NCBI GenBank assembly: GCA_020723345.1
Contig: DYJA01000015.1
Location: forward strand, 1 to 64,000
Direction: 5' to 3'
Length of the DNA: 64,000 nucleotides
Origin: Candidatus Aquidulcis sp.
GTDB taxonomy: Bacteria; Chloroflexota; Anaerolineae; UBA4142
Shown: positions 1 through 64,000 of the stretch, piece after piece
Layout of the letters: the number at the start of each line of letters is the position of its first letter
How positions within the stretch are numbered: the stretch's first letter is position 1
The notes under the pieces: model-generated
The model's input: the letters and a program-made list of their open reading frames with translations, nothing else
Database searches by the model: none
Told to the model about the DNA's origin: nothing
Translations under genes and position numbers: made by a program

Positions 1-72
1 TAGGACAAATTTGCAAATTTGTCCAACTACCTGACATCTGGATCCGTAGGACAAATTTCCAAATTTGTCCTA
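1..72. repeat. Two copies of an AT-rich palindrome upstream of the RT gene
   Basis: Positions 3-24 form a perfect 22-nt palindrome (GGACAAATTT, GC, AAATTTGTCC), and 47-72 is a near copy with CC at the centre. A third copy lies at 46125-46148. The second copy ends 10 nt before the RT start codon. They could be operator, hairpin or REP-like elements; the sequence does not decide. Confidence 0.7.
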
Positions 73-81
73 CCACCGACC

Positions 82-1164
82 ATGAAAACCTACAACCATC
101 TGTACGAACAGATCTACGCGTTCGAAAATCTGTTGAACGCGTTCGACCAAGCCAAACGGCACAAACGGATGAAACCGTACGTCGCGGAATTCGAGTACAA
201 TCTGGAACACAATCTGCTGGAACTGCAACGCGATCTGCAAAACGAAACGTACCAGCCCGGCGCGTACACCAATTTCCAAATCTACGAACCCAAACAACGC
301 CTCATCAGCGCCGCGCCGTTCCGCGACCGCGTCGTCCACCACGCGCTCTGCAATATCATCGAGCCGATCTGGGAGGCGCGTTTTATCCACGACAGTTACG
401 CGTGCCGCAAAAACAAGGGAACGCATCGCGCCATCGTCCGCGCGAGCGAATGGGTCAAGCAGTACCGCTACGCGCTGAAAGGCGACATCGTCCGGTTCTT
501 TCCCAGCATTGACCACGCGATCCTGCTCGAAATTCTGCGCGGCAAGATTGCGGACGCGCGCGCGTTGAATCTCGCCGCGCGGATTCTTGCGAGCGGGGAA
601 GGCATTTTGGCGAGCGAGTATCCGATGCGCTGGTTTCCCGGCGACGATCTCTTTGCGGTCAATCGCCCGCGCGGTCTGCCGATTGGCAACCTCACGAGCC
701 AATTCTGGGGCAACGTGTATCTGAACGAACTCGACCAATTCGTCAAGCGCGAACTGAAATGCGCCGCGTACCTGCGCTACGCCGATGACTTTTTGCTTTG
801 CGGCGACGACAAAGCGCGGTTGTGGGAATGGCTCGCCGCGATCCAAAAATTTCTCGAACGCGTGCGCCTCGTCGCGCATCCGCGCAAATCCACCGTGCTG
901 GCGACGCGCGGCGGCGTGGACTGGCTCGGCTTTCGTCTGTTTCCAACGCACCGGCGATTGCGCCGCGCCAACGTGCGCCGCGCGTTTCGCCGCTTGAAGG
1001 CGCAGCGCGCCGCGTACGCGCGCGGCGCACTCACTGGCGCGCAACTCGACGCGTCGATCATCAGTTGGGTCGCGCACGCGCGCTGGGGCGACACGTACGG
1101 CTTGCGCCAACGCGTGCTCAGCCAAACCGCGTTTGCGCGGGAGCGACTCCCTAATGCCAAATGA
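82..1164 (+). CDS. DGR-type reverse transcriptase
   Basis: RNA-directed DNA polymerase of 360 residues with the hallmarks of diversity-generating retroelement RTs. Visible motifs are KGDIVRFFPSID (about residues 133-144, first catalytic Asp), LPIGNLTSQ (about 199-207, the IGxxxSQ form typical of DGR RTs instead of QGxxxSP) and YADD (about 233-236). WLGFRLFP follows in the thumb region. The open frame extends upstream to a TTG at 19, but the ATG at 82 matches the family N-terminus (MKTYNHLYEQI). The gene overlaps the Avd gene by 11 nt, and an adenine-rich template-repeat-like segment follows. In the known mechanism the RT copies the template RNA with adenine mutagenesis and the cDNA replaces the variable repeat of a target gene. 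No target gene is visible here; it may lie left of base 1. Confidence 0.92.
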   Translation: MKTYNHLYEQIYAFENLLNAFDQAKRHKRMKPYVAEFEYNLEHNLLELQRDLQNETYQPGAYTNFQIYEPKQRLISAAPFRDRVVHHALCNIIEPIWEARFIHDSYACRKNKGTHRAIVRASEWVKQYRYALKGDIVRFFPSIDHAILLEILRGKIADARALNLAARILASGEGILASEYPMRWFPGDDLFAVNRPRGLPIGNLTSQFWGNVYLNELDQFVKRELKCAAYLRYADDFLLCGDDKARLWEWLAAIQKFLERVRLVAHPRKSTVLATRGGVDWLGFRLFPTHRRLRRANVRRAFRRLKAQRAAYARGALTGAQLDASIISWVAHARWGDTYGLRQRVLSQTAFARERLPNAK

Positions 1165-1507
1165 TTACACTGTGACCATCTACACCAAAACGTACGACTT
1201 GCTCGCATGGCTTTTTCCCCTGACCGCGAAATTTCCGAAAGAACAGCGCTTCGTACTGGCGCAGCGGCTCATCGACGCGGCAACGGAGTTGTACGAACTG
1301 CTCATCACCGCGCGGCGAACCAAGCCCGCCGAGGCGCGGCGCGAGATTCTCGCGCAAGCCGACGTCAGGTTAGAGCAACTGCGTTTGTATTTTCGTTTGT
1401 CCAAAGATTTAAAGTTGATCAGCATCCCGCAGTACGAGCAGAGCGCGCAACGCACCGACGAGATCGGTCGTTTGCTGGGCGATCAAATCAAGCGCGCGCA
1501 GACCTGA
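1154..1507 (+). CDS. avd: Avd-like four-helix-bundle accessory protein of the DGR
   Basis: Basic, helical protein of 117 residues. The pattern (YDLLAWLFPLTAKFPKEQRF near the N-terminus, then LRLYFRLSKDLKLIS and QYEQSAQRTDEIGRLLGDQIK) is that of the DGR accessory variability determinant, a pentameric helical barrel that binds RT and template RNA. The start ATG at 1154 lies inside the end of the RT gene, so the two are translationally coupled. The C-terminal codons run into the left arm of a 23-bp hairpin. Similar four-helix-bundle proteins occur as 23S rRNA intervening-sequence proteins, but position beside a DGR RT favours Avd. Confidence 0.88.
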   Translation: MPNDYTVTIYTKTYDLLAWLFPLTAKFPKEQRFVLAQRLIDAATELYELLITARRTKPAEARREILAQADVRLEQLRLYFRLSKDLKLISIPQYEQSAQRTDEIGRLLGDQIKRAQT

Positions 1508-1542
1508 CAGGTTTTCCCGAACCTGTCAGGTCTGCGCGCGCT
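1491..1542. repeat. Perfect 23-bp inverted repeat between avd and the template repeat
   Basis: Bases 1491-1513 are exactly complementary to 1520-1542, leaving a 6-nt loop (TTCCCG). The avd stop codon (1505-1507) lies in the left arm. No U-tract follows, so it is not a classical terminator. It could protect the 3' end of the avd message or structure the template RNA that begins right after it. Confidence 0.8.
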
Positions 1543-1645
1543 GGGGCAAGGTCAATCAGCGTTTCGGCGCGCAATAATTGGAACCGCAACAACGACAACC
1601 ACAACAACGGGTTTCGAGTGTTCGCCCAGTCGTTTGCACGCGTGA
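1543..1645 (+). other. DGR template repeat (TR), approximate limits
   Basis: The stretch 1573-1608 is packed with AAC/AAT triplets and would read R-N-N-W-N-R-N-N-D-N-H-N-N followed by GFRVF. This is the usual adenine-rich core plus GFRV end of DGR template/variable repeats that encode a C-type-lectin-like ligand surface. It sits directly downstream of RT and avd, where a TR can lie. Adenines here would be the positions randomised in the variable repeat. The limits are uncertain because no variable repeat is in the window to align with. No adenine-substituted copy was found on either strand. Confidence 0.7.
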
Positions 1646-1748
1646 TCGGTAATGCGCGCGCTCCACGGAGTCCGCGCCGAGGTCACCGGGAAAACTACAG
1701 ACCTGCGCCCCGGGTTGGGCATGGTTCCGCTCAGCCAAATAAATAACC

Positions 1749-1814
1749 GTCCCGCCCCCTGTGGTAATCCTTCGCATCTTGAGCGCAGTCGAAGGATGAC
1801 GCTTGGGGCGGGAC
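1749..1814. repeat. Inverted repeat with nested REP-like core
   Basis: A 10-bp outer stem (GTCCCGCCCC at 1749-1758 with its complement at 1805-1814) encloses a second inverted pair (CCTTCG and CGAAGG). The inner sequence resembles REP-like cores near 20830-20890, 25500-25530 and inside the wzt fragments. It lies between the template repeat and the IS66 remnant. Confidence 0.6.
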
Positions 1815-1929
1815 AACCTGGAGGATTACAACGGACGAGGACGGATTAATCGGACACTGCGCCATTCCATTTTATCTGCGCCATCCATTTGTATCTGTGG
1901 GGTGTGCGTCAAAGCTTTGGGTGGTTTCA

Positions 1930-2200
1930 GTCTGTCCGCTACCTTGATCACCCAGCTGGTTCAAGCGATCATACAACTAGAGTCGCGCGTGCAACACCGC
2001 GAAGACCAATTGGGCAAGAACAGTCGCAACAGCGGAAGCCCCCATCGAGTGATGGCATTGCCAAGCCACGCACACGCAGTTTACGAGAACCGAGTGGCAA
2101 GCCGACCGGTGGGCAACCGGGTCATCCCGTTGCGACTTGCCAGCGGTGCCATGCCTCACTGGAACAGGTCTTGCCAACGGACCATGAAAGATGCAATGTG
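1930..2200 (+). pseudogene. IS66-family transposase N-terminal remnant
   Basis: Two plus-strand frames together give the conserved N-terminus of IS66 transposases. The first reads about [19 protein letters not shown]. After a frameshift near 2035 the second reads [20 protein letters not shown] and then GGQPGH and CQRC. The rest of the transposase is missing and no terminal inverted repeats are apparent. It is a decayed, truncated element marking past insertion beside the DGR. Confidence 0.75.
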
Positions 2201-2278
2201 AACTCCAATTCAATGCCAAGCACATTTTTTGCGGAACCGCCTCATGGATGTGTCAACACGTCGTTGCCAGCACGACGG

Positions 2279-4054
2279 CTAGGTGATGCCGCGCTTGGAG
2301 CGGTACTCTTTGATCGCGATCATCGGTGATCGTTCGTGATCGCGGATTTCGGCGACGTCAAGGTGAAACTCGTCGGCGGAGTAGCGAATCAGTTTCATAC
2401 TCGCGTTCAGCGCGTTCAATAGTTCGATTTGATGTCGGCTGCCGATTCGCTGGATCACGACCTGCAGGATCGCGTAGGACATTTTGCTGAGCGCGAGGAG
2501 CGGCTGATTGCGGTGAATGCGCTCTTCCAAATCCACCTGACCGATGGCAGACAATCCAAATTTACCCAACAGGTCAATCAACAAACCTGTCTCAACCCCA
2601 TAGCCCGTGAAGAAGGGGACGCACTCGAGCGCGACGCGGCGACCGGCGTACTCGCCTGCGAGCGGCTGAACCATCCCCGACAATTCGGGATAGAACAGGT
2701 TGAACAACGGACGCGCCGTCAATTCGGTCACACGTCCGCCGCCGCGCGCTTCGATCTTTTTTCCCAAACGCAAGGGGCGCTGATAGAACCCTTTCACGTA
2801 CATCAAGCGGGGTTCCTGGAGCAGCGGACCAAGAATGCCGTACACAAAACGCGGATGAATGTTGACGATGTCCGTGTCAATCCACGCGATCAAATCGCCC
2901 TTGAGTACATAGAGACTCTTCCACAACGCTTCGCCTTTGCCGACGAACGCGCCATACTCGGGCAGAATTTCAGGATGGCGGTACACCGGGATGCCCAGAT
3001 TTTGCGCTATCTCCACCGTGCGATCGGTCGAGTTCGAATCAATCACGACGATTTCGTCGAGCAAGGGACAGCGCTCCATAAACGCCACGCGCATGGTCTG
3101 AATAACCTGCTTGATAGTTTTCTCCTCATTCAACGCCGGCAAGCCCAGACTGACTGTCAGCCCTTGCTGTTCTTTCAGCGCGACGAGACGTTTGATCTGC
3201 GCGAATTCGTGTGCGTGAAAAGTGTTCTCCGCGAACCATTTATCCACGACGACGGAAATGGTATAGTCCACCATCGGCGGTTTCTCGGACACGGCGCGGC
3301 GCGATTTCACGACCAGCACAGGCACTTGCGCCTTGTTCATCACTTGCGTTGCGGTTGGACCGATCGGCGGATCGCCTGGTTGGGCTTTGGCAATCGCGCC
3401 CATCACAACGAGTTGATGATCATCCTCCCTGGCGCGCCGAATGATTGCGGCTTGAGCATCCCCACTCAGATTGACGATTTGCGTCACCTGCGGCAGGGCG
3501 CGCAGGTGATGGAAGAATTCACGATATTGACGATCCTGAAACCGTTCGGCAGGTGCCGCATGCAACAGCGTGATTTCCGCGCGCTGCGTTTGCGCGAAGG
3601 CAAGCGCGAGCTCCAACGCGAGCGGAGCGTACGGCCCGCCGCGGATCGGCAGGAGGATGTGTTTTATGCGGCGGATGAATTTGCCGCATACGATTGCCAC
3701 ATCGCACGGCATCTCGCGCAACGCATCGGCGGGAAGTTCGCTAGCCACACTCAGCAACAAAAGGTCATCCGTCTCACGCCCGACCTCGAGCTGAACCTCA
3801 TGCCAGATGTGGTGCCCCACGCGTACGACGACCCGCGCGTCGGTTCTGCGCGCCCGCGTCTCCAGGCGCGCCCGCAGTCTCTGCGCAACGCGCGCGCCTG
3901 TGCTCAGCGATTGTCCGCTTGGCACGGCGACCAAACCCAGCGCGAGGATTTCGCGTTGCTGCGCTTGGGCGAGAACACGCGCGAAAGGCACGAGATTCGC
4001 AATTTCGTTAGCGGTTGTGCCCGCGACGACGATACGGCGTTTACTTTCTGGCAT
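2279..4054 (-). CDS. gpgS: UspA-domain / glucosyl-3-phosphoglycerate synthase (GT81) fusion
   Basis: Protein of about 591 residues. The N-terminal ~265 residues are universal-stress-protein-like ([11 protein letters not shown], then [20 protein letters not shown]). The C-terminal ~320 residues are a GT-A glycosyltransferase with [23 protein letters not shown], the metal-binding [20 protein letters not shown] and YVKGFYQRP. This is the pattern of GpgS, which makes glucosyl-3-phosphoglycerate from NDP-glucose and 3-phosphoglycerate. The ATG at 4054 gives a short overlap with the upstream GT4 gene; ATGs at 4060 and 4093 are alternatives. It is the last gene of a minus-strand run with a histidine phosphatase and GT4 enzymes. 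Fusion to UspA suggests stress control of osmolyte synthesis (inference). Confidence 0.85.
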
Positions 4055-5336
4055 CACCATTTCCCTCGGCGCGATTGTTGGGCGATTCGCCAAAACAATC
4101 CGTCATGAGCACCTGCAGGCGGCGTTCCAAAGTTGTGTACGAGTAGTGCCACTTGGCTAATTCATAGTTGTGTTCCGCCATCTCCTGCGCCATGCGCTCG
4201 TCCTTCAATACTTGCCGCACTCGCTGAACAGTTTCGGCGGTGATGAAACCGTCGAACTCGATCACGCGAAAGCCTTTCGGCTTGATGTCAATGTCGTAGA
4301 TCGAATACGTGTTGACGACGATGGGGCAGTGGAAGTAAATGGCTTCGAGAAAAGCGTTGCCAAACCCTTCGATGTCCGAGGGATACGTCACCAAGTCAGC
4401 CCAGGGATAGACATCCCTCAGCGTATAGATTTTTCGACCGTCTGGCGTCCAGCCGCGCTCGTTCTGGATGATGTCGGACACAAAACTCGCGCGGACATTC
4501 AACAACGCGGCAAAGCGGCGCACGCGTTGTTCATACGCGTCTCCTTCGTCGCCGGACGCATGTGAGATCACGAGCCGCGCGTCGAGTCCGGATTGGTGAA
4601 TCAGTTCGATCGCGTGCTCGATCCCTTTGCGCTGCACGACGCGCGTCGGCTGGAGAAACAAGTACTCGTCGGGCTGAATGCCCAGCGCCGCGCGCACATC
4701 GCGCGCGTACTCGTCCCGCGGTGGTGGATGGTGAAAGTCCATGACGTTAGGCACGAGGAGACTGGAGATGCCGGTGCGGAGACTCAGCTGGTTCGCGCCG
4801 GACGAATTGATGACCACGTGATGGATCGAAGGCAGATGCGGTGGGAATGCCATGTTGAGATAATCCCACACGCAATTTGCCAGAAACCGTTTGCGCTCCC
4901 AGAAAAAATCGTGATGATGCGCGATAGTTGGAAATCCGGTCTCGGCGATGAATTCGGTCAGCGCAAGCCCCAGCGGAATGTTCATCGGAATCGCCAGCGC
5001 ATTTTCGGAGATCAACAGTTCGATCTCGAAATCGCGGACGAAGGCGCAGATTTGCTCTTTGAGGTGTTCTTTCAATTGTTGAATGAGCCGCGTTGTTTCC
5101 GGCGGGCGCGTGCGGTTCGAGAAAGCCGTGACGTAGATCGCATGGACAGCGGGATGGCTGAAGAGCGCTTCGGGCACACAGCGACTGCGCGCCGGGCCTC
5201 GGTCCGATGCGCCCGCAAAATAGCAACAGGTGTGCCCCATCCGTTCCAGCACCGCTGCCCACTTGTTCGTTTCAAGCGAGACGCCGTCCGTGCCGCTGAA
5301 ACGCGTCGAGACGAAACCGATGCGACGACTGATCAT
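4041..5336 (-). CDS. GT4 glycosyltransferase, possibly mannosylglucosyl-3-phosphoglycerate synthase
   Basis: GT-B glycosyltransferase of 431 residues. The N-terminal half begins RRIGFVSTRFSGTDGVSLET. The C-terminal half carries FLQPTRVVQRKGIEHAIEL and YPSDIEGFGNAFLEAIYF, the usual GT4 donor-binding elements. The ATG at 5336 overlaps the stop of the upstream phosphatase gene by 4 nt. Placed between a GpgS homologue and a GpgP-like phosphatase, it may add mannose to glucosyl-3-phosphoglycerate, as MggA does in mannosylglucosylglycerate pathways. That role rests on context; the sequence itself shows only GT4. Confidence 0.75.
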   Translation of the reverse strand: MISRRIGFVSTRFSGTDGVSLETNKWAAVLERMGHTCCYFAGASDRGPARSRCVPEALFSHPAVHAIYVTAFSNRTRPPETTRLIQQLKEHLKEQICAFVRDFEIELLISENALAIPMNIPLGLALTEFIAETGFPTIAHHHDFFWERKRFLANCVWDYLNMAFPPHLPSIHHVVINSSGANQLSLRTGISSLLVPNVMDFHHPPPRDEYARDVRAALGIQPDEYLFLQPTRVVQRKGIEHAIELIHQSGLDARLVISHASGDEGDAYEQRVRRFAALLNVRASFVSDIIQNERGWTPDGRKIYTLRDVYPWADLVTYPSDIEGFGNAFLEAIYFHCPIVVNTYSIYDIDIKPKGFRVIEFDGFITAETVQRVRQVLKDERMAQEMAEHNYELAKWHYSYTTLERRLQVLMTDCFGESPNNRAEGNGDARK

Positions 5337-5902
5337 TTCAATACTCCTGTTACCATCACTTCTTGCCACGCGCCAGTTGGGGGAATCGCATCGCGCAGGT
5401 GCCGCAAGTCCAATCCCCGCGCGCGACACACGATTACCGCGATGGGCAATTCATGCGCGACGATGCCGACGCGCCGACCGGGGTGACGCATGATGATCTC
5501 GTGGATGGCTTGCAGAACGCGCGCGGCAAGTGATGGAATATCTTCGCCGCCGGGGGGACGCGCGGCAAGCGACGAGTCGTGCCAGCGGCGAAACTCGTCG
5601 GGATATTGCGCCGCGATGTCGGTCGAAAGCATCTCCTGCCATTTGCCCAGATGGATTTCGCGCAAGCGCGGTTCGGGAATCACCGGCGCGCCGATTCTGA
5701 CCGCGATGATCTGCGCGGTCTCCAGGGCGCGGCGCAGGTCGCTGCTGTACAATGTAGCGAATTCGAATTGGCGCAACTCGCGCGCGACGCGACGCGCTTC
5801 CTCCCGCCCCAGTTCATTCAGCGGCGGATCGGCTTGCCCTTGCCAACGTCCTTCGACGTTCCAATCGGTTTGTCCGTGGCGAATCAGGACGAGTGTGGAC
5901 AT
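5333..5902 (-). CDS. gpgP: Histidine phosphatase, probable glucosyl-3-phosphoglycerate phosphatase
   Basis: Phosphoglycerate-mutase-like phosphatase of 189 residues. It has the phosphohistidine motif LIRHGQTDWN at the N-terminus, the usual GQADPPLNELG, and a second catalytic His in VGIVAHELPI. It is linked to both neighbours by overlaps (ATGA with the GT4 gene; 19 nt with the next GT4 gene). Being in one operon with gpgS it most likely removes the phosphate from glucosyl- (or mannosylglucosyl-) 3-phosphoglycerate. Other members of the fold act on different sugar phosphates, so the substrate is inferred from context. Confidence 0.75.
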   Translation of the reverse strand: MSTLVLIRHGQTDWNVEGRWQGQADPPLNELGREEARRVARELRQFEFATLYSSDLRRALETAQIIAVRIGAPVIPEPRLREIHLGKWQEMLSTDIAAQYPDEFRRWHDSSLAARPPGGEDIPSLAARVLQAIHEIIMRHPGRRVGIVAHELPIAVIVCRARGLDLRHLRDAIPPTGAWQEVMVTGVLK

Positions 5903-7137
5903 TCTGGCTCCCCCTCGTTCACCAACGGCTCGATGCGCTCGGTGAAAATGCGTTCCCAGGCGTACTCGCGCAGCACGCGTTGCTTCAACTGATAGCGCGC
6001 ATCGCGCGCGAGAACATCCGCGATCTGTGCGGCGATCTGCGCGGGCGATTCGTCGAGCGTGAAATAGCGCGCGTACTCGCGCGCGGATTCGCGAAAGGGT
6101 GGGATGTCGGCGCAGAAAATTGGCAAGCGCACCAATCCCGCCTCCAAAATCGGAATGCCAAAGCCCTCGCGTTCGCTCGGGAACAACAGCGCGTCGGCGA
6201 GGAGATACAGGTCGCGCCGCATCGCATCGTCCACGTCGCCGCGCTCTTGCAAAAAGACGACGGCATCTTCGACGTCGCGCGCGCGGCGCAAGGCGCGTAG
6301 CTCTTCGAGGTAGGCGACGTTGGCAGGGTTGTGCGGACCCAGCGGACCCATCACGACGAGTTTCGGCGCGAGATCTCGAGCGTGCAACGCAGCGGTGATT
6401 TCAATCGCGAGTTCAATGTTTTTGCGCCGCGTGACGCGCGCGGGCAAGAGCAGCAGCGGCGCGGCGTCGAGTAGACGCAATTCGCGCGTCCACTGCGCCG
6501 TCGTCGGCGTGACGCCGAGAAATTCCGCCGCGTTCAACCCAGGCGGCGCGACGGAAATCTCCGCTTCGGGAAGATTCAAGAGTTCCGCCAATTCCTTGCG
6601 CCGCGCTTCGGAGACGACGACGTATTTCACGCCGTCCCATTTCTGCCGCAGCAAGCCCCACGGCATTCCCGCATGCAGGTCGCCGGCGTACACGGGATCG
6701 TCCCACGCGAAATCGTGACACCACGCGATCAAACGCATCGGGCGCGTCTGCGCGAGATCGCGCAGTGCGCTCGTCAATGCGAGATTCTTGTGGAGCGTCA
6801 GAACGTTGTGCGCGATGCAAACGTCCACGTCTACCAGCGCGTTCTTGAGCGGGTGATGGATCGCGGCGATCAGCGCGTTCAAGTCGCTCGTCACAATTCC
6901 ATTCGCCAGTTTCTGATTCACCGCGGTCACGAAGGAATGACGCGAATCTATCGTCGGGATGATTCGAACGGGCACGCGCGCGTCGAACGGTTCTCCCCGC
7001 CCGGCGATGATTTTCACTGCGTAGCGGTGATCCGCGAACAATCGCGCGTGCGCGGCAAGCGTAGATTCGACGCCGCCAATCGTCGGCGGCGCGGCGTAAT
7101 GCAAGATCGCGATACGCGGTTTTGCGTTTGACGTCAT
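5884..7137 (-). CDS. GT4 glycosyltransferase
   Basis: GT-B glycosyltransferase of 417 residues. The N-terminus reads RIAILHYAAPPTIGGVEST with a HARLFADHRY segment. The C-terminal domain has LLPARVTRRKNIELAIEI and FPSEREGFGIPILEAGLV. The longer frame starts at 7173, but the ATG at 7137 removes overlap with the exchanger gene. It is a clear paralogue of the GT4 at 11377-12648, which shares the HYxAPPxIGGVE opening and the overall length. Donor and acceptor are unknown; the operon suggests glycoside-type compatible solutes or another soluble sugar product. Confidence 0.8.
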   Translation of the reverse strand: MTSNAKPRIAILHYAAPPTIGGVESTLAAHARLFADHRYAVKIIAGRGEPFDARVPVRIIPTIDSRHSFVTAVNQKLANGIVTSDLNALIAAIHHPLKNALVDVDVCIAHNVLTLHKNLALTSALRDLAQTRPMRLIAWCHDFAWDDPVYAGDLHAGMPWGLLRQKWDGVKYVVVSEARRKELAELLNLPEAEISVAPPGLNAAEFLGVTPTTAQWTRELRLLDAAPLLLLPARVTRRKNIELAIEITAALHARDLAPKLVVMGPLGPHNPANVAYLEELRALRRARDVEDAVVFLQERGDVDDAMRRDLYLLADALLFPSEREGFGIPILEAGLVRLPIFCADIPPFRESAREYARYFTLDESPAQIAAQIADVLARDARYQLKQRVLREYAWERIFTERIEPLVNEGEPECPHSS

Positions 7138-7159
7138 CTCTTGCACGGTTCGCCTTCGT

Positions 7160-8170
7160 TCAGGAATTGCCAAGCAAGTACAACATGCCGAGACTGACGA
7201 CGTACATTACGATCAGGATCGCTCCATCCCAGCTCAGCCGAAAGGGCGTCTTGGGTGAAGCACGATAGGTTATGCTGACGATGGCAACCGCGGTCATCGC
7301 GATTGCGCCGAGACCCGCGATGGCATGGACTGGGGCGACGGATCCCCACAACGGACCGGGTAGGTAGAACAAATCATAGATCGCCAGAATAGCGATGTTG
7401 AACAGGTTGCTGCCAAAAAGATTGCCGATCGCGAGATCGATCGCCATCAAACGAGCCGCGCTGATCGTGACGACAACCTCGGGCAGCGACGTGGTGATTG
7501 CCAAAAAAACGTTGCCGACGAAACTTGCGCCCAATCCTGTACTGCGCGCAATCTCGTCGCCGATGAAGGACAGCCACACACCCAAGCCAACAATGGCAAT
7601 CGCAGCGAGTGTGAAAATCACCACGGCGCGGCGTGTGGAAATATGGGCATAGTCTAGCGTTCGCGCCCGTTCGGTTATGGCTTCTGCCAAGCGGCGCTGC
7701 TCGAAAAGGAAAATGAGCCGTTCGCCTGCCAGATAGACGACGAAGATGATCAGACTGGTCGGTCCAATCCAGCCCAACGCAAACTCGTTCCACGTTTTGC
7801 CCAGAAACACGCGCATGGATGCCAGCCCGATCAATAGAATGCTGAGACTTGCCGAAAGTGTATGTCCCTCGTGCGCTTCTTGAAGCGCTCGCCCTGGTTG
7901 GTATGCCAAGTCTAGAACGGCGATCAATAGTATGTTGAAGAGGCAACTTCCAAAGATCCCTCCCATCGCCAGATCGGGTTCGCCAACCAACGCAATGGCA
8001 CTCGCGCCTGTAATCAATTCAGGCAGGGAGGTTACGCTCGCCAACAGTACAACGCCGATCCAAGTGCGTCCCAGTCCCGATTTCTCGGCAAGGACATCGC
8101 CGTACTGAGATAGTTTGTAGCCAGCGGCGATGATTAGGATCGCGCAGAGAACGAATTGTAGCCAGACCAT
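7160..8170 (-). CDS. Calcium/sodium antiporter (CaCA family)
   Basis: Integral membrane protein of 336 residues with about ten hydrophobic segments. It has the two inverted alpha-repeat signatures of Ca2+/cation exchangers: SVTSLPELITGASA with GSCLFNILLI in the first half, and AITTSLPEVVVTISA with GSNLFNIAI in the second. The acidic and Asn residues for ion binding are present in both. Closest described type is the bacterial YrbG-like exchanger. A GGAG ribosome site precedes the ATG. It sits inside the osmolyte gene run, consistent with ion homeostasis under stress. Confidence 0.9.
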   Translation of the reverse strand: MVWLQFVLCAILIIAAGYKLSQYGDVLAEKSGLGRTWIGVVLLASVTSLPELITGASAIALVGEPDLAMGGIFGSCLFNILLIAVLDLAYQPGRALQEAHEGHTLSASLSILLIGLASMRVFLGKTWNEFALGWIGPTSLIIFVVYLAGERLIFLFEQRRLAEAITERARTLDYAHISTRRAVVIFTLAAIAIVGLGVWLSFIGDEIARSTGLGASFVGNVFLAITTSLPEVVVTISAARLMAIDLAIGNLFGSNLFNIAILAIYDLFYLPGPLWGSVAPVHAIAGLGAIAMTAVAIVSITYRASPKTPFRLSWDGAILIVMYVVSLGMLYLLGNS

Positions 8171-8272
8171 AGTTTTTTCTCCATCGGCAAAGAATTGTAG
8201 TGGTGTTGCAGTTCTTGGGAAATCGGGAGAGCGACAGTTACTTGCTCGCCTGGAAGAGGAATCGGCGTGTCA

Positions 8273-8965
8273 TCATTTTCTGCCCACTGTTCGTTGAAAT
8301 GTGAGCAGATACACGACCAACTTGTTCTTGGGCGGCAAGCCCATTCCGATCACCATATCACTTGGCAAACCATTGACCCGCACAGCAAACGCGCCGAGCG
8401 TGCCCCAGGGCGGGTAGTGATTCACGTCGAGCGGAAAGTTCGCCGAGTATTCGGGCGGCGGTTTGTTCTCGGTGATGATAGCGAGTTTTTCGCCAGGCCA
8501 TTCTACCACAACTTCCTGCCCAATGATCCGTGTGCCCTTTTCGTCAAGCACGTTGACAAAGATGTGATGTTTGCCCTGATTCTCTTTCTCGTCCCAGAAC
8601 TCGGCTTTGACCAGACGCCAGTATGTTTGTCCTGGTTGTACTTTCGGGGATTCGACTCTGATCCCAAGACTATCTAGCCGCGCGTCCCATTTCACAGATG
8701 GCAGAGGCACAGGCGTGACAGTCGCTGTCGTGGGAGCGCGTGTTGGCGCGGGTAGACGCGTGCGCGTGGCGGTCGGCGCAGGCGGCAATGTCGTTACTGT
8801 TGGCAAGGCAGTCGGCGTCAAGGTCGCGGTGGGTACAACGGTTTGAGTCAGTTCGGGGGTCGCGCGTGGCATTGATGGCGGTGTCGGCGCAGGCGTCGCC
8901 GCGTTGCAGGCGAGCAGTTCAAGCGCCGTTGTGCTGAGAATCAGAAGCCGCACTGTTCTTGTCAT
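8273..8965 (-). CDS. Secreted lipoprotein with Pro/Thr-rich linker, unknown function
   Basis: About 230 residues from the ATG at 8965 (8980 is also possible). A hydrophobic signal ending LELLAC gives a lipobox Cys. A low-complexity Pro/Thr/Ala stalk of about 75 residues follows. The globular C-terminus (from about KWDARLDSLGIRVESP) has WRLVKAEFWDEKENQGKHHI and similar beta-type segments, like an Ig-like or DUF4352-type domain. No enzyme motif was seen. The start lies within the end of tatA. Confidence 0.7.
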   Translation of the reverse strand: MTRTVRLLILSTTALELLACNAATPAPTPPSMPRATPELTQTVVPTATLTPTALPTVTTLPPAPTATRTRLPAPTRAPTTATVTPVPLPSVKWDARLDSLGIRVESPKVQPGQTYWRLVKAEFWDEKENQGKHHIFVNVLDEKGTRIIGQEVVVEWPGEKLAIITENKPPPEYSANFPLDVNHYPPWGTLGAFAVRVNGLPSDMVIGMGLPPKNKLVVYLLTFQRTVGRK

Positions 8966-9119
8966 GCGGTTTCGTTTCATCCTTCCCTGTAATCGCGTCG
9001 CGAAACTCGCGGATGCCTCTGCCCAGGGCACGCGCGGTTTCGGGCAACCGATTCGCGCCGAACAACAGGGCGGCGACAATGAGAATGAGGACAATATCAA
9101 GCGGTTCCGGTCGAAACAT
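8919..9119 (-). CDS. tatA: Twin-arginine translocase subunit TatA/TatE
   Basis: Small protein of 66 residues. It has one N-terminal membrane helix (IVLILIVAALLFGANRLPE), the FGxxxLPE-type hinge, then the amphipathic helix TARALGRGIREFRDAI and a charged tail. This is the classical TatA layout; the protein forms the export pore for folded proteins with TatC. A GGAGGG ribosome site precedes the ATG. No tatC is in the window. Confidence 0.9.
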   Translation of the reverse strand: MFRPEPLDIVLILIVAALLFGANRLPETARALGRGIREFRDAITGKDETKPHDKNSAASDSQHNGA

Positions 9120-9206
9120 TTTTCCCTCCGCGTAGAGTCAGATCCACTTTGGGGTCTAGCAAGTCACGCAGGTCGCCGCGCCTATGACTGCCCGGATCGT
9201 ATAGGG

Positions 9207-9995
9207 TCAGATTCTTTCTGTCCAGAGGAATTGTAGCCAAGCGCGTGCCGTATCTGGATCAGGCAATCGCTCCACGGCTTGCGTGGGGCCGCGCGATGGT
9301 CCGACTGCAATCGAAATCCCGCCGCGCTGACGCACGACCGCAAACGCCTCCTCGTCTTTGTCGTCATCGCCAAAGTACACCGGCAGCGCGTCTGTGAATT
9401 CATCCCGATCCATCAGCCACTCCACCGTGCGACCTTTGTGCGCGGCAGATGGCGTAATTTCAAGAAAACGATTGCCACCCAAGAGTCTGAAGTGTTCTGG
9501 GTTCATTGTTTGCTCTGCAACCGCGCGCGCTTGTGGCAGTACATAGTCTGCGTCTTCCGGCGTGGCAAAGCGTGCGTGAAGAGCAACAGCCAGTCCCTTG
9601 TCTTCGATGAGAAAACCATTCCTCATGTTTACCAACCGCGTCCAATGCGATTTGACCCGTTCGAGCGTCGGGCGCAAGTTAGTCGTTTGAACACGCGTTA
9701 CCACGTCGTCGCCCGGTGTTTGAATCTCCACGCCGTAGACGCCAGCCAGAACTACATTTGGCACCGGCAGCATCGCGCGCAAGGAGGAAAGCGGACGCCC
9801 GCTCAGAATGACTGTCCGAATTTGCGGCGCGCTTGCCAGATGCGACAACAGGTCAAGCAGCGCGGCATCGGGCTGCGCTTCGTCAGGTGTGCGCGCAATC
9901 GGCACGAGCGTTCCGTCGTAGTCGAGAAAAAGCCAGACACCTTTGCCTAATTTCAGGTGTCGTTCGATTGCTGGAAGCGCGACGGATTGGTTCAT
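9207..9995 (-). CDS. otsB: Trehalose-6-phosphate phosphatase
   Basis: HAD-superfamily phosphatase of 262 residues. It shows the nucleophile motif LFLDYDGTLVPI, motif II VILSGRP, the cap domain with GVYGVEI, and motif IV FGDDDKDEEAF. The pattern and length match OtsB, which dephosphorylates trehalose-6-phosphate to trehalose. The start codon overlaps the end of otsA by 4 nt. Confidence 0.94.
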   Translation of the reverse strand: MNQSVALPAIERHLKLGKGVWLFLDYDGTLVPIARTPDEAQPDAALLDLLSHLASAPQIRTVILSGRPLSSLRAMLPVPNVVLAGVYGVEIQTPGDDVVTRVQTTNLRPTLERVKSHWTRLVNMRNGFLIEDKGLAVALHARFATPEDADYVLPQARAVAEQTMNPEHFRLLGGNRFLEITPSAAHKGRTVEWLMDRDEFTDALPVYFGDDDKDEEAFAVVRQRGGISIAVGPSRGPTQAVERLPDPDTARAWLQFLWTERI

Positions 9996-11380
9996 TGGAC
10001 AGCGACCCCATTCATTCGATCAAGAAACTCTTTCATCCACCAGGAAATATCTTCTGCTTTGATTCGGGCTTGCATCACTTGCATTCGTCGGTGCTGCTCT
10101 TCCTTTGGCATTTCCAGCGCGTGTTTCAACGCGGCTGCCATGTCCTCAACGTTGTAGGGATTCACCATCAGCGCCTCGGGTAATTGATGCGCGACGCCGG
10201 CGAACTCGCTTAAGATCAGAACGCCGTCCGTCTGAACGCGCGAGGCGACATATTCCTTCGCCACCAGGTTCAGCCCATCGCGCAACGGCGTCACCAACGC
10301 AATATCCGCCGCGCGGTAGTACGCCGCGAGTTCGGCAAGAGAAAAGGAACGATATTGGTATCGAATCGGCATCCAGATGCCATCGCTAAAGCGTCCATTG
10401 ATGCGCCCCACGATTTCGTCAATCTCGCGCTTTTTCTGCCGATAGGCTTCCACATTGGCACGCGAGGGTGTGACAAGTTGAATCAGGGTAATCGTCCCGC
10501 GCAATTCTGGGTTGCGCTCAAGCAGGTGCTCCATCGCCTGTAATCGCTCGAAAATGCCCTTGGTATAGTCCATGCGCTCGACGCCAAAGATGATCCTTTG
10601 CCCATTGAGCGTTTTACGCAGGCGGCGGACGCGTTTTTCGGTGGCGAGCGAACGCGCCTGGCGGTTGACTTGGTCGTAGTCAATGCCGATCGGTCGCGCC
10701 AGCACCTGAGTTGCAAGCCCATGATGCTCGACTGTCGTGCCCTTGCACTGCGCGTCTAGTACCTCCGCTGCCGTTTCGATAAAGTTCTCCGCATATTCAG
10801 GAATATGGAACCCCAACAAGTCGCAGGTCAGCAGACTTTCGAGAAGAGGACGCCGCCACGGCAGTGTGCAAAAGAGTTCAGGTGAGGGAAATGGAATGTG
10901 CCAGAAGAAAGCAATCCGCGCGGACGGCTGTTGTGCGCGCAAAAAGCGCGGAACAAGCGTGAGATGGTAGTCGTGGATCCAGATAATATCGCCCGGCTTT
11001 GCTTCTCCCAGGGTTGCTTGAGCAAATTGACGATTCACTTGCTCGTACACTTGCCATTGCGCATTGTCGTAGTGCACGCGACCGAGAAAATAATGACAGA
11101 GGGGCCACAAGGCAGTGTTCGCTAATCCGTAGTAGTAACCTTGGATTTGATCCGGCGTCAGTTTGAGGTAACGCAAATCAAACGATGGCTGTTTGGGAGA
11201 GCCAGGGAAACGTCCCTCCGGCTCCCCCCACGCGATCCAGACCCCACGGGCTGTCTCGAGCATGGGGAGAATAGAGGTCACTAGACCGCCAACTGTTTTC
11301 TCCCGCTTCAGACCTTGCTTGGTCAGATGGAGATGATAGGGACCGCGATTGGAAACCACAATCAGGCGATTCGTATTCAC
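9992..11380 (-). CDS. otsA: Trehalose-6-phosphate synthase
   Basis: GT20 retaining glycosyltransferase of 462 residues. Family signatures include LIVVSNRGPYHL, IWIHDYHLTLVPRFLR, FFWHIPFPSPELF, FGVERMDYTKGIFERLQA and TPLRDGLNLVAKEYVASR. It forms trehalose-6-phosphate from an NDP-glucose and glucose-6-phosphate. It is coupled by 4-nt overlaps to the GT4 gene upstream and to otsB downstream, a standard trehalose operon in a larger solute island. Confidence 0.95.
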   Translation of the reverse strand: MNTNRLIVVSNRGPYHLHLTKQGLKREKTVGGLVTSILPMLETARGVWIAWGEPEGRFPGSPKQPSFDLRYLKLTPDQIQGYYYGLANTALWPLCHYFLGRVHYDNAQWQVYEQVNRQFAQATLGEAKPGDIIWIHDYHLTLVPRFLRAQQPSARIAFFWHIPFPSPELFCTLPWRRPLLESLLTCDLLGFHIPEYAENFIETAAEVLDAQCKGTTVEHHGLATQVLARPIGIDYDQVNRQARSLATEKRVRRLRKTLNGQRIIFGVERMDYTKGIFERLQAMEHLLERNPELRGTITLIQLVTPSRANVEAYRQKKREIDEIVGRINGRFSDGIWMPIRYQYRSFSLAELAAYYRAADIALVTPLRDGLNLVAKEYVASRVQTDGVLILSEFAGVAHQLPEALMVNPYNVEDMAAALKHALEMPKEEQHRRMQVMQARIKAEDISWWMKEFLDRMNGVAVQ

Positions 11381-12648
11381 GCTGCTTCCTCCGGCTGGCT
11401 ACTACTGTTTGCGATCAGGGGTTCAATCATTCGACTAAAGATTGACTGCCAAGCGTACCGTTGTCGCATGCGTTGGCTCAAGCAATGAGTCGTATCTTGC
11501 TGCGCCCACAATTGAATCCGCGCGGCGACCTGAGCAGGCGATTCGTCTGGTTCGATGAGATAGGCAGCGTCCGGCCCAATTTCATCGAGGGCAGGCATGG
11601 CGGTGGCGAACACCGGCTTGCCGACCAGCGCTCCTTCCAGAACGGGCAATCCGAATCCCTCGCGATGACTGGGTATCAATACAAGGTCGCAAACCCGATA
11701 AAGTTCCGCGACTGCCGCTGGATTCAGTATGAGCGGCGACGACATTCGCCCAGTTCCTTTGTACAGAAAGATGGCATCTTCTTGCAAACCCAGTTCACGT
11801 CGCTGCAAGAGCAAAGCGTCAAAATACTCCGCAATATCGGGGGCATGTGGATCGGGCGGACCTGTTACGACCAGTTTTGATTTGATGCCGGATGCCTTGA
11901 GGGCAGCTGTCACCTTTAGCGCGAATTCGATATTTTTCGCGCGAGTGATTCGAATCGGCATCAGCATAACCAGGTCGGCTTTCATCAAATTGAATTCCTC
12001 GACCAGGTGTCGTCCGAGATCGCCAAGCCCCAAAAGCACGGTGGGATCAACGCCATTGGGCACGACGCGAATCCGCTCCTCGGGGCATCCGAGTGTTGCC
12101 GCAAGCGCGTGTCGCCGCTGCGACGATACGGTGACGTATGTCACTTCAGGGCGCCACGTCCGCAGCAAATCCCAGGGGAATCCCAATCGCATCTCCGCGC
12201 CCGAGAACGGATTAACGTACCGCGAAATATCGTGACACCAAGCCACCATCCTCCGAATCAAACCATGGTCCAAAAGCCGATGCAATGCGGCGGTCAACGG
12301 CAGATTGAAATGAAAGTTGAAAACATTATGAACGATCACGATATCCGAGTCCGCGCAAATAGGCGCGAGCATACGCGTGATATGTTCTTGCAGCGGATTG
12401 AATTCAGGCGGGACAATTCTCGCGTCGAGTGTGCGCGCAATCTGCAAGTTCTCAGAATGTTCCGAGTCCAGCATTGAGATGACGATCGTGTGCGCGCCTG
12501 CGAGCGATTCGTCTTTGCCGCCGCGTCCTGCAACGACGGTGACAGGATAGCCGGCGTCTGCGAACAAGCGCGTATGTTGCGCCATCACGTTTTCCACACC
12601 GCCAATGACAGGCGGCGCAGTATAGTGAATGAGAGTCAATCGCCTCAA
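11377..12648 (-). CDS. GT4 glycosyltransferase
   Basis: GT-B glycosyltransferase of about 423 residues, paralogous to the product of 5884-7137. It has LTLIHYTAPPVIGGVENV at the N-terminus and PIRITRAKNIEFALKV plus IPSHREGFGLPVLEGAL in the C-terminal domain. I place the start at a TTG at 12648 because AGGAG lies at proper distance and the family N-terminus begins there; the frame stays open to 12780 without a fitting start. It is followed by otsA with a 4-nt overlap. Substrate unknown. Confidence 0.78.
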   Translation of the reverse strand: MRRLTLIHYTAPPVIGGVENVMAQHTRLFADAGYPVTVVAGRGGKDESLAGAHTIVISMLDSEHSENLQIARTLDARIVPPEFNPLQEHITRMLAPICADSDIVIVHNVFNFHFNLPLTAALHRLLDHGLIRRMVAWCHDISRYVNPFSGAEMRLGFPWDLLRTWRPEVTYVTVSSQRRHALAATLGCPEERIRVVPNGVDPTVLLGLGDLGRHLVEEFNLMKADLVMLMPIRITRAKNIEFALKVTAALKASGIKSKLVVTGPPDPHAPDIAEYFDALLLQRRELGLQEDAIFLYKGTGRMSSPLILNPAAVAELYRVCDLVLIPSHREGFGLPVLEGALVGKPVFATAMPALDEIGPDAAYLIEPDESPAQVAARIQLWAQQDTTHCLSQRMRQRYAWQSIFSRMIEPLIANSSSQPEEAA

Positions 12649-12911
12649 ATGATTTCTCCTCGCGATGCTTTGATCGCCAAATCCACATGCTCGCGTACAC
12701 TTGGAAGGATACGCCGCAACGCGCCGCAGGTAACTTGAGGTACACGCTCTCTTCGTGTACAAAGGCGAGCCAGAACTCACCCGCGCGAGTGTCGAAGCAG
12801 AGCGCGTGGGGATAGCCCGTCAATTCGAATTACATTTCCTCCATGGGGTTTTTCAGTCGCCGACAGTGTGCCCGAGATCGTCGCTGATCCTCCCAATTCG
12901 TTCGAGCAGCC
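12649..12911 (-). other. Gap with possible degraded small coding remnant
   Basis: Minus-strand reading gives protein-like pieces in different frames: about LTGYPHALCFDTRAGEF followed in another frame by LRRILPSVREHVDLAIK, the latter ending at the TTGA junction with the GT4 start. No continuous frame with a start exists and I do not recognise a family. It may be a decayed gene, or only leader sequence for the solute operon. Confidence 0.3.
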
Positions 12912-13778
12912 CTATCTTCCGATGGGCAGAGTACCTGGGTCACCACGCGTGACTTCCAATGTCTCCGCAAAGACCCACGCGGGCTCTGTCCTCCCCGCGA
13001 TCATCACGCGATACCACTCGTCATCCTGACTTATCCCGATCAGGGTGAGGAGATCGTCTTGCTGGATTTTGCCCACGATTTGCGCGTCGAGACTTGGTCC
13101 CGCGCGAACGTTCACCCGTCGCTCAATTACTTTCGCCAACACTGGAACTGGTGTCGCGGTGGGTAATGGCAGCGTAGGTTGGCGCACAACAGTTGGGTAC
13201 GGCGTTGGGGTAGGCAGTTGGACTAACGGTGCCCGTGTCGGTGTCGGATCTTCCACCAAAGCGGCGACAACCAATTGCCCGCCGAAGAAGATCAGAACTA
13301 TACAGGCAACCAATATCACCGACGCAACGCCGAGGGCAATCCACGCGCGGCGATTCGATACTTGCACATACTTGCGGCGCAAAGAGGGCAGTCGTACTGT
13401 GCCATCGTTCCGCACCCTGGGTAAAGTCAGACGACTTGACCTGCGCGTGGCAGCATCGGGTAAATTCGTCACGCGTTCTGCAGAAGCTCTGGCCGATTGG
13501 GGCATTGGCGATGGTTGTGCAGCCATCGCGCCAGCAGTTGAGTCAATATCTACGGTGGCGCGCTCGCGTCCGGGTGGGAGCCCCATAACCCAATCTGCTC
13601 CATCGTAGTACATCCAGCAAGCGGTGTACGGATGAATTTTCCACCAAGCGCCATTTTGCTCTCGCACTGCGAGTTGGCTGACCTGTTCTTCAAACTCGGA
13701 ACGACTAATCGATTCGCCGCGCTCCATTCGCGCGCGCAGTTCACGATACTTGGCTTCGGCGGTTGTAAAGTCACACAT
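12912..13778 (-). CDS. Membrane-anchored bacterial SH3 domain protein
   Basis: Protein of 288 residues. A cytoplasmic N-terminal module (about 1-70, FTTAEAKYRELRARMERGES then WMYYDGADWVMGLPPG) is followed by a basic linker. One membrane helix (about 143-168) leads to a Pro/Thr-rich stalk and a C-terminal SH3b domain (VNVRAGPSLDAQIVGKI, then WVFAETLEV). The same layout, including the N-terminal module, recurs in the gene at 33386-34441. SH3b domains usually bind cell-wall or other extracellular ligands. Function unknown beyond that. Confidence 0.75.
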   Translation of the reverse strand: MCDFTTAEAKYRELRARMERGESISRSEFEEQVSQLAVREQNGAWWKIHPYTACWMYYDGADWVMGLPPGRERATVDIDSTAGAMAAQPSPMPQSARASAERVTNLPDAATRRSSRLTLPRVRNDGTVRLPSLRRKYVQVSNRRAWIALGVASVILVACIVLIFFGGQLVVAALVEDPTPTRAPLVQLPTPTPYPTVVRQPTLPLPTATPVPVLAKVIERRVNVRAGPSLDAQIVGKIQQDDLLTLIGISQDDEWYRVMIAGRTEPAWVFAETLEVTRGDPGTLPIGR

Positions 13779-13843
13779 TGCGACTCCTCTCTACGGCATC
13801 CGCGCCAAAAGAATTTCGACTGGCAGTCCCCAAAGCGTCACCC

Positions 13844-14056
13844 TCACACCTCACTGCTCGCATGTTTTTTCCCCAACCCGATCACAATCGCCGCGGCAAG
13901 TGCTGGTCCCAATGTCCCTGACATGATGAAAATAGTCGCTTGCCACCTGGGATCGAAATTGAACAACAGCAGAGAACTCCATGCAACCAGATAGATGGCA
14001 AAGACGAGTACGTAGAATGCAATCACAGGATGTTGCTTGGCAAATCCGAAAGCCAT
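13844..14056 (-). CDS. Small two-helix membrane protein, CPBP-protease-like N-terminus
   Basis: Seventy residues with two hydrophobic helices. The start (KQHPVIAFYVLVFAIYLVAW) and the later GTLGPALAAAIV resemble the first helices of CPBP/CAAX-type intramembrane proteases, but the catalytic region is absent. It is either a truncated remnant or a stand-alone small membrane protein. A C-terminal basic tail follows. Confidence 0.5.
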   Translation of the reverse strand: MAFGFAKQHPVIAFYVLVFAIYLVAWSSLLLFNFDPRWQATIFIMSGTLGPALAAAIVIGLGKKHASSEV

Positions 14057-14140
14057 CCTTATCTCTCACTTTTCATTTCCACGCGCCGGGTGATGACCGG
14101 CAATCCATAGACATTATCGGAAATAAACCCAATCCAGAAT

Positions 14141-14217
14141 TTGGACACAGATTAACACAGATTAACACTGATCTCTAGGTTTTCAATCTGTGTGCATCTG
14201 TGTTTATCAGTGTCCAA
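14141..14217. repeat. Palindromic repeat built from ACACAGAT-type units
   Basis: TTGGACAC at 14141 and GTGTCCAA ending at 14217 pair, and internal AACACAGAT units pair with ATCTGTGTT-like units. A second member of the family is at 20134-20205. It lies between two minus-strand genes. No coding sequence was seen in the 14057-14262 gap. Confidence 0.7.
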
Positions 14218-14262
14218 AATTATTGCCGATAAAGTCTCATGTGTGTTGGGTTGCCGGTCACA

Positions 14263-15057
14263 TCAGGCATTTCCCGTTTGTCCTTCCTGTGTGTCTTGGC
14301 GTGATACTTCTTCTTCCTTCTCCTCTTCCTTCCCGACTGCCTCGGGAGCCGACGTCCCTTCCGTGTGGAATATCTCGGCGACTTTGCGCCCCAAGCGATC
14401 CAGAATCTCTTGGACCATCTCACTGGCGTCAATCGGATCGGCAACCTCGACGCCTTGATCGGCGAGTTGTGAGACGACGGCGAGCGCGTATTCGGTCGCG
14501 GCAATGTCAAACGAAAGCATCTTGAACGTTACGCTTTCGAGACCCGCTTCGGCTTCCGCCGCGCGCATTTGCGGATGATCGCGATTGAGGTAGATGGCGT
14601 GGCGATTCGCGATGTAGCGCGCGCGTGCTCCGTCCACCCCCAACCGAACGTAGTTGATTTCGAACGCCACGCGTCCACCCCGTCGCGAACTGGGGAGCGC
14701 TTTGACGACAGTCGGCTCCTCCTCAGGGCGACCCAGCAAGCGATTGATCAACGCGCGCCCGCGACCGATCAGCGTTTCCGCCTGGGTAGCCGCTGCGATT
14801 TTCGCCGCGTCAGGTGAGCGCGGTCGTTTTGTTTTGCCGCGCCGCCGTGCGCCGGGCATGGTAGCCCAAGGGAGCGTCTCTTGCACGATACGAAAATCGT
14901 CGTCCAGAACGTCTTGAATCTCACCAGCAAACTTGCGGAGCAGGCGCATCTCTCTCGAATAGCGGCGCCGCTTGTCGCGCGCCACCAATTCCTGACGCAC
15001 CTCTTCGAGACACTCGGCAAGCCAGGTGAGAAGCGCCTGCACGCGCGGGTTCTGCAA
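14263..15057 (-). CDS. Unknown protein, possibly the C-terminal part of a frame-split protein
   Basis: About 264 residues from a TTG at 15057, with no ribosome site and no ATG. The frame continues upstream as protein-like sequence (about TPAFDNTRNLTLNLQNPRVQ) until it meets the coiled-coil gene in a +1 frame. The middle (FEINYVRLGVDGARARYIAN then HAIYLNRDHPQM) resembles C-terminal regions of HSP90/histidine-kinase-type ATPase proteins, but no ATP-binding motif is seen. The tail is very acidic (KEEEKEEE). The family is not recognised with confidence. Confidence 0.55.
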   Translation of the reverse strand: MQNPRVQALLTWLAECLEEVRQELVARDKRRRYSREMRLLRKFAGEIQDVLDDDFRIVQETLPWATMPGARRRGKTKRPRSPDAAKIAAATQAETLIGRGRALINRLLGRPEEEPTVVKALPSSRRGGRVAFEINYVRLGVDGARARYIANRHAIYLNRDHPQMRAAEAEAGLESVTFKMLSFDIAATEYALAVVSQLADQGVEVADPIDASEMVQEILDRLGRKVAEIFHTEGTSAPEAVGKEEEKEEEVSRQDTQEGQTGNA

Positions 15058-15295
15058 ATTCAGCGTCAGGTTGCGCGTGTTGTCGAATGCAGGAGTTGGA
15101 CCAGCATCCGCGTCTGTCCTCCTCCTCTAACAGCCGTTTCTCCAACTCGACGACGCGTTTTTCGAGCTTCCTGATGCGCTGCCTGAGATGGATGAGTTGC
15201 GCTTCCTGCGCGTCGAGAACCATCCCCAATGTGATTCTCTGTGTTCTGCGCGCAACCAGGGTGTCTGATTTTTTCGACCTTGTTATTTTTCGCAT
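14921..15295 (-). CDS. Short coiled-coil protein, likely N-terminal half of the downstream product
   Basis: From the ATG at 15295 (AAGGAG at good spacing) the product starts with a basic segment. A heptad-rich coiled coil follows (LRQRIRKLEKRVVELEKRLL, about residues 37-56). After about EEED the frame turns into Arg/Ala/Cys-rich sequence that looks non-native, whereas a +1 shift leads into the frame of the 14263-15057 protein. The true end is therefore probably near 15130. A real indel, a programmed shift or an assembly error would all fit. Confidence 0.5.
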   Translation of the reverse strand: MRKITRSKKSDTLVARRTQRITLGMVLDAQEAQLIHLRQRIRKLEKRVVELEKRLLEEEDRRGCWSNSCIRQHAQPDAEFAEPARAGASHLACRVSRRGASGIGGARQAAPLFERDAPAPQVCW

Positions 15296-15347
15296 CTTGC
15301 TCCTTGAATCCTGCTCGACCATGATCATTCCAGCGGCTCCCTTCGCG

Positions 15348-15953
15348 CTACTGGCCGATCAGATCGTCAATCTTGTCGCCTAGAATTTCCAAGGTGGAGA
15401 TGGGATACGCTTTCGCCTCGATGCTCCCGCGCAATTCCGCGAGACTCGCGCGAAGCTCGCCAATGGCGTTGCGTTTGTCATCCGTCGCGAGGGTTTGGGC
15501 TTGAGCGAGCGCGTCAATCGCGGCTGCCAGATCGCGCTGCGCCAAGCCAGGGCTGAGGTCAGTCAGATGAACAACAGCGCGCATGACTTTGCCTGATGCT
15601 TTCAACAGCAATACTTGCATCTGCAAGCGCGTGCGATCAGTTTCCAGCGCGGCAACCTGCTTGGTCAGTTTATCCGCGTCGTTCCGCAGCGCGATGATTG
15701 TTTTTTCTTGCTGACTCTGCTTCTCCGCCGATGCGTTCTCCTGCGTTCGCAACTGAGCAAGACTTGCTTCTTGCGCTTTGATCTTCGGGTCCAATTCCTT
15801 GCGCAAAACATCCGCGTTGGCTGCACTGGCGGATATCGCGTTCGCATACGCGATATATCCACCGAGGGTAGTGATGATGAGTAAGGCAAGCAAAGCAATC
15901 GCCCCTGCGACCAACCAACGGACTGTTACACCTGCAATCTTCTTTTCAAACAT
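15348..15953 (-). CDS. Membrane-anchored coiled-coil protein
   Basis: About 201 residues from the ATG at 15953, chosen for its GGGGAGG ribosome site. One membrane helix (about 12-35, WLVAGAIALLALLIITTLGG) is followed by a long coiled coil (about 45-115, rich in Lys, Glu, Gln, Leu). A helical C-terminal region ends with LGDKIDDLIGQ. No catalytic motif. It is probably an extracytoplasmic structural or scaffolding protein; partner unknown. Confidence 0.65.
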   Translation of the reverse strand: MFEKKIAGVTVRWLVAGAIALLALLIITTLGGYIAYANAISASAANADVLRKELDPKIKAQEASLAQLRTQENASAEKQSQQEKTIIALRNDADKLTKQVAALETDRTRLQMQVLLLKASGKVMRAVVHLTDLSPGLAQRDLAAAIDALAQAQTLATDDKRNAIGELRASLAELRGSIEAKAYPISTLEILGDKIDDLIGQ

Positions 15954-15980
15954 CTCGCACCTCCCCGTTAGAATTGATTC

Positions 15981-16103
15981 AATCAGACGGAACAAGATTG
16001 CTCGTCCCGTCTGAGCAATTCCGCCGAAAGTCTAATGTGTAGCGATGGGGTGGAGCCCCTGGGCGTCTGTACAGGCGCTCCACCACACATCGCCCCGGAG
16101 TGT
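15981..16103. repeat. Two structured intergenic hairpin elements
   Basis: CAGACGG at 15984 pairs with CCGTCTG ending at 16013, with an alternative GATTGCTC/GAGCAAT pairing. Next, GGTGGAGC near 16051 pairs with GCTCCACC near 16076, with CCTG/CAGG inside and GATG/CATC outside. They lie between the c-di-AMP-receptor-like gene and the coiled-coil gene. They may act as terminators or REP-type palindromes; no U-tract is obvious. Confidence 0.5.
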
Positions 16104-16129
16104 ACGTCGTTCACGCGTGGCGGCGCAGA

Positions 16130-16858
16130 TTACGCGGCAGATAGCAATGGCGTCGTTTCGCCAGTAGCTGATGGAACTGCTGCCAACCCGATACTCTTGT
16201 ATTGCTCCACGTCCAATACAAAAATGTTCGTGGAGGGATCAGCGACGTTGGTCCTGGCGAGCATTTCCGCACAGAGCCGCTCCATGCGCTGCATGGCGTC
16301 ATCCACCTTGCTCGCCTGGACGCCGATCAGCAAAGTCGCGTTCCCTTTGCGCAGGAATCCGCCCAGCGTGCTGATGAGGGTCGCGCGATATTGCGCGTCA
16401 ACCAGCGCGTCGAGAATTGCGTCTGCGAGTTCTTCTGGCACAATCGCCAGGATCAATTTCATATCCATCTCGTCTCCTTTTCCTTCCCGCGGTTCGAACG
16501 TAAACTCCTTGTGGCGCGCGTCTACGCGGACGTACTGTTCGATCGGCAAAGCGAAGATTGTTGCTCCACCGACCTGGACTTCCACTGGCGCGATGTAGTT
16601 GGTCATTCCGACTGCGGGCACAAATGGCTGGGCGTTCACGAATGCGGTTCGCGGGCGACAGGTTTCCGATAGCAGGCGAATTGCCAGCGGGACATCCTTG
16701 CGCGCCAGTCCCAGCAATAATGTGACGTTGCCCGTGCGCAAGAACCCACCGATTGAACTGATCCGCGTGACCTTGAGTCCCGCATCAGTTAGAGCGCGCG
16801 TCGCGCTTTCGGAATCTTCATGTTGCACGATGGCGAAAAGTAGTGTTTGAATATTCAT
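16130..16858 (-). CDS. Tandem-domain c-di-AMP receptor-like (PstA/DarA) protein
   Basis: Protein of 242 residues made of two PII-like domains. Each has the PstA/DarA pattern. Domain 1 (about 1-105) reads LLFAIVQHEDSESATRALTD then STSIGGFLRTGNVTLL-like sequence. Domain 2 (about 128-230) reads MKLILAIVPEELADAILDAL then LISTLGGFLRKGNATLLIGV. Normal family members are single ~110-residue proteins that trimerise and bind cyclic di-AMP. Here two copies are fused. Whether both sites bind ligand cannot be judged. A GGAAAGG element precedes the ATG. Confidence 0.8.
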   Translation of the reverse strand: MNIQTLLFAIVQHEDSESATRALTDAGLKVTRISSIGGFLRTGNVTLLLGLARKDVPLAIRLLSETCRPRTAFVNAQPFVPAVGMTNYIAPVEVQVGGATIFALPIEQYVRVDARHKEFTFEPREGKGDEMDMKLILAIVPEELADAILDALVDAQYRATLISTLGGFLRKGNATLLIGVQASKVDDAMQRMERLCAEMLARTNVADPSTNIFVLDVEQYKSIGLAAVPSATGETTPLLSAA

Positions 16859-17331
16859 TGTTTGGTTGCCTTTCCTAGATCGGGCATTAGGGCTTGAGGA
16901 GCACGTATGGAGCGTACCAGGTTCGCTGGGCGCGCTCTGAAAATCGGTGTACCCAGGAACCCAAAACGAGATGGCGCAATCCAGTGATAATTGCCTCCGA
17001 TTAATCTCGCAAAGTATTCGCCCTGGTCGTACCCACCTCCGGCTCCATGCGCAATCAGCACTGGGGAACCGTCACCAAATTCGGTGTACTCGATCGGTCC
17101 GCACGTTGTCTTAATCATCATACCGCCGCTCACAATCCGCTGGTATGCCAGAGACATAGCGTGCCGGTATTGCGTGTAGACGAGCCCCGCGGGTATCGCC
17201 ACGCCGAGCAACACCGATCCAAGAATGAATCGCTTGTCAACGCTCCGATGCAAATTGCCTCCATCTCTCCGAGCAGTCAATGGACGCCATGTTGTAAAAA
17301 GTACGTGGCGTAAAGGTCTTAATCGTTGCAC
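16855..17331 (-). pseudogene. Truncated alpha/beta hydrolase
   Basis: The frame encodes a membrane-anchor segment (FILGSVLLGVAIPAGLVYTQ) followed by the N-terminal third of an alpha/beta hydrolase: CGPIEYTEFGDGSPVLIAHG then GGYDQG and WIAPSRFGFLGTP. The oxyanion HG motif is present, but the nucleophile-Ser and catalytic-His regions are missing and the protein stops shortly after. I read it as a remnant. It ends with a 4-nt overlap with the tandem PII-like gene. Confidence 0.6.
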
Positions 17332-17366
17332 GAGGAAATTGCTCTATTCGTGTTGGGTTGCTCACC

Positions 17367-17717
17367 CTAGTTTCTCCGCGTTTCGTCTTGCTTGGATTGG
17401 CATTTGACACACAGCGTGGCATACGGTATCGCAATCAATCGTTCGGGGTTGATGCGGTTTCCGCATTGAACGCAAACGCCGTACAGATTTTCTTGCAGAC
17501 GATGCAGACAAGTTTGGATTCGCTCTACTTGCCAACGCGCTTGAGCGATGAGCGCAAGTTGGCGCACCTGTGTCGTCTCGCGCAGCGCGCGATCCACAGG
17601 ATCAGCATCGCGGTCCGTCCGGCGACTCAAGTTTTTCGATTCATCTTCAATGCGTTTGATAAGTGTATCGCGTTGCTCGCACAATTGTTGCCGAATGGCT
17701 TTGGAACATACAATCAT
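17367..17717 (-). CDS. DksA/TraR-type zinc finger protein
   Basis: About 116 residues from the ATG at 17717, preceded by AGGAGG at 5 nt. A helical N-terminal part is followed by a C4 zinc finger: YGVCVQCG, about 15 residues, then LCVKCQ near the C-terminus. This is the DksA/TraR family fold whose members bind RNA polymerase in the secondary channel and modulate promoters with ppGpp. The coiled-coil is shorter than in E. coli DksA and the usual DxxDxA tip is not evident, so a TraR/YocK-like regulator is more likely than DksA itself. Confidence 0.85.
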   Translation of the reverse strand: MIVCSKAIRQQLCEQRDTLIKRIEDESKNLSRRTDRDADPVDRALRETTQVRQLALIAQARWQVERIQTCLHRLQENLYGVCVQCGNRINPERLIAIPYATLCVKCQSKQDETRRN

Positions 17718-17808
17718 CTGATCCTCCTTTCCCCAGCGCAATCGGTGCGCCAACAGTGTCTTGACGAGGGGATGCTGCGAATAGCATACAGAGAAAAAAC
17801 GAAAGTTG

Positions 17809-17907
17809 CCTCAACTCTGACTAAAAGGAACCTAAAATTTTCCTCAACTCTGACTAAAAGGAACCTAAAATTTTCCTCAACTCTGACTAAAAGGAACCTA
17901 AAATTTT
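17809..17907. repeat. Three perfect 33-bp tandem repeats
   Basis: Three consecutive identical units start at 17809, 17842 and 17875, each beginning CCTCAACTCTGACTAAAAGG and ending in AAAATTTT. There are no spacers, so it is not CRISPR. The array lies just beyond the terminator hairpin of the two-component operon. It is much more AT-rich than its surroundings. Confidence 0.9.
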
Positions 17908-17915
17908 CCTAAAAC

Positions 17916-17947
17916 AATGGGGCTTGGTTCTTCAACCAAGCCCCATT
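17916..17947 (-). terminator. Terminator of the two-component operon
   Basis: A 14-bp perfect stem (AATGGGGCTTGGTT with its complement, 4-nt loop) lies 3 nt beyond the histidine kinase stop. On the minus strand it is followed by GTTTTAGG and then more T-rich sequence, consistent with intrinsic termination. Confidence 0.75.
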
Positions 17948-17949
17948 TG

Positions 17950-19353
17950 TCATTTTGGCAGTGAAAAGATAACTTGTGTTCCCTTCCCTACGTCGCTCTC
18001 CACCCGAATCTCGCCGCCATGCGCGGTGATGACTTCACGACAAATTGCCAACCCCAACCCCATGCCGCGTTTTTCAAGTGGGCGCGATTCGCCCCCGCGA
18101 TAGAATTGCTGAAAGAGATGCGGCATTTCTTCGGGGGCAATGCCCGTGCCTGTGTCAGCGACGCGAATCCACACGGCATCTTTGTCTGTATCAATTATCA
18201 CGCCGACGCAACCGCCGCGCGGCGTGAACTTGAGCGCATTGTCCAGTAGGTTTGTCATCACTTGAATCAAGCGATCCTCATCGCCGTGAATCAGTGGTAG
18301 ATCGGACGGGACTTGAATGTTCAAAGTGATTCCCGATTTTGCGGCGACGCTCTTGTAATTCACCACACTCGCGCGGACAACATCTTCCAGCGAGATCTCG
18401 GAACGATGCAGTTGCATCGGTCGCAGCGCGCCTTTGGCAACCCCGCGCAGGGTGCCCAATAATCGTTCCAATCGCGACACTTCTGCTGTAACATCGACCA
18501 GGAATGAATCACGTGTTTCAGCGTCGGCATTCGGATAGTCGCGCAAGGTCTCCAACCCGGCGCGTATCCCTGCCAGCGGTCGTCCAAGTTCATGAATAAT
18601 CGCCGCGAGTTGACGTGTGCGCGCCTGTTCCGCGCCTTCCAATCGCGCCGCCATTTCGTTAAAGTTCTGCGCCAGTTGCCCGACTTCGTCCTGGCTCCGC
18701 ATCGGCACGCGGGCGCGATAATCCCCTGCGGCAATTCTTTGCGCGCCTTCGCCAAGTTGGCGCAAGGGTCGCGTAATCGTCGCGGCTAATCCCAGCGCCA
18801 ACCCCAAGCCAACGATTCCCGTCAACACTACGCCGACGAGAACCGTCCCGCGTAATTGATTGAATTGGGCGCGCACATCATCCACCGCATACGAAAGGCG
18901 CAGCGCGCCCACGGTGACATCGTTGTTACGCAAGGGCAGTACGACAAAAGCGACTTCGGTCGAAAATCCAGGTCCAATGCCTTGCGCCACTTGCCCGCTC
19001 AACGCGCGCATGATCGATTCGTCAGGATGGCGCGTGCCAATGCGCGCGGCATCCTCCTGGCGCGTCGAAGCCAAGATGGTGGCATCGCGCGAGAGCAGGA
19101 CCACGCGCGCATCGGTCAGTCCCGATATACCCGCGAGAAAATTCTGCGCGGTTGAAAGATTCTCGACGACGGATGGATTAGACTGGGCGCGATCCTGCAG
19201 CAGGTGCGCTTGGTAGGCAAGTTGCTGGAGCAAACTACTGTCGAACCACTCTTCCAGAAAATAGAGGAGATACAAGGTGAGGATCGGCATCAGAAAGAGG
19301 ACAGGGAGGATATGACTTGCGACAAGTTTCGCGCGTAGAGAGCGAAATATCAT
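17950..19353 (-). CDS. Sensor histidine kinase
   Basis: Membrane kinase of 467 residues. It has an N-terminal helix (about 8-28), an extracytoplasmic sensor of about 130 residues and a second helix (about 172-195). A HAMP linker (TRPLRQLGEGAQRIAAGDY) leads to HisKA with the phospho-accepting His in IIHELGRPLAGI. The HATPase_c domain has DNALKFTPRGG, DTGTGIAPEE and GMGLGLAICREV. It shares a 4-nt overlap with its response regulator gene. Signal unknown. Confidence 0.93.
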   Translation of the reverse strand: MIFRSLRAKLVASHILPVLFLMPILTLYLLYFLEEWFDSSLLQQLAYQAHLLQDRAQSNPSVVENLSTAQNFLAGISGLTDARVVLLSRDATILASTRQEDAARIGTRHPDESIMRALSGQVAQGIGPGFSTEVAFVVLPLRNNDVTVGALRLSYAVDDVRAQFNQLRGTVLVGVVLTGIVGLGLALGLAATITRPLRQLGEGAQRIAAGDYRARVPMRSQDEVGQLAQNFNEMAARLEGAEQARTRQLAAIIHELGRPLAGIRAGLETLRDYPNADAETRDSFLVDVTAEVSRLERLLGTLRGVAKGALRPMQLHRSEISLEDVVRASVVNYKSVAAKSGITLNIQVPSDLPLIHGDEDRLIQVMTNLLDNALKFTPRGGCVGVIIDTDKDAVWIRVADTGTGIAPEEMPHLFQQFYRGGESRPLEKRGMGLGLAICREVITAHGGEIRVESDVGKGTQVIFSLPK

Positions 19354-20048
19354 TTCTCTACCTCCGTGGCAAACATGTAACCGACGCCGCGCACGGTCTG
19401 GATGTAGCGTAGGTGGCGGGGGTCTTGCTCAATCCGTTCGCGCAACCACCCCATATACACGTACAGCACCTGCACTGCGCCCGCAAATTCCTCGCCCCAG
19501 ACGGCGTCGAGTAAATAATCGGTGGTGAGAACCGTGCCTGCGTTCGCCATCAACAGACGCAAGAGTTCAAATTCCTTCGGTCGCAAATGCACGCGTTTGC
19601 CGCGCACGTTCACCTCGCGCGATTTGGGATTCAGCGTGACCTGTCCAATCTGCATAGTTTCCTCGCCCGCGACTTCGGGCGCGCGTTCGATGCGGCGTAG
19701 CACGGCGCGGATGCGTGCCGACAGTTCGCGCGTTCCAAAGGGCTTGGTGACATAGTCCTCCGCGCCGAGTTCCAGTCCAACGACGATATCGTTCTCCTCA
19801 CCGCGTGCCGTCAAGAAAATGATGGGCGCGTTGATCTCGCGCTTGAGCGTCCGCGCCACATCGAGACCGTCGCGATCGGGCAAGCCGATGTCCAGCAAAA
19901 CGAGGTCGGGGCGATCGCGCCGCGCGAACGACAAGGCGTCCTCGCCACAATCCGCCGTCGTCACCACATAGCCCTCGTGCTCAAGACGGTACTTGAGACT
20001 GCGGCGGACGAGTTCGTCGTCATCTACGACCAGAATCTTGTTAGCCAT
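19350..20048 (-). CDS. OmpR/PhoB-family response regulator
   Basis: About 232 residues from the ATG at 20048, where the canonical NKILVVDDDELVRRSL begins. The receiver domain has the phospho-acceptor Asp in LVLLDIGLPDRDGLD and Lys in VTKPF. The C-terminal winged helix (VHLRPKEFELLRLLMANAG then VYMGWLRERIE and TVRGVGYMF) binds DNA. It is cotranscribed with the histidine kinase. Confidence 0.95.
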   Translation of the reverse strand: MANKILVVDDDELVRRSLKYRLEHEGYVVTTADCGEDALSFARRDRPDLVLLDIGLPDRDGLDVARTLKREINAPIIFLTARGEENDIVVGLELGAEDYVTKPFGTRELSARIRAVLRRIERAPEVAGEETMQIGQVTLNPKSREVNVRGKRVHLRPKEFELLRLLMANAGTVLTTDYLLDAVWGEEFAGAVQVLYVYMGWLRERIEQDPRHLRYIQTVRGVGYMFATEVEK

Positions 20049-20069
20049 TTTTAGGTTTTCCTCACGCTG

Positions 20070-20078
20070 ATTATACCA
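20070..20078 (-). promoter_or_regulatory. Extended -10 promoter of the two-component operon
   Basis: On the minus strand TGGTATAAT lies about 22 nt before the response-regulator ATG. The TGn extension compensates for the lack of a clear -35 box. Confidence 0.5.
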
Positions 20079-20133
20079 CAGAGCACACTTGTACAGTATT
20101 CCTTCGCAGAAACTATCACGACCGCGAAGATTC

Positions 20134-20205
20134 TTGGGACACAGATGAACACAGATAAACACAGATAGAAAAATCAGTGTTCATCAGTGTTTATCAGTGT
20201 CCAAA
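20134..20205. repeat. Palindromic ACACAGAT-type repeat, second copy
   Basis: GGACACAGATGAACACAGAT and following units pair with the ATCAGTGTT-type units ending GTGTCC. Same family as 14141-14217. Confidence 0.7.
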
Positions 20206-20560
20206 AGATTTGGTTGCGGCTATGCTGCGCTATGAAATAACTGACGGGTAAGCCCCGCCTCTGGCGGGGAGACTCCCAGCGTTTGACCTCCGTTATGCAG
20301 CCGCGGCTTTGAATTTGCGGTTCGAAAAAAACGGGTGAGGTCGATTGTAACCTCACCCGTTCGCTTTTTGGGTCGAAACATGTGCTTTGTCGTTCGGCCG
20401 ATGCTATACCCCAAATGCTCTGCAGTTGGCTTCACCAAGTCGAACTGCTTGAAATCAACTGCTTTTAGGCAAACCCACTTGAGTTGGGCGAGAAGCGGGC
20501 TTGTCGATGAGATTGGGCTGTGTACAATGCCAACAGGAGAGTTGGTCTCCAGGCCTGTCA
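20206..20560. other. Intergenic region without a recognised gene
   Basis: Open frames exist on both strands (for example minus 20220-20564), but none resembles a known protein and all read through a strong hairpin. I see only the hairpin at 20330-20361 and a CCCGCC/GGCGGG pair near 20252-20270. Confidence 0.5.
20330..20361. terminator. Bidirectional terminator-like hairpin
   Basis: AACGGGTGAGGT at 20330-20341 pairs perfectly with ACCTCACCCGTT at 20350-20361. On the minus strand the stem is followed by a run of T residues; on the plus strand CGCTTTTTG follows. No recognised gene ends here in either direction. Confidence 0.65.
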
Positions 20561-20565
20561 ACAAT

Positions 20566-20800
20566 CCGCCTGTTCGATTTCGCCAAACCGCATTTGCGTC
20601 CGCGCCACGATCTCGCCGCGAACGTCGTTCACAGCGCGCACGCCAGCGACGTGGATCACGTGATCGTGGATGGACGCTTTCTGCTTCGCAAAGGCGAATT
20701 GACGACGCTCGACGAAGAGAAGCTCATGCGCGAGACGGAGCGCCGCGCGTTTCGTTTGGTCGGATCAGAGATGCAACAGGTACGGGAGTACAAGGGTTAG
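20566..20800 (+). pseudogene. C-terminal remnant of an MtaD-like amidohydrolase
   Basis: The frame encodes FAKPHLRPRHDLAANVVHSA then ASDVDHVIVDGRFLLRKGEL. This is the conserved C-terminal segment of 5-methylthioadenosine/S-adenosylhomocysteine deaminase-type amidohydrolases. The metal-binding barrel upstream is absent, so this is the last ~75 residues of a lost gene. Confidence 0.75.
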
Positions 20801-20807
20801 CGTTGTC

Positions 20808-20943
20808 ACTGTCATTGCGAGGAGCATCCTGAGCGGAGCAGCGCTTTTTGCTGCGGAGTCGAAGGATGCGGTGCTGAGCGATAGTCGAAGCAAGCAATCC
20901 CCAAGTTACTCGGAGATTGCTTCGCTCCGCTCGCAATGACAGT
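20808..20943. repeat. MITE-like element with 14-bp terminal inverted repeats
   Basis: ACTGTCATTGCGAG at the left end and CTCGCAATGACAGT at the right are exact inverted repeats. Inside are CCTGAGC and GTCGAAGGA cores shared with other palindromes in the window. About 136 bp, no coding capacity; REP or MITE type. Confidence 0.75.
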
Positions 20944-20984
20944 CGGTTTGGGTTTCCCGTTGATTCGTGTTACAATCCGGCTCG

Positions 20985-22277
20985 ATGAACGATTTTGTTT
21001 TGCCGAAGCCGGCGCGGGATCTTCTCCGCGCCGTTGTGATTGGCGTGGTGATCGGCGCGATTTTCAGCGCGTTTGTCCTCGCGAATTTACAATCCGATTT
21101 GCTCCAACAAAAATTCATGTCGTTGCGTTATCGCGTCGCCGCGCTGCTGCCTCATTCCGCCGAACCGCAATTTGTCCCGACTCCGCTTGCCGCGCCGACC
21201 GCCGACGGACGACCGCCGACCGATGATGCGGTGCCGACACCCGAATTACCCAATCACCCCATCACCCAACAACCCGCTCCCACCGCTCCGCGCTCTCCCT
21301 CCCGCGCGCCCACGCGTACCCCGACGACTTTGCCGCCGGAGATCACGCCGATCCTGCCGACGGTCGCGTTGCGCGCGATCAAGCCGGACTATCAACGCTG
21401 GAACAATTGCGGACCGACGACGCTCGGCATGGCGCTGCAATATTTCGGCAAGCCCGATCCGCAAGCGGAGATCGCCGCGTTCACCAAACCGAATCCCGAT
21501 GATCGCAACGTCCGCCCGGACGAACTTGCCGCGTACGCGCATCGCGCGGGACTGCATACGATCATTCGCGTAAACGGCACGCTGGATCGCTTGAAATTGT
21601 TGTTGTCGAATGGCGTGCCGGTGATCGTCGAAACCGCGCTCGTCAAACAGCCGCAGGGCTGGATGGGACATTATCGTTTGCTGATTGGCTACGACGCCAC
21701 GCTGCGCGAGTTCAACACGATGGATTCGTACGACGGACCCAACGTCAAGATTTCGTTCGACGATCTCGACGCCGAATGGGAAACCTTCAATCGGCTTTAT
21801 CTCGTTATCTACGACGACGCGCAAGCCGCGCGCGTCCGCGCGTTGCTCGCGGACACGCTGGACGATCAGACGATGTACGCGCAAGCCGCCGCGCGCGCCC
21901 GCGCCGACATCGCCGCGGATCCGCAGAACGCGTTCGCGCAGTTCAACCTGGGATCGTCGCTCGTCGGGTTGAAACGCTACGCCGATGCCGCCGCCGCGTT
22001 CGACCAGGCGCGCACGCTCGGCTTGCCCTGGCGCATGTTGTGGTACCAACACGATCCGTACGTCGCGTACCTGCGCGTCGGACGGAACGAGGAGGTGATC
22101 GCGCTCGCCGATTCCTTGTTGAGCAAAACCGACGATCTCGAAGAATCGCATTATTACAAAGGATTGGCTCTGCGCGCGCTCGGTCGCGCCGCCGAAGCGC
22201 GCCGCGAATTTGAAACCGCGCTGCGCTACAACAAGAATTATCGCGACGCGCTGAATGCGCTGACGAATTACAAATGA
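20985..22277 (+). CDS. Membrane-anchored C39-like peptidase with TPR repeats
   Basis: About 430 residues from the ATG at 20985. One N-terminal membrane helix (about 15-36) is followed by a Pro/Thr-rich stalk (about 65-125). A papain-like C39-type domain comes next, with the catalytic Cys in WNNCGPTTLGMALQYFG, His in GHYRLLIGYD and Asp in FNTMDSYDG. The C-terminal ~140 residues are TPR-like (AQFNLGSSLVGLKRYADAA then HYYKGLALRALGRAAEA). It probably acts outside the membrane as a cysteine peptidase or bacteriocin-type processing enzyme; no substrate gene is adjacent. Confidence 0.8.
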   Translation: MNDFVLPKPARDLLRAVVIGVVIGAIFSAFVLANLQSDLLQQKFMSLRYRVAALLPHSAEPQFVPTPLAAPTADGRPPTDDAVPTPELPNHPITQQPAPTAPRSPSRAPTRTPTTLPPEITPILPTVALRAIKPDYQRWNNCGPTTLGMALQYFGKPDPQAEIAAFTKPNPDDRNVRPDELAAYAHRAGLHTIIRVNGTLDRLKLLLSNGVPVIVETALVKQPQGWMGHYRLLIGYDATLREFNTMDSYDGPNVKISFDDLDAEWETFNRLYLVIYDDAQAARVRALLADTLDDQTMYAQAAARARADIAADPQNAFAQFNLGSSLVGLKRYADAAAAFDQARTLGLPWRMLWYQHDPYVAYLRVGRNEEVIALADSLLSKTDDLEESHYYKGLALRALGRAAEARREFETALRYNKNYRDALNALTNYK

Positions 22278-22334
22278 ACAAATGACAAATGACAAAACGT
22301 GCTGCGTGTTGCGTGACTGAACACTGTTGACTGT

Positions 22335-22457
22335 TAGGGCTTTGTCATTGTCATTTCGAGGAGGCGGTTTGTGCCGACGAGAAATCTCGGCTGCCTAGGC
22401 GGAGATTTCTCGCTCCGCTCGAAATGACAACCTACACCTGACTTTGACAAAGCCCTA
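22335..22457. repeat. MITE-like element with nested inverted repeats
   Basis: TAGGGCTTTGTCA (22335-22347) is the exact complement of 22445-22457. A second inverted pair (GTCATTTCGAG with CTCGAAATGAC) is nested inside. No coding capacity. It fills the gap upstream of brnT. Confidence 0.75.
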
Positions 22458-22474
22458 GTTGACTGTTGACTGAT

Positions 22475-22503
22475 TTGACGCGCTTGAATAAATATGATAG
22501 CAT
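22475..22503 (+). promoter_or_regulatory. Possible promoter of the BrnTA pair
   Basis: TTGACG, a 17-nt spacer, then TAGCAT, 18 nt before the brnT ATG. The -10 is imperfect. Confidence 0.4.
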
Positions 22504-22521
22504 AGTTCACGAGCCGCAGTC

Positions 22522-22821
22522 ATGTTTCCGACGAACCTCGAATTTGAATGGAGCGTTCGCAAAGCCGCCGCCAATCTCCGCAAGCACGGTGTCAGTTTTG
22601 AAGAGGCGACGACTTGCTTTGACGACCCACACGCGCTCATCTTTGCCGATGAAGATCACACGGACGACGAGCCGCGCGAAATTCTCATCGGATATTCCAA
22701 CCGCAATCGGTTGCTGTTCGTTTCTTTTGTTCAGCGTTCGGCAAACCGCGTGCGCTTGATCAGCACACGCCACGCCGATGCCCAGGAGCGCAGAGATTAT
22801 GAAGAAAGTACATTTGACTGA
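22522..22821 (+). CDS. brnT: BrnT-family ribonuclease toxin
   Basis: Protein of 99 residues with the BrnT pattern: FEWSVRKAAANLRKHGVSFE at the N-terminus, then CFDDPHALIFADEDH, REILIGYSNRNRLLFVSF and VRLISTRHADAQERRDYE at the end. BrnT toxins are RelE-fold RNases neutralised by BrnA. It overlaps the next gene by 23 nt. Confidence 0.9.
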   Translation: MFPTNLEFEWSVRKAAANLRKHGVSFEEATTCFDDPHALIFADEDHTDDEPREILIGYSNRNRLLFVSFVQRSANRVRLISTRHADAQERRDYEESTFD

Positions 22822-23077
22822 ACATATTCCCGGTCTGGACGATTACGAACTCAAGCGGCACTATGACTTGGATTACTCCAAAGCCAAGCCCAACCGTTTT
22901 GCCCACGGCGGCAAGCGCCCGCGCGCGGGTCGCAAGCCCCTATCGTCGCATGAGACCAAGGGCAAGCCAATTGTCCGCCGGACCGTCACTCTCACCGCGC
23001 CGCACTTGGCTTATCTGCGTAAACTCGACTCGAACGTCTCGCGCGCGATCCGTAAACTCATTGACGCCGCCAGGTAG
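22799..23077 (+). CDS. brnA: BrnA-type antitoxin
   Basis: About 92 residues from the ATG at 22799. An N-terminal toxin-binding part (HIPGLDDYELKRHYDLDYSK) precedes a basic region (GGKRPRAGRKP) and a C-terminal helical part (HLAYLRKLDSNVSRAIRKLI), consistent with a DNA-binding antitoxin. Position directly after brnT makes the assignment firm, although the tail differs from textbook BrnA. Confidence 0.75.
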   Translation: MKKVHLTEHIPGLDDYELKRHYDLDYSKAKPNRFAHGGKRPRAGRKPLSSHETKGKPIVRRTVTLTAPHLAYLRKLDSNVSRAIRKLIDAAR

Positions 23078-23101
23078 GGGCGACCTTGTGTCGTCGCTCC
23101 T

Positions 23102-24463
23102 ATGCCCCGCTTCCTCTCCACTTCCATCCTTTCCGATCGCCGCCTGCTGATCTCTTCGGCGATTGTTGCTGCCGGGTTCTTTTCAAGCAAGGTGTTCGGC
23201 TTGCTGCGCGAAATTCTAATCGCGCGCGCGTTCGGCACCGGCGGCGATCTCGACGCGTTCTTCGCGGCAACCCAGTTTTCGGATTTGCTTTTCGCCGTGA
23301 TCGCCGGGGGCGCGCTCGCGTCCGTGTTCATTCCGATTTTCAGCGGCTATCTCAATCGCGATGATAACGCGCGCCGCGCCGGGTGGGCATTTGCGAGCGC
23401 GGTTATGACCGATGTGTTTCTGGCGGTGACGCTGTTTGCGCTCGCCGGAATGATCTTTGCCGCGCCGCTCACCGATCATTTGCTCGCGCCCGGATTTCCC
23501 GCGGCGCGCCGCGCGCTCACCGCCGATTTGCTGCGCCTCGTCTTGCTTTCGACGATCATCTTCGGCGTCAGCGGCACGCTGACCGGGATTCTGCACGCGC
23601 ACAATCATTTTATTCTGCCCGCGCTCGCGCCGTCGCTGTACAATCTCGGCATCATCGCGGGCGTGGTGTGGCTCGCGCCGCGTTTTGGCATTTTCGGTTT
23701 GGCGTATGGCGTCGTCGCCGGCAGCGCGCTGCATCTGGCGATTCAACTGCCCGGCTTGGCGCGCCGCGGCGCGCGCTATGTTCCCACGCTCGGCTTGCGG
23801 CAGACCGGGATGCAAAATCTCCTCGCGCTCCTCGGTCCGCGCGTCGTCACGATGTTCGTCGTGCGCGCAACCTGGATCGCGATGACCAACCTCGCCTCGC
23901 GGTTGGGCGAAGGGAGCGTCAGCGCGCTCAGTTACGCGTACTCGATTTGGCAATTTCCCGAATCGTTGATCGGTACCGCGATTGCGCTTGCCGCGTTTCC
24001 GCGTCTCGCGGCGTACGCGGCAGAAGGCAAGCGCGACGAACTGCGCGCGACGTACAAGCGCGCGCTCGTTTCGATTCTCGGCTTGGCGATTCCGGCGACG
24101 CTCGCGCTGATCGTGTTCGCGCGTCCGGTCGTCGCGCTGGTCTTGCAGCGCGGCGCGTTCGGCGGCGCGTCGACGGAACTCGTCGCGACGGTGCTGCAAT
24201 TCTACGCGCTCGCCGTCGTCGGCGAATCGCTGCTCGAATTGACCGCGCGCATTTTCTACGCGCAGCGCGACGCGCGCACGCCGATGTTCGTCGCGCTGGG
24301 CGCGATGGCGTTGCGCGTCGCGTTGATGATCGTGTGGAGCGATTGGCTGGGCGCGCCGGGACTCGCGCTGGCGTATGCGGTTGGGGTGATCGTGGAGGGC
24401 GGCGTGTTGGGGTGGCTGGCGCAAAAAAAGACCTTCCAGGTTTCCGAAACCTGGAAGGTCTGA
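23102..24463 (+). CDS. murJ: Lipid II flippase MurJ
   Basis: MATE-like MVF-family membrane protein of 453 residues with about fourteen predicted helices. It starts with the family pattern SSKVFGLLREILIARAFGTG and DLDAFFAATQFSDLLFAVIAGGALASVFIP (shown in part), and has GTLTGILHAHNHF in the middle. It flips lipid II for peptidoglycan synthesis. The last codons run through a palindrome (24429-24461), so the C-terminal tail is encoded by a repeat element. Confidence 0.9.
   Translation: MPRFLSTSILSDRRLLISSAIVAAGFFSSKVFGLLREILIARAFGTGGDLDAFFAATQFSDLLFAVIAGGALASVFIPIFSGYLNRDDNARRAGWAFASAVMTDVFLAVTLFALAGMIFAAPLTDHLLAPGFPAARRALTADLLRLVLLSTIIFGVSGTLTGILHAHNHFILPALAPSLYNLGIIAGVVWLAPRFGIFGLAYGVVAGSALHLAIQLPGLARRGARYVPTLGLRQTGMQNLLALLGPRVVTMFVVRATWIAMTNLASRLGEGSVSALSYAYSIWQFPESLIGTAIALAAFPRLAAYAAEGKRDELRATYKRALVSILGLAIPATLALIVFARPVVALVLQRGAFGGASTELVATVLQFYALAVVGESLLELTARIFYAQRDARTPMFVALGAMALRVALMIVWSDWLGAPGLALAYAVGVIVEGGVLGWLAQKKTFQVSETWKV
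24429..24461. repeat. Palindrome covering the murJ 3' end
   Basis: Fifteen-base arms AGACCTTCCAGGTTT and AAACCTGGAAGGTCT flank a 3-nt loop (CCG). The stop codon of murJ begins at the last base. Related palindromes with CAGGTTT/AAACCTG cores lie at 1491-1542 and 32558-32592. It may serve as a terminator for convergent genes. Confidence 0.75.
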
Positions 24464-24471
24464 TCGCAAAA

Positions 24472-25455
24472 TCATTTCCCCGGCATCGGCTTCGCGCCCG
24501 CCGGCGCGGTCACCACAATCGTCGGGTTGTTGAAATCCCACATGTGCGCGCCCATGATCAACGCGCCTTTGTTGGTGGCATCCTTGGCGTCGTGACCCCG
24601 GAACTCGAAACTCCATTTGTGGACGAAACCATCGCCGCACATCCACGTGCTAACCTGTCCGGTGTCGACCACGGAAAATTCACCCTTGTCTTTCGACATC
24701 GCGAGCGCGGACGTGATCGCCGCGTTCTGAACGTTCTTGAAATCGTACACCCACACATCGCACGATTGTCCGTCGAGCGATTCGGTGCGGACTTTTTTAA
24801 AGTCGCTGTCTTTGCCTCCGGCGTAATTTCGGAAATCATCCGGCTTGCCATAGTCCTTGAACCCGGAAGCCATTTTGTCGTCGGTGATATACCATGCTTT
24901 CGGATCCAATCCTGGAATGATGCTCATGCCTTTGACATACGATTTGCCGTCGGCTTCGATGAATTCAATCGTCGCGTTCTGATCGCCGCCGAGCATCGCC
25001 ATCAAGCCGCCCTTGGACACAAAGTGCGAGTTCTTGTTGTCCACTTCGCCGGACATGTTGAAGAACGAAACCTCCTGGTATTTCCCTTGATCGGTGCTGC
25101 CAAATGTCCAGACGAACTCGACGCGATATTTGTTCGCGGTCTTGGTTTTGTTCACGAAATCGGTGAACGGATTGCCGGAAGAGGTCGAACCGGATTGTCC
25201 GGGCAGCCCCGCGCCCGGTTGTGCGGGGACCGGCGCGACTTTGGTCGCTACACCGGACGGCAACCGCGTTCCAACGCCCGTTGGCATCGGTATGAACGAA
25301 GTGTCGCCTGGATTCCCGCCCAGACTCCGCATGATCCCTTCGAATGTGCCGCTCTGTTGGCTCAGCCACCAAAAGCCAACTCCGGAGACCGCGACGCACA
25401 GACACAACACGACGACGCATCCGACGCCGACGGCGATAATAGTTTTGCTTTGCAT
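24472..25455 (-). CDS. Membrane-anchored LppX/LprAFG-like protein
   Basis: Protein of 327 residues. The N-terminal membrane helix (about 5-30) contains a Cys cluster but no convincing lipobox. A Gly/Pro-rich linker precedes a beta-rich domain (from about 95) with TANKYRVEFVWTFG, YVKGMSIIPGLDPKAWYIT, ESLDGQSCDVWVYD and HMWDFNNP. The domain is paralogous to that of the next gene (25585-26454). The fold resembles outer-surface lipid-binding proteins of the LppX type; that is a tentative comparison. Confidence 0.65.
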   Translation of the reverse strand: MQSKTIIAVGVGCVVVLCLCVAVSGVGFWWLSQQSGTFEGIMRSLGGNPGDTSFIPMPTGVGTRLPSGVATKVAPVPAQPGAGLPGQSGSTSSGNPFTDFVNKTKTANKYRVEFVWTFGSTDQGKYQEVSFFNMSGEVDNKNSHFVSKGGLMAMLGGDQNATIEFIEADGKSYVKGMSIIPGLDPKAWYITDDKMASGFKDYGKPDDFRNYAGGKDSDFKKVRTESLDGQSCDVWVYDFKNVQNAAITSALAMSKDKGEFSVVDTGQVSTWMCGDGFVHKWSFEFRGHDAKDATNKGALIMGAHMWDFNNPTIVVTAPAGAKPMPGK

Positions 25456-25473
25456 ACTTCCTCCTCAAAAAGA

Positions 25474-25547
25474 GTAGGGGCGAAGCATTTTTCAGAGTCT
25501 TCGACTCTGCTTCGCTCCGCTCAGGACGAAAAATGCTTCGCCCTTAC
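25474..25547. repeat. Inverted repeat element
   Basis: GTAGGGGCGAAGCATTTTTC at the left pairs with its near complement ending GCCCTTAC at 25547. A REP-like core (TCGACT and CTCAGGA) lies inside. It sits between the two paralogous lipoprotein genes. Confidence 0.7.
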
Positions 25548-25584
25548 CCGCAGTGTAACGGAAAAGTGCTTTTTTGGCAAGGGG

Positions 25585-26454
25585 CTATTTGCCCAACTTG
25601 AATTGCTCCGCGCCCGCCGGCGCGTCGATGGTGATCGCCGCGTTCAAATCCCAAATGTGCAGCAACAGCGATACCGCGCCTTTCTCCGCCGCTTGCTTGG
25701 GATTGTGCGCGGACAGCGTCGCCGCGATTTGATGCGCCGCGCCGTCGTCGCAGACCCACACCTTGATCTCGGCTTGCTCCAGCGCGCCAAACGCCGATCC
25801 ATCTTGATCCGCGCCGAGCGCGTTGCTCAACCCAGTTTCGATAGTTGTCTTGGGAACGTATCGCCACACTTGGCAATTTTGTCCGTCCAGTGATTCGCGC
25901 GTCGTGGCTTGGAACGCGAGTTTCGTCAATTGCGTTGTGAAATCGTCGAGCAAATCGTCCGGGCTGAACGGCGGACGACCGGCGTCCGCGAGATCGGGCG
26001 TGACGCTGTACCATTTGGTCGTCGTCGGGAGACCGAGCGCGCGCACGCCTTTGACGAAGAATTGTCCGCGCGCGGTCGTGAATTCGATTTTGTCGCTGCC
26101 GAGTTGGTACGCGTAATGCGCGTCCGCGCCGTTCACTTCGCCTTTGAGATCGAGCGCGAACGGCGGCGCGCTGCCTTGCTTGACGTTCAGCGTCAGCGCG
26201 ACGCGATATTTTTGCGCGGCTTGCGTCTTGGCGAGCGCGGCTGCCACCGTGTTTAGCGCGGGTGTGGCAGTACGCGGCGGCGGCGTGAACGCGGGCGACG
26301 GAAGCAGCATCGGCGTTGACGATGGGAAGGTCGCGGGAAAGGTCGGCGCGCTCGTGCTCGTCGGCAGCGGCGCGACAGTCGGCGGCGGCGCGTCGCACGC
26401 GAATAAACTTGATAGCAAAACCGTTCCGATAATCGCGATGAGAATGTGTTTCAT
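25585..26454 (-). CDS. Lipoprotein, paralogue of 24472-25455
   Basis: Protein of 289 residues. Signal peptide with lipobox ending LLSSLFAC, Pro/Thr/Ser-rich linker to about residue 65, then a beta-rich domain: TQAAQKYRVALTLNV, FFVKGVRALGLPTTTKWYSV, ESLDGQNCQVWRYV, LLLHIWDLNAAITID. The order of motifs matches the neighbour, so the two arose by duplication. The same frame stays open far upstream through radC and cpaF, but that part is an antisense shadow; the ATG at 26454 with a signal peptide is the real start. Confidence 0.75.
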   Translation of the reverse strand: MKHILIAIIGTVLLSSLFACDAPPPTVAPLPTSTSAPTFPATFPSSTPMLLPSPAFTPPPRTATPALNTVAAALAKTQAAQKYRVALTLNVKQGSAPPFALDLKGEVNGADAHYAYQLGSDKIEFTTARGQFFVKGVRALGLPTTTKWYSVTPDLADAGRPPFSPDDLLDDFTTQLTKLAFQATTRESLDGQNCQVWRYVPKTTIETGLSNALGADQDGSAFGALEQAEIKVWVCDDGAAHQIAATLSAHNPKQAAEKGAVSLLLHIWDLNAAITIDAPAGAEQFKLGK

Positions 26455-26495
26455 GGTGAATCTTGGTTCAGTACGGGCGCAATTCAATTGCGCCC

Positions 26496-27215
26496 CTACC
26501 CAAACCCCAGCCCGCGTTCCTTCAAACTCACAAATTTGTCGCCCGCGCCGATGACGAGATGATCGAGCACGTCGATGTCCAACAGTTTTCCGGCTTGGAC
26601 GATTTCGCGTGTCACCGCGACATCTTCCGGCGACGGCGACGGATCGCCGGACGGATGATTGTGGACGACGATGATCGCCGCGCAGTTTTGGCGCACGGCT
26701 TCGCGGAACAATTCGCCGATGCGGATGACGGTTGTGTGCAGCGAGCCGCTGTACACCGTTGGCGTCGCGAGGACGTGATTTTTCGTGTCGAGCAAAACCG
26801 TCCGCATCTCTTCCTGTTCGAGCCAGCCCATGCTTCGGAGCAGAACTGCCGCGTCTTGCGGCGTCTTGATCATGACGCGCTCGCCCAACGATTCGCGCGT
26901 GATGCGATGACCCAGTTCGAACACGGCAAGCAATTCCAACGCCTTGGTCTGCCCGATGCCTTTGGTGCGCGTCAATTCGTTCAGCGGCGCGCGCGCCAAT
27001 TCGAGCAAGCCGCCGCGTTCGCTCAACAAACGCTGCGCGAGGCGAACGACGTTTTCGCCGCGCGTGCCGGTGCGAAGAACAATCGCGATCAATTCGGCGG
27101 TGGTCAGCGCGTCCGCGCCGCAGCGTTTCAAGCGTTCGCGCGGCAAATCGCTTTTGTCGAACGCGGTGTGGAGATGATCGGCGCGGGGAGCAGCATTGCT
27201 TTGCGGCATTGGCAT
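26496..27215 (-). CDS. radC: RadC-family JAB-domain protein
   Basis: Protein of 239 residues from the ATG at 27215 (GGAGGAG just upstream). N-terminal helix-hairpin-helix-like region (LPRERLKRCGADALTTAELI) and a C-terminal JAMM/MPN domain with the zinc motif HNHPSGDPSPSPEDV and upstream Glu. Historically called a DNA repair protein; actual role unclear. Confidence 0.92.
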   Translation of the reverse strand: MPMPQSNAAPRADHLHTAFDKSDLPRERLKRCGADALTTAELIAIVLRTGTRGENVVRLAQRLLSERGGLLELARAPLNELTRTKGIGQTKALELLAVFELGHRITRESLGERVMIKTPQDAAVLLRSMGWLEQEEMRTVLLDTKNHVLATPTVYSGSLHTTVIRIGELFREAVRQNCAAIIVVHNHPSGDPSPSPEDVAVTREIVQAGKLLDIDVLDHLVIGAGDKFVSLKERGLGFG

Positions 27216-27296
27216 ATTCTCCTCCGATGTGACGGGTGACAAGGGACAAGTGACAGGGGAAGTGAGACGTGAAACATCCCTTGTCCCTTGTCCCTT

Positions 27297-28697
27297 TTAC
27301 CTTCGCGATGGGCTGACAAAAGTTTCCGGCGGCAAGTGCAGTCCGGCGGCTTCGAGGCGCGGCGTGAATTTGGGGCGGATGCCGGCGGGGAGCATTTCGC
27401 CGATGACTTGGCCGTCGTCGGTTAGCGCGCGCTCGATAAAGCGGAAAATATCCTGCATCACGACGACGTCGCCTTCCATGCCTTGCACTTCGGTGATCTG
27501 CACGATTTTGCGCGAGCCGTCGCGCAGGCGCGCCTGCTGCACGATCAGATCGATCGCGGCGGCGATTTGCTCGCGCACGACTTTGACGGGAAAATCGATC
27601 CCCGCCATCAAGCACATCGTTTCCAGACGACTGATCGCGTCGCGCGGCGTGTTCGCGTGCAGCGTCGTCAGCGAACCATCGTGCCCGGTGTTCATCGCTT
27701 GCAGCATGTCGAGCGCCTCTGGACCGCGACATTCGCCGATGACGATGCGCTCGGGGCGCATCCGCAGCGAGTTGATCACCAGATCGCGGATCATCACGCG
27801 CCCGGTGCCGTCGGGATCGGCGGGACGCGCTTCCAATCGGACGACGTGCGGCTTTGCGAGTTGCAGTTCCGCCGAATCTTCGATCGTCACGATCCGCTCG
27901 TCGTCGGGAATGAAATTGGAGAGGACGTTGAGCAAGGTCGTCTTGCCGCTGCCCGTACCGCCGGAGACGATAATGTTCAGACGCGCGAGGACGCACGCGC
28001 GCAAAAAGTCGGACATTTGCGGCGTGAGCGAGCCAAACTCGATCAAATCTTCGACGACGAGTTTCTTTTTGGAGAATTTGCGGATGGTGATGGTGGGTCC
28101 GTCAATCGCGCTAGGCGGAATGATCACGTTGACGCGCGAACCGTCGGGCAAGCGCGCGTCCACCATGGGCCACTTGCGATCCACGCGGCGACCCAGCGGA
28201 CGGATGATGCGATCAATCACGCGATAGACGTGCGCGTCGTCGTCGAATTTGACATTGGTTTCAACGATGCGCCCTTTTTGTTCGATGAAGACATGCTCCG
28301 GTCCGTTGACCATCACTTCGGTCACGGTGGGATCATCCAACAATGGTTCGATGGGACCAAAGCCGATCAATTCGTGCAAGACTTGGGTTTCGAGTTGCTG
28401 GACTTGCTCCGGCGAAAGATTCGCGCCCGACGTTTGATAGGTGGCGAGGAACCGTTCGCGCAGCATTGCGATCGTTTGATCGTCGCGTTTGAGTTCGCCC
28501 GCCGCGCCCAGTCCCGCCGCGATGCGGTCGAGGATCCATTTGCGGAGTTTCGCCCACATCACCGGATCGGTTGCGGGGCTGGGCGGCTGCGCGGGCTTGA
28601 GCGACGTACGCTCAGGTTCGCGTTGGGACGGCGGCGCGGGAGGTTGCGCCGGAACAGTCGATTTGGGTGGTTGCACACGATCAAGGAGACTAGGCAT
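27297..28697 (-). CDS. CpaF/TadA-type secretion ATPase
   Basis: Type II/IV secretion ATPase of about 466 residues. Walker A is in IIVSGGTGSGKTTLLNVLS, the Asp box in RIVTIEDSAELQL, Walker B/His box in RPERIVIGECRGPEALDML and GHDGSLTTLHANTPRDAISR. The Pro-rich N-terminal tail is typical of CpaF. I prefer the ATG at 28697 (AAGGA 7 nt upstream); a GTG at 28712 overlapping the upstream stop is the alternative. No pilin, TadB or TadC gene is next to it, so the machine it powers must be encoded elsewhere. Confidence 0.9.
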   Translation of the reverse strand: MPSLLDRVQPPKSTVPAQPPAPPSQREPERTSLKPAQPPSPATDPVMWAKLRKWILDRIAAGLGAAGELKRDDQTIAMLRERFLATYQTSGANLSPEQVQQLETQVLHELIGFGPIEPLLDDPTVTEVMVNGPEHVFIEQKGRIVETNVKFDDDAHVYRVIDRIIRPLGRRVDRKWPMVDARLPDGSRVNVIIPPSAIDGPTITIRKFSKKKLVVEDLIEFGSLTPQMSDFLRACVLARLNIIVSGGTGSGKTTLLNVLSNFIPDDERIVTIEDSAELQLAKPHVVRLEARPADPDGTGRVMIRDLVINSLRMRPERIVIGECRGPEALDMLQAMNTGHDGSLTTLHANTPRDAISRLETMCLMAGIDFPVKVVREQIAAAIDLIVQQARLRDGSRKIVQITEVQGMEGDVVVMQDIFRFIERALTDDGQVIGEMLPAGIRPKFTPRLEAAGLHLPPETFVSPSRR

Positions 28698-28708
28698 TGA
28701 CGAGTCCT

Positions 28709-29992
28709 TCACATCCTAACAAAGTACGCTTCCACGGCGGCGTCGATCAATTCCTTCGAGAGGTGCGGTTCGAGTTCCAAATATTTTGCCAGATCGATGA
28801 TCTGATCGAGCAGGTCGCGCGGGTGAACCGACTTGGGTTCACGTTTCACTTTGACGTAGTGTTCCAGCACGAGATATTTGAAACCTTCTTCTTCAAAAGG
28901 AATATTGCGCTTGGTCGCGATCCGCAAAAAGATTTGGCGAAATTCATCCCAGGTTGGATTCGGCACTTCGATCTTGTGGCGGATGCGGCGGAGGAATGCG
29001 TCGTCCACGAGGTCGGTCGGGTTCAAGTTGGTGGAGAACGCGATCAGCACGTCGAAAGGAATTTCGATTTTCTTGCCGGTTTGCAGCGTCAAAAAGTCGA
29101 CGCGCTTTTCGAGCGGGACGATCCAGCGGTTCAACAAATCGCGCGGACGAAGTTGCTGCCGCCCAAAGTCGTCGATCAAAAACATGCCGCCGTTCGCTTT
29201 CATCTGATGCGGCGCTTGGTACGCTTTGGAGATTGGATCGAATATGAGATCGAGCGCTTCGAGCGTCAATTCGCCGCCGGTGACGATAAAGGGGCGGCGG
29301 CACAACAGCCAGCGCGCATCGTGGCTCTCCGATTTTTCAGCGGCGGGTTGTTCGATGGGAACGTGGCTCAGCGCGTCGAAAACCTGGATGATTTGTCCGT
29401 CGACTTCGAGCGCGTACGGGATGTACACCTCGCCTTTGAACATCGTCGCAATCGCTTCGGCGATGGTCGTTTTGCCGTTGCCGGGCGGTCCGTAGAGAAA
29501 GAGCGAGCGCGCCGAGTTGGCGGCGGGTCCGATGCGGCGCAACATCGTTTCGGAGAGGGTGAGGTGCGCGAACGCTTCGCGCACTTGGGCTTGCGTAAAA
29601 TGGACTTGCCCGATCGTTTGGGCGCGGGTGGCTTGGATGTACGCGTCGAGCGCGACGGGCGCGGGTCCCGTGTACTGCGAGCGCGCCAGAACTTCTTGGG
29701 CTTTGACGCTCCCTTTTTGCGTGATGACGTAGTTGTAGCCGCGTTCGCCAAAGCCGGTCGAGCCGGTGATCGAAACGAATTCTTCTTTGATCAAAAAGCC
29801 GAGCGTGTGGTCGATGACGCCGGTGTACGGCAGACGGAGTTGATCGGCGATGGCTTGCCCGCTCACTTCGCCGGAAAAGTAAATGAGTTTGAGCGCGAGG
29901 TCGTAGATCAAGCCGGGACTCAACCCCGTGTCCGCCAGCGTGGCGGGTTCGCGCAAGAGGGGCGCGAGCGCGGAGGAAATCGGATTCGGCAT
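28709..29992 (-). CDS. AAA+ ATPase with N-terminal winged helix
   Basis: Protein of 427 residues. The N-terminal ~110 residues look like a winged-helix module (GEVSGQAIADQLRLPYTGVI). The AAA+ core has Walker A in LFLYGPPGNGKTTIAEAI, Walker B in GGMFLIDDFGRQQL and sensor 1 in IAFSTNLNPTDL. It is coupled to the CpaF-like gene and to a small upstream gene, all read from a promoter near 30370. Similar ATPases accompany Tad-type loci in Chloroflexota (family knowledge, approximate). Its substrate is unknown. Confidence 0.8.
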   Translation of the reverse strand: MPNPISSALAPLLREPATLADTGLSPGLIYDLALKLIYFSGEVSGQAIADQLRLPYTGVIDHTLGFLIKEEFVSITGSTGFGERGYNYVITQKGSVKAQEVLARSQYTGPAPVALDAYIQATRAQTIGQVHFTQAQVREAFAHLTLSETMLRRIGPAANSARSLFLYGPPGNGKTTIAEAIATMFKGEVYIPYALEVDGQIIQVFDALSHVPIEQPAAEKSESHDARWLLCRRPFIVTGGELTLEALDLIFDPISKAYQAPHQMKANGGMFLIDDFGRQQLRPRDLLNRWIVPLEKRVDFLTLQTGKKIEIPFDVLIAFSTNLNPTDLVDDAFLRRIRHKIEVPNPTWDEFRQIFLRIATKRNIPFEEEGFKYLVLEHYVKVKREPKSVHPRDLLDQIIDLAKYLELEPHLSKELIDAAVEAYFVRM

Positions 29993-30001
29993 GCGCGTCT
30001 C

Positions 30002-30322
30002 TTAGCGCAGATCCGGTGCGGCGGGCGCTTCGGCTGGCGGCACGGCAGATTCGCGCGGGAAAATCCAGACGATTTCGTTTTTGTGGACGATCAAGACTTC
30101 GGGTTCGTAGACAGGGTTGGACGTGCCGATTGCCCACACGCGCGCTTGCGTGATGGCGATGAAGGTTTCGCCGTCGTTCAATTCATCCTTCAGGCGATTG
30201 TCGCTTTTGAGATGGATGATGCCCTCGACGAGCCAATTCCCGATGCAAGCCGTGATGGGGAGCCGGAGTTTGGTTACGTGCGCGGTGAAGAATTTTCCCT
30301 TCTCATCAACTCGATAGTTCAC
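30002..30322 (-). CDS. Small beta-rich protein of unknown function
   Basis: About 106 residues from a GTG at 30322, chosen because GGGAGG lies at proper spacing. The sequence alternates beta-type segments (VTKLRLPITACIGNWLVEGI, FIAITQARVWAI, EPEVLIVHKNEIVWIF) and resembles small DUF6812-like proteins. The Pro/Ala-rich tail ends just before the AAA+ gene. It is the first gene of the ATPase operon, which suggests a linked role. Confidence 0.65.
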   Translation of the reverse strand: MNYRVDEKGKFFTAHVTKLRLPITACIGNWLVEGIIHLKSDNRLKDELNDGETFIAITQARVWAIGTSNPVYEPEVLIVHKNEIVWIFPRESAVPPAEAPAAPDLR

Positions 30323-30368
30323 AGGTTCCTCCCTGTTCAGACGTATCGCTGGAGCGTGACTGATTCTG

Positions 30369-30397
30369 ATTATATCTGACGCGTTCGGATTTGGCAA
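30369..30397 (-). promoter_or_regulatory. Promoter of the AAA+/CpaF operon
   Basis: On the minus strand TTGCCA, 17-nt spacer and TATAAT, about 47 nt upstream of the GTG at 30322. Confidence 0.7.
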
Positions 30398-30496
30398 GAG
30401 GGAAAAAAGTTCAATTTTACCTATTTGGTAAAGCCGGGCTTTTCATTTATACTGTTGGGCATAGGGCTTCTCCGCACGTTGTCCCAGCGATTTGAA

Positions 30497-32548
30497 ATGC
30501 GATACGATCAATACCCCGAATCTATCTTTCATCTGCTGAGTTGGGTGACGGCGATCATTCTTCTCGGCGGGTTGATCGCGATCCAGATCTTGCCGTTGGC
30601 GGCGAGCCAGCGCGGCTTGTTGACTGGACTCGCGGTTGTGTTTGGTGGTTTCACCTTTGCCCTGCACCGCTTTATTCTTCCGCGCGCCTGGCCGCGGACG
30701 TGGGTCTTTTACCTGACGACGCTGGCGTACATCAGCGCGATTGCGGTCGCCGACGCGACGGTCTACCCCTTGGATCTCTCGCCGTTGTACGGTGTTGTCA
30801 TCATCACCGTCGCCGTGGTTGCCGATTATCGCGTCGCGCTGTTCGCCGCCGCGCTGGCAAGCGTCTTGCATTTTGGCGTCGTGCTGGGTGAAGGCGATCC
30901 GGTGCGGATCGGCGTGAGCGGATTTTATCACGCCGTCGTGTACTTTCTCACCGCGTTGCTGGTGTCCCGACTGGCGCAAACGCTGAGCGAACGCTGGCGC
31001 GCCGTCGCCGCGCAAGCCGAGGCGCAACGCCGCGAGATCGAACAGCGTCAGGAAGAATTGGAAGGGCTGCACGAAATTTCCAAGGCGTTTGCCAATCTCG
31101 AAGATGCGGCGGCAACTTTCCAGCAGATCACGCGCCGGATCGCGCGCTTGCTCGACGCGGAAATTTGCTTTCTCGCGCGGTTTGACGAAACGCGCTCGCG
31201 CCTGATCGGGATGCCGCCCGGTTATGGCTTGAGCGACGAACAAATTCGCGCGTGCGCGTTTGCCGTCGACGCGCAAACCGATGCGATCTGGAACGCGCAG
31301 GAACGCGACTATTTTTTCGAGAACGATCTGACGGTTTTTCCCACGCCGCTGCGCGCGCTCGCCGCCCAACTGCAAGTGCGCCAGATCGCCGGCGCGCGGA
31401 TGCTCCGCCGCCACCGCCCGCTCGGCGTGATTTTTGCGGCGAACCACGCCCGCGGCGCGTTCGCGGAAAAAGAGGCGCGCCTGTTGGCGTTGTTGGCGGA
31501 GCAAGCCGCGATTGCTGTGGAGAACGCGCAACTCTACCGCGACGCGCAAACGACCCTGCAAGACGTGACGCGGCTGTACGCGATCAGCACGGAACTTGCC
31601 GCGCAATCGAACGCCGCGGAAATTCCCCGCCGCGTGATCGACGCGCTGGCTCAAGCGTTGCACGCGCCGATGGCGACGATTGCGTTGTTGAACGATGCGA
31701 CCGGCGCGCTCGAATATGCCGCGACGCGGGGCGTACCCGAAGAAGCGCGCCGCGCGCCTTTTCGCCCAAATGGTTTAGCCCTGACGGTCGTGCGCACGGG
31801 CGAAGCGCGCTTTATCGAAGATGTCGAGTTGGCGGAGAACCTCCATCCGCTCATCCGGCAGTGGGGGTTTCGTGCGGTCGCGTGTCTGCCGATTCAGCAC
31901 GGCGGCAAAACGTTGGGCGTGTTGTACGTCAATTACGCCGAACCGCACGTCTTTGGCGAGATCGAGAAAAATATTTTGCGAACGTTTGCGAATCAAACCG
32001 CCGTGGCGTTGGTCAACGCGCGCTTGTATAACGAAATGCAAGAACAAGCGCGGCGCGATAGTCTGACGCAGGTGTACAATCACAATTATTTCCTGCAACG
32101 ATTGGCGGAAGAAACGACGCGCGCGCGCCACGCCCAGCAGTCGCTCGCGTTGATCATGCTCGACATCGATTTTTTCAAGGAATACAACGACGCGTACGGT
32201 CACGTGCTGGGCGACCGCGTGCTTGAAATCATCGTCCGCGCGATCCGCGCGCACATCCACGAGTCCGATGTCGTCGGGCGCTGGGGCGGCGAAGAGTTTG
32301 GGATCGCGTTGCTGAACGCGGATGCCGCGCAGGCGCGCGGGATCGCCGAACGGATTCGCGCGACGCTGCTCGGCACGCCGCTGACGCAGAAAGACGGCGC
32401 GCCGATTCCACCGCCCACCGTCAGTCAGGGCATTGCCGCGCTGCCCGCGCACGCGTCCGACGCGGCAACGCTGGTCGATTTGGCGGATGCCGCGCTCTAT
32501 CGCGCCAAAGCGCGCGGGCGCGATCAGATTTGCGTGACCGGCGCGTGA
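30497..32548 (+). CDS. Membrane GAF-GAF-GGDEF diguanylate cyclase
   Basis: About 683 residues from the ATG at 30497 (open to a TTG at 30425). It has five or six N-terminal membrane helices (about 15-175), a coiled coil, two GAF domains (about 210-350 and 365-520) and a C-terminal GGDEF domain. The active-site loop is RWGGEEFGIAL and the substrate region LDIDFFKEYNDAYGH, so it is predicted active. It would make cyclic di-GMP in response to a membrane or cytosolic signal. A terminator hairpin follows the stop. Confidence 0.9.
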   Translation: MRYDQYPESIFHLLSWVTAIILLGGLIAIQILPLAASQRGLLTGLAVVFGGFTFALHRFILPRAWPRTWVFYLTTLAYISAIAVADATVYPLDLSPLYGVVIITVAVVADYRVALFAAALASVLHFGVVLGEGDPVRIGVSGFYHAVVYFLTALLVSRLAQTLSERWRAVAAQAEAQRREIEQRQEELEGLHEISKAFANLEDAAATFQQITRRIARLLDAEICFLARFDETRSRLIGMPPGYGLSDEQIRACAFAVDAQTDAIWNAQERDYFFENDLTVFPTPLRALAAQLQVRQIAGARMLRRHRPLGVIFAANHARGAFAEKEARLLALLAEQAAIAVENAQLYRDAQTTLQDVTRLYAISTELAAQSNAAEIPRRVIDALAQALHAPMATIALLNDATGALEYAATRGVPEEARRAPFRPNGLALTVVRTGEARFIEDVELAENLHPLIRQWGFRAVACLPIQHGGKTLGVLYVNYAEPHVFGEIEKNILRTFANQTAVALVNARLYNEMQEQARRDSLTQVYNHNYFLQRLAEETTRARHAQQSLALIMLDIDFFKEYNDAYGHVLGDRVLEIIVRAIRAHIHESDVVGRWGGEEFGIALLNADAAQARGIAERIRATLLGTPLTQKDGAPIPPPTVSQGIAALPAHASDAATLVDLADAALYRAKARGRDQICVTGA

Positions 32549-32557
32549 ACATCGAAA

Positions 32558-32592
32558 AAGAAACCAGGTTTCTCCAAGAAACCTGGTTTCTT
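32558..32592. terminator. Bidirectional terminator hairpin
   Basis: Sixteen-base perfect arms (AAGAAACCAGGTTTCT and its complement) around a 3-nt loop between the convergent GGDEF and DedA genes. A-rich sequence on the left and TTTCTT at the right suit termination in both directions. Confidence 0.75.
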
Positions 32593-32598
32593 CGTGAG

Positions 32599-33279
32599 TC
32601 ATGCCTCCGGTTCTTTTTCTACCTTGACCGGCATCGGTTTGCGCGTGATGAAGCATTTGAGCCAGGTTAGGATTTCCTCTTTGTTTTCTTTCCACACATG
32701 CCAGACGGTCGGCAAGCCGGGAATGAAGAAGAACGCCAGCACGAGGAGCGAAAAGTACGTGTCAATCCCCTCGACGGTGCCGAACCACATGCCCAGCACG
32801 TATCCCAGCGTCGTCATCCCGATGCCCCACAACACGCCGCCGAGCAAATTGAAAATGATGAACGTCCGATAATTCATCGAAACCGCGCCGGCGACAATCG
32901 GCGCAAACGTCCGGATGAAAGGCATAAAGCGCGCCGCGGTGATCGTGATCGCGCCGTACTTGTCGTAGAATTCTTTCGCCTTGAGCAAATTCTTGCGCTT
33001 GAAAAAGCGCGAGTTGGGGCGATTGAAAATCGGCGGACCGACTTTGTTGCCGAACCAATAGCCGACGTTGTCGCCCAAGACCGCCGCGATGAACACGCCG
33101 ACGATCAGGATGACGATGTCGAACAAACCGCGCGAGGCAAGCAAGCCCGCGGTCAAGAGTAAACTGTCGCCGGGAAAGAAAAAACCGAAGAACAAACCGG
33201 ACTCGGCGAAGACAATCGCAAAGATCCCGGTCATGCCGATGGTCTTTATCAATTCGACCAGATCAAACCCAAACGTCAT
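32599..33279 (-). CDS. DedA-family membrane protein
   Basis: About 226 residues from the ATG at 33279. Characteristic DedA (VTT) motifs: FAESGLFFGFFFPGDSLLL, GDNVGYWFGNKVG, and RFMPFIRTFAPIVAGAVSM with the conserved F/RxxP-x-R loop. Members are half-transporter proteins involved in undecaprenyl-phosphate or phospholipid recycling. The longer frame to 33357 runs through a repeat and is not used. Confidence 0.9.
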   Translation of the reverse strand: MTFGFDLVELIKTIGMTGIFAIVFAESGLFFGFFFPGDSLLLTAGLLASRGLFDIVILIVGVFIAAVLGDNVGYWFGNKVGPPIFNRPNSRFFKRKNLLKAKEFYDKYGAITITAARFMPFIRTFAPIVAGAVSMNYRTFIIFNLLGGVLWGIGMTTLGYVLGMWFGTVEGIDTYFSLLVLAFFFIPGLPTVWHVWKENKEEILTWLKCFITRKPMPVKVEKEPEA

Positions 33280-33301
33280 TTCGAAAACATGTCCTTTCGC
33301 A

Positions 33302-33380
33302 GAATTGGAAGTTGGGGATTGGAGGTTGGCAGTTGGAATGTAATTCTCAAGTCCCAATCTCTAATCTCCAACCTCTAAAT
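33302..33380. repeat. Low-complexity inverted repeat of GGAAGTTGG-type units
   Basis: Units GATTGGAGGTTGG and relatives pair with CCAATCTC/CTCCAACCTC units. The same family is found in-frame in the third wzt fragment (55311-55412) and in part at 54451-54475. Confidence 0.65.
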
Positions 33381-33385
33381 TCCCT

Positions 33386-34441
33386 TTACGGGTACGTTTT
33401 TGGCGTGGGTGGAATTACGCCGATAACCGTTGGAGTCGCCGTGGCTCCGGCGGGAGCAGGCGGCGCCGCCGCGCCTTTGGTCGGCGTCGCTGCGCCGCCG
33501 ACCGGCAACGTGTTTGGATCGCCGCTCAGCAGTGTAAAGTTCTTGCCGAAAAAGACCCAGCCCTGCTGTGTTGAATTGGGAAGATTGATCAAATACCAGG
33601 TGTCCGTTCCTTCGATCTTTTCGCCTTTGGTTTGCGCCAAGAAGGTTACCTGGTTATCTTTTTTGAGTGTGCCAACCAATTTGGCTTTGCTGCTCGCCTC
33701 GGCGCGCACGTTGAGCGTCGTCGCGGTTACTTTGGCGGTGACCGGCACCGGCGTCGGCGGAATTGGCGTTGGGCTAGGTAGCACCATCGCCGTCGGCACG
33801 CGCGTGAGCGTGGGCGAGCCGAGCGCCGCCGCGCGCGTTGGAGACGGTTTGGGCCCAAACTGACTCAAGGCAAAGTTGCCACCGACGAGAACTATCACAC
33901 CGCAAAACAATAACACGACTGCGCCAATCGCCAGTGGTACCCATTCGCGATTGCGTCCGCCAAGCGGGACCCGACGCGCGGGTTTGTCACCGGTTGCTCC
34001 GGCGAGCGATGGCGCGGCGGCGGCTCTCTGCCGCGCGGGCGGCTTGGGTTTCTGTTCTGTCCTTACAAATTGCGGCGGCTCGGATGGCGCGGCAGGTGCG
34101 ACGGGCGCGGTCGGGCGCGGCGCAGGCGACGCGGGCGCGGGAGGCGCGGACGCGATAGGCGGCGCGGCGGGTGTTTCGCGCGCGGCGAGAATTTCTTTGG
34201 GTACGGGGATGACGGTCGAATTTTCGTGACCGGGCGGCGCGCCGGAGACCCACTCCGCGCCGTCAAAGTACATCCATTTGCCGGTGCGTGGATTGATTTC
34301 CCACAACGTGCCGTTGCGATCTTGAACCGCGAGTTTGCCGACTTCTTCTTCGTACTCGGCGCGGCTGATCGATTCGCCGCGCTGCACGCGCGCTTGGAGT
34401 TGCCGAAATCTAGATTCTGCTTCTTCAAATGTCATTGGCAT
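33386..34441 (-). CDS. Membrane-anchored SH3 domain protein, paralogue of 12912-13778
   Basis: About 351 residues from the ATG at 34441 (GAGGA upstream). N-terminal module (FEEAESRFRQLQARVQRGES then WMYFDGAEWVSGAPPG) as in the paralogue, a long Ala/Pro linker, a membrane helix (about 183-205), a stalk, and a C-terminal SH3b-type domain (TTLNVRAEASSKAKLVGTLK, QGWVFFGKNFTLL). The N-terminal module is cytoplasmic if the helix is a signal anchor. Function unknown. Confidence 0.75.
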   Translation of the reverse strand: MPMTFEEAESRFRQLQARVQRGESISRAEYEEEVGKLAVQDRNGTLWEINPRTGKWMYFDGAEWVSGAPPGHENSTVIPVPKEILAARETPAAPPIASAPPAPASPAPRPTAPVAPAAPSEPPQFVRTEQKPKPPARQRAAAAPSLAGATGDKPARRVPLGGRNREWVPLAIGAVVLLFCGVIVLVGGNFALSQFGPKPSPTRAAALGSPTLTRVPTAMVLPSPTPIPPTPVPVTAKVTATTLNVRAEASSKAKLVGTLKKDNQVTFLAQTKGEKIEGTDTWYLINLPNSTQQGWVFFGKNFTLLSGDPNTLPVGGAATPTKGAAAPPAPAGATATPTVIGVIPPTPKTYP

Positions 34442-34451
34442 AGATAATTCC

Positions 34452-35843
34452 TCACAGTTCAACCGTCTGGTGGGGCTGGGGCGCCGTCACCGCGAATCCC
34501 CCCAGTGGTCGCAGCGCGTCGGCAAATGCCAACGCGCTCTGCTCTTCGCCGTGCACCACGAAGACGCCTTGCAGACCGGTCTTGGCGCGCGCGACCCAGT
34601 TCAAAAGTTCGGAGCGGTCTGCGTGCGCGCTAAAACCATGGGCGACCTGGATTTGCGCGCGCACGGTGAAGTCATCGCCAAAGATGCGGATCTTCTTTTC
34701 GCCTTCGATCAGACGACGCCCCAAAGTATTTGCGGCTTGATAGCCGACGAATAAAATCGTATTGCGCGCGTCTTCGATATTGTGTTTCAAGTGGTGCAAG
34801 ATGCGCCCGGCTTCGCACATGCCGTTGGCGGAAATGATGATCGCCGATCCCTTCAAGGTATTGATCGCGCGCGATTCTTCCACGCTGCGCGTGTATTTCA
34901 ATCCGCCAAAGCCAAAAGGATCGTCGCGCGCGAGCAAGAGTTGGCGCATTTCGTCGTCGAAACATTCCAGGTGCAACCGAAAGACGTTCGTCGCGTCGAT
35001 TGCCAGCGGCGAATCGACAAAGACCGGCACGCGCGGCGCTTGCCCCGCTTCGATTTGCCGGTGCAAATAGTATAACAATTCCTGCGTGCGTTCGACGGCG
35101 AACGCGGGAATGATCACCTTGCCGCCGCGCGCGACGGTTTCGCGCACCGCGCGCGCCAATTCCTGCGCGGCTTGATCGAACGAAAGATGCTCGCGGTTGC
35201 CGTACGTGCTTTCGATGATCAAATAGTCGAGTCCGGCGACGATTTCCGGATCGCGGATGATCGGCGCGTTGGGTCGTCCCAGATCGCCGCTAAAGCCGAC
35301 GCGCAGCGTGCGCCCTCGGTCGGGCAATTCCAAAACGGTGATCGCGGAGCCAAGAATGTGTCCGGCATCGCGCAGCGTGATGCGCGCAGCGTGATCGAGA
35401 TTGAACGCCTGATCGTACGCGTGTCCGACCAAGTGCGTCAGCGCGTTCTCGGCGTCCTCCTTCGTGTACAACGGTTCAATCTTGGGCAAGCCGCGCCGCG
35501 ATGTTTTTTGGTTGAGGTATGCCGCATCCTGTTCCTGAATGTGCGCGCTGTCGCGCAGCATCAAGGTTGCCAGATCGCGCGTCGCGGTCGTGCAATGGAT
35601 TTCGCCCGCGTAGCCGTTTTTCACGAGCGTCGGCAGATTGCCGGAGTGATCGATGTGCGCGTGCGAGAGAACAACGTGGGTGATCGATTTGGGATCGAAC
35701 GGCAGGCGCGCGTTGCGTTCGAACGCTTCGGCGCGACGACCCTGATACAAGCCGCAGTCGAGCAAAATGCGCTGATGGTCTGTTGCGACGAGGTGCATCG
35801 AGCCGGTGGTCGTGCGCGCCGCGCCGTAGAATGTGATTTTCAT
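34452..35843 (-). CDS. Beta-CASP metallo-beta-lactamase RNA hydrolase
   Basis: Protein of 463 residues. MBL zinc motif HVVLSHAHIDHSGNLP, later zinc ligands in DAGHILGSA and GFSGDLG, and beta-CASP motifs (IIISANGMCEAGRILHHL, HGFSAHADRSEL, VVHGEEQSALAFA). It is the bacterial YSH1/CPSF-73-like type, likely an RNA endonuclease or exonuclease. KH domains are absent. Confidence 0.92.
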   Translation of the reverse strand: MKITFYGAARTTTGSMHLVATDHQRILLDCGLYQGRRAEAFERNARLPFDPKSITHVVLSHAHIDHSGNLPTLVKNGYAGEIHCTTATRDLATLMLRDSAHIQEQDAAYLNQKTSRRGLPKIEPLYTKEDAENALTHLVGHAYDQAFNLDHAARITLRDAGHILGSAITVLELPDRGRTLRVGFSGDLGRPNAPIIRDPEIVAGLDYLIIESTYGNREHLSFDQAAQELARAVRETVARGGKVIIPAFAVERTQELLYYLHRQIEAGQAPRVPVFVDSPLAIDATNVFRLHLECFDDEMRQLLLARDDPFGFGGLKYTRSVEESRAINTLKGSAIIISANGMCEAGRILHHLKHNIEDARNTILFVGYQAANTLGRRLIEGEKKIRIFGDDFTVRAQIQVAHGFSAHADRSELLNWVARAKTGLQGVFVVHGEEQSALAFADALRPLGGFAVTAPQPHQTVEL

Positions 35844-35883
35844 GCGATTACGGGGCGTATTCTACCACAAGTTGGAGTGCATG

Positions 35884-35915
35884 ACAAAAAGAGGGCTCAT
35901 CTTTTCAGATGAGCC
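35884..35915 (-). terminator. Terminator of the Uma2 gene
   Basis: On the minus strand GGCTCATC, 6-nt loop, GATGAGCC, then CTCTTTTTG. It lies about 23 nt beyond the Uma2 stop. Confidence 0.8.
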
Positions 35916-35937
35916 ACACGGTTCCGTTGGCGACCAG

Positions 35938-36552
35938 CTAACTCACATTCATCTGCCGGAGCGCATCGCGCACAGCGATAAAATGTTCGGTGGGCCACAG
36001 CCAGCGCGTTTGGATCTCAAAGTCTGGTACGGCGACGGATTTGAGTATCCCGTTTTGGTCTGGCATTACCGCCGCGAGACGCTGGGCTTGACGTTGATAG
36101 AATTCCGTCCCGGCGGGACCGTAGGGATCGATCAGCCACAATTCGTTCACGCCGGTGCGCTCGTAGACGCGAAACTTGTGCCCGCGATCATAGCCCACCG
36201 TTGAGGCAGAGAGAATTTCTATGACGAAATCGGGCGCGCCGAAGACACCTTTCTCCTGCACGATCTGCGCGCGTTCGCGCGACACGAAGAGAACGTCCGG
36301 CTCAAAGATCTGTTCTTCTTCGAGCCTTACCGGCGTGCGCGAGCCGCGGACTAGACCCAGGTTCTTGCGCTCGACGAACTCGGCGAGTACGCGGAGGAGA
36401 AAGAGCACCAATCGTTCGTGTTTGTCGGTTGCGGGAGAAGGCACGATTAACACTCCGTCAATCAATTCGGCTTTTTTGTCTTCCGGCGCATAGCGGAAGA
36501 ATTCAGCGGAAGTCATCCGCTCCGCCACTTCGACGCGGGTTAGGACTTGCAT
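35938..36552 (-). CDS. Uma2-family (DUF820) PD-(D/E)XK protein
   Basis: About 204 residues from the ATG at 36552 (GAGGGA upstream). Restriction-endonuclease-like core: AELIDGVLIVPSPATDKHE, FEPDVLFVSRE, APDFVIEILSASTVGYDRGHKFRVYERTGV (in part) and ELWLIDP, with the acidic residues and Lys of the nuclease site. The family is abundant in Chloroflexota and Cyanobacteria; its role is unclear. Single-gene unit with its own terminator. Confidence 0.88.
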   Translation of the reverse strand: MQVLTRVEVAERMTSAEFFRYAPEDKKAELIDGVLIVPSPATDKHERLVLFLLRVLAEFVERKNLGLVRGSRTPVRLEEEQIFEPDVLFVSRERAQIVQEKGVFGAPDFVIEILSASTVGYDRGHKFRVYERTGVNELWLIDPYGPAGTEFYQRQAQRLAAVMPDQNGILKSVAVPDFEIQTRWLWPTEHFIAVRDALRQMNVS

Positions 36553-36647
36553 AGATTTTCCCTCTGGCTTTAAGTATAACATAGACCGAATGGAAAGAAA
36601 AGAGTGAGAACTCTGGAGAAGCGTGTCCCAGAGTTCCTTCGGTTCCC

Positions 36648-38522
36648 TTATTTCCCTGGGTTACCCCACACATCCCGCGCAATCTCCGGCATCCCCAACG
36701 CGAGCAATTTCTCGCGGCGCGGTTTCCCGGTTTCCCAGTCCCACTCACGATGCGCGTAATACTCGCGCAGCATCGGTTCGAGTTGCGGGACGTGACCTTC
36801 GCTGCCGCTGTCGGCGAGTGGGCGCAATACCAGTTCCGGCAACTTTTCAGCCGCGCGCGCGTTGTAACCGAGTTTCAGATTGAGCGCGCGTTTCAAATTC
36901 ATCATGCGCTCGCCGTACGTCAGCGCGTTGGCAAGCGTGACGTCGTAGCCCGTCGCGGCGGACAGCATCGCGATCATATTTTTGACCGGCGGATTGGGAA
37001 AGTGGCATTGCGCGAGCGACGAGGTGAACGCGCGCCAATCTTGGTGCTTGGCGACCGGCGCGCCTTTGCCCGCGTTCTCGAAACGTTCCGTCGCGCCGAT
37101 GCCGAGGTCGTCGAGGACGCGCCCGGAAATTTCGATCATGAAATAGTCGGACTGGTTGTGGCTCGCGCCAATCGGCGAAGTCGCGTAGACGATTGCCATG
37201 CCGGCGGCGGCGCGCGGATCGTGCATCGCCAATTCCATCCCGTTGACCTGCACTGCGAAATGTTCGACGCCGTAGCGCGCGCCGAAATTTTTCGATCCTT
37301 CAGCGAGCGCGTCGCCCAGTCCTTCGCGTCGCGCGATCATTTCGACGAGTTTCGACGCGACGGCTGGATCATTCCAGCGCAAGTCCGCGCCGTCGAGCGC
37401 AGACGCGGGAACGAGACCTTGCTCGCGCAAAAACGCCGCGAACGCAATCGTCGATCCAGCGGTGATGCTGTCGAGTCCCAGCGCGTCGCACTGCGCGCCG
37501 AGGTACGTCGCCATTCCCAGATTGTCGTTGAGCAAGAGCGACCCGAACGCGGCGAGTGTTTCGTACTCCGGACCTTCGGCGTGCGGCAGATCGTGTCCAG
37601 CCGCGCGCGCGACTTTGCGCCCGCAGCCGATCATGCACGCGTGGCACGTCCCGCGTCCGGTGAGAATTGTTTCGGCAAGTGTGTTGCCGCTGATGCTCGC
37701 GTAATCGAACGTGCCTTGCGTCCAGTATTTCACCGGCACGTCGCCCATCAAGCCGAGATAATCCATCGAACCCGACGTGCCGACCGAACGCCAGATTTGC
37801 GTAGAGATGTCGTCGGACAACATTTCGGTGGTGGGATGTAGCGCGGCTTGAAATGCCGCAGGATCGTGCAGCGCGATTTTCGTCGCGCCGGCGCGTACCG
37901 CCAGCGCTTTGAGATTTTTCGATCCCATCACCGCGCCCATGCCGCAGCGTCCGGCGATGCCCTTTTTCGCGCCGGCGCGCGCGTTCGTCGAAAGGATCAG
38001 CGCGTACTTGACGCGATTTTCTCCGGCGGGACCGATTGCCGCGACGGTGAGTTTTTGATCGTCCAACTCGGCGCGAAGCGCGTCGCCGGTTTCAAAAGTC
38101 GTTTTGCCGCGCAAATGTTGTGCGTCGCGCAGTTCGACTTTGCCGTCGCGAATCAGCAAGTAGACCGGTGTCGGCGCTGCGCCGCGCACGATGATGCCGT
38201 CGTACCCGGCAAGTTTGAGATCGGACGCGAAAAAGTTGCCGCCGGTTGCTTCGCCGTAAATGCCGGTCAGCGGCGAACGTGCGGCGACGACAAAGCGTCC
38301 GCAACTCGGCGCGGCAGTCGCGGCGAGCGGTCCCGTCATAAAAATCAGCGGATTGTCGGGACTGAGCGGATCGGTCTGCGCGTCAATCGCGTCATAGAGA
38401 TAACGCGCCGCGAGTCCCGCGCCGCCGATGTACTGCGCGGCGTAATTTTCGTTCAATGCTTCGTCGAAAACTTTGCCGGTGGTGAGATCGACGATGAGAA
38501 GTTTGCCGGTGTAGGAGTTCAT
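36648..38522 (-). CDS. aor: Aldehyde:ferredoxin oxidoreductase (tungsten enzyme)
   Basis: Protein of 624 residues, normal family length. N-terminal domain with YTGKLLIVDLTTGKV and GGAGLAARYLYD, pterin-binding GRFVVAARSPLTGIYGEATG (in part). The [4Fe-4S] ligands are in CHACMIGC (Cx2Cx3C), with a fourth Cys in SLAQCHFPN near residue 505. AORs oxidise aldehydes to acids with ferredoxin, or reduce acids in the reverse direction. The operon also holds an iron alcohol dehydrogenase, so aldehyde/alcohol interconversion is likely. The exact aldehyde cannot be told. Confidence 0.92.
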   Translation of the reverse strand: MNSYTGKLLIVDLTTGKVFDEALNENYAAQYIGGAGLAARYLYDAIDAQTDPLSPDNPLIFMTGPLAATAAPSCGRFVVAARSPLTGIYGEATGGNFFASDLKLAGYDGIIVRGAAPTPVYLLIRDGKVELRDAQHLRGKTTFETGDALRAELDDQKLTVAAIGPAGENRVKYALILSTNARAGAKKGIAGRCGMGAVMGSKNLKALAVRAGATKIALHDPAAFQAALHPTTEMLSDDISTQIWRSVGTSGSMDYLGLMGDVPVKYWTQGTFDYASISGNTLAETILTGRGTCHACMIGCGRKVARAAGHDLPHAEGPEYETLAAFGSLLLNDNLGMATYLGAQCDALGLDSITAGSTIAFAAFLREQGLVPASALDGADLRWNDPAVASKLVEMIARREGLGDALAEGSKNFGARYGVEHFAVQVNGMELAMHDPRAAAGMAIVYATSPIGASHNQSDYFMIEISGRVLDDLGIGATERFENAGKGAPVAKHQDWRAFTSSLAQCHFPNPPVKNMIAMLSAATGYDVTLANALTYGERMMNLKRALNLKLGYNARAAEKLPELVLRPLADSGSEGHVPQLEPMLREYYAHREWDWETGKPRREKLLALGMPEIARDVWGNPGK

Positions 38523-38531
38523 GGTTTGCTC

Positions 38532-38741
38532 CTATACTTTGGACAGTTCATCGGGAGTGATGTCCAATTTACGCAAAATGGCGCGCAATGTTCCCACCTT
38601 GAAATCTTTGCTCCCGTGAAAAGGGATTGCCGTAAAACGATTGCGTTTGGGATTCCACCAGATTTCGTGCGACCCCGAGCCGTACCGAACAAATTCACAC
38701 CCCAGTCTACGCAATTTCTTGGTGAGGGTCTGGTAATTCAT
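38532..38741 (-). CDS. hicA: HicA-family mRNA interferase toxin
   Basis: About 69 residues from the ATG at 38741. The dsRBD-like HicA pattern is clear: LTKKLRRLGCEFVRYGSGSH with the catalytic His in SGSHEIWWNP, then AIPFHGSKDFKVGTLRAILR. The start overlaps the upstream antitoxin stop by 4 nt. Confidence 0.9.
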   Translation of the reverse strand: MNYQTLTKKLRRLGCEFVRYGSGSHEIWWNPKRNRFTAIPFHGSKDFKVGTLRAILRKLDITPDELSKV

Positions 38742-39034
38742 ACGGCAGTTACCAGAATTTCGACGTTCACCGGGAACTTGACCGTCTTGAGCGCGACGGG
38801 TGGTTCGATGCCTTTTTCGCGCATTGCTTCGAGCAACGCGCGCGCGACGCCGGGTGCCCACTCTAAAACTTGCTCAACTGTTTCGCCTTCGACCAGGAAA
38901 CCGGGCAGCACGGGACTCTGCGCGAGGTAGCCGCCTTCTTCCAGTGGTTCGATGTGAATTGGCAATGTGTAGCCGTTCAGCGCAATTTTCTTTTCGTGAC
39001 GATATTTCGTTTTGCGTTCGGAAACTTTTCTCAT
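38738..39034 (-). CDS. hicB: HicB-family antitoxin
   Basis: Protein of 98 residues: a basic N-terminal tail then the HicB partial RNase-H-like fold (LPIHIEPLEEGGYLAQSPVL, GFLVEGETVEQVLEWA). The antitoxin precedes the toxin, as in several hicBA loci. It lies between the alcohol dehydrogenase and AOR genes. Confidence 0.88.
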   Translation of the reverse strand: MRKVSERKTKYRHEKKIALNGYTLPIHIEPLEEGGYLAQSPVLPGFLVEGETVEQVLEWAPGVARALLEAMREKGIEPPVALKTVKFPVNVEILVTAV

Positions 39035-39057
39035 TTTGTTTCGCTCCTTGCCCGATC

Positions 39058-40293
39058 TCAGAAATCAATCGGCTTGCCCTCGTACGCGTACCAGAATATT
39101 TTTTCCAACTCGGCGCGCTCCGGCACGCGCGAGTTCGCGGTGATCGACGTGTCGTTCTCCGCGTGATCGAGCAGCGTGGGCATGGCGCGCGCGAAATCGT
39201 CGCGCGGGATGCCGAGCGACGCGGCGTTCGTGTTCGACTGCAAACCAGTTTCCAATTCGCGGACGGCTTGGATCATGCAGCGCGTCATTTGTTCCGGACT
39301 CGCTTGTCCGAGATCGATGTAGCCGTGCATCTTGCCGCCGCCGAGGATCGGCGCCGGACGCGCTGGTTCTGCCACAGACACGAGTCCAATAAAGTGCGCG
39401 AGGTCGGCGTAGCGATAGTTGCCGCCGTTCGCGGCAAATTCCATCGTGTACGGAAGGAAGAGCGACACGGCGCGTCCGTGTGGAACGTGGAACGCGCCGC
39501 CGAAGGAATGTCCCATCGCGTGCGCGAGCGCGGCGAGCGAGTTGATAAAGCCGAGTCCGGCAATCGCCGCGGCGTTGTGCATTTTCTCGCGCGCCTCCGC
39601 GTCGTTGCCGTCGGCGTATGCTCGGGGAAGGAATTTGAAAATGAGGTCGGTTGCTTTGAGGCACATCCCGTCGGAAAAATCGTTACGCCAACTCGACGTG
39701 TAGCCCTCAATCGCGTGCGTCAGCGCGTCGAGTCCGGTATCGGCGGTGAGGCGCGGCGGCATCTTCATCGCGAAAATCGGATCGACAATCGCAATCGTCG
39801 CGAGCGTCTCGCGCGAGCCGAGACCCAGTTTGCGATTTTCGGCGGGATCGGAGAGGACGGTCGCCCACGTTACTTCGGCGCCGGTGCCGCTCGTCGTCGC
39901 AATCGTGATGAGCCGCGCCTTTTTGCCTAGCCCGAGGTACTCGAGTGGGTTGATGCAATCGGGTTGCAAATCGGGACACTCGTACAAAGCCCACATGGCT
40001 TTTGCCGCGTCCATCGGCGAGCCGCCGCCGAGTCCGACGACCCAATCGGGTTCGTATTCGCGCAAGAGCGCCGCGCCGCGGCGGACCGTATCGAGCGAGG
40101 GTTCCGGTTCCACTTCGGCAAAGACGCGCGTTTCGATGTTCGCTTGCGTGAGTTGCTCTTGCACGAGATCGACGAAACCGAACCTGACCATTTGATCATC
40201 GGTGATAATGTAAGCGCGTGCGCCGTGAATTTGCGCGAGGTACGAGAGCGCGCCCTCGCCAAAGACGACTTGGGGGCTGTTGAAGAACCACAT
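39058..40293 (-). CDS. Iron-containing alcohol dehydrogenase
   Basis: Group III Fe-ADH of 411 residues. NAD(P)-binding GLGGGSPMDAAKAM and TTSGTGAEVT, iron ligands in DTGLDALTHAIEGY and AMGHSFGGAFHVPHGRAVS (His residues). Reduces aldehydes or oxidises alcohols. It lies in a minus-strand run with HicBA and AOR. Confidence 0.93.
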   Translation of the reverse strand: MWFFNSPQVVFGEGALSYLAQIHGARAYIITDDQMVRFGFVDLVQEQLTQANIETRVFAEVEPEPSLDTVRRGAALLREYEPDWVVGLGGGSPMDAAKAMWALYECPDLQPDCINPLEYLGLGKKARLITIATTSGTGAEVTWATVLSDPAENRKLGLGSRETLATIAIVDPIFAMKMPPRLTADTGLDALTHAIEGYTSSWRNDFSDGMCLKATDLIFKFLPRAYADGNDAEAREKMHNAAAIAGLGFINSLAALAHAMGHSFGGAFHVPHGRAVSLFLPYTMEFAANGGNYRYADLAHFIGLVSVAEPARPAPILGGGKMHGYIDLGQASPEQMTRCMIQAVRELETGLQSNTNAASLGIPRDDFARAMPTLLDHAENDTSITANSRVPERAELEKIFWYAYEGKPIDF

Positions 40294-40301
40294 GTTGCCT
40301 C

Positions 40302-40377
40302 ATTTCAGATTTAGGATTTATGATTTCAGATTTAGCGCGCCAGAAATCTGAAATCATAAATCTGAAATCTTAAATCT
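40302..40377. repeat. Inverted repeat of GATTTCAGATTT-type units
   Basis: Left units (ATTTCAGATTT and neighbours) pair with right units (AAATCTGAAAT). The right edge overlaps the stop codon of the SCP2 gene at 40370. It probably acts as a terminator. Confidence 0.7.
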
Positions 40378-40783
40378 CGAATTCGGTTTCGATGCGCGTG
40401 CAGGCGCGGACGATTTCCTGCGCGGCTTTGACGTTCTTCATCACCATCGTCATGTTGCCTTTGAGTTTGAGTTGTCCGGTCATCAACGCCTGGATCGGAT
40501 CGAGTTTCGCCAGGACAACTTGTTTCCATTTGCCGTACTTGCCGGACATGACGAAGGCGGGATTTTTCTCTGCGGGGTCTTGAACGATTTTTGCCTCGCG
40601 GGACTTGCCGTGCCAGAGGTCCATGTACATGTACACGGCGTTCGTCACGGGTCCTTCGGGTTCGACGATGAAGTAGAAATCGCCTTCCCAATTCTTGGCG
40701 GCATCTTCGTACGCCTGGCTGGCGTTCAATTCGTCGTGCAATGCCTGCGTCCATTCTGGGGAACCGAACTTGTGCTTTGCCAT
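40370..40783 (-). CDS. SCP2 sterol-binding-domain protein
   Basis: Protein of 137 residues matching the SCP2/sterol-carrier fold used by prokaryotic lipid-binding proteins: FGSPEWTQALHDELNAS, FYFIVEPEGPVTNAVYMY, AFVMSGKYGKWKQVVLAKLD, PIQALMTGQLKLKGNM. It may bind acyl or aromatic ligands; such proteins often go with acid/CoA metabolism. It is transcribed divergently from the selenoprotein gene. Confidence 0.85.
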   Translation of the reverse strand: MAKHKFGSPEWTQALHDELNASQAYEDAAKNWEGDFYFIVEPEGPVTNAVYMYMDLWHGKSREAKIVQDPAEKNPAFVMSGKYGKWKQVVLAKLDPIQALMTGQLKLKGNMTMVMKNVKAAQEIVRACTRIETEFEI

Positions 40784-40836
40784 GGTCTCATCTCCTTCGA
40801 TGAATTGTTGCGCGGGTGCGAACGCGCGCTGGCTTG

Positions 40837-40864
40837 ATTATATCACAGACGAGGAGCGTGTCAA
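40837..40864 (-). promoter_or_regulatory. Promoter of the SCP2 gene
   Basis: On the minus strand TTGACA, 16-nt spacer, TATAAT, about 54 nt from the ATG. Confidence 0.75.
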
Positions 40865-40873
40865 CGATTTCGT

Positions 40874-40902
40874 TTGACAAAAACCTTCATTTTCGGGATA
40901 AT
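40874..40902 (+). promoter_or_regulatory. Promoter of the selenoprotein gene
   Basis: TTGACA, 17-nt spacer, GATAAT, about 30 nt before the ATG at 40932; AGAGGA is the ribosome site. It lies back to back with the SCP2 promoter. Confidence 0.7.
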
Positions 40903-40931
40903 GCGATCACATTTGCTAGAGAGGAATCGCG

Positions 40932-41618
40932 ATGCCATCTCGCAGAACAGATCCGAAACTTAAATCACGATCCAACCGCGGCATACCCAACTGGGTGATT
41001 GCTGTTGGGATGGTTGCCGCTGTCGTCGTTGGGATAGCGGTGTTGTTCACGCTCCAGTCGCCCACCGCGCCGGCGTACTCACCCGCGAGCGGTACTTCCG
41101 CCGGAAGAACCAAAGGTGATCCGAACGCAAAGCTCGAGTTTGTCGTTTTTTCCGATTTCAAGTGACCGTACTGCATGCTATTTGCAGCCGACGCGGGGCG
41201 TCGGATTGATGAAGCGTACGTCAAAACAAACAAGATCAAGGTCACGTACAAATACTATCTCGTCGTGGATCCGAACGGCGAATCGAATTGGTCGGCGAAT
41301 GCGACGGAGTGCGCGAACGAACAGGGCAAGTTCTGGGATTACTATAACAAGTTGGTCGCCGAGTCGCCGGGTGGACGCAATTCGTTGACGAAAGCCAATT
41401 TGAAAAAATACGCGGCGGAGATTCGCTTGGACACCGCCAAGTTCGATGTGTGTTTGGATAGCAGCAAGTATGCGTCGGCGGTGCAGGCGGATCATGCTGA
41501 AGCGCAACGCCTGGGACTCGACAGCACGCCGACGTTTATCCTCAACGGGCGGCGACTGAACGTCACTTCGCTCGATTTTTCCGAGTTCGCGCGCACGTTC
41601 GACACATTGCTCAAGTAG
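40932..41618 (+). CDS. Predicted selenoprotein: membrane-anchored DsbA-like thiol oxidoreductase (UPYC)
   Basis: A 228-residue frame holding one internal TGA at 41163-41165. N-terminal helix (about 21-41) then a thioredoxin-like DsbA fold with VVFSDFK, TGA, PYC. Reading TGA as selenocysteine gives residue U78 in UPYC, where DsbA-type proteins have CPYC. Later family motifs are intact (TECANEQGKFWDYYNKLVAE, DSTPTFILNGRRL). The tandem paralogue at 41689 has YADFQCPYS, with Cys aligned to the TGA. A 7-bp hairpin (CCGACGC, loop GGG, GCGTCGG, 41188-41204) begins 23 nt after the TGA, and the first loop G is 30 nt from it, fitting bacterial SECIS rules. Alternatives are a nonsense-mutated gene or sequencing error. 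selA, selB and tRNA-Sec are not in the window. Confidence 0.78.
41163..41204 (+). promoter_or_regulatory. Sec codon and SECIS-like hairpin
   Basis: TGA at 41163-41165 followed by a perfect 7-bp stem (41188-41194 with 41198-41204) and a GGG loop. A weaker CTGCA/TGCAG stem (41171-41175 with 41183-41187) stacks just before it. Bacterial SelB recognises a stem-loop with G in the first loop positions at 16-37 nt from the UGA; this hairpin fits. Confidence 0.65.
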
Positions 41619-41630
41619 GATCGGAAAATC

Positions 41631-41667
41631 TTGCGCGGGCATCTCGAACCACGAGATGCTCGCGCAA
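41631..41667. repeat. Sixteen-bp hairpin between the two DsbA-like genes
   Basis: Arms 41631-41646 and 41652-41667 pair over 16 positions with one G-U. AATTCTG follows, so it may be a partial terminator or mRNA stabiliser separating the selenoprotein from its paralogue. Confidence 0.75.
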
Positions 41668-41688
41668 AATTCTGGGTTGAGAGACACG

Positions 41689-42384
41689 ATGAAGTGGTCT
41701 AACCGATGGTTGGGTGCGCTCGCCGCGCTCTGGTTTGCGCTGGCGTCTTGCAGCGGCGCTGATCCACTTGCCGCGCCGCGCGCGCCAGCGACGCCCACGC
41801 GCGCGTCTCAGCCCCTCTCCACGCGCGATCCCGCGCACAAACTGCCTCTCCCCGGTCGCACGCTCGGCAATCCGAACACGCGCGTCACGCTCGTCGTCTA
41901 CGCCGATTTTCAATGTCCGTACTCGCGTCAGTTTGCGCGCGAAGTGCTGCCGCGTTTGGCGAAAGAGTACATCCAGCCCGGCGAAATCAGTTTCACCTAC
42001 AAATATTTCCCGGTGATCGACGAAGGACGCATCGGCGAATCACACTGGGCGGCGTACGCGGCGGAGTGCGCGAACGAGCAGGGCAAGTTTTGGGAATACC
42101 ACGACAAGCTGTACGCCGAACAGCGCGGCGCGAACGTCGGCGCGTTCACGCGCGGCAACCTCAAACAGTACGCCGGTGAGTTGAAACTCGATCCGACGCA
42201 ATTCAATCAGTGTCTCGATTCCGATCGACACGCCGCGCGCGTGCTCGATCACTTGGTGGAAGCGCTGCAACTCAAGTTGCCCGGCACGCCGACGTTTCTG
42301 CTCACCGGCAGAAAAATCGATACGCCCACGCTCGATTACTCTGAATTTTGGAAACCCCTGGAAGCCGAGTTGAAGACGCGGTAA
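41689..42384 (+). CDS. DsbA-like lipoprotein thiol oxidoreductase (CPYS)
   Basis: About 231 residues from the ATG at 41689. Lipoprotein signal ending ALASC, an Ala/Pro/Thr-rich spacer, then the DsbA-like fold: VVYADFQCPYSRQFAREVLP, AECANEQGKFWEYHDKLYAE, LPGTPTFLLTGRKI. The active site is CPYS (Cys at about residue 76), so the resolving Cys is replaced by Ser. It is the Cys paralogue of the upstream predicted selenoprotein. A monothiol site suggests reductase, isomerase or peroxidase-type action rather than disulfide oxidation (inference). Confidence 0.85.
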   Translation: MKWSNRWLGALAALWFALASCSGADPLAAPRAPATPTRASQPLSTRDPAHKLPLPGRTLGNPNTRVTLVVYADFQCPYSRQFAREVLPRLAKEYIQPGEISFTYKYFPVIDEGRIGESHWAAYAAECANEQGKFWEYHDKLYAEQRGANVGAFTRGNLKQYAGELKLDPTQFNQCLDSDRHAARVLDHLVEALQLKLPGTPTFLLTGRKIDTPTLDYSEFWKPLEAELKTR

Positions 42385-42399
42385 TGCCCCGGCTAGCTC

Positions 42400-42646
42400 T
42401 CCAATACCATTCACCCTGAATGGTTGCTACAGTTCCGCAAATGTTATGCGTCTATGCGGAGTACTGTTACCCCTCTTGCGCATCAGCGCATACCCGTGCA
42501 TTATACGGATACGTCTGTTGAATTGTTATCAAGCCGTAACGCAATTTTATTGACGATATTCCCTGGTCAGGGTATAATAAGCGCGCGAATGCATTGAGTA
42601 GTTCGGTTGGTCTGAATGTTGGGCTGGCGTACTCGACGGTTCTGCA
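42400..42646. other. Intergenic leader region before the polysaccharide locus
   Basis: Holds a small hairpin (ACCATTCA, CCC, TGAATGGT near 42400-42418) beyond the lipoprotein gene, a GCGCAT direct repeat near 42480, and the promoter at 42550. I see no coding sequence. Confidence 0.5.
42550..42578 (+). promoter_or_regulatory. Consensus promoter of the polysaccharide operon
   Basis: TTGACG (42550-42555), 17-nt spacer, TATAAT (42573-42578). The transcript would start near 42585, giving a leader of about 60 nt before the NusG-paralogue ATG. Confidence 0.8.
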
Positions 42647-43174
42647 ATGAACTATTGGCATGCTTTGAACACCAAACCGCATAAAGAGCGTGAGGTCGAA
42701 GCGTTCCTCAAAGATCGCGGCATTCAAGTCTATTTCCCGACGATCCCCGCGCCGCGGCGTTCGCGCGTTCCGCAATTCCGCGCTTTTTTCCCAGGGTATC
42801 TCTTTGCGTACACCGATTTGGACGCAGTTGGCTTGTGGACGGTGCATTACGCGCCCGGAATGCGCGGGGTGGTGATGTTCGGCGGCAAGCCCGCGTGCGT
42901 GGCGGAAGCGGTGATCGACGCGCTTCGCGAACGGCTGGCGCGCGTCGATGTGGTCGATACGTTGGGGGAGGCGTTGCAGCCGGGCGATCGGGTCTTGGTT
43001 ACATCGGGACCGCTGGTGGACTTGGAAGCGGTGTTCGACCGCAAATTGTCGCCGGATGGGCGCGTCCGTATTTTGATCCGGGTGCTGCAACGCTGGACGC
43101 CCGTCGCGATCGAAGCGGACACGCTGCGGAGAACCCGGGGGTTGCCGCGGCGCGATCTGGTTGCTTGCGCGTAA
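42647..43174 (+). CDS. Specialised NusG paralogue (RfaH/LoaP/UpxY type)
   Basis: Protein of 175 residues. NGN domain: YWHALNTKPHKEREVEAFLK, VYFPTI, FFPGYLFAYTDLD. C-terminal KOW-like domain with ALQPGDRVLVTSGPLVDLEA. It is shorter than typical NusG and heads a polysaccharide locus, so it most likely works as an operon-specific antiterminator that travels with RNA polymerase through the ~21 kb downstream. The housekeeping nusG would lie in a secE-rplK context, which is absent here. Confidence 0.85.
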   Translation: MNYWHALNTKPHKEREVEAFLKDRGIQVYFPTIPAPRRSRVPQFRAFFPGYLFAYTDLDAVGLWTVHYAPGMRGVVMFGGKPACVAEAVIDALRERLARVDVVDTLGEALQPGDRVLVTSGPLVDLEAVFDRKLSPDGRVRILIRVLQRWTPVAIEADTLRRTRGLPRRDLVACA

Positions 43175-43282
43175 TCGGCTGTCAGTTCGTTTTGTTCAGC
43201 GATGTTCTAGTGCATTGTGGCTGCCCTGCAAGCGTCTGACGTTTGATGTTGTGGCGCGCTTGTGTGCGGGCAGTTTTTTGTC

Positions 43283-43310
43283 GTAGGGGCGTTTAATTAA
43301 ACGCCCTTAC
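43283..43310. repeat. Palindrome upstream of galE
   Basis: GTAGGGGCGTTTAA pairs with TTAAACGCCCTTAC with one mismatch. No further gene is seen between 43175 and 43390. Confidence 0.65.
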
Positions 43311-43390
43311 AAAACCACCCATTCCGGCAATTGCGAAAATTGTTGGAAGGGCGGAGCGCGCCTAAAGCAGAAAAAATTCGCGAGGTCACC

Positions 43391-44371
43391 ATGAAAATTC
43401 TCGTTACCGGCGCGGCGGGTTACATCGGCAGCGTCGTCACCGATCAACTGATCGAGCAAGGACATCAAGTCCTCGCGCTCGACAATCTGAAGAACGGGCA
43501 TCGCGCGGCGGTGCATCCGGCGGCGACTTTTACGCAGTTGGAATTGCTCGACGCGGACGCGCTGACCGCGTTCCTGCGCGCGAATCCGGTGGACGCAGTC
43601 GTGCATCTGGCGGCGGAAGCGTTGGTGGATGTTTCGATGCGCGATCCCAGTTTGTTCTATCGCGTGAACGTCGTGGGCGGTTTGAATCTGCTGGACGCGA
43701 TGGTCGCCGCGAACGTCAAGCGCATCGTTTTCTCCTCGACCGCCGCGGTGTACGGCGAACCGGTGAATTTGCCGATCACGGAAGAGTCGCGGCAAATGCC
43801 GGTGAATCCGTACGGCGAATCTAAGCGCGCGTTCGAACGGATCCTGGAACGCTTTCAAATGGCGCACGGGATCAATTTTGTCGCGCTGCGCTATTTCAAC
43901 GCGTGCGGCGCGACGGAGCGCTGCGGCGAGTTTCACGTCCCCGAAACGCACATCATCCCGATCCTCTTTGAAGTCGTCCTCGGTCAGCGCAAGCGATTCA
44001 ATTTGTTCGGCACGGATTACGATACGTCCGATGGGACGTGCATCCGCGATTACATTCACGTCTGGGACATTGCGAACGCGCACGTGCTCGCGCTCGCGCA
44101 GCTGGATCGCTTGCAAGCGCGCGTGTTCAACATGGGCAACGGCGCGGGCTATTCGAATCAGCAAGTCATCGAAACGGTGCAGCGCGTGACCGGCAAAGAG
44201 ATTCCGTACATTCACGCGCCGCGGCGACCGGGCGATCCCGCGCGACTCGTCGCGAGTTCGGAGCGGATTCGCCGCGAATTGGGCTGGACGCCGCGCTATC
44301 CGGAACTCGCCACGATGGTCGAGACCGCGTGGAAGTGGCGGCAAAAACATCCCAAGGGGTACACCGGATAA
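43391..44371 (+). CDS. galE: UDP-glucose 4-epimerase
   Basis: Short-chain dehydrogenase-type epimerase of 326 residues. NAD-binding VTGAAGYIGSVVTDQLIEQG, substrate/catalytic SSTAAVYGEP and NPYGESKRAFE (YxxxK), and IRDYIHVWDIANAH. Supplies UDP-galactose for glycan synthesis. The ATG at 43391 has GAGG at good spacing. Confidence 0.92.
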   Translation: MKILVTGAAGYIGSVVTDQLIEQGHQVLALDNLKNGHRAAVHPAATFTQLELLDADALTAFLRANPVDAVVHLAAEALVDVSMRDPSLFYRVNVVGGLNLLDAMVAANVKRIVFSSTAAVYGEPVNLPITEESRQMPVNPYGESKRAFERILERFQMAHGINFVALRYFNACGATERCGEFHVPETHIIPILFEVVLGQRKRFNLFGTDYDTSDGTCIRDYIHVWDIANAHVLALAQLDRLQARVFNMGNGAGYSNQQVIETVQRVTGKEIPYIHAPRRPGDPARLVASSERIRRELGWTPRYPELATMVETAWKWRQKHPKGYTG

Positions 44372-45109
44372 TTGTCCCGCGTTCGACTTTACCTCGACCG
44401 CCAGGCGAGCAATCTGGGGCGGTATTTCCTCGAACAGTTTCTCCAGTGGCTCTGCGGCGGCATTCCGACGATCATCGGCATCGGATTGCGCGCGGTCGTT
44501 TATCGCGCGATGATGCGAATGGACGGCGTCGTCGCGATTGAAGCGAACGTGCGGATCCGTTTCGCCGATCAGATCCGGCTCGCGCGCGGCGTCTATCTCG
44601 ACGAAGGCGTGTACTTGCACGCGACGCCGAATGGAATCGAGATCGGCGAGAACACGTTCGTGATGCACCACGCGGAACTGCACGTCTACAATTTTCGTAA
44701 CTTGCCAAACGCGGGAATCAAGATCGGCAAGAATTGCTTGATCAGCGAATTCAACGTTCTGCGCGGTCAAGGCGGCATCACGATTGGCGATAATGTGTAC
44801 ACCGCGCCGCTCGTGCAGATGGCGGCGATCAATCACGTCTGCACCGATCCGAATGTGCCGATCATCAAGCAAGGGATCACCGCGCAAGGCATCGTGATCG
44901 AAGACGACGCGTGGATCGGCGCGGGCGCGATCATTCTCGACGGCGTGCGCGTCGGCAAAGGCGCGGTCGTCGCGGCGGGCGCGGTCGTGACGCAAGACGT
45001 ACCGCCGCACGCGATTGTCGGCGGCGTACCGGCGAAAGTGATCAAGGCGATTGATGGAACAGAATCGAATGGGTTGCCGGTGTACATGGAAACGTGGCGC
45101 GAGGCGTGA
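44372..45109 (+). CDS. Hexapeptide-repeat acyltransferase
   Basis: Left-handed beta-helix transferase of 245 residues starting at a TTG directly after the galE stop. It shows hexapeptide repeats ([60 protein letters not shown]). Similar to sugar O-acetyltransferases of the WbbJ/LacA type. Likely modifies a glycan precursor. Confidence 0.8.
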
Positions 45110-45131
45110 TACGTAATGCGTGCGGCTTGAG

Positions 45132-46127
45132 ATGCGATTGGGTTTGAAGGTTCTTGCGGGTGTGGTGTTCGTTGCATTACTTGGGGCGGTCGCTTGGCAA
45201 TTCGCGCAGAGCGATGCGCTGAGCAAACAAGTGCAGCAAGCGCGCGCGGAGCAAACCCAGGTCGCGGCAACGTTGCAAGTGAATCGCGCAGAGTTGGGCG
45301 CGGCGCAAACCCAAGCGAACATGCTCGCGACGCGCGTCGCCGATTTGCAGACGCAGTTGCAAACCGCGCGCGCGTCCCAGGTCATCACGCGTACGGAGAA
45401 TCTTTCGTTCGTCAGCGATCTCGACGGAACGACGCAGCGGTACTTGTTGATCGCGCCGGAAAATCTCGGGGCGACGCGCGTGCCGTTGATCGTTTATTTG
45501 CACAGCATGGGGAATGGCGCGGACGAAATTCTCAAATGGCGCGCGCATCAAGAATCGCTCGTCGCGAATCTGATGCGACGCGGCGCGATCATCGCCAGCC
45601 CCGCGTATCGCGGTGACTCGTGGCTCAATCCGGCGGCGACGGCGGACGTGACGCAAATGATTCGCCAACTCAAGAATCGTTTTGCGATTAGCGCGGTTAT
45701 TGTTGCCGGATATTCGATGGGCGGCACCGCGGCGGTGATGTATTCGCTCCTCGCGCCGCAGGACATCGCGGTAGATGGCATCGTCGCGGCGGCATTCGCA
45801 AGTGACGTGATTGATTTGTTTGCCGAGACGAAGAACGCGCAAGTCAAAGAATCGCTGCGCGTCGCGTACGGCGGCACGCCAACCGAAAAACCTCAAGTGT
45901 ACGAAGAGCGCGCGCTGTTGCGAAATATTATCCGCTTGCCCGCCAAGATGCCGGTTGCGTTGTACGCGTCGTACTCCGATTCGATGATTCCGCCAGCGCA
46001 GCAGACGCGCCTGCGCGATGCGCTGAACAAGCGCGGTAACCCGGTATTGTTCGCGCAAATTCCCGGCGATCATCAAGTTGACGGCTTGGACGAAGGATTT
46101 GCGTTCGTGCTGAACCGTGTCAAGTAG
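45132..46127 (+). CDS. Secreted alpha/beta hydrolase with N-terminal coiled coil
   Basis: About 331 residues. Signal-anchor helix (about 3-22), Ala/Gln-rich coiled coil (about 25-85), then a prolyl-oligopeptidase-like hydrolase domain. The nucleophile elbow is VAGYSMGGTAAVM, with a likely His in IPGDHQVDGLDE. Substrate unknown; a deacylase or esterase for the exported glycan is possible. The stop codon lies in the left arm of the palindrome at 46125. Confidence 0.75.
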   Translation: MRLGLKVLAGVVFVALLGAVAWQFAQSDALSKQVQQARAEQTQVAATLQVNRAELGAAQTQANMLATRVADLQTQLQTARASQVITRTENLSFVSDLDGTTQRYLLIAPENLGATRVPLIVYLHSMGNGADEILKWRAHQESLVANLMRRGAIIASPAYRGDSWLNPAATADVTQMIRQLKNRFAISAVIVAGYSMGGTAAVMYSLLAPQDIAVDGIVAAAFASDVIDLFAETKNAQVKESLRVAYGGTPTEKPQVYEERALLRNIIRLPAKMPVALYASYSDSMIPPAQQTRLRDALNKRGNPVLFAQIPGDHQVDGLDEGFAFVLNRVK

Positions 46128-46148
46128 GACAAATTTCAAATTTGTCCA
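46125..46148. repeat. Third copy of the GGACAAATTT palindrome
   Basis: TAGGACAAATTT / CAAATTTGTCCA, matching the copies at 1-25 and 47-72. Here it supplies the stop codon of the hydrolase and lies 10 nt before the next ATG. Confidence 0.75.
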
Positions 46149-46157
46149 ACGAGTAAA

Positions 46158-47360
46158 ATGAAAACCCTTTCCCTCATCATTCCCGCGTACAACGAAGAAG
46201 ACGGCATTGCGCAAATCATCGAACGCGCGCTGACTACGCAAGCCGCGCTGCGAGAATTGGAATTAGACTTGGAAGTGATCGTCGTGGACGATGGCTCGTG
46301 CGATCACACCGCGCGCGTCGCGACCCAGTATCCCCACGTGCGCGTGATCAAGCATCCGCGCAATCGTGGGTACGGCGCGGCGATCAAGACCGGTTTTCGC
46401 TGCGCGTCCGGCGACTGGCTCGCGTTCATCGACGCGGACGGCACGTATCCGCCGGAGTCGCTGCCGAACTTGTGCCGCGCGGCAATCGCACAGCAAGCCG
46501 ATTTGGTGATCGGCTCGCGGATGAGCGGCGCGCGCAGCGAGATGCCGATCACGCGGCGCGTTGGCAACCTGGCGTACGCGACGCTGTTGAGTTTGATCGG
46601 CAATCGCGTCGTGCGCGATACGACGAGCGGAATGCGCGTTTTGCGCCGCGACGCGCTCAAGTGTTTGTATCCGCTCTCGGACGGTTTGGACTTTACACCA
46701 GCGATGAGTACGCGCGCGCTGCACGAAAATCTCAAAACAATCGAAGTGCCGATTCCGTACGCCGAGCGCGTGGGGCGCAGCAAATTGAACGTCGTGCGCG
46801 ACGGCGTGCGTTTTACGAATACGATTGTGTGGACGGCGCTGACGTACAACCCGGTGCGCCTCCTGGGCTTCGTTTCGCTCGCGCTGGCGGCAATTGCGGT
46901 CGGCGTCGGTTTGTACATCGTCGCGTTGCGCGCGAGCGGCGTGACGACGTTGAACGCGTGGCAAGCGTACGCGCTCGCCGGCGCGGCGGTGTGTGGTTTC
47001 GCCGGAGTCAGTATCTTTTCGCTCGGCGCGATGTTCAATTATCTGGTCGCGTTGTTCGATCAACAACCGATCAAGCGCGGACTGTTCGGCAAACCGGTTT
47101 TCGATCCACCGCTCGACCGGCATTTTGGGTGGCTGGGAATCGTCCTCGTCATCGGCGGTGTGTCGCTTAGCGTTAGCGCGTTGGCGTTCGCGCTGAACGG
47201 CTGGGACTTGGCGCGCCTGTGGTTGTATTTGCTCGCGAGTGCGCTCTTGGTGATCATTGGAATTCAGCTGACGACTTTTTGGTTGGTGATGCGCGTGCTG
47301 GATCAGTTGGCGCAGCGTGAGGCGGCGGCGCGGCGTGATTTGGAAGACGCGGAGAATTGA
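46158..47360 (+). CDS. GT2 glycosyltransferase with C-terminal membrane helices (DPM1-like)
   Basis: Protein of 400 residues. GT-A fold N-terminus: LSLIIPAYNEEDGIAQIIER, VVDDGSCDHT, FIDADGTYPPESLP (DxD), TTSGMRVLRRD. Four membrane helices follow (about 235-260, 275-300, 330-350, 360-385). This layout matches polyprenyl-phosphate sugar synthases that load a sugar on undecaprenyl phosphate. Donor unknown. Confidence 0.85.
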   Translation: MKTLSLIIPAYNEEDGIAQIIERALTTQAALRELELDLEVIVVDDGSCDHTARVATQYPHVRVIKHPRNRGYGAAIKTGFRCASGDWLAFIDADGTYPPESLPNLCRAAIAQQADLVIGSRMSGARSEMPITRRVGNLAYATLLSLIGNRVVRDTTSGMRVLRRDALKCLYPLSDGLDFTPAMSTRALHENLKTIEVPIPYAERVGRSKLNVVRDGVRFTNTIVWTALTYNPVRLLGFVSLALAAIAVGVGLYIVALRASGVTTLNAWQAYALAGAAVCGFAGVSIFSLGAMFNYLVALFDQQPIKRGLFGKPVFDPPLDRHFGWLGIVLVIGGVSLSVSALAFALNGWDLARLWLYLLASALLVIIGIQLTTFWLVMRVLDQLAQREAAARRDLEDAEN

Positions 47361-48988
47361 TGGCAGAGGATATTCGCGCTGTAAACCTCGGCACGCGCAC
47401 GCGCCAACGCGTGCCCGCCGCGCAATTCCCGGACGCGGGACGCGTCGCGCGTGTCGTCGAACGCGAACGACCGCCAGACGCGGTCGACGTGTTGCTGGTC
47501 AATCCGCCCGCGCCGGACGGCGGCATTTGGATTCGCAGTCAGCATCGCGTCGGGCGTAAATCGCGCGAGAATATGCTGTGGCCGCAGGTTTCGCTCGCGC
47601 AACTCGCCGCGCTTTTAGTGATGGACTACAAAGTCGAAATCGTCGACGCGATTGCCGAGCGGATGTCGTGGAAAAAATTCGAAGCGTTGCTGCGCGCGAA
47701 AATGCCAAAGTATTACGTGACGCACCTGACCGCGCCGACGTTGCAGAACGATATGTACGGCGTCTTTCTGGCGAAAGCCATTGGCGCGCGCACAATCGCG
47801 TTTGGCACGCACGTCACACCGCTGCCGCGCGAATCGATGCTGCCGTTTCCCGCGCTCGATTTTGTTTTGCGCGGCGAGCCGGAGATGACGCTGCGCGAAT
47901 TGTTGGATACGCTGGAAGGGCGCGCGGCGACGGATCCGCGAATTGTCAAGTTGTTGAAGGACACAGGTACACAGGTAGACAAGGAGAGAAGTACACAAGA
48001 AGACAAGGCGACTGGCGACTTGAGTTCGATCAAGGGTTTGGTTTGGCGGAAGGATGGCGAGGTTGTAATTAACGCGGATCGCCCGTTCATTCCGAATCTC
48101 GACGATTTGCCGATTCCGCTGCACAATATGTTGCCGCTCGACAAATATCGCGGACCGATGATGAAGGGCGCGTATTCGTTCGTCGTGCCGAGTCGCGGCT
48201 GTACCGCGGGCTGTATCTTTTGCATCAAGCACGTCAGTTATCAGTGGTCGGTGCGGCTGCGGTCGCCGGAAAACATCGTGCAGGAATTGCGCGAACTGCG
48301 GAAATTGGGAATTCGCTACGTGCAGATGTACGCCGATTTGTTCACCGCCTCGCGCGAGCAAGTGGTCGGCTTGTGCAAGTTGATGATCGAAGAAAAGTTG
48401 GACATCAAGTGGATGTGCAACAGCCGCGTCGATTACGTCGACGAAGAGATGCTGCGCTTGATGGCGCAAGCCGGGTGCTGGATGATTACCTGGGGAATCG
48501 AATCGGGGAACGCGGAGATTTTGAAGCGCGCGCACAAAGGGACGGATCCAACCAAAGCCGCGCGCGCGTTGGCGTGGGCGCGCAAAGCCGGCATCAAGAA
48601 CTGGGGCTATTTCATTATCGGCTTGCCGGGCGAAACGGAAGAGACAATCCAGGAAACGATTGCGTTCTCGAAAAAGTTGCCGCTCGACATCGCGCTCTTT
48701 CACATCGCCGCGCCGTACCCCGGCACGCCGTTCTTCTTCGAGGTCGTCGAAAATGGTTGGTTTCGACCGGGGACGCGTTGGGAAGAAGTCGACATGGAGC
48801 GTTCGACGGTGCTCGATTATCCGCAGTTGTCGGCGGAACGCTTGGAGTATTGGCAAAAGCGCGCGTTCCGCGAATGGGCGTTTCGCCCGCGTCCGCTGTT
48901 GACGTTTTTGCAAAGCATGAATAGCTGGGAAGGGCTCAAGTCGGCGTTCAGCATCGCGACACAACATTTTGGGTGGGTGGCGGAGTAG
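47360..48988 (+). CDS. B12-binding radical SAM protein (BchE-like)
   Basis: Protein of 542 residues. A cobalamin-binding-type N-terminal domain (VDVLLVNPPAPDGGIWI, VEIVDAIAERM) precedes a radical SAM core with the [4Fe-4S] motif CTAGCIFC in PSRGCTAGCIFCIKHVSY. Later motifs are GIESGNAEILKRAHKGTD and GYFIIGLPGETEETIQETI. Could methylate or rearrange a sugar or lipid; family members vary. A hydrophilic insertion of about 20 residues (47960-48015) is encoded by repeat-like DNA. It overlaps the GT2 stop. Confidence 0.85.
   Translation: MAEDIRAVNLGTRTRQRVPAAQFPDAGRVARVVERERPPDAVDVLLVNPPAPDGGIWIRSQHRVGRKSRENMLWPQVSLAQLAALLVMDYKVEIVDAIAERMSWKKFEALLRAKMPKYYVTHLTAPTLQNDMYGVFLAKAIGARTIAFGTHVTPLPRESMLPFPALDFVLRGEPEMTLRELLDTLEGRAATDPRIVKLLKDTGTQVDKERSTQEDKATGDLSSIKGLVWRKDGEVVINADRPFIPNLDDLPIPLHNMLPLDKYRGPMMKGAYSFVVPSRGCTAGCIFCIKHVSYQWSVRLRSPENIVQELRELRKLGIRYVQMYADLFTASREQVVGLCKLMIEEKLDIKWMCNSRVDYVDEEMLRLMAQAGCWMITWGIESGNAEILKRAHKGTDPTKAARALAWARKAGIKNWGYFIIGLPGETEETIQETIAFSKKLPLDIALFHIAAPYPGTPFFFEVVENGWFRPGTRWEEVDMERSTVLDYPQLSAERLEYWQKRAFREWAFRPRPLLTFLQSMNSWEGLKSAFSIATQHFGWVAE
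47960..48015 (+). repeat. Repeat-like low-complexity insertion inside the radical SAM gene
   Basis: ACACAGGTACACAGGTAGAC and following purine-rich near-repeats encode about TGTQVDKERSTQEDK. The composition differs from the surrounding CGCG-rich gene, and the frame is kept. Confidence 0.65.
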
Positions 48989-49048
48989 TGAGATGGTGCG
49001 GTAGTGAGATAGTTGGATGGTTGGTTAGTTGGTTGAGGGAAGCGCGGG

Positions 49049-49393
49049 CTAGACGTAGAGGAGTTGGTTCTCGATTTCGTCGGCGGTGAGGGTGTTTTGG
49101 AGTACGGCAATTCGTCGAGCCAGTTCGTACACGTTGCGGCGCGAGCCGATAATAATTCCAAAGTGTTTCTTGTTGGCGGCGAGATAGTCACGATGGAGTT
49201 GTTCAAAGTCGAGCCGATTGTGCGTAAAAATGCAACGCCTCAGGACTACAGCGCGAACCAATTGTGTGGCATCATCTAATGCAAGTGCGTCCTCGTCTCG
49301 CGCAGTGGTAACATTAAAGCCCCGAACACGAAGAAGCGTCGCAACTAGAACCGAAACATCTTCATCCAGATAGAGATCTGCAAAGAGTTTCAT
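49049..49393 (-). CDS. DUF5615 PIN-like toxin
   Basis: Protein of 114 residues. DUF5615 pattern: KLFADLYLDEDVSVLVATLL, GFNVTTARDEDALALDDATQ, IFTHNRLDFEQLHRDY. PIN-like nuclease fold with conserved acidic residues. Paired with the DUF433 gene upstream by a 4-nt overlap, so it is the toxin of a type II module. Confidence 0.88.
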   Translation of the reverse strand: MKLFADLYLDEDVSVLVATLLRVRGFNVTTARDEDALALDDATQLVRAVVLRRCIFTHNRLDFEQLHRDYLAANKKHFGIIIGSRRNVYELARRIAVLQNTLTADEIENQLLYV

Positions 49394-49668
49394 CGTTTGA
49401 CTGCTGGGTGAACTAGTTGATCGGGCACGCGGTTGAGTTCGATATAGTGATTGATTTCGTCTTGGTGGTCACTGTAGTAACTGAGGGCATCAAACACTTG
49501 GGCGAGCGCGAGGTGCGGCAAGTGTGAGGGAATTTCTTCCGGTGAAATTCCCAGCCGCCACAATTCGACAATCGCCCGGACAGTTGTCTTGGTTCCTTGG
49601 ATGATGGGCTCGCCTTTGAGGAGTTGTGGATCTGAAACAACGTAGCGATGCGTTAGAATAGTTGCCAT
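49390..49668 (-). CDS. DUF433 antitoxin
   Basis: About 92 residues from the ATG at 49668 (GGAGAG upstream). DUF433 pattern VVSDPQLLKGEPIIQGTKTT, then VRAIVELWRLGISPEEIPSH and LALAQVFDALSYYSDHQDEI. It is a helix-turn-helix antitoxin paired with DUF5615. Confidence 0.9.
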   Translation of the reverse strand: MATILTHRYVVSDPQLLKGEPIIQGTKTTVRAIVELWRLGISPEEIPSHLPHLALAQVFDALSYYSDHQDEINHYIELNRVPDQLVHPAVKR

Positions 49669-49692
49669 AGTTCTCTCCTTCTCGCGATTGAT

Positions 49693-49721
49693 ATTATACC
49701 AGATACTTACGCTACCTTCAA
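49693..49721 (-). promoter_or_regulatory. Promoter of the DUF433/DUF5615 pair
   Basis: On the minus strand TTGAAG, 17-nt spacer, TATAAT, ending 25 nt before the antitoxin ATG. It lies over the possible start of the O-antigen ligase gene on the other strand. Confidence 0.75.
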
Positions 49722-49723
49722 CT

Positions 49724-51523
49724 GTGATTCGATTCTTTCGTACACCACTTGACCTGCCGCTCCTGCTTTTCGTCGTCAGCGCGCTGATTGGCGTGTGGGC
49801 GTCGTACGATCCGGCGACGAGTTGGCGCAAGTTCGCGCTGATCGGCGCGGCGGTCGCGATTTATTACGCGATCGTCGCGCTGCGCGCCGCGCCGCGCTGG
49901 CTCGAAATCGTCGTTTGGGTTTTTCTGATCGGCTGCGCCGCGCTGGCAGTTTTTTTTGCGACACAGTACGATTACGTCGGGGATGCCAAGTTTGGACCGA
50001 TTACGCAACTCGGTTTGTGGCTGAATCGCGTCGTGCCGCAATTGCCCTGGCATGTTTCGCACCCCAACGTCGTCGCGGGCGCGTTGGAGATTGCGCTGCC
50101 GGTGAACGTGGCGCTGGTGATCGGTCAGTCAGTCAATCAGTCAATCGGCGAACGTTCGCGCACCCGGCTGCCTAGTCGCCTGATTGCCTGGTTTACTTGC
50201 GCGCTTATTTTCTTTGGATTACTCATGTCGACTTCGCGCGGCGCGTGGCTCGCGCTGGGCGTGGTGGCGGTCGGCGCGGCGCTCGGCGTGATCGCGCGCG
50301 ATCTGTTGAAACGCTACGCGCTGCCGGTCGCGCTCATCGTCGCGCTGCTCGGGTTGATCGTCGTCGCGCAGATGGGCGACGCATTTGCGTCCGCGCTCGA
50401 CGCGCTGTTCGGCGCGATCCCGGCGGGCAATTCGGCGGTCTCGCGACTCACCCTGTTTCGGCAAGCGTGGGGGTTGGCGCAGGATTATTATTTTACCGGC
50501 GGCGGCTTGGGTACGTTCGCGATGGTCTTTTCGACGTACGCGCTGCTGATCGACGTGCCGTTCCTCACGCACGCGCACAATTTGTTTTTGGAAATTTGGA
50601 TCGAGCAGGGCTTGCTGGGTTTCGTCGCGTTCGCGTGGCTCGTCGTCGAGTTTTATCTGTGGTGTCAACGAATCGGAACGAATAAACGAATGAATTGGTT
50701 GGCGGGGGGTGGAATCGCGGCGGCGACGGTGATGTTGCTGCATGGTTTTGTGGATGTGGGATTGTATTCGAGTCGTGGGCTGCCGTTGATGTTCGTGCCG
50801 ATGGGGATAGCAATCGCGAGTCGCCAGTCGCCAGTCGCGAGTCGCCAGTCAACAGTGAACAGTGAACAGTTGGACAGTGGTCAGTCGGACAGTGGACAGT
50901 GTTCAGTGTTCAGTGTTCAGAAATCGGAACCCCCCCAGGCGCGCTTCGCAGTCGAAAATCGAAAATCGACAATTGGCGTGATGTTGTTCGTCGCGCTGGC
51001 GATACTGTTCACGGTTTACGGTTTACTGCTTACCGGCAATTCCATTGCCGCGCTGTGGTACGCGAACCTGGGAAGCGTCGCGCAGACGCGCGTCGAGTTG
51101 GGGCAGTATCGGTGGCCCAATCGGTTGGTGGAGAACGTGAGGAAAGATTGCGGAAACCTGAATGGCAAATGTGGAATGAGTGAAGCGGAAATATATTTTC
51201 GGCAAGCATTGGGGTTTGACTCTGGGAACGTGACGGCGAATCAGCGGCTGGGCGCGATTGCGCTCGCGCGCGGGGAGTACGACGCGGCGCAGGAAAACCT
51301 GGAACGCGCGTATCAACGCGATCCACAGAATATGATGACCTGGCAGTTGCTCGGCGATGCGTACTTGGCGCACGGACGTTTGGACGACGCGTACGCGCTG
51401 TGGTCGCGCGTGCCGGACGCGTCGGCGAAGCTGAACGCGGAGGCGTGGGTGCGTTACGAAAGGAACGGCGACCGCACGCGCGCGATTTGGGCAAGGGAGT
51501 TGGCGGGGAGAATCGGTAAATGA
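49724..51523 (+). CDS. O-antigen ligase-like (Wzy_C) protein with C-terminal TPR
   Basis: About 599 residues from a GTG at 49724; a TTG at 49688 is the alternative and neither has a clear ribosome site. About ten to twelve membrane helices with the Wzy/WaaL signature STSRGAWLALGVVAV and HAHNLFLEIWIEQGLLGFVA. The C-terminal ~140 residues are TPR-like (AEIYFRQALGF then LGDAYLAHGRLDDAYAL). It polymerises or ligates exported glycan. About 35 residues (50816-50922) are encoded by low-complexity repeat DNA between two helices. Confidence 0.85.
   Translation: MIRFFRTPLDLPLLLFVVSALIGVWASYDPATSWRKFALIGAAVAIYYAIVALRAAPRWLEIVVWVFLIGCAALAVFFATQYDYVGDAKFGPITQLGLWLNRVVPQLPWHVSHPNVVAGALEIALPVNVALVIGQSVNQSIGERSRTRLPSRLIAWFTCALIFFGLLMSTSRGAWLALGVVAVGAALGVIARDLLKRYALPVALIVALLGLIVVAQMGDAFASALDALFGAIPAGNSAVSRLTLFRQAWGLAQDYYFTGGGLGTFAMVFSTYALLIDVPFLTHAHNLFLEIWIEQGLLGFVAFAWLVVEFYLWCQRIGTNKRMNWLAGGGIAAATVMLLHGFVDVGLYSSRGLPLMFVPMGIAIASRQSPVASRQSTVNSEQLDSGQSDSGQCSVFSVQKSEPPQARFAVENRKSTIGVMLFVALAILFTVYGLLLTGNSIAALWYANLGSVAQTRVELGQYRWPNRLVENVRKDCGNLNGKCGMSEAEIYFRQALGFDSGNVTANQRLGAIALARGEYDAAQENLERAYQRDPQNMMTWQLLGDAYLAHGRLDDAYALWSRVPDASAKLNAEAWVRYERNGDRTRAIWARELAGRIGK
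50816..50922 (+). repeat. In-frame low-complexity insertion in the O-antigen ligase gene
   Basis: Short units (GCCAGTC, then AACAGTG, GACAGTG, GTTCAGT) are repeated over 107 bp. They encode a Ser/Gln/Val-rich loop between membrane helices without breaking the frame. Similar AACACTGTTGACTGTT units occur near 22320 and 22460. Confidence 0.8.
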
Positions 51524-52371
51524 CTGTAGTGAGTCAAGTAGAGCAACCACCCACAACGCAATTGGTGATCGAACCGACGCGCGGCTGGGCGGTGCTGAAA
51601 CTGCGCGAGTTGTGGGAATATCGCGAACTGCTCTATTTTCTCGTCTGGCGCGACGTCAAGGTGCGCTACAAGCAGACCGCGCTCGGCGTCGCGTGGATTG
51701 TGCTGCAACCGCTCGTCGCGACTTTGATCTTCACCGTCGTCTTTGGTCAGTTGGCGAAAATGCCGTCGGGCAATCTGCCGTATCCGCTCTTTGCGTTTGC
51801 CGCGCTCTTGCCGTGGAATTATTTCGCGGGCGCGCTGACGCGTTCCGGCACGAGTCTGGTCAACAACGCGAACTTGATCACCAAGATTTATTTTCCGCGC
51901 CTCGTGATTCCGCTCGCCGGCGTCATCAACGGGTTGGTGGATTTTGGCATCTCGCTGATCGTGCTGGTTGGCTTGATGATCTATTACGGCGTCGTGCCCG
52001 GTCTCGCCATCATCACTCTGCCACTGTTTCTCTTGCTGGCGATTGGGACTGCGCTCGGCGTGAGTCTGTGGTTATCGGCGTTGGCGGTGCAGTATCGCGA
52101 TGTGAATCATCTGCTGCCGTTTCTGTCGCAAGTATGGATGTACGCGACGCCGGTCGTTTATCCCGCGAGTCTGTTCCCAGAACGCTGGCGACCGCTGCTC
52201 GGTTTGAATCCGATGGCGGGCGTGGTCGAAGGATTTCGCTGGGCGTTGACCGGCAGCGGCGACGCGCCGGGTCCGATGTTGCTCGTGTCGGTCGTCGTCG
52301 TGGTGGTGCTCGTCGTGAGTGGTCTCATCTTCTTTCGCAATACCGAGCGGACGTTTGCGGATGTGGTGTGA
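51520..52371 (+). CDS. wzm: ABC-2 polysaccharide export permease
   Basis: Permease of 283 residues. N-terminal amphipathic part with YFLVWRDVKVRYKQTALGV, six membrane helices, and the Wzm-type motifs LPYPLFAFAALLPWNYFAGA and LLGLNPMAGVVEGFRW. It exports undecaprenyl-linked glycan with the ATPase Wzt. The intact wzt is 5.5 kb downstream; the pair is normally adjacent. Confidence 0.9.
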   Translation: MTVVSQVEQPPTTQLVIEPTRGWAVLKLRELWEYRELLYFLVWRDVKVRYKQTALGVAWIVLQPLVATLIFTVVFGQLAKMPSGNLPYPLFAFAALLPWNYFAGALTRSGTSLVNNANLITKIYFPRLVIPLAGVINGLVDFGISLIVLVGLMIYYGVVPGLAIITLPLFLLLAIGTALGVSLWLSALAVQYRDVNHLLPFLSQVWMYATPVVYPASLFPERWRPLLGLNPMAGVVEGFRWALTGSGDAPGPMLLVSVVVVVVLVVSGLIFFRNTERTFADVV

Positions 52372-52409
52372 GTCGGTGAATGGCTAATTGCGAAAGGCAA
52401 CTTGCGGCA

Positions 52410-52829
52410 TCAAGCCCAGGGGTTGACGAGCGTGAGTCCGGCGTGTTTGAAATCGTCTTCATTGCGCGTGACCAACGCGAGACCGCGCGACGATGCGCTC
52501 GCGGCGATGAGCGAGTCCATTGCCGACATTGGCTTGCCTTTTGCTTCGAGCGTCGCCGTGAGTTGCCCCCAGCGCAACATGCATTGAATGTCGAGTGGCA
52601 CAATCCGTTCGCCAAAACGGACAAGTAATTCGTCGTCAAGCCAATTACGCAAGGCGACTTTGCGTGGCGAGTCGTGCGATTTCTCGATTCCCTTACGAAT
52701 CTCACCAAGGGTGATCACGCTCAAATGAAGACGCGTCTCTTCGATGCCATCTACCCATACGACGACGCGCGGATTCGGATGTTTCGCGACGAACTCAGAA
52801 ATGACGCAGGTATCGAGAAGGTAGTTCAT
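52410..52829 (-). CDS. VapC-like PIN-domain toxin
   Basis: Protein of 139 residues. PIN fold with acidic residues in YLLDTCVISEF, SVITLGEIRKGIE and AMDSLIAASASSRGLALVTR then NEDDF. RNase toxin paired with the overlapping Phd/YefM antitoxin. Transcribed against the polysaccharide genes. Confidence 0.9.
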   Translation of the reverse strand: MNYLLDTCVISEFVAKHPNPRVVVWVDGIEETRLHLSVITLGEIRKGIEKSHDSPRKVALRNWLDDELLVRFGERIVPLDIQCMLRWGQLTATLEAKGKPMSAMDSLIAASASSRGLALVTRNEDDFKHAGLTLVNPWA

Positions 52830-53080
52830 AACTTGGGCTCCGGTCGGGCGCGGCTCTTATCGCGCCGGAGATCGCGTGATGCGCGGGTCAGGGGAGAACG
52901 ACGGAAGAAATCGGAAAGTTTATCCTGGCGGGAGACAAGTCGGCGATATTCTTCATACGAAAGCAGGATCGCAATCTGTTCGCCGCGCTTGGTAATGAGT
53001 TGGGGCCCGCGCCGAAGCGCTTCGTTGACTACTTCGCTGAAGCGATTCTTCGCTTCCTGCAATTGCCAGGTGTGGATCAT
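52826..53080 (-). CDS. Phd/YefM-family antitoxin
   Basis: About 84 residues from the ATG at 53080 (AGGAGA upstream). Phd/YefM pattern: HTWQLQEAKNRFSEVVNEAL, GPQLITKRGEQIAILLSYEE. C-terminal tail Arg-rich. It overlaps the toxin start by 4 nt. Confidence 0.9.
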   Translation of the reverse strand: MIHTWQLQEAKNRFSEVVNEALRRGPQLITKRGEQIAILLSYEEYRRLVSRQDKLSDFFRRSPLTRASRDLRRDKSRARPEPKL

Positions 53081-53093
53081 CTTATCTCTCCTG

Positions 53094-53136
53094 TCTAGTC
53101 TGGCTAGATTATAGGCGAGACCGGAATCTTTGTCAA
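53094..53136 (-). promoter_or_regulatory. Consensus promoter and palindromic operator of the VapC/Phd pair
   Basis: On the minus strand TTGACA (53131-53136), 17-nt spacer, TATAAT (53108-53113). Just downstream is the palindrome TCTAG-tctgg-CTAGA (53094-53108), a likely antitoxin operator. Confidence 0.8.
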
Positions 53137-53144
53137 ATTGATCA

Positions 53145-53519
53145 ATGTCTGACCTCGCGCTCCGCGTCGAAAATCTCTCCAAACTCTATCACATCGTCCT
53201 TCGACTATCGCTCAGGATAGCGCAAAAGCGGCACGATACGCTGCGAGATGCAATTGCGAATTGCGGATTGCAAATTGCGAACCTTGTTGGGCGGAATCGC
53301 AATTCGCAATTTGCTAATCGCAATTCTGATGATACCATCTGGGCGCTCAAGGACGTTTCCTTCGAGGTCAAGCGTGGCGAAGTGGTGGGCATCATTGGGC
53401 GCAACGGCGCGGGCAAAAGCACGCTGCTCAAAATCCTTTCACGTATCACCGAGGTCCTGAGCAGCGTCGAAGGACGAAAGGGCGCGCGATCATTGACGGG
53501 CGCGTGGGTTTGTGGTTGA
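53145..53519 (+). pseudogene. 5' fragment of wzt, copy 1
   Basis: Encodes the start of a Wzt-type ABC ATPase ([43 protein letters not shown] then [19 protein letters not shown]). It then leaves frame at a REP-like insert (CCTGAGC/GTCGAAGGA core, about 53457-53477) and ends after sequence matching GRVG in another frame. Signature and Walker B motifs and the carbohydrate-binding domain are missing. A second REP-like insert (CCTTCGACT/GCTCAGG, 53195-53217) and an inverted low-complexity insert (53249-53325) sit inside. It cannot make a working ATPase. Confidence 0.85.
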
Positions 53520-53537
53520 GAGTCGGAGATGTTGCAG

Positions 53538-53566
53538 TTGACTGTCGGTTGGGCAGGAGGTATACT
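53538..53566 (+). promoter_or_regulatory. Promoter of the UPF0175/DUF3368 cassette
   Basis: TTGACT, 17-nt spacer, TATACT, 28 nt before the antitoxin ATG. The same boxes and spacing recur at 54636-54664. Confidence 0.7.
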
Positions 53567-53594
53567 ACCGCGCGAAATCCGCGAGGAGGTGAAT

Positions 53595-53858
53595 ATGGAA
53601 ATGACGCAGATTGTGATTGATGTGCCACGCGATGTTTTGGACGCCGTGAAACTACCGCGTCCCGAAGTGGAAAAAGAACTACGCCAGGAATTGGCTTTGG
53701 CGCTGTACGAACGCGGCGCGCTCGCGTTGGGCAAGGCGCGCGAACTGGCCGGACTGACCCGGTGGGAGTTTGAGGAATTATTGGGACGACGTCGCATCGT
53801 GCGTCATTACACGGCAGCGGATCTCGCCGAGGACATCCACTATGCCGATAGTAATTAG
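53595..53858 (+). CDS. UPF0175-family antitoxin
   Basis: About 87 residues from the ATG at 53595 (GAGGAGG upstream). UPF0175 pattern: IDVPRDVLDAVKLPRPEVEK, LALALYERGALALGKARELA, TRWEFEELLGRR. Winged-helix antitoxin, overlapping the DUF3368 toxin by 17 nt. Confidence 0.88.
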   Translation: MEMTQIVIDVPRDVLDAVKLPRPEVEKELRQELALALYERGALALGKARELAGLTRWEFEELLGRRRIVRHYTAADLAEDIHYADSN

Positions 53859-54339
53859 CGATTCATCTACCTTGATTCATCTCGCCGCGATTGGACGTCT
53901 CGATTTGCTCCGCGCGTTTTACGGTCGCATTGTCATTTCCCCGGCTGTATGGAAAGAAGTGGTTGAGCAGGGACGCGAACGCGCCGGCGCGGCTGAAGTC
54001 GAACGGGGTAAACACGACGGATGGATTGAGATTCAATCGGCAACGAACCAGCCCTTGCTGCGCTTGTTGGAGCACGGGTTGGACGAAGGTGAGGCGCAGA
54101 CGATCGCGCTTGCCGTCGAGCAGCCAGAGGCATTGGTCTTGCTGGATGAGTCTGACGCGCGTCAAATTGCTGCCGTTTACAACTTGCGCAAGACCGGCGC
54201 AATCGGAGTACTCATCCGCGCCAAGCGCGAGGGAAAAATCGCATCTCTGAGGACGGAACTGGATCGGTTGCGCGGTCCGGGCGGATTCTGGATTGATGAG
54301 GGACTGTATCGTCAAGCGTTGCAAGCGGTCGGAGAGTAA
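53842..54339 (+). CDS. DUF3368 PIN-like toxin
   Basis: About 165 residues from the ATG at 53842. DUF3368 pattern: VISDSSTLIHLAAIGRLDLL, VISPAVWKEVVEQGRER, LDEGEAQTIALAVE, VLLDESDARQIAAVYNL. PIN-like nuclease with acidic residues at DSS, E of GEAQ and DES. Paired with UPF0175. Confidence 0.9.
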   Translation: MPIVISDSSTLIHLAAIGRLDLLRAFYGRIVISPAVWKEVVEQGRERAGAAEVERGKHDGWIEIQSATNQPLLRLLEHGLDEGEAQTIALAVEQPEALVLLDESDARQIAAVYNLRKTGAIGVLIRAKREGKIASLRTELDRLRGPGGFWIDEGLYRQALQAVGE

Positions 54340-54347
54340 ACTTCATC

Positions 54348-54610
54348 ATGTTTGACCTCGCGCTCCGCGTCGAAAACCTTTCCAAACTCTATCACATCGT
54401 CCTTCGACTGTCGCTCAGGATAGCGCAAAAGCGGCACGATACGCTGCGGGATGTGATTGGAAGTTGGAAGATAGATTTGGGCGCAACGGCGCGGGCAAAA
54501 GCACACTGCTCAAAACCGAAGGTCTTGCGCATCACCGAGGTCCTGAGCAGCGTCGAAGGACGAAAGGGCGCGCGATTATTGACGGACGCGTGGGTTCGCT
54601 GTTGGAAGGT
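54348..54610 (+). pseudogene. 5' fragment of wzt, copy 2
   Basis: The first ~110 bp are nearly identical to copy 1, including the same REP-like insert (LYH then IVLRLSLRI then [10 protein letters not shown]). A deletion then joins GGAAGTTGGAAGATAGA-type repeat to the Walker A region, which is out of frame (the other frame gives [12 protein letters not shown]). The fragment ends at sequence for IIDGRVGSLLE in another frame. Shared insertions show copies 1 and 2 derive from one another. Confidence 0.85.
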
Positions 54611-54635
54611 GATGCTAACAAAGGTGATGCTGCGG

Positions 54636-54664
54636 TTGACTGAGCGTCTGGCAGAGGATATACT
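54636..54664 (+). promoter_or_regulatory. Promoter of the second HicBA cassette
   Basis: TTGACT, 17-nt spacer, TATACT, 39 nt before the hicB ATG. Flanks GATGCTGCGG match GATGTTGCAG before the promoter at 53538. Confidence 0.7.
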
Positions 54665-54703
54665 AATGAAAAAATGCGGGTTCACCCGACGGGAGGAAAT
54701 ATC

Positions 54704-54967
54704 ATGCAGACTCTAATTGCGCGCATAGAAATCTTTCGCGAAGGCGATTTGTACATCGGGCTCTGTCCCGACCTGGATGTTTCCAGTTTCGGAAAAACGA
54801 TTGAAGAAGCAAAGTCCTCCGTGCAAGAGGCACTGGCTGCCTTTATCGAGGAGTGCACGGCGATGGGCACACTCGTGGAGGTTCTAGAAGAAGCCGGTTT
54901 CGTCCGCCAGAATGGGACATGGCTGTCGCGTCAACCGGTGTCCGCCGAATTGCTTGTGGTGATGTGA
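54704..54967 (+). CDS. hicB: HicB-like antitoxin (second HicBA pair)
   Basis: About 87 residues from the ATG at 54704 (GGGAGG upstream). HicB pattern: ARIEIFREGDLYIGLCPDLD, VSSFGKTIEEAKSSVQEALA, FIEECTAMGT. Followed after 8 nt by a HicA-like toxin. Not closely similar to the pair at 38532-39034. Confidence 0.88.
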   Translation: MQTLIARIEIFREGDLYIGLCPDLDVSSFGKTIEEAKSSVQEALAAFIEECTAMGTLVEVLEEAGFVRQNGTWLSRQPVSAELLVVM

Positions 54968-54975
54968 GACCCAAC

Positions 54976-55215
54976 ATGGCACAACGTAAAATCACCCCCA
55001 TCGCCTATCAGAAACTTGTCCAAGTATTTGAGTTGGACGGCTTTGTCGTCAAGCGTCGAAAAGGCGATCACCTTGTGCTAACCAAGTCGGCGATCAAGCG
55101 CCCGGTCGTGATCAAGACCAGCCCGCACCAAGTGCCCGTTACACACATCTTGACGAATATGAGGACAGCGGGGATGAGCCGCGAGCGCTACTTTGAGTTG
55201 CTCGACAAGGTTTGA
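54976..55215 (+). CDS. hicA: HicA-like toxin (second HicBA pair)
   Basis: About 79 residues from the ATG at 54976. HicA/YcfA pattern: AYQKLVQVFELDGFVVKRRK, GDHLVLTKSAIKRPVVI (catalytic His in GDHLVL), then TNMRTAGMSRERYFELL. mRNA interferase partner of the upstream HicB. Confidence 0.85.
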   Translation: MAQRKITPIAYQKLVQVFELDGFVVKRRKGDHLVLTKSAIKRPVVIKTSPHQVPVTHILTNMRTAGMSRERYFELLDKV

Positions 55216-55221
55216 TTGACC

Positions 55222-56955
55222 ATGTCTGACCTCGCGATCCGCGTCGAAAACCTCTCTAAACTCTATCACCTCGGCAAAGCGCAAAAGCGCCACGATACGC
55301 TGCGGGATGTGATTGGAAGTTGGAAGATAGAAGTTGGAAGTTGGATCAGCCAACTCGCGCGTCCAATCTCCAATCTCCAATCTCCAACCTCCAACGTCCA
55401 ACCTCCAACCTCCGATGACACCATCTGGGCGCTAAAGGACGTTTCCTTCGACGTCAAGCGCGGCGAGGTGGTGGGCATCATTGGGCGCAACGGCGCGGGC
55501 AAAAGCACGCTGCCAAATAGTCTTGCTCGAACGTTGTTTGTTGGGCTGTCTTTGGCGATAGCCATTGTTTTTTCTCCCCACGTTGTCTACTCTCAGACTC
55601 CGGTGGGGAGTTGGTCTACCCCAGTCAAACTATCGGCTCAGGAGCATGGTTACGCGGATCCAGCATCTTTGACGGTGACGCCGGACAACAAAGTGCATGC
55701 CTTGTGGACGGAGACTCCCAATGAAAAGGATCAGCAATCCTTCATCGGTTATTATGCGCGATGGGATAGTGGGCGGTGGGCGCGCCCGGGCGACGTCTTG
55801 GCTATGCCAGGCGGTGTACGGAGTCCTTCGATTACGGCTGATACTTTTGGTACTTTGCATGCGGTCTTCGTAAGTAGCGGCGGTTTGTACTATACTCAAG
55901 CCGACAGTCGTGTGGCAGAGTCTGTGCGTTCTTGGACTACACCGGTTCCACTTGGCGTAGGGTCAGGTAATATCTCGATTGCGCCTGATGGAATGTTGCA
56001 TGTCTATTTTGTCCAACCTACTGCAGTTGGTGCTCTCTTCCATACATCCTCGATCAACAATGGTCAAACGTGGAGCACACCACGAAAGATTGCCGAGGGA
56101 CAACAAGACAGTATGGTCGTCAGCACTAGTTTCGTTGATTCCAAGGGACGCCTGCACGTAATCTGGGAGGAAGTGGATTTTTCCAAGAGTGGTTATGGGC
56201 GTGCGATTTATTATCTGCGCTCGACGGACCAGGGATTGAGTTGGTCTCAGCCGCTCCAAGTGGATACAATCTTCTCTGGTGAATATCAGAGCGGCTATGG
56301 CCCGGGCTCACCTTCTTTCGCGCACACTCCCGATGATACACTGCACATTGTCTGGGATGGCGCGCCGCGGGGCGAACGTCACTACATCTCATCGCGAGAT
56401 GGTGGTCGTACTTGGTCTAAACCAAAGACGCTTGGCGCTTTTCGCGGACTTACAGGGGCGAATGTTATGGCGGTGGATAGCGCCGGCGTGATCCACTTGG
56501 TCAACGGAACTTTGACTGATGAATTGTACTATATGTCGTTGTCGCAAGGTGTCTGGTCGAATCCGGTCAGTATTGCCGCGAACACCAAAGTCGCTCAAAA
56601 GGCACCTCATTTTCCAAGTATCGTTGTGAGCGGCGGAAATCGTCTGGTTGTTACATGGCAGGAACGCAGCGATGGTTCGTTGTGGACGATGGATGGTCGA
56701 AGTCAATCGCCGGCGGTGGCACCCTCAACTCTGGCGTCAAGACCGGCGACAGCTGTTCCAAGTGTAGCCGCTCCTCCAATGTCTACGATTCGACCCACAT
56801 TGACGCCGGCCCGGTCGGCGAATGTGCCACTGGCTAGTTCAGAAGTTCCGCCCACTTTGGATCAGAGTTTGAGTGTGTTGGGTGGCGTGGCGTTGGCGGG
56901 TCTGCTGGTTTTTATTGTTGTGATTTGGTTTGGAGTGATTCGGCGGCATGTCTGA
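55222..56955 (+). CDS. Chimeric frame: wzt 5' fragment (copy 3) fused to a BNR-repeat secreted protein
   Basis: Open frame of 577 residues. Residues 1-97 are a Wzt N-terminus ([50 protein letters not shown]) with about 34 residues of in-frame repeat DNA (55311-55412). Directly after Walker A the sequence changes to a signal-peptide-like stretch ([20 protein letters not shown]), then a sialidase-like beta-propeller with Asp boxes ([23 protein letters not shown]), a Thr/Pro-rich stalk and a C-terminal membrane helix (about 546-570). The BNR part was probably once a separate secreted protein whose start was replaced. A TTG at 55536 could still initiate it. Base composition after 55515 is less CGCG-rich than the host genes. 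Confidence 0.75.
55311..55412 (+). repeat. In-frame GGAAGTTGG/CCAACCTCC repeat in wzt copy 3
   Basis: Left units GGAAGTTGGAAG pair with right units CTCCAATCTCCAACCTCC. Same family as 33302-33380. It fills the variable linker between RHDTLRD and TIWALKD of Wzt. Confidence 0.75.
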
Positions 56956-57763
56956 TGCAACGCCATATGTACAAGAGTTTTATCAGGGACTTGCATCCGG
57001 GGTACGGTCCTCAGCGAGAGTTGTTGTGCCTCTGGTGGTGCAGCTCCTCCAGCCAAAAAGCGTGATTGACGTTGGGTGTGGCACAGGTATATGGCTATCT
57101 GTGTTTAGAGAACAAGGCGTCCACGATATTTGTGGTTTAGACGGTGGATATGTGGGTCGCGATATGTTGGAAATTCCCCCGGAGAATTTCATACCATTCG
57201 ATTTGACTCGCCCCATCAAGATGGATCGTGAATTTGACTTGGTGATTTCGTTAGAGGTTGCAGAGCATCTTCCGGAAGACTATGCTGAACAATTCGTTGA
57301 TTCACTAGTTGGGCTTGGCTCTGTAATCCTATTTTCTGCGGCGATCCCTTTTCAAGGTGGACTCAATCATGTGAATGAACAATGGCAAGATTATTGGGTT
57401 GCGATGTTTCAGCGAAGAGAATATATTGTCGTGGATTGTATTCGAGAGCATGTTTGGAAAAATGACGCCGTTGATCCTTGGTATGCGCAAAATATGTTCT
57501 TGTTTGTGAAGCGAAGTCGGGTTTCCCCGTCGGAATCGTTCAGGAAAGTGCTGGAGCATTCGGGTATGTCGGCGTTTTCTGTTGTGCATCCACAGATCTA
57601 TTTACAGGTCGCGACAAGACTCGCACAAGCATTGAGTGATGCCAACCCCAACACAATGGCATTTTCCAAATTACTGGCAGCACTGCCGGTCGTGTTTTTC
57701 AGGGCTTTGACGTGGCGCGCCCAACGTGTTTGGATGAACATTTTCCCCGAATGGTCGAAATGA
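56948..57763 (+). CDS. Class I SAM-dependent methyltransferase
   Basis: Protein of 271 residues overlapping the BNR gene by 8 nt. Motif [21 protein letters not shown], acidic end of beta 2 in [10 protein letters not shown], then [20 protein letters not shown]. The type is common in polysaccharide loci, where such enzymes methylate sugars or cap chains. Its composition is atypical for the window, like its neighbours. Confidence 0.85.
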
Positions 57764-57768
57764 TTGAC

Positions 57769-57873
57769 ACTGTAGCATTGCAACCGCAGAGACCGCAGAG
57801 ACGCAGAGAAAAAATCCAAATCTCTGCGCTCTCTGCGCCTCTGCGGTGATTCAATCGGTGAACATGCTACAGT
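57769..57873. repeat. Nested inverted repeat before the intact wzt
   Basis: ACTGTAGCAT (57769) pairs with ATGCTACAGT (57864-57873). Inside, CCGCAGAGACCGCAGAGACG pairs with CTCTGCGCCTCTGCGG-type sequence. MITE/REP-like, no coding. Confidence 0.75.
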
Positions 57874-57890
57874 CTCAAATGATTTGACAG

Positions 57891-59120
57891 ATGAATAACG
57901 GCGCAATCCGAATCGAGAACTTGAGCAAGCAGTACTCTATCGGCAGGCTACAGAAACGACAAGATACATTGCGGGATGTCTTGATGGAGGGGGTGCGCGC
58001 GTCAGCAAAGTGGTTTTCAGCGAGGCACCAAGCACAAAGCCGCGCAGATCAAAATGTGATTTGGGCACTCAAGGATGTCTCATTCCAAATTGAGCGCGGC
58101 GAAGTTGTGGGCGTTATCGGTCGGAACGGTGCAGGGAAAAGTACTCTTCTGAAAATCCTTTCGCGGATCACTGAGCCGACCAAAGGTCGGGCAATCATTA
58201 GTGGAAGAGTGGGTTCATTACTAGAGGTGGGAACGGGCTTTCACCCCGAACTGACCGGGCGCGAGAACATTTATTTGAATGCCGCAGTACTTGGCATGAA
58301 GCGGGTCGAAATCAATCGCAAGTTTGATGAGATCGTGGAATTTGCCGAAATTGCCAAGTTCCTTGATACGCCAGTCAAGCGCTATTCAAGCGGAATGTAC
58401 GTCCGTTTGGCTTTTGCTGTGGCGGCACATCTTGAGCCCGAGATTCTTCTGGTGGACGAAGTGTTAGCAGTGGGGGATGCGGCATTTCAGACCAAATGCT
58501 TGGGAAAGATGCGCGATATTGGCAATAGTGGCAGAACTGTGTTATTTGTCAGCCACTCTATGTCAGCAGTCCAGCGGTTATGTAGCAGAGGAATATTGCT
58601 CGAAAGCGGAACTGTGAAATGTGATGCCCCTGTCCGAACGGCTGTAGAGAAATATCTTTCTTCCAATGTCGGTTCTACGTATCAAAGTGTTTCTGGTATA
58701 GTGGACAAGCCCACCATTGAAAAGGCAAGTTGGGAATTGACCGGGGTAGACGAGATAACGCTTGATGTTTCTTTCAAATCTCCGCACAGGCTTTGTCCTC
58801 CCGTTTTGGGTTTCGTTGTCTATGATGCGCTTGGAATTCCTGTCTTTGGCACCAACCCAAGACTAGACCCTCACGCAAGTCTTCCCGATTCAATGCAAGA
58901 AGGCAACGTCCGCGTTCAAATTTCTGTCGAAGCCCTGCGTCCGGGCACTTACTATGTTTCGCTGTGGTTAGGCGATCAATACCAGGATTATTGCCAAGTT
59001 GATCATGCCATACGATTTGAGTTGAAACCCGGAATGTTGAATTCACCAGTGGCTCAGCCACACATTATCGGTAGTACCTTTTTGAAGACGCGGTGGCAGT
59101 ATGATCCTCAAGCCCGCTGA
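57891..59120 (+). CDS. wzt: Polysaccharide export ATPase Wzt with C-terminal glycan-binding domain
   Basis: Full-length protein of 409 residues. ABC core (1-250): [14 protein letters not shown] Walker A, YSSGMYVRLAFAVAAHLEP signature, EILLVDEVLAVGD Walker B, and LFVSHSMSAVQRLC switch His. The C-terminal ~150 residues (from about VSGIVDKPTIEKASWEL) are the beta-sandwich that binds the glycan end in Wzt proteins. Its linker lacks the repeat insertions found in the three truncated copies upstream. The DNA is less CGCG-rich than wzm, suggesting later acquisition (inference). Confidence 0.92.
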   Translation: MNNGAIRIENLSKQYSIGRLQKRQDTLRDVLMEGVRASAKWFSARHQAQSRADQNVIWALKDVSFQIERGEVVGVIGRNGAGKSTLLKILSRITEPTKGRAIISGRVGSLLEVGTGFHPELTGRENIYLNAAVLGMKRVEINRKFDEIVEFAEIAKFLDTPVKRYSSGMYVRLAFAVAAHLEPEILLVDEVLAVGDAAFQTKCLGKMRDIGNSGRTVLFVSHSMSAVQRLCSRGILLESGTVKCDAPVRTAVEKYLSSNVGSTYQSVSGIVDKPTIEKASWELTGVDEITLDVSFKSPHRLCPPVLGFVVYDALGIPVFGTNPRLDPHASLPDSMQEGNVRVQISVEALRPGTYYVSLWLGDQYQDYCQVDHAIRFELKPGMLNSPVAQPHIIGSTFLKTRWQYDPQAR

Positions 59121-59183
59121 CTTGCTCGCACATACACACTTGGGTGTGGTTTCCCTCCGGGATCGTTCAGAGAACGCGCGCCA

Positions 59184-60362
59184 ATGACATCGCCAACCGT
59201 CAGTGTGATCATTCCTGCGTACGACGCGGCGCGGTGGTTGCGCGAGGCAATCGTTAGTGTGTTGAATCAGAACTTCCAGGATTTTGAGATCGTCGTCGTG
59301 GATGATGGTTCGACTGACGACACGCGCCAAATCGTCGAATCGTTTACCGATTCGCGCTTGCGGTATATCTACCAGCCGAATCGCGGATTGTCGGCGGCGC
59401 GGAATACGGGAATTCGCGCTGCTTTGGGGCGCTACATCGCATTGCTGGACGCGGACGATGTTTTCAAGCCAGACAAACTCGCCAAGCAGGTTGCTATACT
59501 GGAAGGCGAACCGAATATCGGATTAGTTTTGTGCGGCTATGAATTGATTGACGAATCGGGTCGCGTGTTGAGAGAGGAAAAGCCGTACCTGCGTGTTCCC
59601 GAGGTTGACTTGCGCACGGTTCTTTTTTGGAATCCACTCCTGCCTAGCACATTGTTGATTCGGCGCGTGTGGCTCGACCGAGTTGGTATGTTTGACGAAT
59701 CTCTGCGGCGATACGAAGACTGGGATTTTGCGGTGCGGATCGCGTTTGCCGGATGTCAAATGCGCTGGGTTAGGGAAACATTGCTGGGTTATCGTCGGCA
59801 TCAAGCGAATATGTCTACCGCCGCGCAGTTGGTGCCGGTGGCGACTGACGCTGCCGTCAAATTCATGTCCCAATTCTTCGCACGTCCCGATCTGCCCGAC
59901 GCTGTGTGCGCGCTGCAAGACCGAGTATTCGGAAATCTGTATCTCGATGCGGCGGCGCGCGCGTACGGCGCGGGCTTGGGTGAGCGCGGGCGGCAGTGGC
60001 TGGAGATGGCGGTATCGTACGATCTTGATTTGCTACGCGGCGATCCTCCACGCTGGGTTGTCGCGCTGTGCGGACACGCGCAGACCGCGTTAGTCGAAGA
60101 TTGGCGAGCGTACCTTTACACGATTGCCGCGCATCTGCCGCTTGGTGACGCTTTTCAAAAATGGAATCATCAACGTCTAGTCGCCAATTTTTATGCGGCG
60201 GAAGCGTTTAGACATCTGAATTTACAGCAACGCGCTCTGGCATGGCGATCCGCGTTGAGCGCAATATGGTCAGATATTCACCTAGTGAGAAATCGGGGTC
60301 TTCTGAAAATCTTCCTGTCCGGTCAAATCTTATTGAAACGGAGTGGTCAAGCAATCCGATGA
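59184..60362 (+). CDS. GT2 glycosyltransferase
   Basis: Protein of 392 residues. GT-A N-terminus: VSVIIPAYDAARWLREAIVS, IVVVDDGSTDDTRQIVESF, AARNTGIRAALGRYIALLDA with DxD in LLDADD. Then YEDWDFAVRIAF and LLGYRRHQANMS. The C-terminal ~130 residues are helical. Composition is host-like. Overlaps the next gene by 4 nt. Confidence 0.9.
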   Translation: MTSPTVSVIIPAYDAARWLREAIVSVLNQNFQDFEIVVVDDGSTDDTRQIVESFTDSRLRYIYQPNRGLSAARNTGIRAALGRYIALLDADDVFKPDKLAKQVAILEGEPNIGLVLCGYELIDESGRVLREEKPYLRVPEVDLRTVLFWNPLLPSTLLIRRVWLDRVGMFDESLRRYEDWDFAVRIAFAGCQMRWVRETLLGYRRHQANMSTAAQLVPVATDAAVKFMSQFFARPDLPDAVCALQDRVFGNLYLDAAARAYGAGLGERGRQWLEMAVSYDLDLLRGDPPRWVVALCGHAQTALVEDWRAYLYTIAAHLPLGDAFQKWNHQRLVANFYAAEAFRHLNLQQRALAWRSALSAIWSDIHLVRNRGLLKIFLSGQILLKRSGQAIR

Positions 60363-61234
60363 GTACTTCCCTTGTTACGATTGTTTTATCAACCTATAAT
60401 GGCGAACGTTACATCCGCGAATCCATTGATAGCTGTCTCAGTCAAACGTACGGAAATTTCGAGTTGATTGTTGTAAATGATGGTTCGACGGATAGGACAA
60501 GTGAGATTCTCGCTGGATATAGTGATCCGCGCATCCGAGTTATCCAACATGAAACCAACAAAAAGTTGCCAGCAGCATTGAACACCGGCTTTAGAGCCAG
60601 CCGGGGTGAGTATCTGACTTTGACCTCGGACGACAACCGGTATGCGCCAAACGCGTTGAGTGTATTGGTGGAGGCACTGCAATCAAGACCGCAGGTGGGA
60701 TTGGTATATTCAGGGTATCGTTTGATTGACGAGCATGGGAACTTTATTCGGAATGTTCTCGCCGAGCCCCCCGAATTGCTGAACAGAAAATGTGTTGTGG
60801 GAGCATCCTTTCTATTCCGGCGTCAAGTTTATCAAGTTATTGGTGACTTTAATGAAGAGTTATTTGGGATCGAAGATTACGAATATTGGTTGAGAATTGC
60901 ACAACGGTTTCGGATTGAAGCGATTGACGATATTCTGTACGACTATCGGGTGCATCCTGCATCCCTAACGAGTCGCGACACTTTGGCGCAACGTGCCCAA
61001 GCGCTTGATCGGGTGCAGACAATATTTTTTGGCGCAGATCCAAATCGCTTCAAGAGATATTTGGGTGAGTTGTACATGGCGCGCGCATTCGAAGATTATC
61101 TGCGCGGGCAATTCAGTTCGGTCCCCATGTTGGTGCTACGTGCTTTGGTCCGTAAGCCAGATTTCGTGAGTAATCGTGGTGTCTGGTCTATATTCTTTCG
61201 ATCCTTGCTCAAGCGAGTGCGCTTTGCCATGTAA
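60359..61234 (+). CDS. GT2 glycosyltransferase
   Basis: About 291 residues from the ATG at 60359. VTIVLSTYNGERYIRESIDS, LIVVNDGSTDRTSEILAGYS, LNTGFRASRGEYLTLTSDDN (TSDDN in place of DADD), GIEDYEYWLRIAQRF, and YDYRVHPASLTS. Acts on a glycan intermediate; donor unknown. Composition is lower in CGCG than the previous gene. Confidence 0.88.
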   Translation: MSTSLVTIVLSTYNGERYIRESIDSCLSQTYGNFELIVVNDGSTDRTSEILAGYSDPRIRVIQHETNKKLPAALNTGFRASRGEYLTLTSDDNRYAPNALSVLVEALQSRPQVGLVYSGYRLIDEHGNFIRNVLAEPPELLNRKCVVGASFLFRRQVYQVIGDFNEELFGIEDYEYWLRIAQRFRIEAIDDILYDYRVHPASLTSRDTLAQRAQALDRVQTIFFGADPNRFKRYLGELYMARAFEDYLRGQFSSVPMLVLRALVRKPDFVSNRGVWSIFFRSLLKRVRFAM

Positions 61235-61242
61235 CTGACGAA

Positions 61243-61470
61243 TTGTCTCACATGAGAATTTTTGTCTACCATAATCTGCCATCCGGGGGAGCAAAGCGGA
61301 CACTTCAGGAGCAGGTCAAGCGTTTATCCAAAGATCATCAAATCCATGTCTTTACTCTGAGTTGTGCTGAGCACGCGTTCGCTGACCTCAGACCATTTTG
61401 TAGCGCGCACCAAGTATTCCTTTTCGAGCAAGCCATTGACGTGATACGGCCTAACAAATTGCACACATGA
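61243..61470 (+). pseudogene. Truncated GT4 glycosyltransferase
   Basis: Seventy-five residues that match only the first segment of a GT-B enzyme (MRIFVYHNLPSGGAKRTLQE, QVKRLSKDHQIHVFTLS). The frame then ends in unrelated sequence and overlaps the 2-epimerase by 4 nt. The rest of the enzyme is missing; a recombination scar is likely. Confidence 0.7.
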
Positions 61471-62534
61471 AAATTCTTTCCATCGTCGGCGCGCGCCCTG
61501 AATTCGTGCAAGCCGCGCTCTTGAGCGAAGCGATTCGCCGACAACACACCGAAATCTTGGTTCACACCGGTCAGCACTATGACTATATGATGAACGACGT
61601 TTTCTTCCGCGATTTGGAACTGCGCGCGCCGGACTATAACCTCGACGTTGGATCGGGCAGTCACGCGCGGCAGACCGGCGAGATCATGATCCGTTCCGAA
61701 GAGGTACTGCTGCGCGAAAAGCCGGACTGGGTGATCGTGCGCGGCGATACGAACTCGACGCTGGGCGCGGCGCTCGCGGCGACAAAACTTCAGATCCCGG
61801 TCGCGCACATCGAAGCCGGGATGCGGAGTTTTAATCGCGCGATGCCGGAAGAGATCAATCGCGTCCTTGCGGATCGGCTTGCCGATCTTTTGTTTTGCGC
61901 GACGGAAACGGCGGTGCGAAATCTCGCGCAAGAAGGCATCGTCTCCGGCGTGCATTGCGTCGGCGATGTGATGTATGACGCGGCGCTGCGCTTTGCGCCG
62001 ATCGCGGCGGCGCAGTCGCGTGTGTTGGAGCAACTCCAACTTGTTCCCCAAAAATATTTGCTCGTCACCGCGCATCGTTCCGCCAATACGGACAATCGCG
62101 AAAATCTCCGGCGAATTTGCAGCGCGCTCGATCAGTTGCGCGAGCCGGTCATTTTTCCCGTGCATCCGCGCACGCGCGCCGCGCTGAAGGAAGCGCAAAT
62201 CGAAACGCGTCCGCACATTCGACTGATCGAGCCGGTCGGTTATCTTGACATGCTCAATCTGGAAAAGCACGCGCGCAGGATTCTGACTGATTCGGGCGGC
62301 GTGCAGCGCGAGGCGTACTATCTCGGCGTGCCGTGCGTCACTTTGCGCGACGAGACAGAATGGGTGGAAACAATTGACGACGGCTGGAACGTGCTGGTCG
62401 GTACGGATGTGAATCGAATCGTGAACGCGGTCGAAACGTTCGATCCGCCGACGGACAAGCCCAGCGGTCGGTTCGGCGACGGACACGCGAGCGAAAAGAT
62501 CATCGAAATTCTAGGCCGAATGGGGAGTAAATGA
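61467..62534 (+). CDS. UDP-GlcNAc 2-epimerase family protein (WecB or WbpI type)
   Basis: Protein of 355 residues. ILSIVGARPEFVQAALLSEA, HTGQHYDYMMNDVFFRDL, VIVRGDTNSTLGAALAATKL, HIEAGMRSFNRAMPEEINRV, LTDSGGVQREAYYLGVPCVT. Catalyses 2-epimerisation of a UDP-aminosugar. Followed at once by a WbpD-like acetyltransferase and a DegT aminotransferase, so WbpI-like action on a UDP-diacetamido-uronic acid is plausible; plain WecB is the alternative. Confidence 0.88.
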   Translation: MKILSIVGARPEFVQAALLSEAIRRQHTEILVHTGQHYDYMMNDVFFRDLELRAPDYNLDVGSGSHARQTGEIMIRSEEVLLREKPDWVIVRGDTNSTLGAALAATKLQIPVAHIEAGMRSFNRAMPEEINRVLADRLADLLFCATETAVRNLAQEGIVSGVHCVGDVMYDAALRFAPIAAAQSRVLEQLQLVPQKYLLVTAHRSANTDNRENLRRICSALDQLREPVIFPVHPRTRAALKEAQIETRPHIRLIEPVGYLDMLNLEKHARRILTDSGGVQREAYYLGVPCVTLRDETEWVETIDDGWNVLVGTDVNRIVNAVETFDPPTDKPSGRFGDGHASEKIIEILGRMGSK

Positions 62535-63133
62535 TTCATCCAACCGCGGAGGTGTCACCGCGCGCAACTATCGGCGAGGGAACGAAGGTTTGGCATCAAG
62601 TTCAAATTCGCGAAGGCGCGGTGCTTGGGAAAAATTGTATTCTCGGCAAGGGCGCGTACGTGGATTTCGACGTGCGTATCGGCGACAATGTGAAAATTCA
62701 GAATGGCGTGTTTGTTTATCACGGCGCGACCATCGAGGATGGCGTCTTTTTGGGTCCGATGGTTTGTTTGACGAACGACAAATTGCCGCGCGCGATCAAT
62801 CCCGACGGCACGCTCAAGTCGGACGCGGATTGGGTCGTCGGCAAGATTCTGATCAAGACCGGTGCATCTATCGGCGCGCGCGCGGTCATTTTACCGGATG
62901 TGACGATTGGACGATTCGCGCTCGTCGGCGCGGGTTCGGTCGTCACCAAAGATGTGCCCGACTATGGTTTGGTCTATGGTAACCCGGCGCGACTCGTTGG
63001 GTTCGTTTGCCGGTGCGCGCGAAAACTAGAGATGGCGCAAATTGGTTCTAGCGTTGTCAAGATGCGTTGTCCGGCGTGCAGGGCAGAGTACGAGATTCCG
63101 AAAACAAGTTTTGATCTGAAGGTCATAGGATGA
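62531..63133 (+). CDS. WbpD-like sugar N-acetyltransferase
   Basis: Protein of 200 residues. Left-handed beta-helix (IHPTAEVSPRATIGEGTKVW, DNVKIQNGVFVYHGATIEDG, GASIGARAVILPDVTIGRFA) with CLTNDKLPRAIN, as in WbpD/WlbB enzymes that acetylate a 3-amino-UDP-sugar. The C-terminus adds a Cys-rich tail (CRCARKLE, then CPACRAEY) that may bind zinc. Coupled by overlaps to both neighbours. Confidence 0.85.
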   Translation: MIHPTAEVSPRATIGEGTKVWHQVQIREGAVLGKNCILGKGAYVDFDVRIGDNVKIQNGVFVYHGATIEDGVFLGPMVCLTNDKLPRAINPDGTLKSDADWVVGKILIKTGASIGARAVILPDVTIGRFALVGAGSVVTKDVPDYGLVYGNPARLVGFVCRCARKLEMAQIGSSVVKMRCPACRAEYEIPKTSFDLKVIG

Positions 63134-64000
63134 ATAATATCAACATCGCTGCGCCCACGATGGGCAAGGAAGAAAAAGAAGCGGTTCTCGCAGTTTTGGA
63201 TTCGGGGCAGATCGCGCAAGGCGCGGTCACGAAAAAATTCGAAGAGCGATTCGCGGCGTACTGCGGCATCAAGTTTGCCGTGGCGACTACGTCGGGCACG
63301 ACTGCGCTGCAAGCCGCGTTGATGGCGCACGGCATCGGCGCAGGCGACGAGGTGATCACGTCGGCGTTCACCTTCATCGCGACGGCGAACACGATTTTGG
63401 GAACAGGCGCGAAACCGGTGTTTGCCGACATTGACGAGACGACGTTCAATCTCGATCCGCAACTCGTCGCCGCGAAAATCACGCCGCGCACCAAAGCGAT
63501 TATGCCGGTGCATCTGTACGGTTTGCCGTGCGATATGGCGGCGCTGAACGCGCTCGCGCAGAAACACAATCTCGTCATCATCGAAGACGCGGCGCAGGCG
63601 GTCGGCGCGGAGATTGACGGGCGCAAAGCCGGAGCGTTTGGGACAGGTTGTTTCTCGTTTTACGCGACCAAGAATTTGACGACGGCAGAAGGGGGCATGA
63701 TTACGACGAACGACGCAACTCTCGCGCAAAAATTGCAGATGATTCGTCAGCACGGTATGCGCCAACGTTATTTGCATGAAACGCTCGGGTTCAATTTCCG
63801 TATGACGGACATTCAAGCGGCAATCGGCGTCGCGCAACTCGACAAGTTGGAGGCGATGACGGCGAAACGGATCGCGAACGCGAATTTCTTTTCTAAAGAG
63901 TTGAGCGCGACGGTGCGCGTGCCGGTCGTCCCGCCGGGTTATCGCCACGTGTATCATCAGTACACGATTCGCGTGCGCGGCGACCGCGATCAGATCGTCG
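63130..64000 (+). CDS. DegT/DnrJ/EryC1 aminotransferase, cut by the window edge
   Basis: The reading frame starts at an ATG overlapping the previous stop and stays open to base 64000 (290 codons). NINIAAPTMGKEEKEAVLAV, TTSGTTALQAALMAHGIG, IEDAAQAVGAEIDGRKAGAF, FYATKNLTTAEGGMITT (PLP Lys), MRQRYLHETLGFNFRMTDIQ. Makes 3- or 4-amino sugars, fitting the acetyltransferase upstream (WbpE-like role). About 80 residues are beyond the edge. Confidence 0.92.
   Translation, partial: MNNINIAAPTMGKEEKEAVLAVLDSGQIAQGAVTKKFEERFAAYCGIKFAVATTSGTTALQAALMAHGIGAGDEVITSAFTFIATANTILGTGAKPVFADIDETTFNLDPQLVAAKITPRTKAIMPVHLYGLPCDMAALNALAQKHNLVIIEDAAQAVGAEIDGRKAGAFGTGCFSFYATKNLTTAEGGMITTNDATLAQKLQMIRQHGMRQRYLHETLGFNFRMTDIQAAIGVAQLDKLEAMTAKRIANANFFSKELSATVRVPVVPPGYRHVYHQYTIRVRGDRDQIV

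What the first reader, a model, noticed from the sequence alone, without database searches (positions are those of the whole stretch)
82..1645. Diversity-generating retroelement with RT, Avd and template repeat; target gene outside the window
DGR-type RT (IGxxxSQ, YADD), overlapping Avd, and an AAC-rich segment reading N-N-W-N-R-N-N-D-N-H-N-N-GFRV are in the order RT-avd-TR. No variable repeat is found in the 64 kb, so the diversified protein is most likely just left of base 1 or at a remote site.
Basis: partly seen in the sequence, partly recalled or inferred. Interest (0 to 1): 0.75.

Follow-up and report, generated by a model that had tools for sequence, protein, structure and literature searches.

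The report
Gene-mutating retroelement aimed at immune sensor
This is a real diversity-generating retroelement: a bacterial reverse transcriptase cassette that rewrites the tip of a large immune-receptor-like protein encoded just beyond the left edge of the window, and its template RNA appears to carry a conserved folded tail.

Summary
RT (82-1164), overlapping Avd (1154-1507) and an AAC-rich template repeat (TR, 1559-1635) form a diversity-generating retroelement (DGR). Base 1 of the window is the end of contig C9. The missing variable repeat (VR) is 96 bases from the right end of contig C43, whose last 45 bases equal the first 45 of the window; a relative keeps target gene and RT on one contig. 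TR and VR differ at 8 of 18 template adenines and 1 of 56 other bases, plus one lost codon. The VR ends a 1472-codon frame with an AAA_16 (STAND-like) domain, a NACHT domain and a C-terminal formylglycine-enzyme-like (FGE) domain. The genome holds three more DGRs; all six VRs end FGE domains of NACHT or TIR proteins. This fits the DGRs of multicellular bacteria described by Doré et al. 2024, so the locus is a new member of a known kind. The less expected part is a conserved three-hairpin RNA at 1643-1814, directly after the TR: 26 of 26 pairs covary, no Rfam family reaches its gathering score there, and no match was found around the TR of phage BPP-1. Searching with its model also uncovered RT-less VR-TR-RNA cassettes in related genomes.

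The parts
82..1164 (+). DGR reverse transcriptase (360 aa, IGNLTSQ, YADD)
   Evidence: 54-55% identical to the RTs of the three other DGRs of this genome
1154..1507 (+). Avd accessory protein (117 aa), overlapping the RT end by 11 bases
   Evidence: NF033474 DivGenRetAVD 93.9 bits over cut-off 80; PF22296 bAvd
1559..1635 (+). template repeat (TR): stretch shared with the VR at C43:58962-59035
1643..1814 (+). conserved three-hairpin RNA element 3' of the TR, read here as the template-RNA tail (counterpart of the BPP-1 spacer Sp)
   Evidence: covariation; model R1 104.9 bits
1654..1677 (+). hairpin P1 of the RNA element (arms 1654-1663 and 1668-1677)
   Evidence: positions counted by hand from the alignment
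1713..1736 (+). hairpin P2 (GGTTG with CAGCC, read by eye; alignment shifted by 1-2 bases in this row)
1749..1814 (+). hairpin P3 (10-bp stem, arms 1749-1758 and 1805-1814, GGTA..GAC inner loop)
1..81 (+). intergenic stretch between target gene and RT: bases 1-45 overlap the end of C43; two copies of a dispersed palindrome (GGACAAATTTGCAAATTTGTCC type)
1493..1540 (.). dispersed palindrome (ACCTGACAGGT...ACCTGTCAGGT) between Avd and TR; MITE/REP-like, probably not part of the mechanism

Best explanation
A chromosomal DGR of the order target(VR)-RT-Avd-TR-RNA tail. Inferred mechanism: an RNA running through the TR and its folded tail (1559-1814) is bound by RT and Avd; RT copies the TR, misincorporates opposite adenines, and the cDNA replaces the VR at the 3' end of the target gene about 135 bases upstream of the RT. 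This randomises mostly Asn codons on the C-terminal FGE (C-type-lectin-like) domain. The target carries AAA_16 (STAND-like) and NACHT domains, so the variable face is most likely the sensor of an immune, probably abortive, receptor. Shown: intact RT and Avd, TR/VR pair, adenine bias, contig overlap, synteny in a relative, domain make-up, covarying RNA. Inferred: activity, priming from the tail, sensing, defence.
For: TR/VR changes: 8 of 18 adenines vs 1 of 56 other bases, Fisher p 2.3e-5; six TR/VR pairs of the genome pooled, 101 of 175 vs 11 of 541, p 3e-61. Contig overlap of 45 bases and synteny in G003. The complete cassette B on C66 has the same order, VR, RT, Avd, TR. In the 34 related loci with a TR after the RT, TR starts 357-732 bases after it; in 31 the VR ends 56-338 bases before the RT, the exceptions being L105, L107 and L125. 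RT-strand adenine-template pairs in 59 of 80 related loci, against 8 (C), 20 (G) and 13 (T). Target domains. RNA tail: 26 of 26 pairs with compensatory change, 82.7% of cells paired vs 37.0-47.6% when slid, 148 double changes vs 50.6 shuffled.
Against: The overlap lies in dispersed repeats, and C43 and C9 are separate contigs, so adjacency is very likely, not proven. This TR is short, and its VR has lost one codon and has one non-adenine change (making the stop codon). No reads were available, so present activity is untested. In G003 the orthologous cassette lacks the RT end, Avd and most of the TR (decay or assembly error).
Confidence: 0.95

Rival explanations
1. The cassette is a DGR that has stopped working: RT, Avd and TR persist but the VR is frozen.
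For: Dispersed palindromes flank RT and TR; the relative G003 carries a damaged version; the VR lost a codon.
Against: RT and Avd are intact; no non-adenine mismatch inside the aligned 74 bases except at the stop codon; the RNA tail keeps 104.9 bits, third best of 81 matches.
Confidence: 0.2
2. The RT is a group II intron, retron or defence (DRT) RT and the TR resemblance is accidental.
For: HMM hits to TIGR04416 group II RT (147.7 bits, below its cut-off of 300) and to DRT/UG RT models.
Against: No curated cut-off of those models is reached; DGR-specific Avd passes its own; best PDB hit 8ub7 by about 40 orders of magnitude; adenine-specific TR/VR pair; no Rfam intron family at E up to 1 in 1-2300.
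Confidence: 0.01
3. The 1643-1814 hairpins are only a transcription terminator, not a template-RNA domain bound by RT and Avd.
For: The element lies at the 3' end of the cassette; P3 is a GC-rich hairpin and some relatives have a T run after it.
Against: Three hairpins and conserved unpaired motifs (GCCAAATA, GGTA/GA) covary together or are conserved across the clade; the terminator scan found none on the + strand; the element also follows the TR in cassettes where the RT lies downstream (e.g. L089, L102, L140) and in RT-less ones.
Confidence: 0.15

Closest known systems
Clade 5 DGRs of multicellular bacteria (Doré et al. 2024, PMC10907252; abstract, section 7 and passages read)
   Same: Several related DGRs in one genome; STAND/NACHT and TIR targets with a C-terminal C-type-lectin domain; filamentous Chloroflexi among the hosts; MITE-like palindromes at the loci; trans action proposed.
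   Different: RT clade not placed on their tree here. Their main text has no hit for DUF4062, spacer, Rfam or 'TR RNA'; its two 'secondary structure' passages concern MITE-like repeats and methods.
BPP-1 phage DGR (Mtd; mechanism recalled, and as summarised in PMC12875486, passages read)
   Same: RT, Avd, TR with a 3' spacer RNA, VR at the 3' end of a C-type-lectin-fold gene.
   Different: Order mtd(VR)-avd-TR-Sp-brt; RNA model R1 finds nothing convincing there (best 2.4 bits); target is a phage tail protein.
DUF4062 TIR-like NADases (PMC13174449, abstract read)
   Same: Two of the six DGR targets of this genome start with DUF4062 and two with TIR.
   Different: The window's own target has no recognised N-terminal effector; the sensor here is a DGR-varied FGE domain.

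Membership tests
Diversity-generating retroelement | DGR-type reverse transcriptase | tested here: met
   8ub7 best hit E 1.3e-56; IGNLTSQ and YADD
Diversity-generating retroelement | Accessory protein Avd | tested here: met
   NF033474 93.9 bits over cut-off 80
Diversity-generating retroelement | TR/VR pair differing almost only at template adenines | tested here: met
   8 of 18 A, 1 of 56 other, one 3-base gap
Diversity-generating retroelement | VR at the 3' end of a C-type-lectin/FGE-fold gene | tested here: met
   FGE-sulfatase PF03781 E 5e-35 at residues 1205-1469 of 1472
Diversity-generating retroelement | IMH at the VR end differing from IMH* at the TR end | tested here: inconclusive
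   Single C-to-A difference just after the shared stretch; function cannot be tested here
Diversity-generating retroelement | Mutagenic retrohoming activity | not testable with these tools
   needs reads or an assay
Clade 5 (multicellular-bacterial) DGR | RT falls in clade 5 of the DGR tree | tested here: inconclusive
   No reference tree run; close RTs come from Chloroploca, Accumulibacter, Nitrosomonas, groups that Doré et al. name or cite; 1 viral relative found
Clade 5 (multicellular-bacterial) DGR | STAND/TIR conflict-system targets | tested here: met
   six of six targets in this genome carry NACHT or TIR plus FGE
Group II intron | Intron RNA and group II maturase | tested here: not met
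   TIGR04416 below cut-off; no intron RNA in Rfam search

The most novel reading that the evidence does not exclude
The three-hairpin element after the TR is an undescribed RNA family: a clade-wide template-RNA handle, distinct from the phage BPP-1 spacer, that suffices to mark an RNA as template. RT-less cassettes (VR-TR-element, some with Avd) in relatives are then non-autonomous DGRs served in trans by RTs elsewhere in the cell, which RT-anchored DGR finders would miss.
Probability: 0.45. Interest if true: 0.7.

Novelty: new member of a known kind. Interest (0 to 1): 0.48.

Why it matters
It places a complete DGR-varied STAND receptor locus in this genome and shows how contig breaks at repeats separate cassette from target. 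The covarying RNA gives a search handle independent of the RT, which already finds cassettes without an RT, and it makes a question testable: what makes an RNA the template that a cellular DGR copies?

Tried and rejected
A palindrome insertion that cut off the 5' part of the TR: rejected. Sequence before 1559 is no more like the VR flank than shuffles (145 of 300 reach the score), and similarly short TRs occur in RT-less cassettes L206 and L212. Rfam: only sub-threshold chance hits. Retron and DRT readings: see rivals. The BPP-1 spacer does not match R1. No more VRs for this TR: BLAST found one, the degenerate pattern only TR and VR.

Limits of the RNA result. R1 was built on 32 sequences, all with the TR after the RT; four loci with a TR after the RT were left out of the alignment by my judgement of poor fit (L080, L107, L127, L144), and L108 was too short. 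Held-out test: 39 of 51 related loci not used for the model match at E 0.01 or better; 12 do not (L086, L100, L106, L108, L122, L126, L130, L132, L133, L136, L143, L157), for reasons not examined. L139 is nearly identical to training locus L138. 24 of those held-out matches have an independently found TR ending 1-186 bases upstream; 15 have none by the strict scan. In the own genome the four DGRs, including held-out D, are the only matches at E below 0.01. In the relatives test all 20 genomes with an RT match (E 1e-60; own genome counted) have an element match at 0.01, as do 8 of the other 40; G054 has only weak matches, away from its RT, and G037's is on another contig than its RT. Several of these genomes look like sources of training loci (equal bit scores), so this test is not independent. 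Alignment A3 was fitted to the model, so its counts lean towards it.

RT-less cassettes: 20 stretches with elements lacking a known neighbouring RT, or extra to it, were fetched and searched with four RTs and four Avds at E 1e-4. L205, L206 and L212 have an adenine-specific TR/VR pair and the element, with no RT and no Avd in 12-14 kb; L211, L213 and L219 have Avd but no RT. L202, L203, L214 and L218 show RT pieces; L209 is a normal cassette with RT and Avd; L204, L207, L208, L210, L215, L216, L217, L220 and L221 showed neither a TR/VR pair nor RT. G012 and G031 were searched for RTs only at E 1e-60.

Papers: five searches that ran plus passages in PMC10907252, PMC8144416 and PMC12875486 showed no description of this RNA element. 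The 2025 Nature paper on the BPP-1 RNA, the 2018 NAR paper on cDNA synthesis and the 2018 NAR DGR survey are not held, so prior description cannot be excluded.

Full report
What is there. The first 1.8 kb of the window hold an intact RT (82-1164), an Avd overlapping it by 11 bases (1154-1507) and an AAC-rich template repeat. The RT's closest solved relative by sequence is 8ub7 (E 1.3e-56), which I recall as the BPP-1 DGR RT complex. Avd passes the NCBIfam DGR-Avd cut-off.

Where the target is. The window is bases 1-64000 of contig C9, so base 1 is a contig end. The only strong match to the TR is C43:58962-59035, 96 bases from C43's right end. C43's last 45 bases equal the window's first 45, and that 45-base match occurs nowhere else in the genome, although its palindromic half is dispersed. 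Joined this way, about 135 bases separate the target's stop codon from the RT. In G003, same family, whose RT is 79% identical, the target orthologue, VR and RT lie in this order on one contig. The complete cassette on C66 has the same order.

Adenine specificity. Window TR against VR: 8 of 18 adenines and 1 of 56 other bases changed, one 3-base gap (Fisher p 2.3e-5). The other five TR/VR pairs of the genome give 14-22 changed of 28-35 adenines against 1-4 of 88-103 other bases; pooled, all six give 101 of 175 vs 11 of 541. In the window the codons go from N N W N R N N D N H N N to Y S W T R - H G T H D H (read): of the codons that hold adenine, eight change, one (CAC) stays and one Asn codon is lost; the codons without adenine stay.

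Four DGRs. RTs lie at C9, C66 and twice on C116, with TRs beside them. VRs: C43 (A), C66 and C107 (B), C128 (C), C100 and C102 (D). Three of the six VRs lie within about 100 bases of a contig end. Targets: A AAA_16+NACHT+FGE; B NACHT+FGE and TIR+FGE; C and D1 DUF4062+NACHT+FGE; D2 TIR+FGE. DUF4062 has been reported as a TIR-like NADase (PMC13174449, abstract), so four of six targets carry a likely NAD-cleaving effector.

The RNA tail. Downstream of the TR in relatives lies a conserved arrangement of three hairpins with a GCCAAATA motif before the last. RNAalifold finds the last stem unaided, all 10 pairs with double changes. With P1 and P2 added by hand, 26 of 26 pairs show compensatory changes in 32 sequences; 82.7% of cells pair against 37.0-47.6% when slid; no shuffle of 500 reaches the observed values. 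The structure was drawn from these same sequences, which favours it on cells paired. Model R1 then finds held-out loci (39 of 51), the held-out fourth DGR of this genome (E 3e-14) and no further place in the genome below E 0.01. Rfam has no family reaching its gathering score there, and BPP-1 does not match. By analogy with BPP-1, where the spacer recruits RT-Avd and primes cDNA (as summarised in PMC12875486, passages), I read it as the template RNA's binding and priming domain; that step is inference.

RT-less cassettes. R1 led to VR-TR-element loci without RT or Avd in the fetched 12-14 kb (L205, L206, L212) and with Avd only (L211, L213, L219), with 14 to 25 of 27 to 36 template adenines changed; the targets of L205, L206 and L212 are NACHT+FGE proteins. 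Doré et al. already proposed trans action between DGR loci of one genome (section 8 passages).

Verdict. As a system it is a new member of a known kind; the RNA element and the RT-less cassettes are the parts worth following.

Noticed in passing
L205 (G031:C368), L206 (G012:C145), L212 (G001:C1): VR-TR-RNA element cassettes with adenine-specific TR/VR pairs and no RT or Avd in the 12-14 kb fetched; targets are NACHT+FGE proteins.
   Followed up: partly
L211, L213, L219: VR-Avd-TR-element cassettes without an RT between VR and Avd.
   Followed up: partly
L197 8400-9860 (G003:C120): Orthologue of this DGR in which the RT end, Avd and most of the TR are missing and the target's FGE domain has lost sequence; real decay or assembly error not resolved.
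   Followed up: partly
L076, L077 (C128, C100): DGR targets combining DUF4062, NACHT and an adenine-varied FGE domain.
   Followed up: partly
window 1-28, 46-73, 1493-1540, 46127: Two families of dispersed palindromes (7 and 8 matches in 307 kb of own-genome sequence held) near several DGR parts; they may explain contig breaks.
   Followed up: partly
window about 1889-2329: Frames that resemble a broken IS66-type transposase start (motif recalled, not searched) just downstream of the RNA element.
   Followed up: no
C107:153973-154725, C119:41316-41984, C102:92713-93429: FGE-domain genes with only short matches to TRs of this genome; former or unassigned DGR targets are possible.
   Followed up: no

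Follow-up and report, generated by a model that had tools for sequence, protein, structure and literature searches.

A predicted selenocysteine-containing DsbA-type oxidoreductase of Chloroflexota with a conserved SECIS hairpin, and a candidate selenocysteine VKOR in the same genome

The window analysed here, a 64,000-nucleotide stretch of a contig from Candidatus Aquidulcis sp. (Chloroflexota), carries a gene whose product is very probably a selenocysteine (Sec)-containing oxidoreductase of the DsbA type, as judged from its sequence (Table 1). Read through, the frame gives a single internal TGA, which is codon 78. An in-frame UGA, a conserved frame and homologues with Cys or Sec at the aligned position, by which bacterial selenoproteins are recognised, were all found. 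A first-pass annotation of the same DNA had described the TGA as the sole interruption of a DsbA-like frame, falling on the first Cys of the CxxC motif (FSDFK-TGA-PYC), with a paralogue alongside that has Cys at the aligned place (YADFQCPYS) and with a near-consensus promoter and a ribosome site of its own in front; the translation, the alignment and the upstream scan bear out each of these statements. The position and conservation of the TGA, the SECIS element, the Sec machinery, the fold class and the VKOR genes were all read from sequence, and from these Sec would be inserted at this codon in the cell.

Table 1. Features of the predicted Sec-DsbA gene and related loci (window coordinates unless a contig is named)
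Feature	Position	Strand	Basis or remark
Predicted dsbA-like selenoprotein gene	40932..41618	+	228 residues, Sec78; stop TAG 41616-41618
In-frame TGA, predicted to be read as Sec (residue 78, position 1 of UPYC)	41163..41165	+	TGA/Cys at this codon in homologues
Cys81, second (resolving) residue of UPYC	41172..41174	+	column nearly invariant in alignment; Ser in CPYS paralogues only
N-terminal hydrophobic helix, residues 20-41	40989..41054	+	AlphaFold2 model; R/K-rich N terminus before it
Thr199-Pro200, cis-Pro loop opposite the active site in Trx-fold oxidoreductases	41526..41531	+	both columns invariant in alignment
Bacterial SECIS element: 7-bp stem, GGG loop (41195-41197)	41188..41204	+	covariation and synonymous-codon controls, 50 sequences
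Sigma-70-like promoter TTGACA-17-GATAAT	40874..40902	+	consensus scan 11/12; pattern match only
Ribosome-binding site AGAGAGGA	40918..40925	+	6 nt upstream of ATG, from sequence
Tandem paralogue, CPYS site (Cys then Ser)	41656..42384	+	Thioredoxin_4 2.7e-27; 46% identity to Sec protein
Stand-alone VKOR gene with TGA	L114:1453-1911; contig C107:114011-114466	-	UIWC, in-frame TGA

The search for homologues covered 396 sampled genomes of the class. In each of 12 relatives from the same family-level group (12/12), the best match contains exactly one TGA, and across the homologues examined codon 78 is TGA in 50 and TGC/TGT in 16. In the loci that were read, the TGA occupies position 1 of the motif, while the remaining homologues have Cys and never Trp. 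Two sister species, each assembled independently, carry the same TGA: a Chloroflexi MAG (77% identity) and an Anaerolineae MAG (75% identity). The dN/dS values are 0.15–0.30 upstream of the TGA and 0.10–0.23 downstream of it, and purifying selection acts alike on its two sides.

The hairpin described in the first-pass annotation, a 7-bp stem with a GGG loop beginning 22 nt past the TGA, was recovered exactly (CCGACGC-GGG-GCGTCGG, −10.7 kcal/mol). The published model of bacterial SECIS elements has a loop of 3–9 nt, an upper stem of 4–16 bp, a G in the first two loop positions, a spacing of 16–37 nt and a minimum free energy of at most −7.5 kcal/mol (PMC13188914). The window hairpin lies within every one of these constraints; there are 29 nt between UGA and loop, and the first loop G, 30 nt from the TGA, falls inside the spacing range as had been claimed. 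Taken alone, the hairpin is mildly unusual against synonymous codons (p ~0.04). The folding energy of the 60-nt stretch following the TGA was dropped as evidence, the z-score being −0.92 and the Cys paralogue folding equally well, and was replaced by tests of conservation. In the alignment of the 50 TGA homologues, 93.4% of the stem cells are paired, compared with 23–49% when the 3′ arm is slid, and 68 stem cells are doubly changed, compared with an average of 15 after shuffling. As a control for coding constraint, codons were also swapped for synonymous ones in 1,000 sets. At least six of the seven pairs form in 46 of the 50 TGA homologues, whereas the synonymous sets reach this in 6 sequences on average and in no more than 15; all 50 homologues have a G among the first two loop bases. 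Among the Cys homologues one of 16 forms six pairs, as the null predicts. Evidently, an RNA structure is kept beyond the need of the protein and is confined to sequences with TGA at the codon; no other single finding weighs as heavily as this conserved hairpin, and since the single-sequence signal is mild, its weight comes from the conservation.

The genome carrying the window is a draft of 6.3 Mb in 132 contigs, 96% complete. SelA (594 bits), SelB (361 bits) and SelD (357 bits) were found in it together with tRNA-Sec (76 bits), whose anticodon is UCA by ARAGORN, and hence all four components that had been suggested for checking are present. Its SelD has an in-frame TGA of its own (AACAG-U-ASK), at the position where Sec or Cys is known in SelD proteins. 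In-frame TGA was also observed in the expected Sec context of formate dehydrogenase genes, two that exceed the family cut-off and one further relative (ARL-U-HAP/HAS and ARI-U-HSS; loci L115, L116 and L121 on contigs C40, C84 and C112 of the same genome). Because of the machinery and of the TGAs in SelD and the formate dehydrogenases, UGA is very probably read as Sec elsewhere in this genome. Co-occurrence of the TGA with SelA was set aside as evidence, as it hardly discriminates when SelA is found in 318 of the 396 genomes of the class. TGA-bearing genomes in which SelA was missing number four, all of them drafts 70–93% complete; tRNA-Sec was found in G098, G292 and G047, and neither SelA nor an above-cut-off tRNA-Sec was found in G283 (70% complete).

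A lone in-frame stop is a classic sign of early decay, and a draft assembly lends some weight to a sequencing error. Nevertheless, a pseudogene in which the TGA is a true stop, or an error, is highly improbable: 12 genomes of the group share this TGA at the aligned codon, and two can be recognised as independent assemblies; dN/dS is 0.10–0.30 over both sides, with no further stop or frameshift in the frame; and a random stop would hit codon 78 with a chance of ~1 in 228. The preference of the first-pass annotation for Sec insertion over decay is supported by the Sec machinery, the conservation of the TGA, the intact frames and the selection on both sides of the codon, and the comparison of homologues that it had proposed gave TGA or Cys at the codon with frames otherwise intact in those examined. 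An ATG at 41175, three codons past the TGA, could in principle restart translation after a real stop and yield a product of 147 residues that lacks the active site. This reading is hardly credible, as the start is not conserved (where relatives retain the TGA, Met82 is replaced by Val, Thr, Lys, Arg or Ile) and the product would have neither the first strand nor the catalytic residues. An in-frame TGA without a stop would likewise be expected if TGA were read as Trp in this genome or were generally suppressed; however, several neighbouring genes terminate with TGA and Trp is TGG in all of them, no other in-frame TGA occurs in the 12 genes checked, and the alternative to TGA at codon 78 is Cys in the homologues examined, which leaves a Trp reading scarcely conceivable. 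Sec at codon 78 is the reading that we adopt below.

The predicted Sec protein matches Thioredoxin_4 (2.9e-29) and DSBA (3.8e-12) in Pfam, with the domain beginning near residue 58. Its AlphaFold2 model (pLDDT 87) has as closest PDB folds BdbD of B. subtilis (top, E 2e-12) and a corynebacterial DsbA, and BdbD was also the best hit of a PDB-sequence profile search (8e-35). The features of the DsbA/BdbD type were found in it, namely a thioredoxin fold with helical insertion, a CxxC-type site and a Thr-Pro loop, whose cis conformation is assumed from the family. Cys127 and Cys174 are also invariant across the family of the window protein. No Cys precedes residue 78, and the charged N terminus is followed by the hydrophobic helix, which is likely a signal anchor that would hold the domain outside the membrane. 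Upstream of the gene, promoter-like sites are divergent and close-set (40837-40902); the minus-strand one, 12/12 to consensus, points towards an SCP2-domain gene (40370-40783).

In the proposed mechanism, UGA 41163 would be decoded by SelB and tRNA-Sec as directed by the hairpin, and the product would act outside the cytoplasm as a membrane-anchored thiol-disulfide oxidoreductase of the DsbA/BdbD kind with Sec as the attacking residue of the CxxC site. Sec78 and Cys81 would cycle between selenol/thiol and selenenylsulfide, with Sec78 exchanging disulfides with exported proteins. The Sec-DsbA would be reset most probably via a VKOR membrane protein, with electrons passing on to quinone.

Isomerases and reductases such as DsbG and ScsC also have DsbA-like folds, and the direction of catalysis is left unsettled by sequence. 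A Sec protein of the same fold might work as a DsbG- or ScsC-like reductase or isomerase, perhaps maintaining the CPYS neighbour or further exported thiols in the reduced state. Such a role would agree with the low potential of Sec, which suits a reductant, with the term DsbG-like used for the nearest curated family in the selenoprotein literature, and with the CxxS site of the tandem partner, whose one active-site Cys cannot close an intramolecular disulfide. Nevertheless, the nearest structures belong to oxidases (BdbD and DsbA), homologues adjoin VKOR, the oxidase of DsbA-like proteins, and the window protein is without the N-terminal dimerisation domain of DsbG. On this balance a reductase or isomerase appears rather unlikely, and the oxidase direction is reasonably probable.

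VKOR takes electrons from DsbA-like proteins and passes them to quinone. A homologue of the window protein was found directly upstream of a same-strand VKOR gene in at least 26 of the sampled genomes of the class. Such neighbours occur with TGA in the dsbA gene (G047:C291:918-1541 with 1585-1983, G150:C95 and G011:C34) and with Cys (G155:C89, G196:C37 and G237:C170). In the family of the window gene itself the VKOR gene is not adjacent to the dsbA gene; by extension from other families in the class, VKOR may, with somewhat better than even prospects, be the redox partner of the window Sec-DsbA.

The genome has two VKOR genes. One (L113) encodes a thioredoxin-like domain fused to VKOR, with a CAWC site. 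The other is stand-alone and has TGA in place of the first Cys of its CxxC site (VLHAY-U-IWCVLQ); it lies directly after cydC, which encodes a subunit of a thiol-reductant exporter. This TGA is kept in seven of ten genomes of the family-level group and is Cys in three. A hairpin was observed in all seven TGA forms, with the loop starting 17–18 nt past the TGA and a G in the first two loop positions, and the stems include a compensated change (GCTGC/GCAGC and GCTACA/TGTAGC); of the Cys-VKORs of the group, one (L127) has a comparable hairpin and the other two have none. The energy of the hairpin in the window's genome is unremarkable against shuffles (z −0.11), and the case for a Sec-VKOR rests for that reason on conservation. 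It is probably a real selenoprotein, to go by this sequence evidence. Sec status is not strictly coupled between the two enzymes, as G118, G247 and G301 have a Sec-DsbA with a Cys-VKOR. An extracytoplasmic disulfide relay built from two selenoproteins, the Sec-DsbA (UPYC) and the Sec-VKOR (UIWC), is proposed tentatively and is somewhat doubtful.

Close relatives of the Sec-VKOR were not found elsewhere in the phylum at E 1e-24, a threshold that reaches close relatives only. VKOR is absent from the lists of the 2026 and 2022 selenoprotein reviews, and no report of a selenocysteine VKOR was found in the full-text literature searched, which includes a minority of subscription papers. If real, the Sec-VKOR would be a selenoprotein family for which we found no earlier report, and it would place selenium at both ends of the pathway of exported disulfide bonds. 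In that event, the question of why a disulfide oxidase uses Sec would become testable.

The paralogue downstream of the window gene is more likely to start at ATG 41689 than at the beginning of its open frame. A lipobox (LASC, by eye) follows that ATG, and for this reason the CPYS paralogue is probably a lipoprotein. A tandem with a CPYS second copy was found in at least four genomes (G000, G039, G265 and G207), with CPYS in all four copies. Elsewhere the second tandem copy is itself a TGA gene, with USFC in G227 and UPYC in G247 and G137. In a quick tree the CPYS partner nests among the Sec rows; a tree holding the Sec rows together is not worse (p-AU 0.76), and a claim of descent of CPYS from a Sec ancestor was dropped on that account. 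The conserved Sec/CPYS tandem raises the question of the role of a DsbA-like partner with a single Cys.

Among known families, NF041057 (Rcas_1661 family thioredoxin-like (seleno)lipoprotein) resembles the window protein in its Thioredoxin_4/DsbA domain and UxxC site, with a match of 102.4 bits over residues 55-225. Rcas stands for Roseiflexus castenholzii, also of the Chloroflexota. The curated cut-off of the family is 190 bits, and membership of the window gene was rejected on this score; moreover, NF041057 has a lipoprotein N terminus, whereas the window protein has the predicted signal anchor and no lipoprotein signal was recognised in it. NF041057 corresponds to the 'DsbG-like' selenoprotein of the literature (PMC13188914). 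A second Sec-DsbA gene of the genome (L073:1415-2155, minus strand, contig C67; FSDFQ-U-PYC with SECIS) is nearer to NF041057, at 156 bits, and falls in a separate clade from the window gene. The clade of the window gene in the quick tree comprises 20 rows with 99% support and holds only sequences of its own family-level group.

The DsbA-like selenoproteins of the Sargasso Sea and later surveys (PF01323, UxxC) share with the window protein a DsbA fold with Sec in place of the first CxxC cysteine and a downstream bacterial SECIS (PMC1088965). The survey families are assigned by COG2761/PF01323, whereas the best Pfam match of the window protein is Thioredoxin_4. The portions of these surveys that were compared describe no subfamily from Chloroflexota paired in tandem with a CPYS partner. 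B. subtilis BdbD, the best fold and PDB profile match, is likewise a membrane-anchored DsbA-type oxidase with a CxxC site; it has Cys where the window protein would have Sec, and its partner is BdbC in place of what is presumably VKOR here. BdbC is DsbB-like. Judged by sequence, the window gene represents a new subfamily of the already catalogued UxxC DsbA/DsbG-like selenoproteins, one whose genes often stand beside a tandem paralogue, and to call it a novel kind would overstate the case. It adds a well-supported Chloroflexota Sec-DsbA subfamily, with a SECIS of the group backed by covariation, to a class of genes that standard gene callers truncate or overlook.

Other genes of the window were noted as well. 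An aldehyde ferredoxin oxidoreductase gene (36648-38522, minus strand; AFOR_N and AFOR_C) lies near an iron-containing alcohol dehydrogenase gene (39058-40293). A HicA toxin gene is found at 38532-38738 on the minus strand (Pfam HicA_toxin), and just upstream of it, on the same strand at 38738-39034, is a HicB-like partner, which has no Pfam match and was judged by eye.
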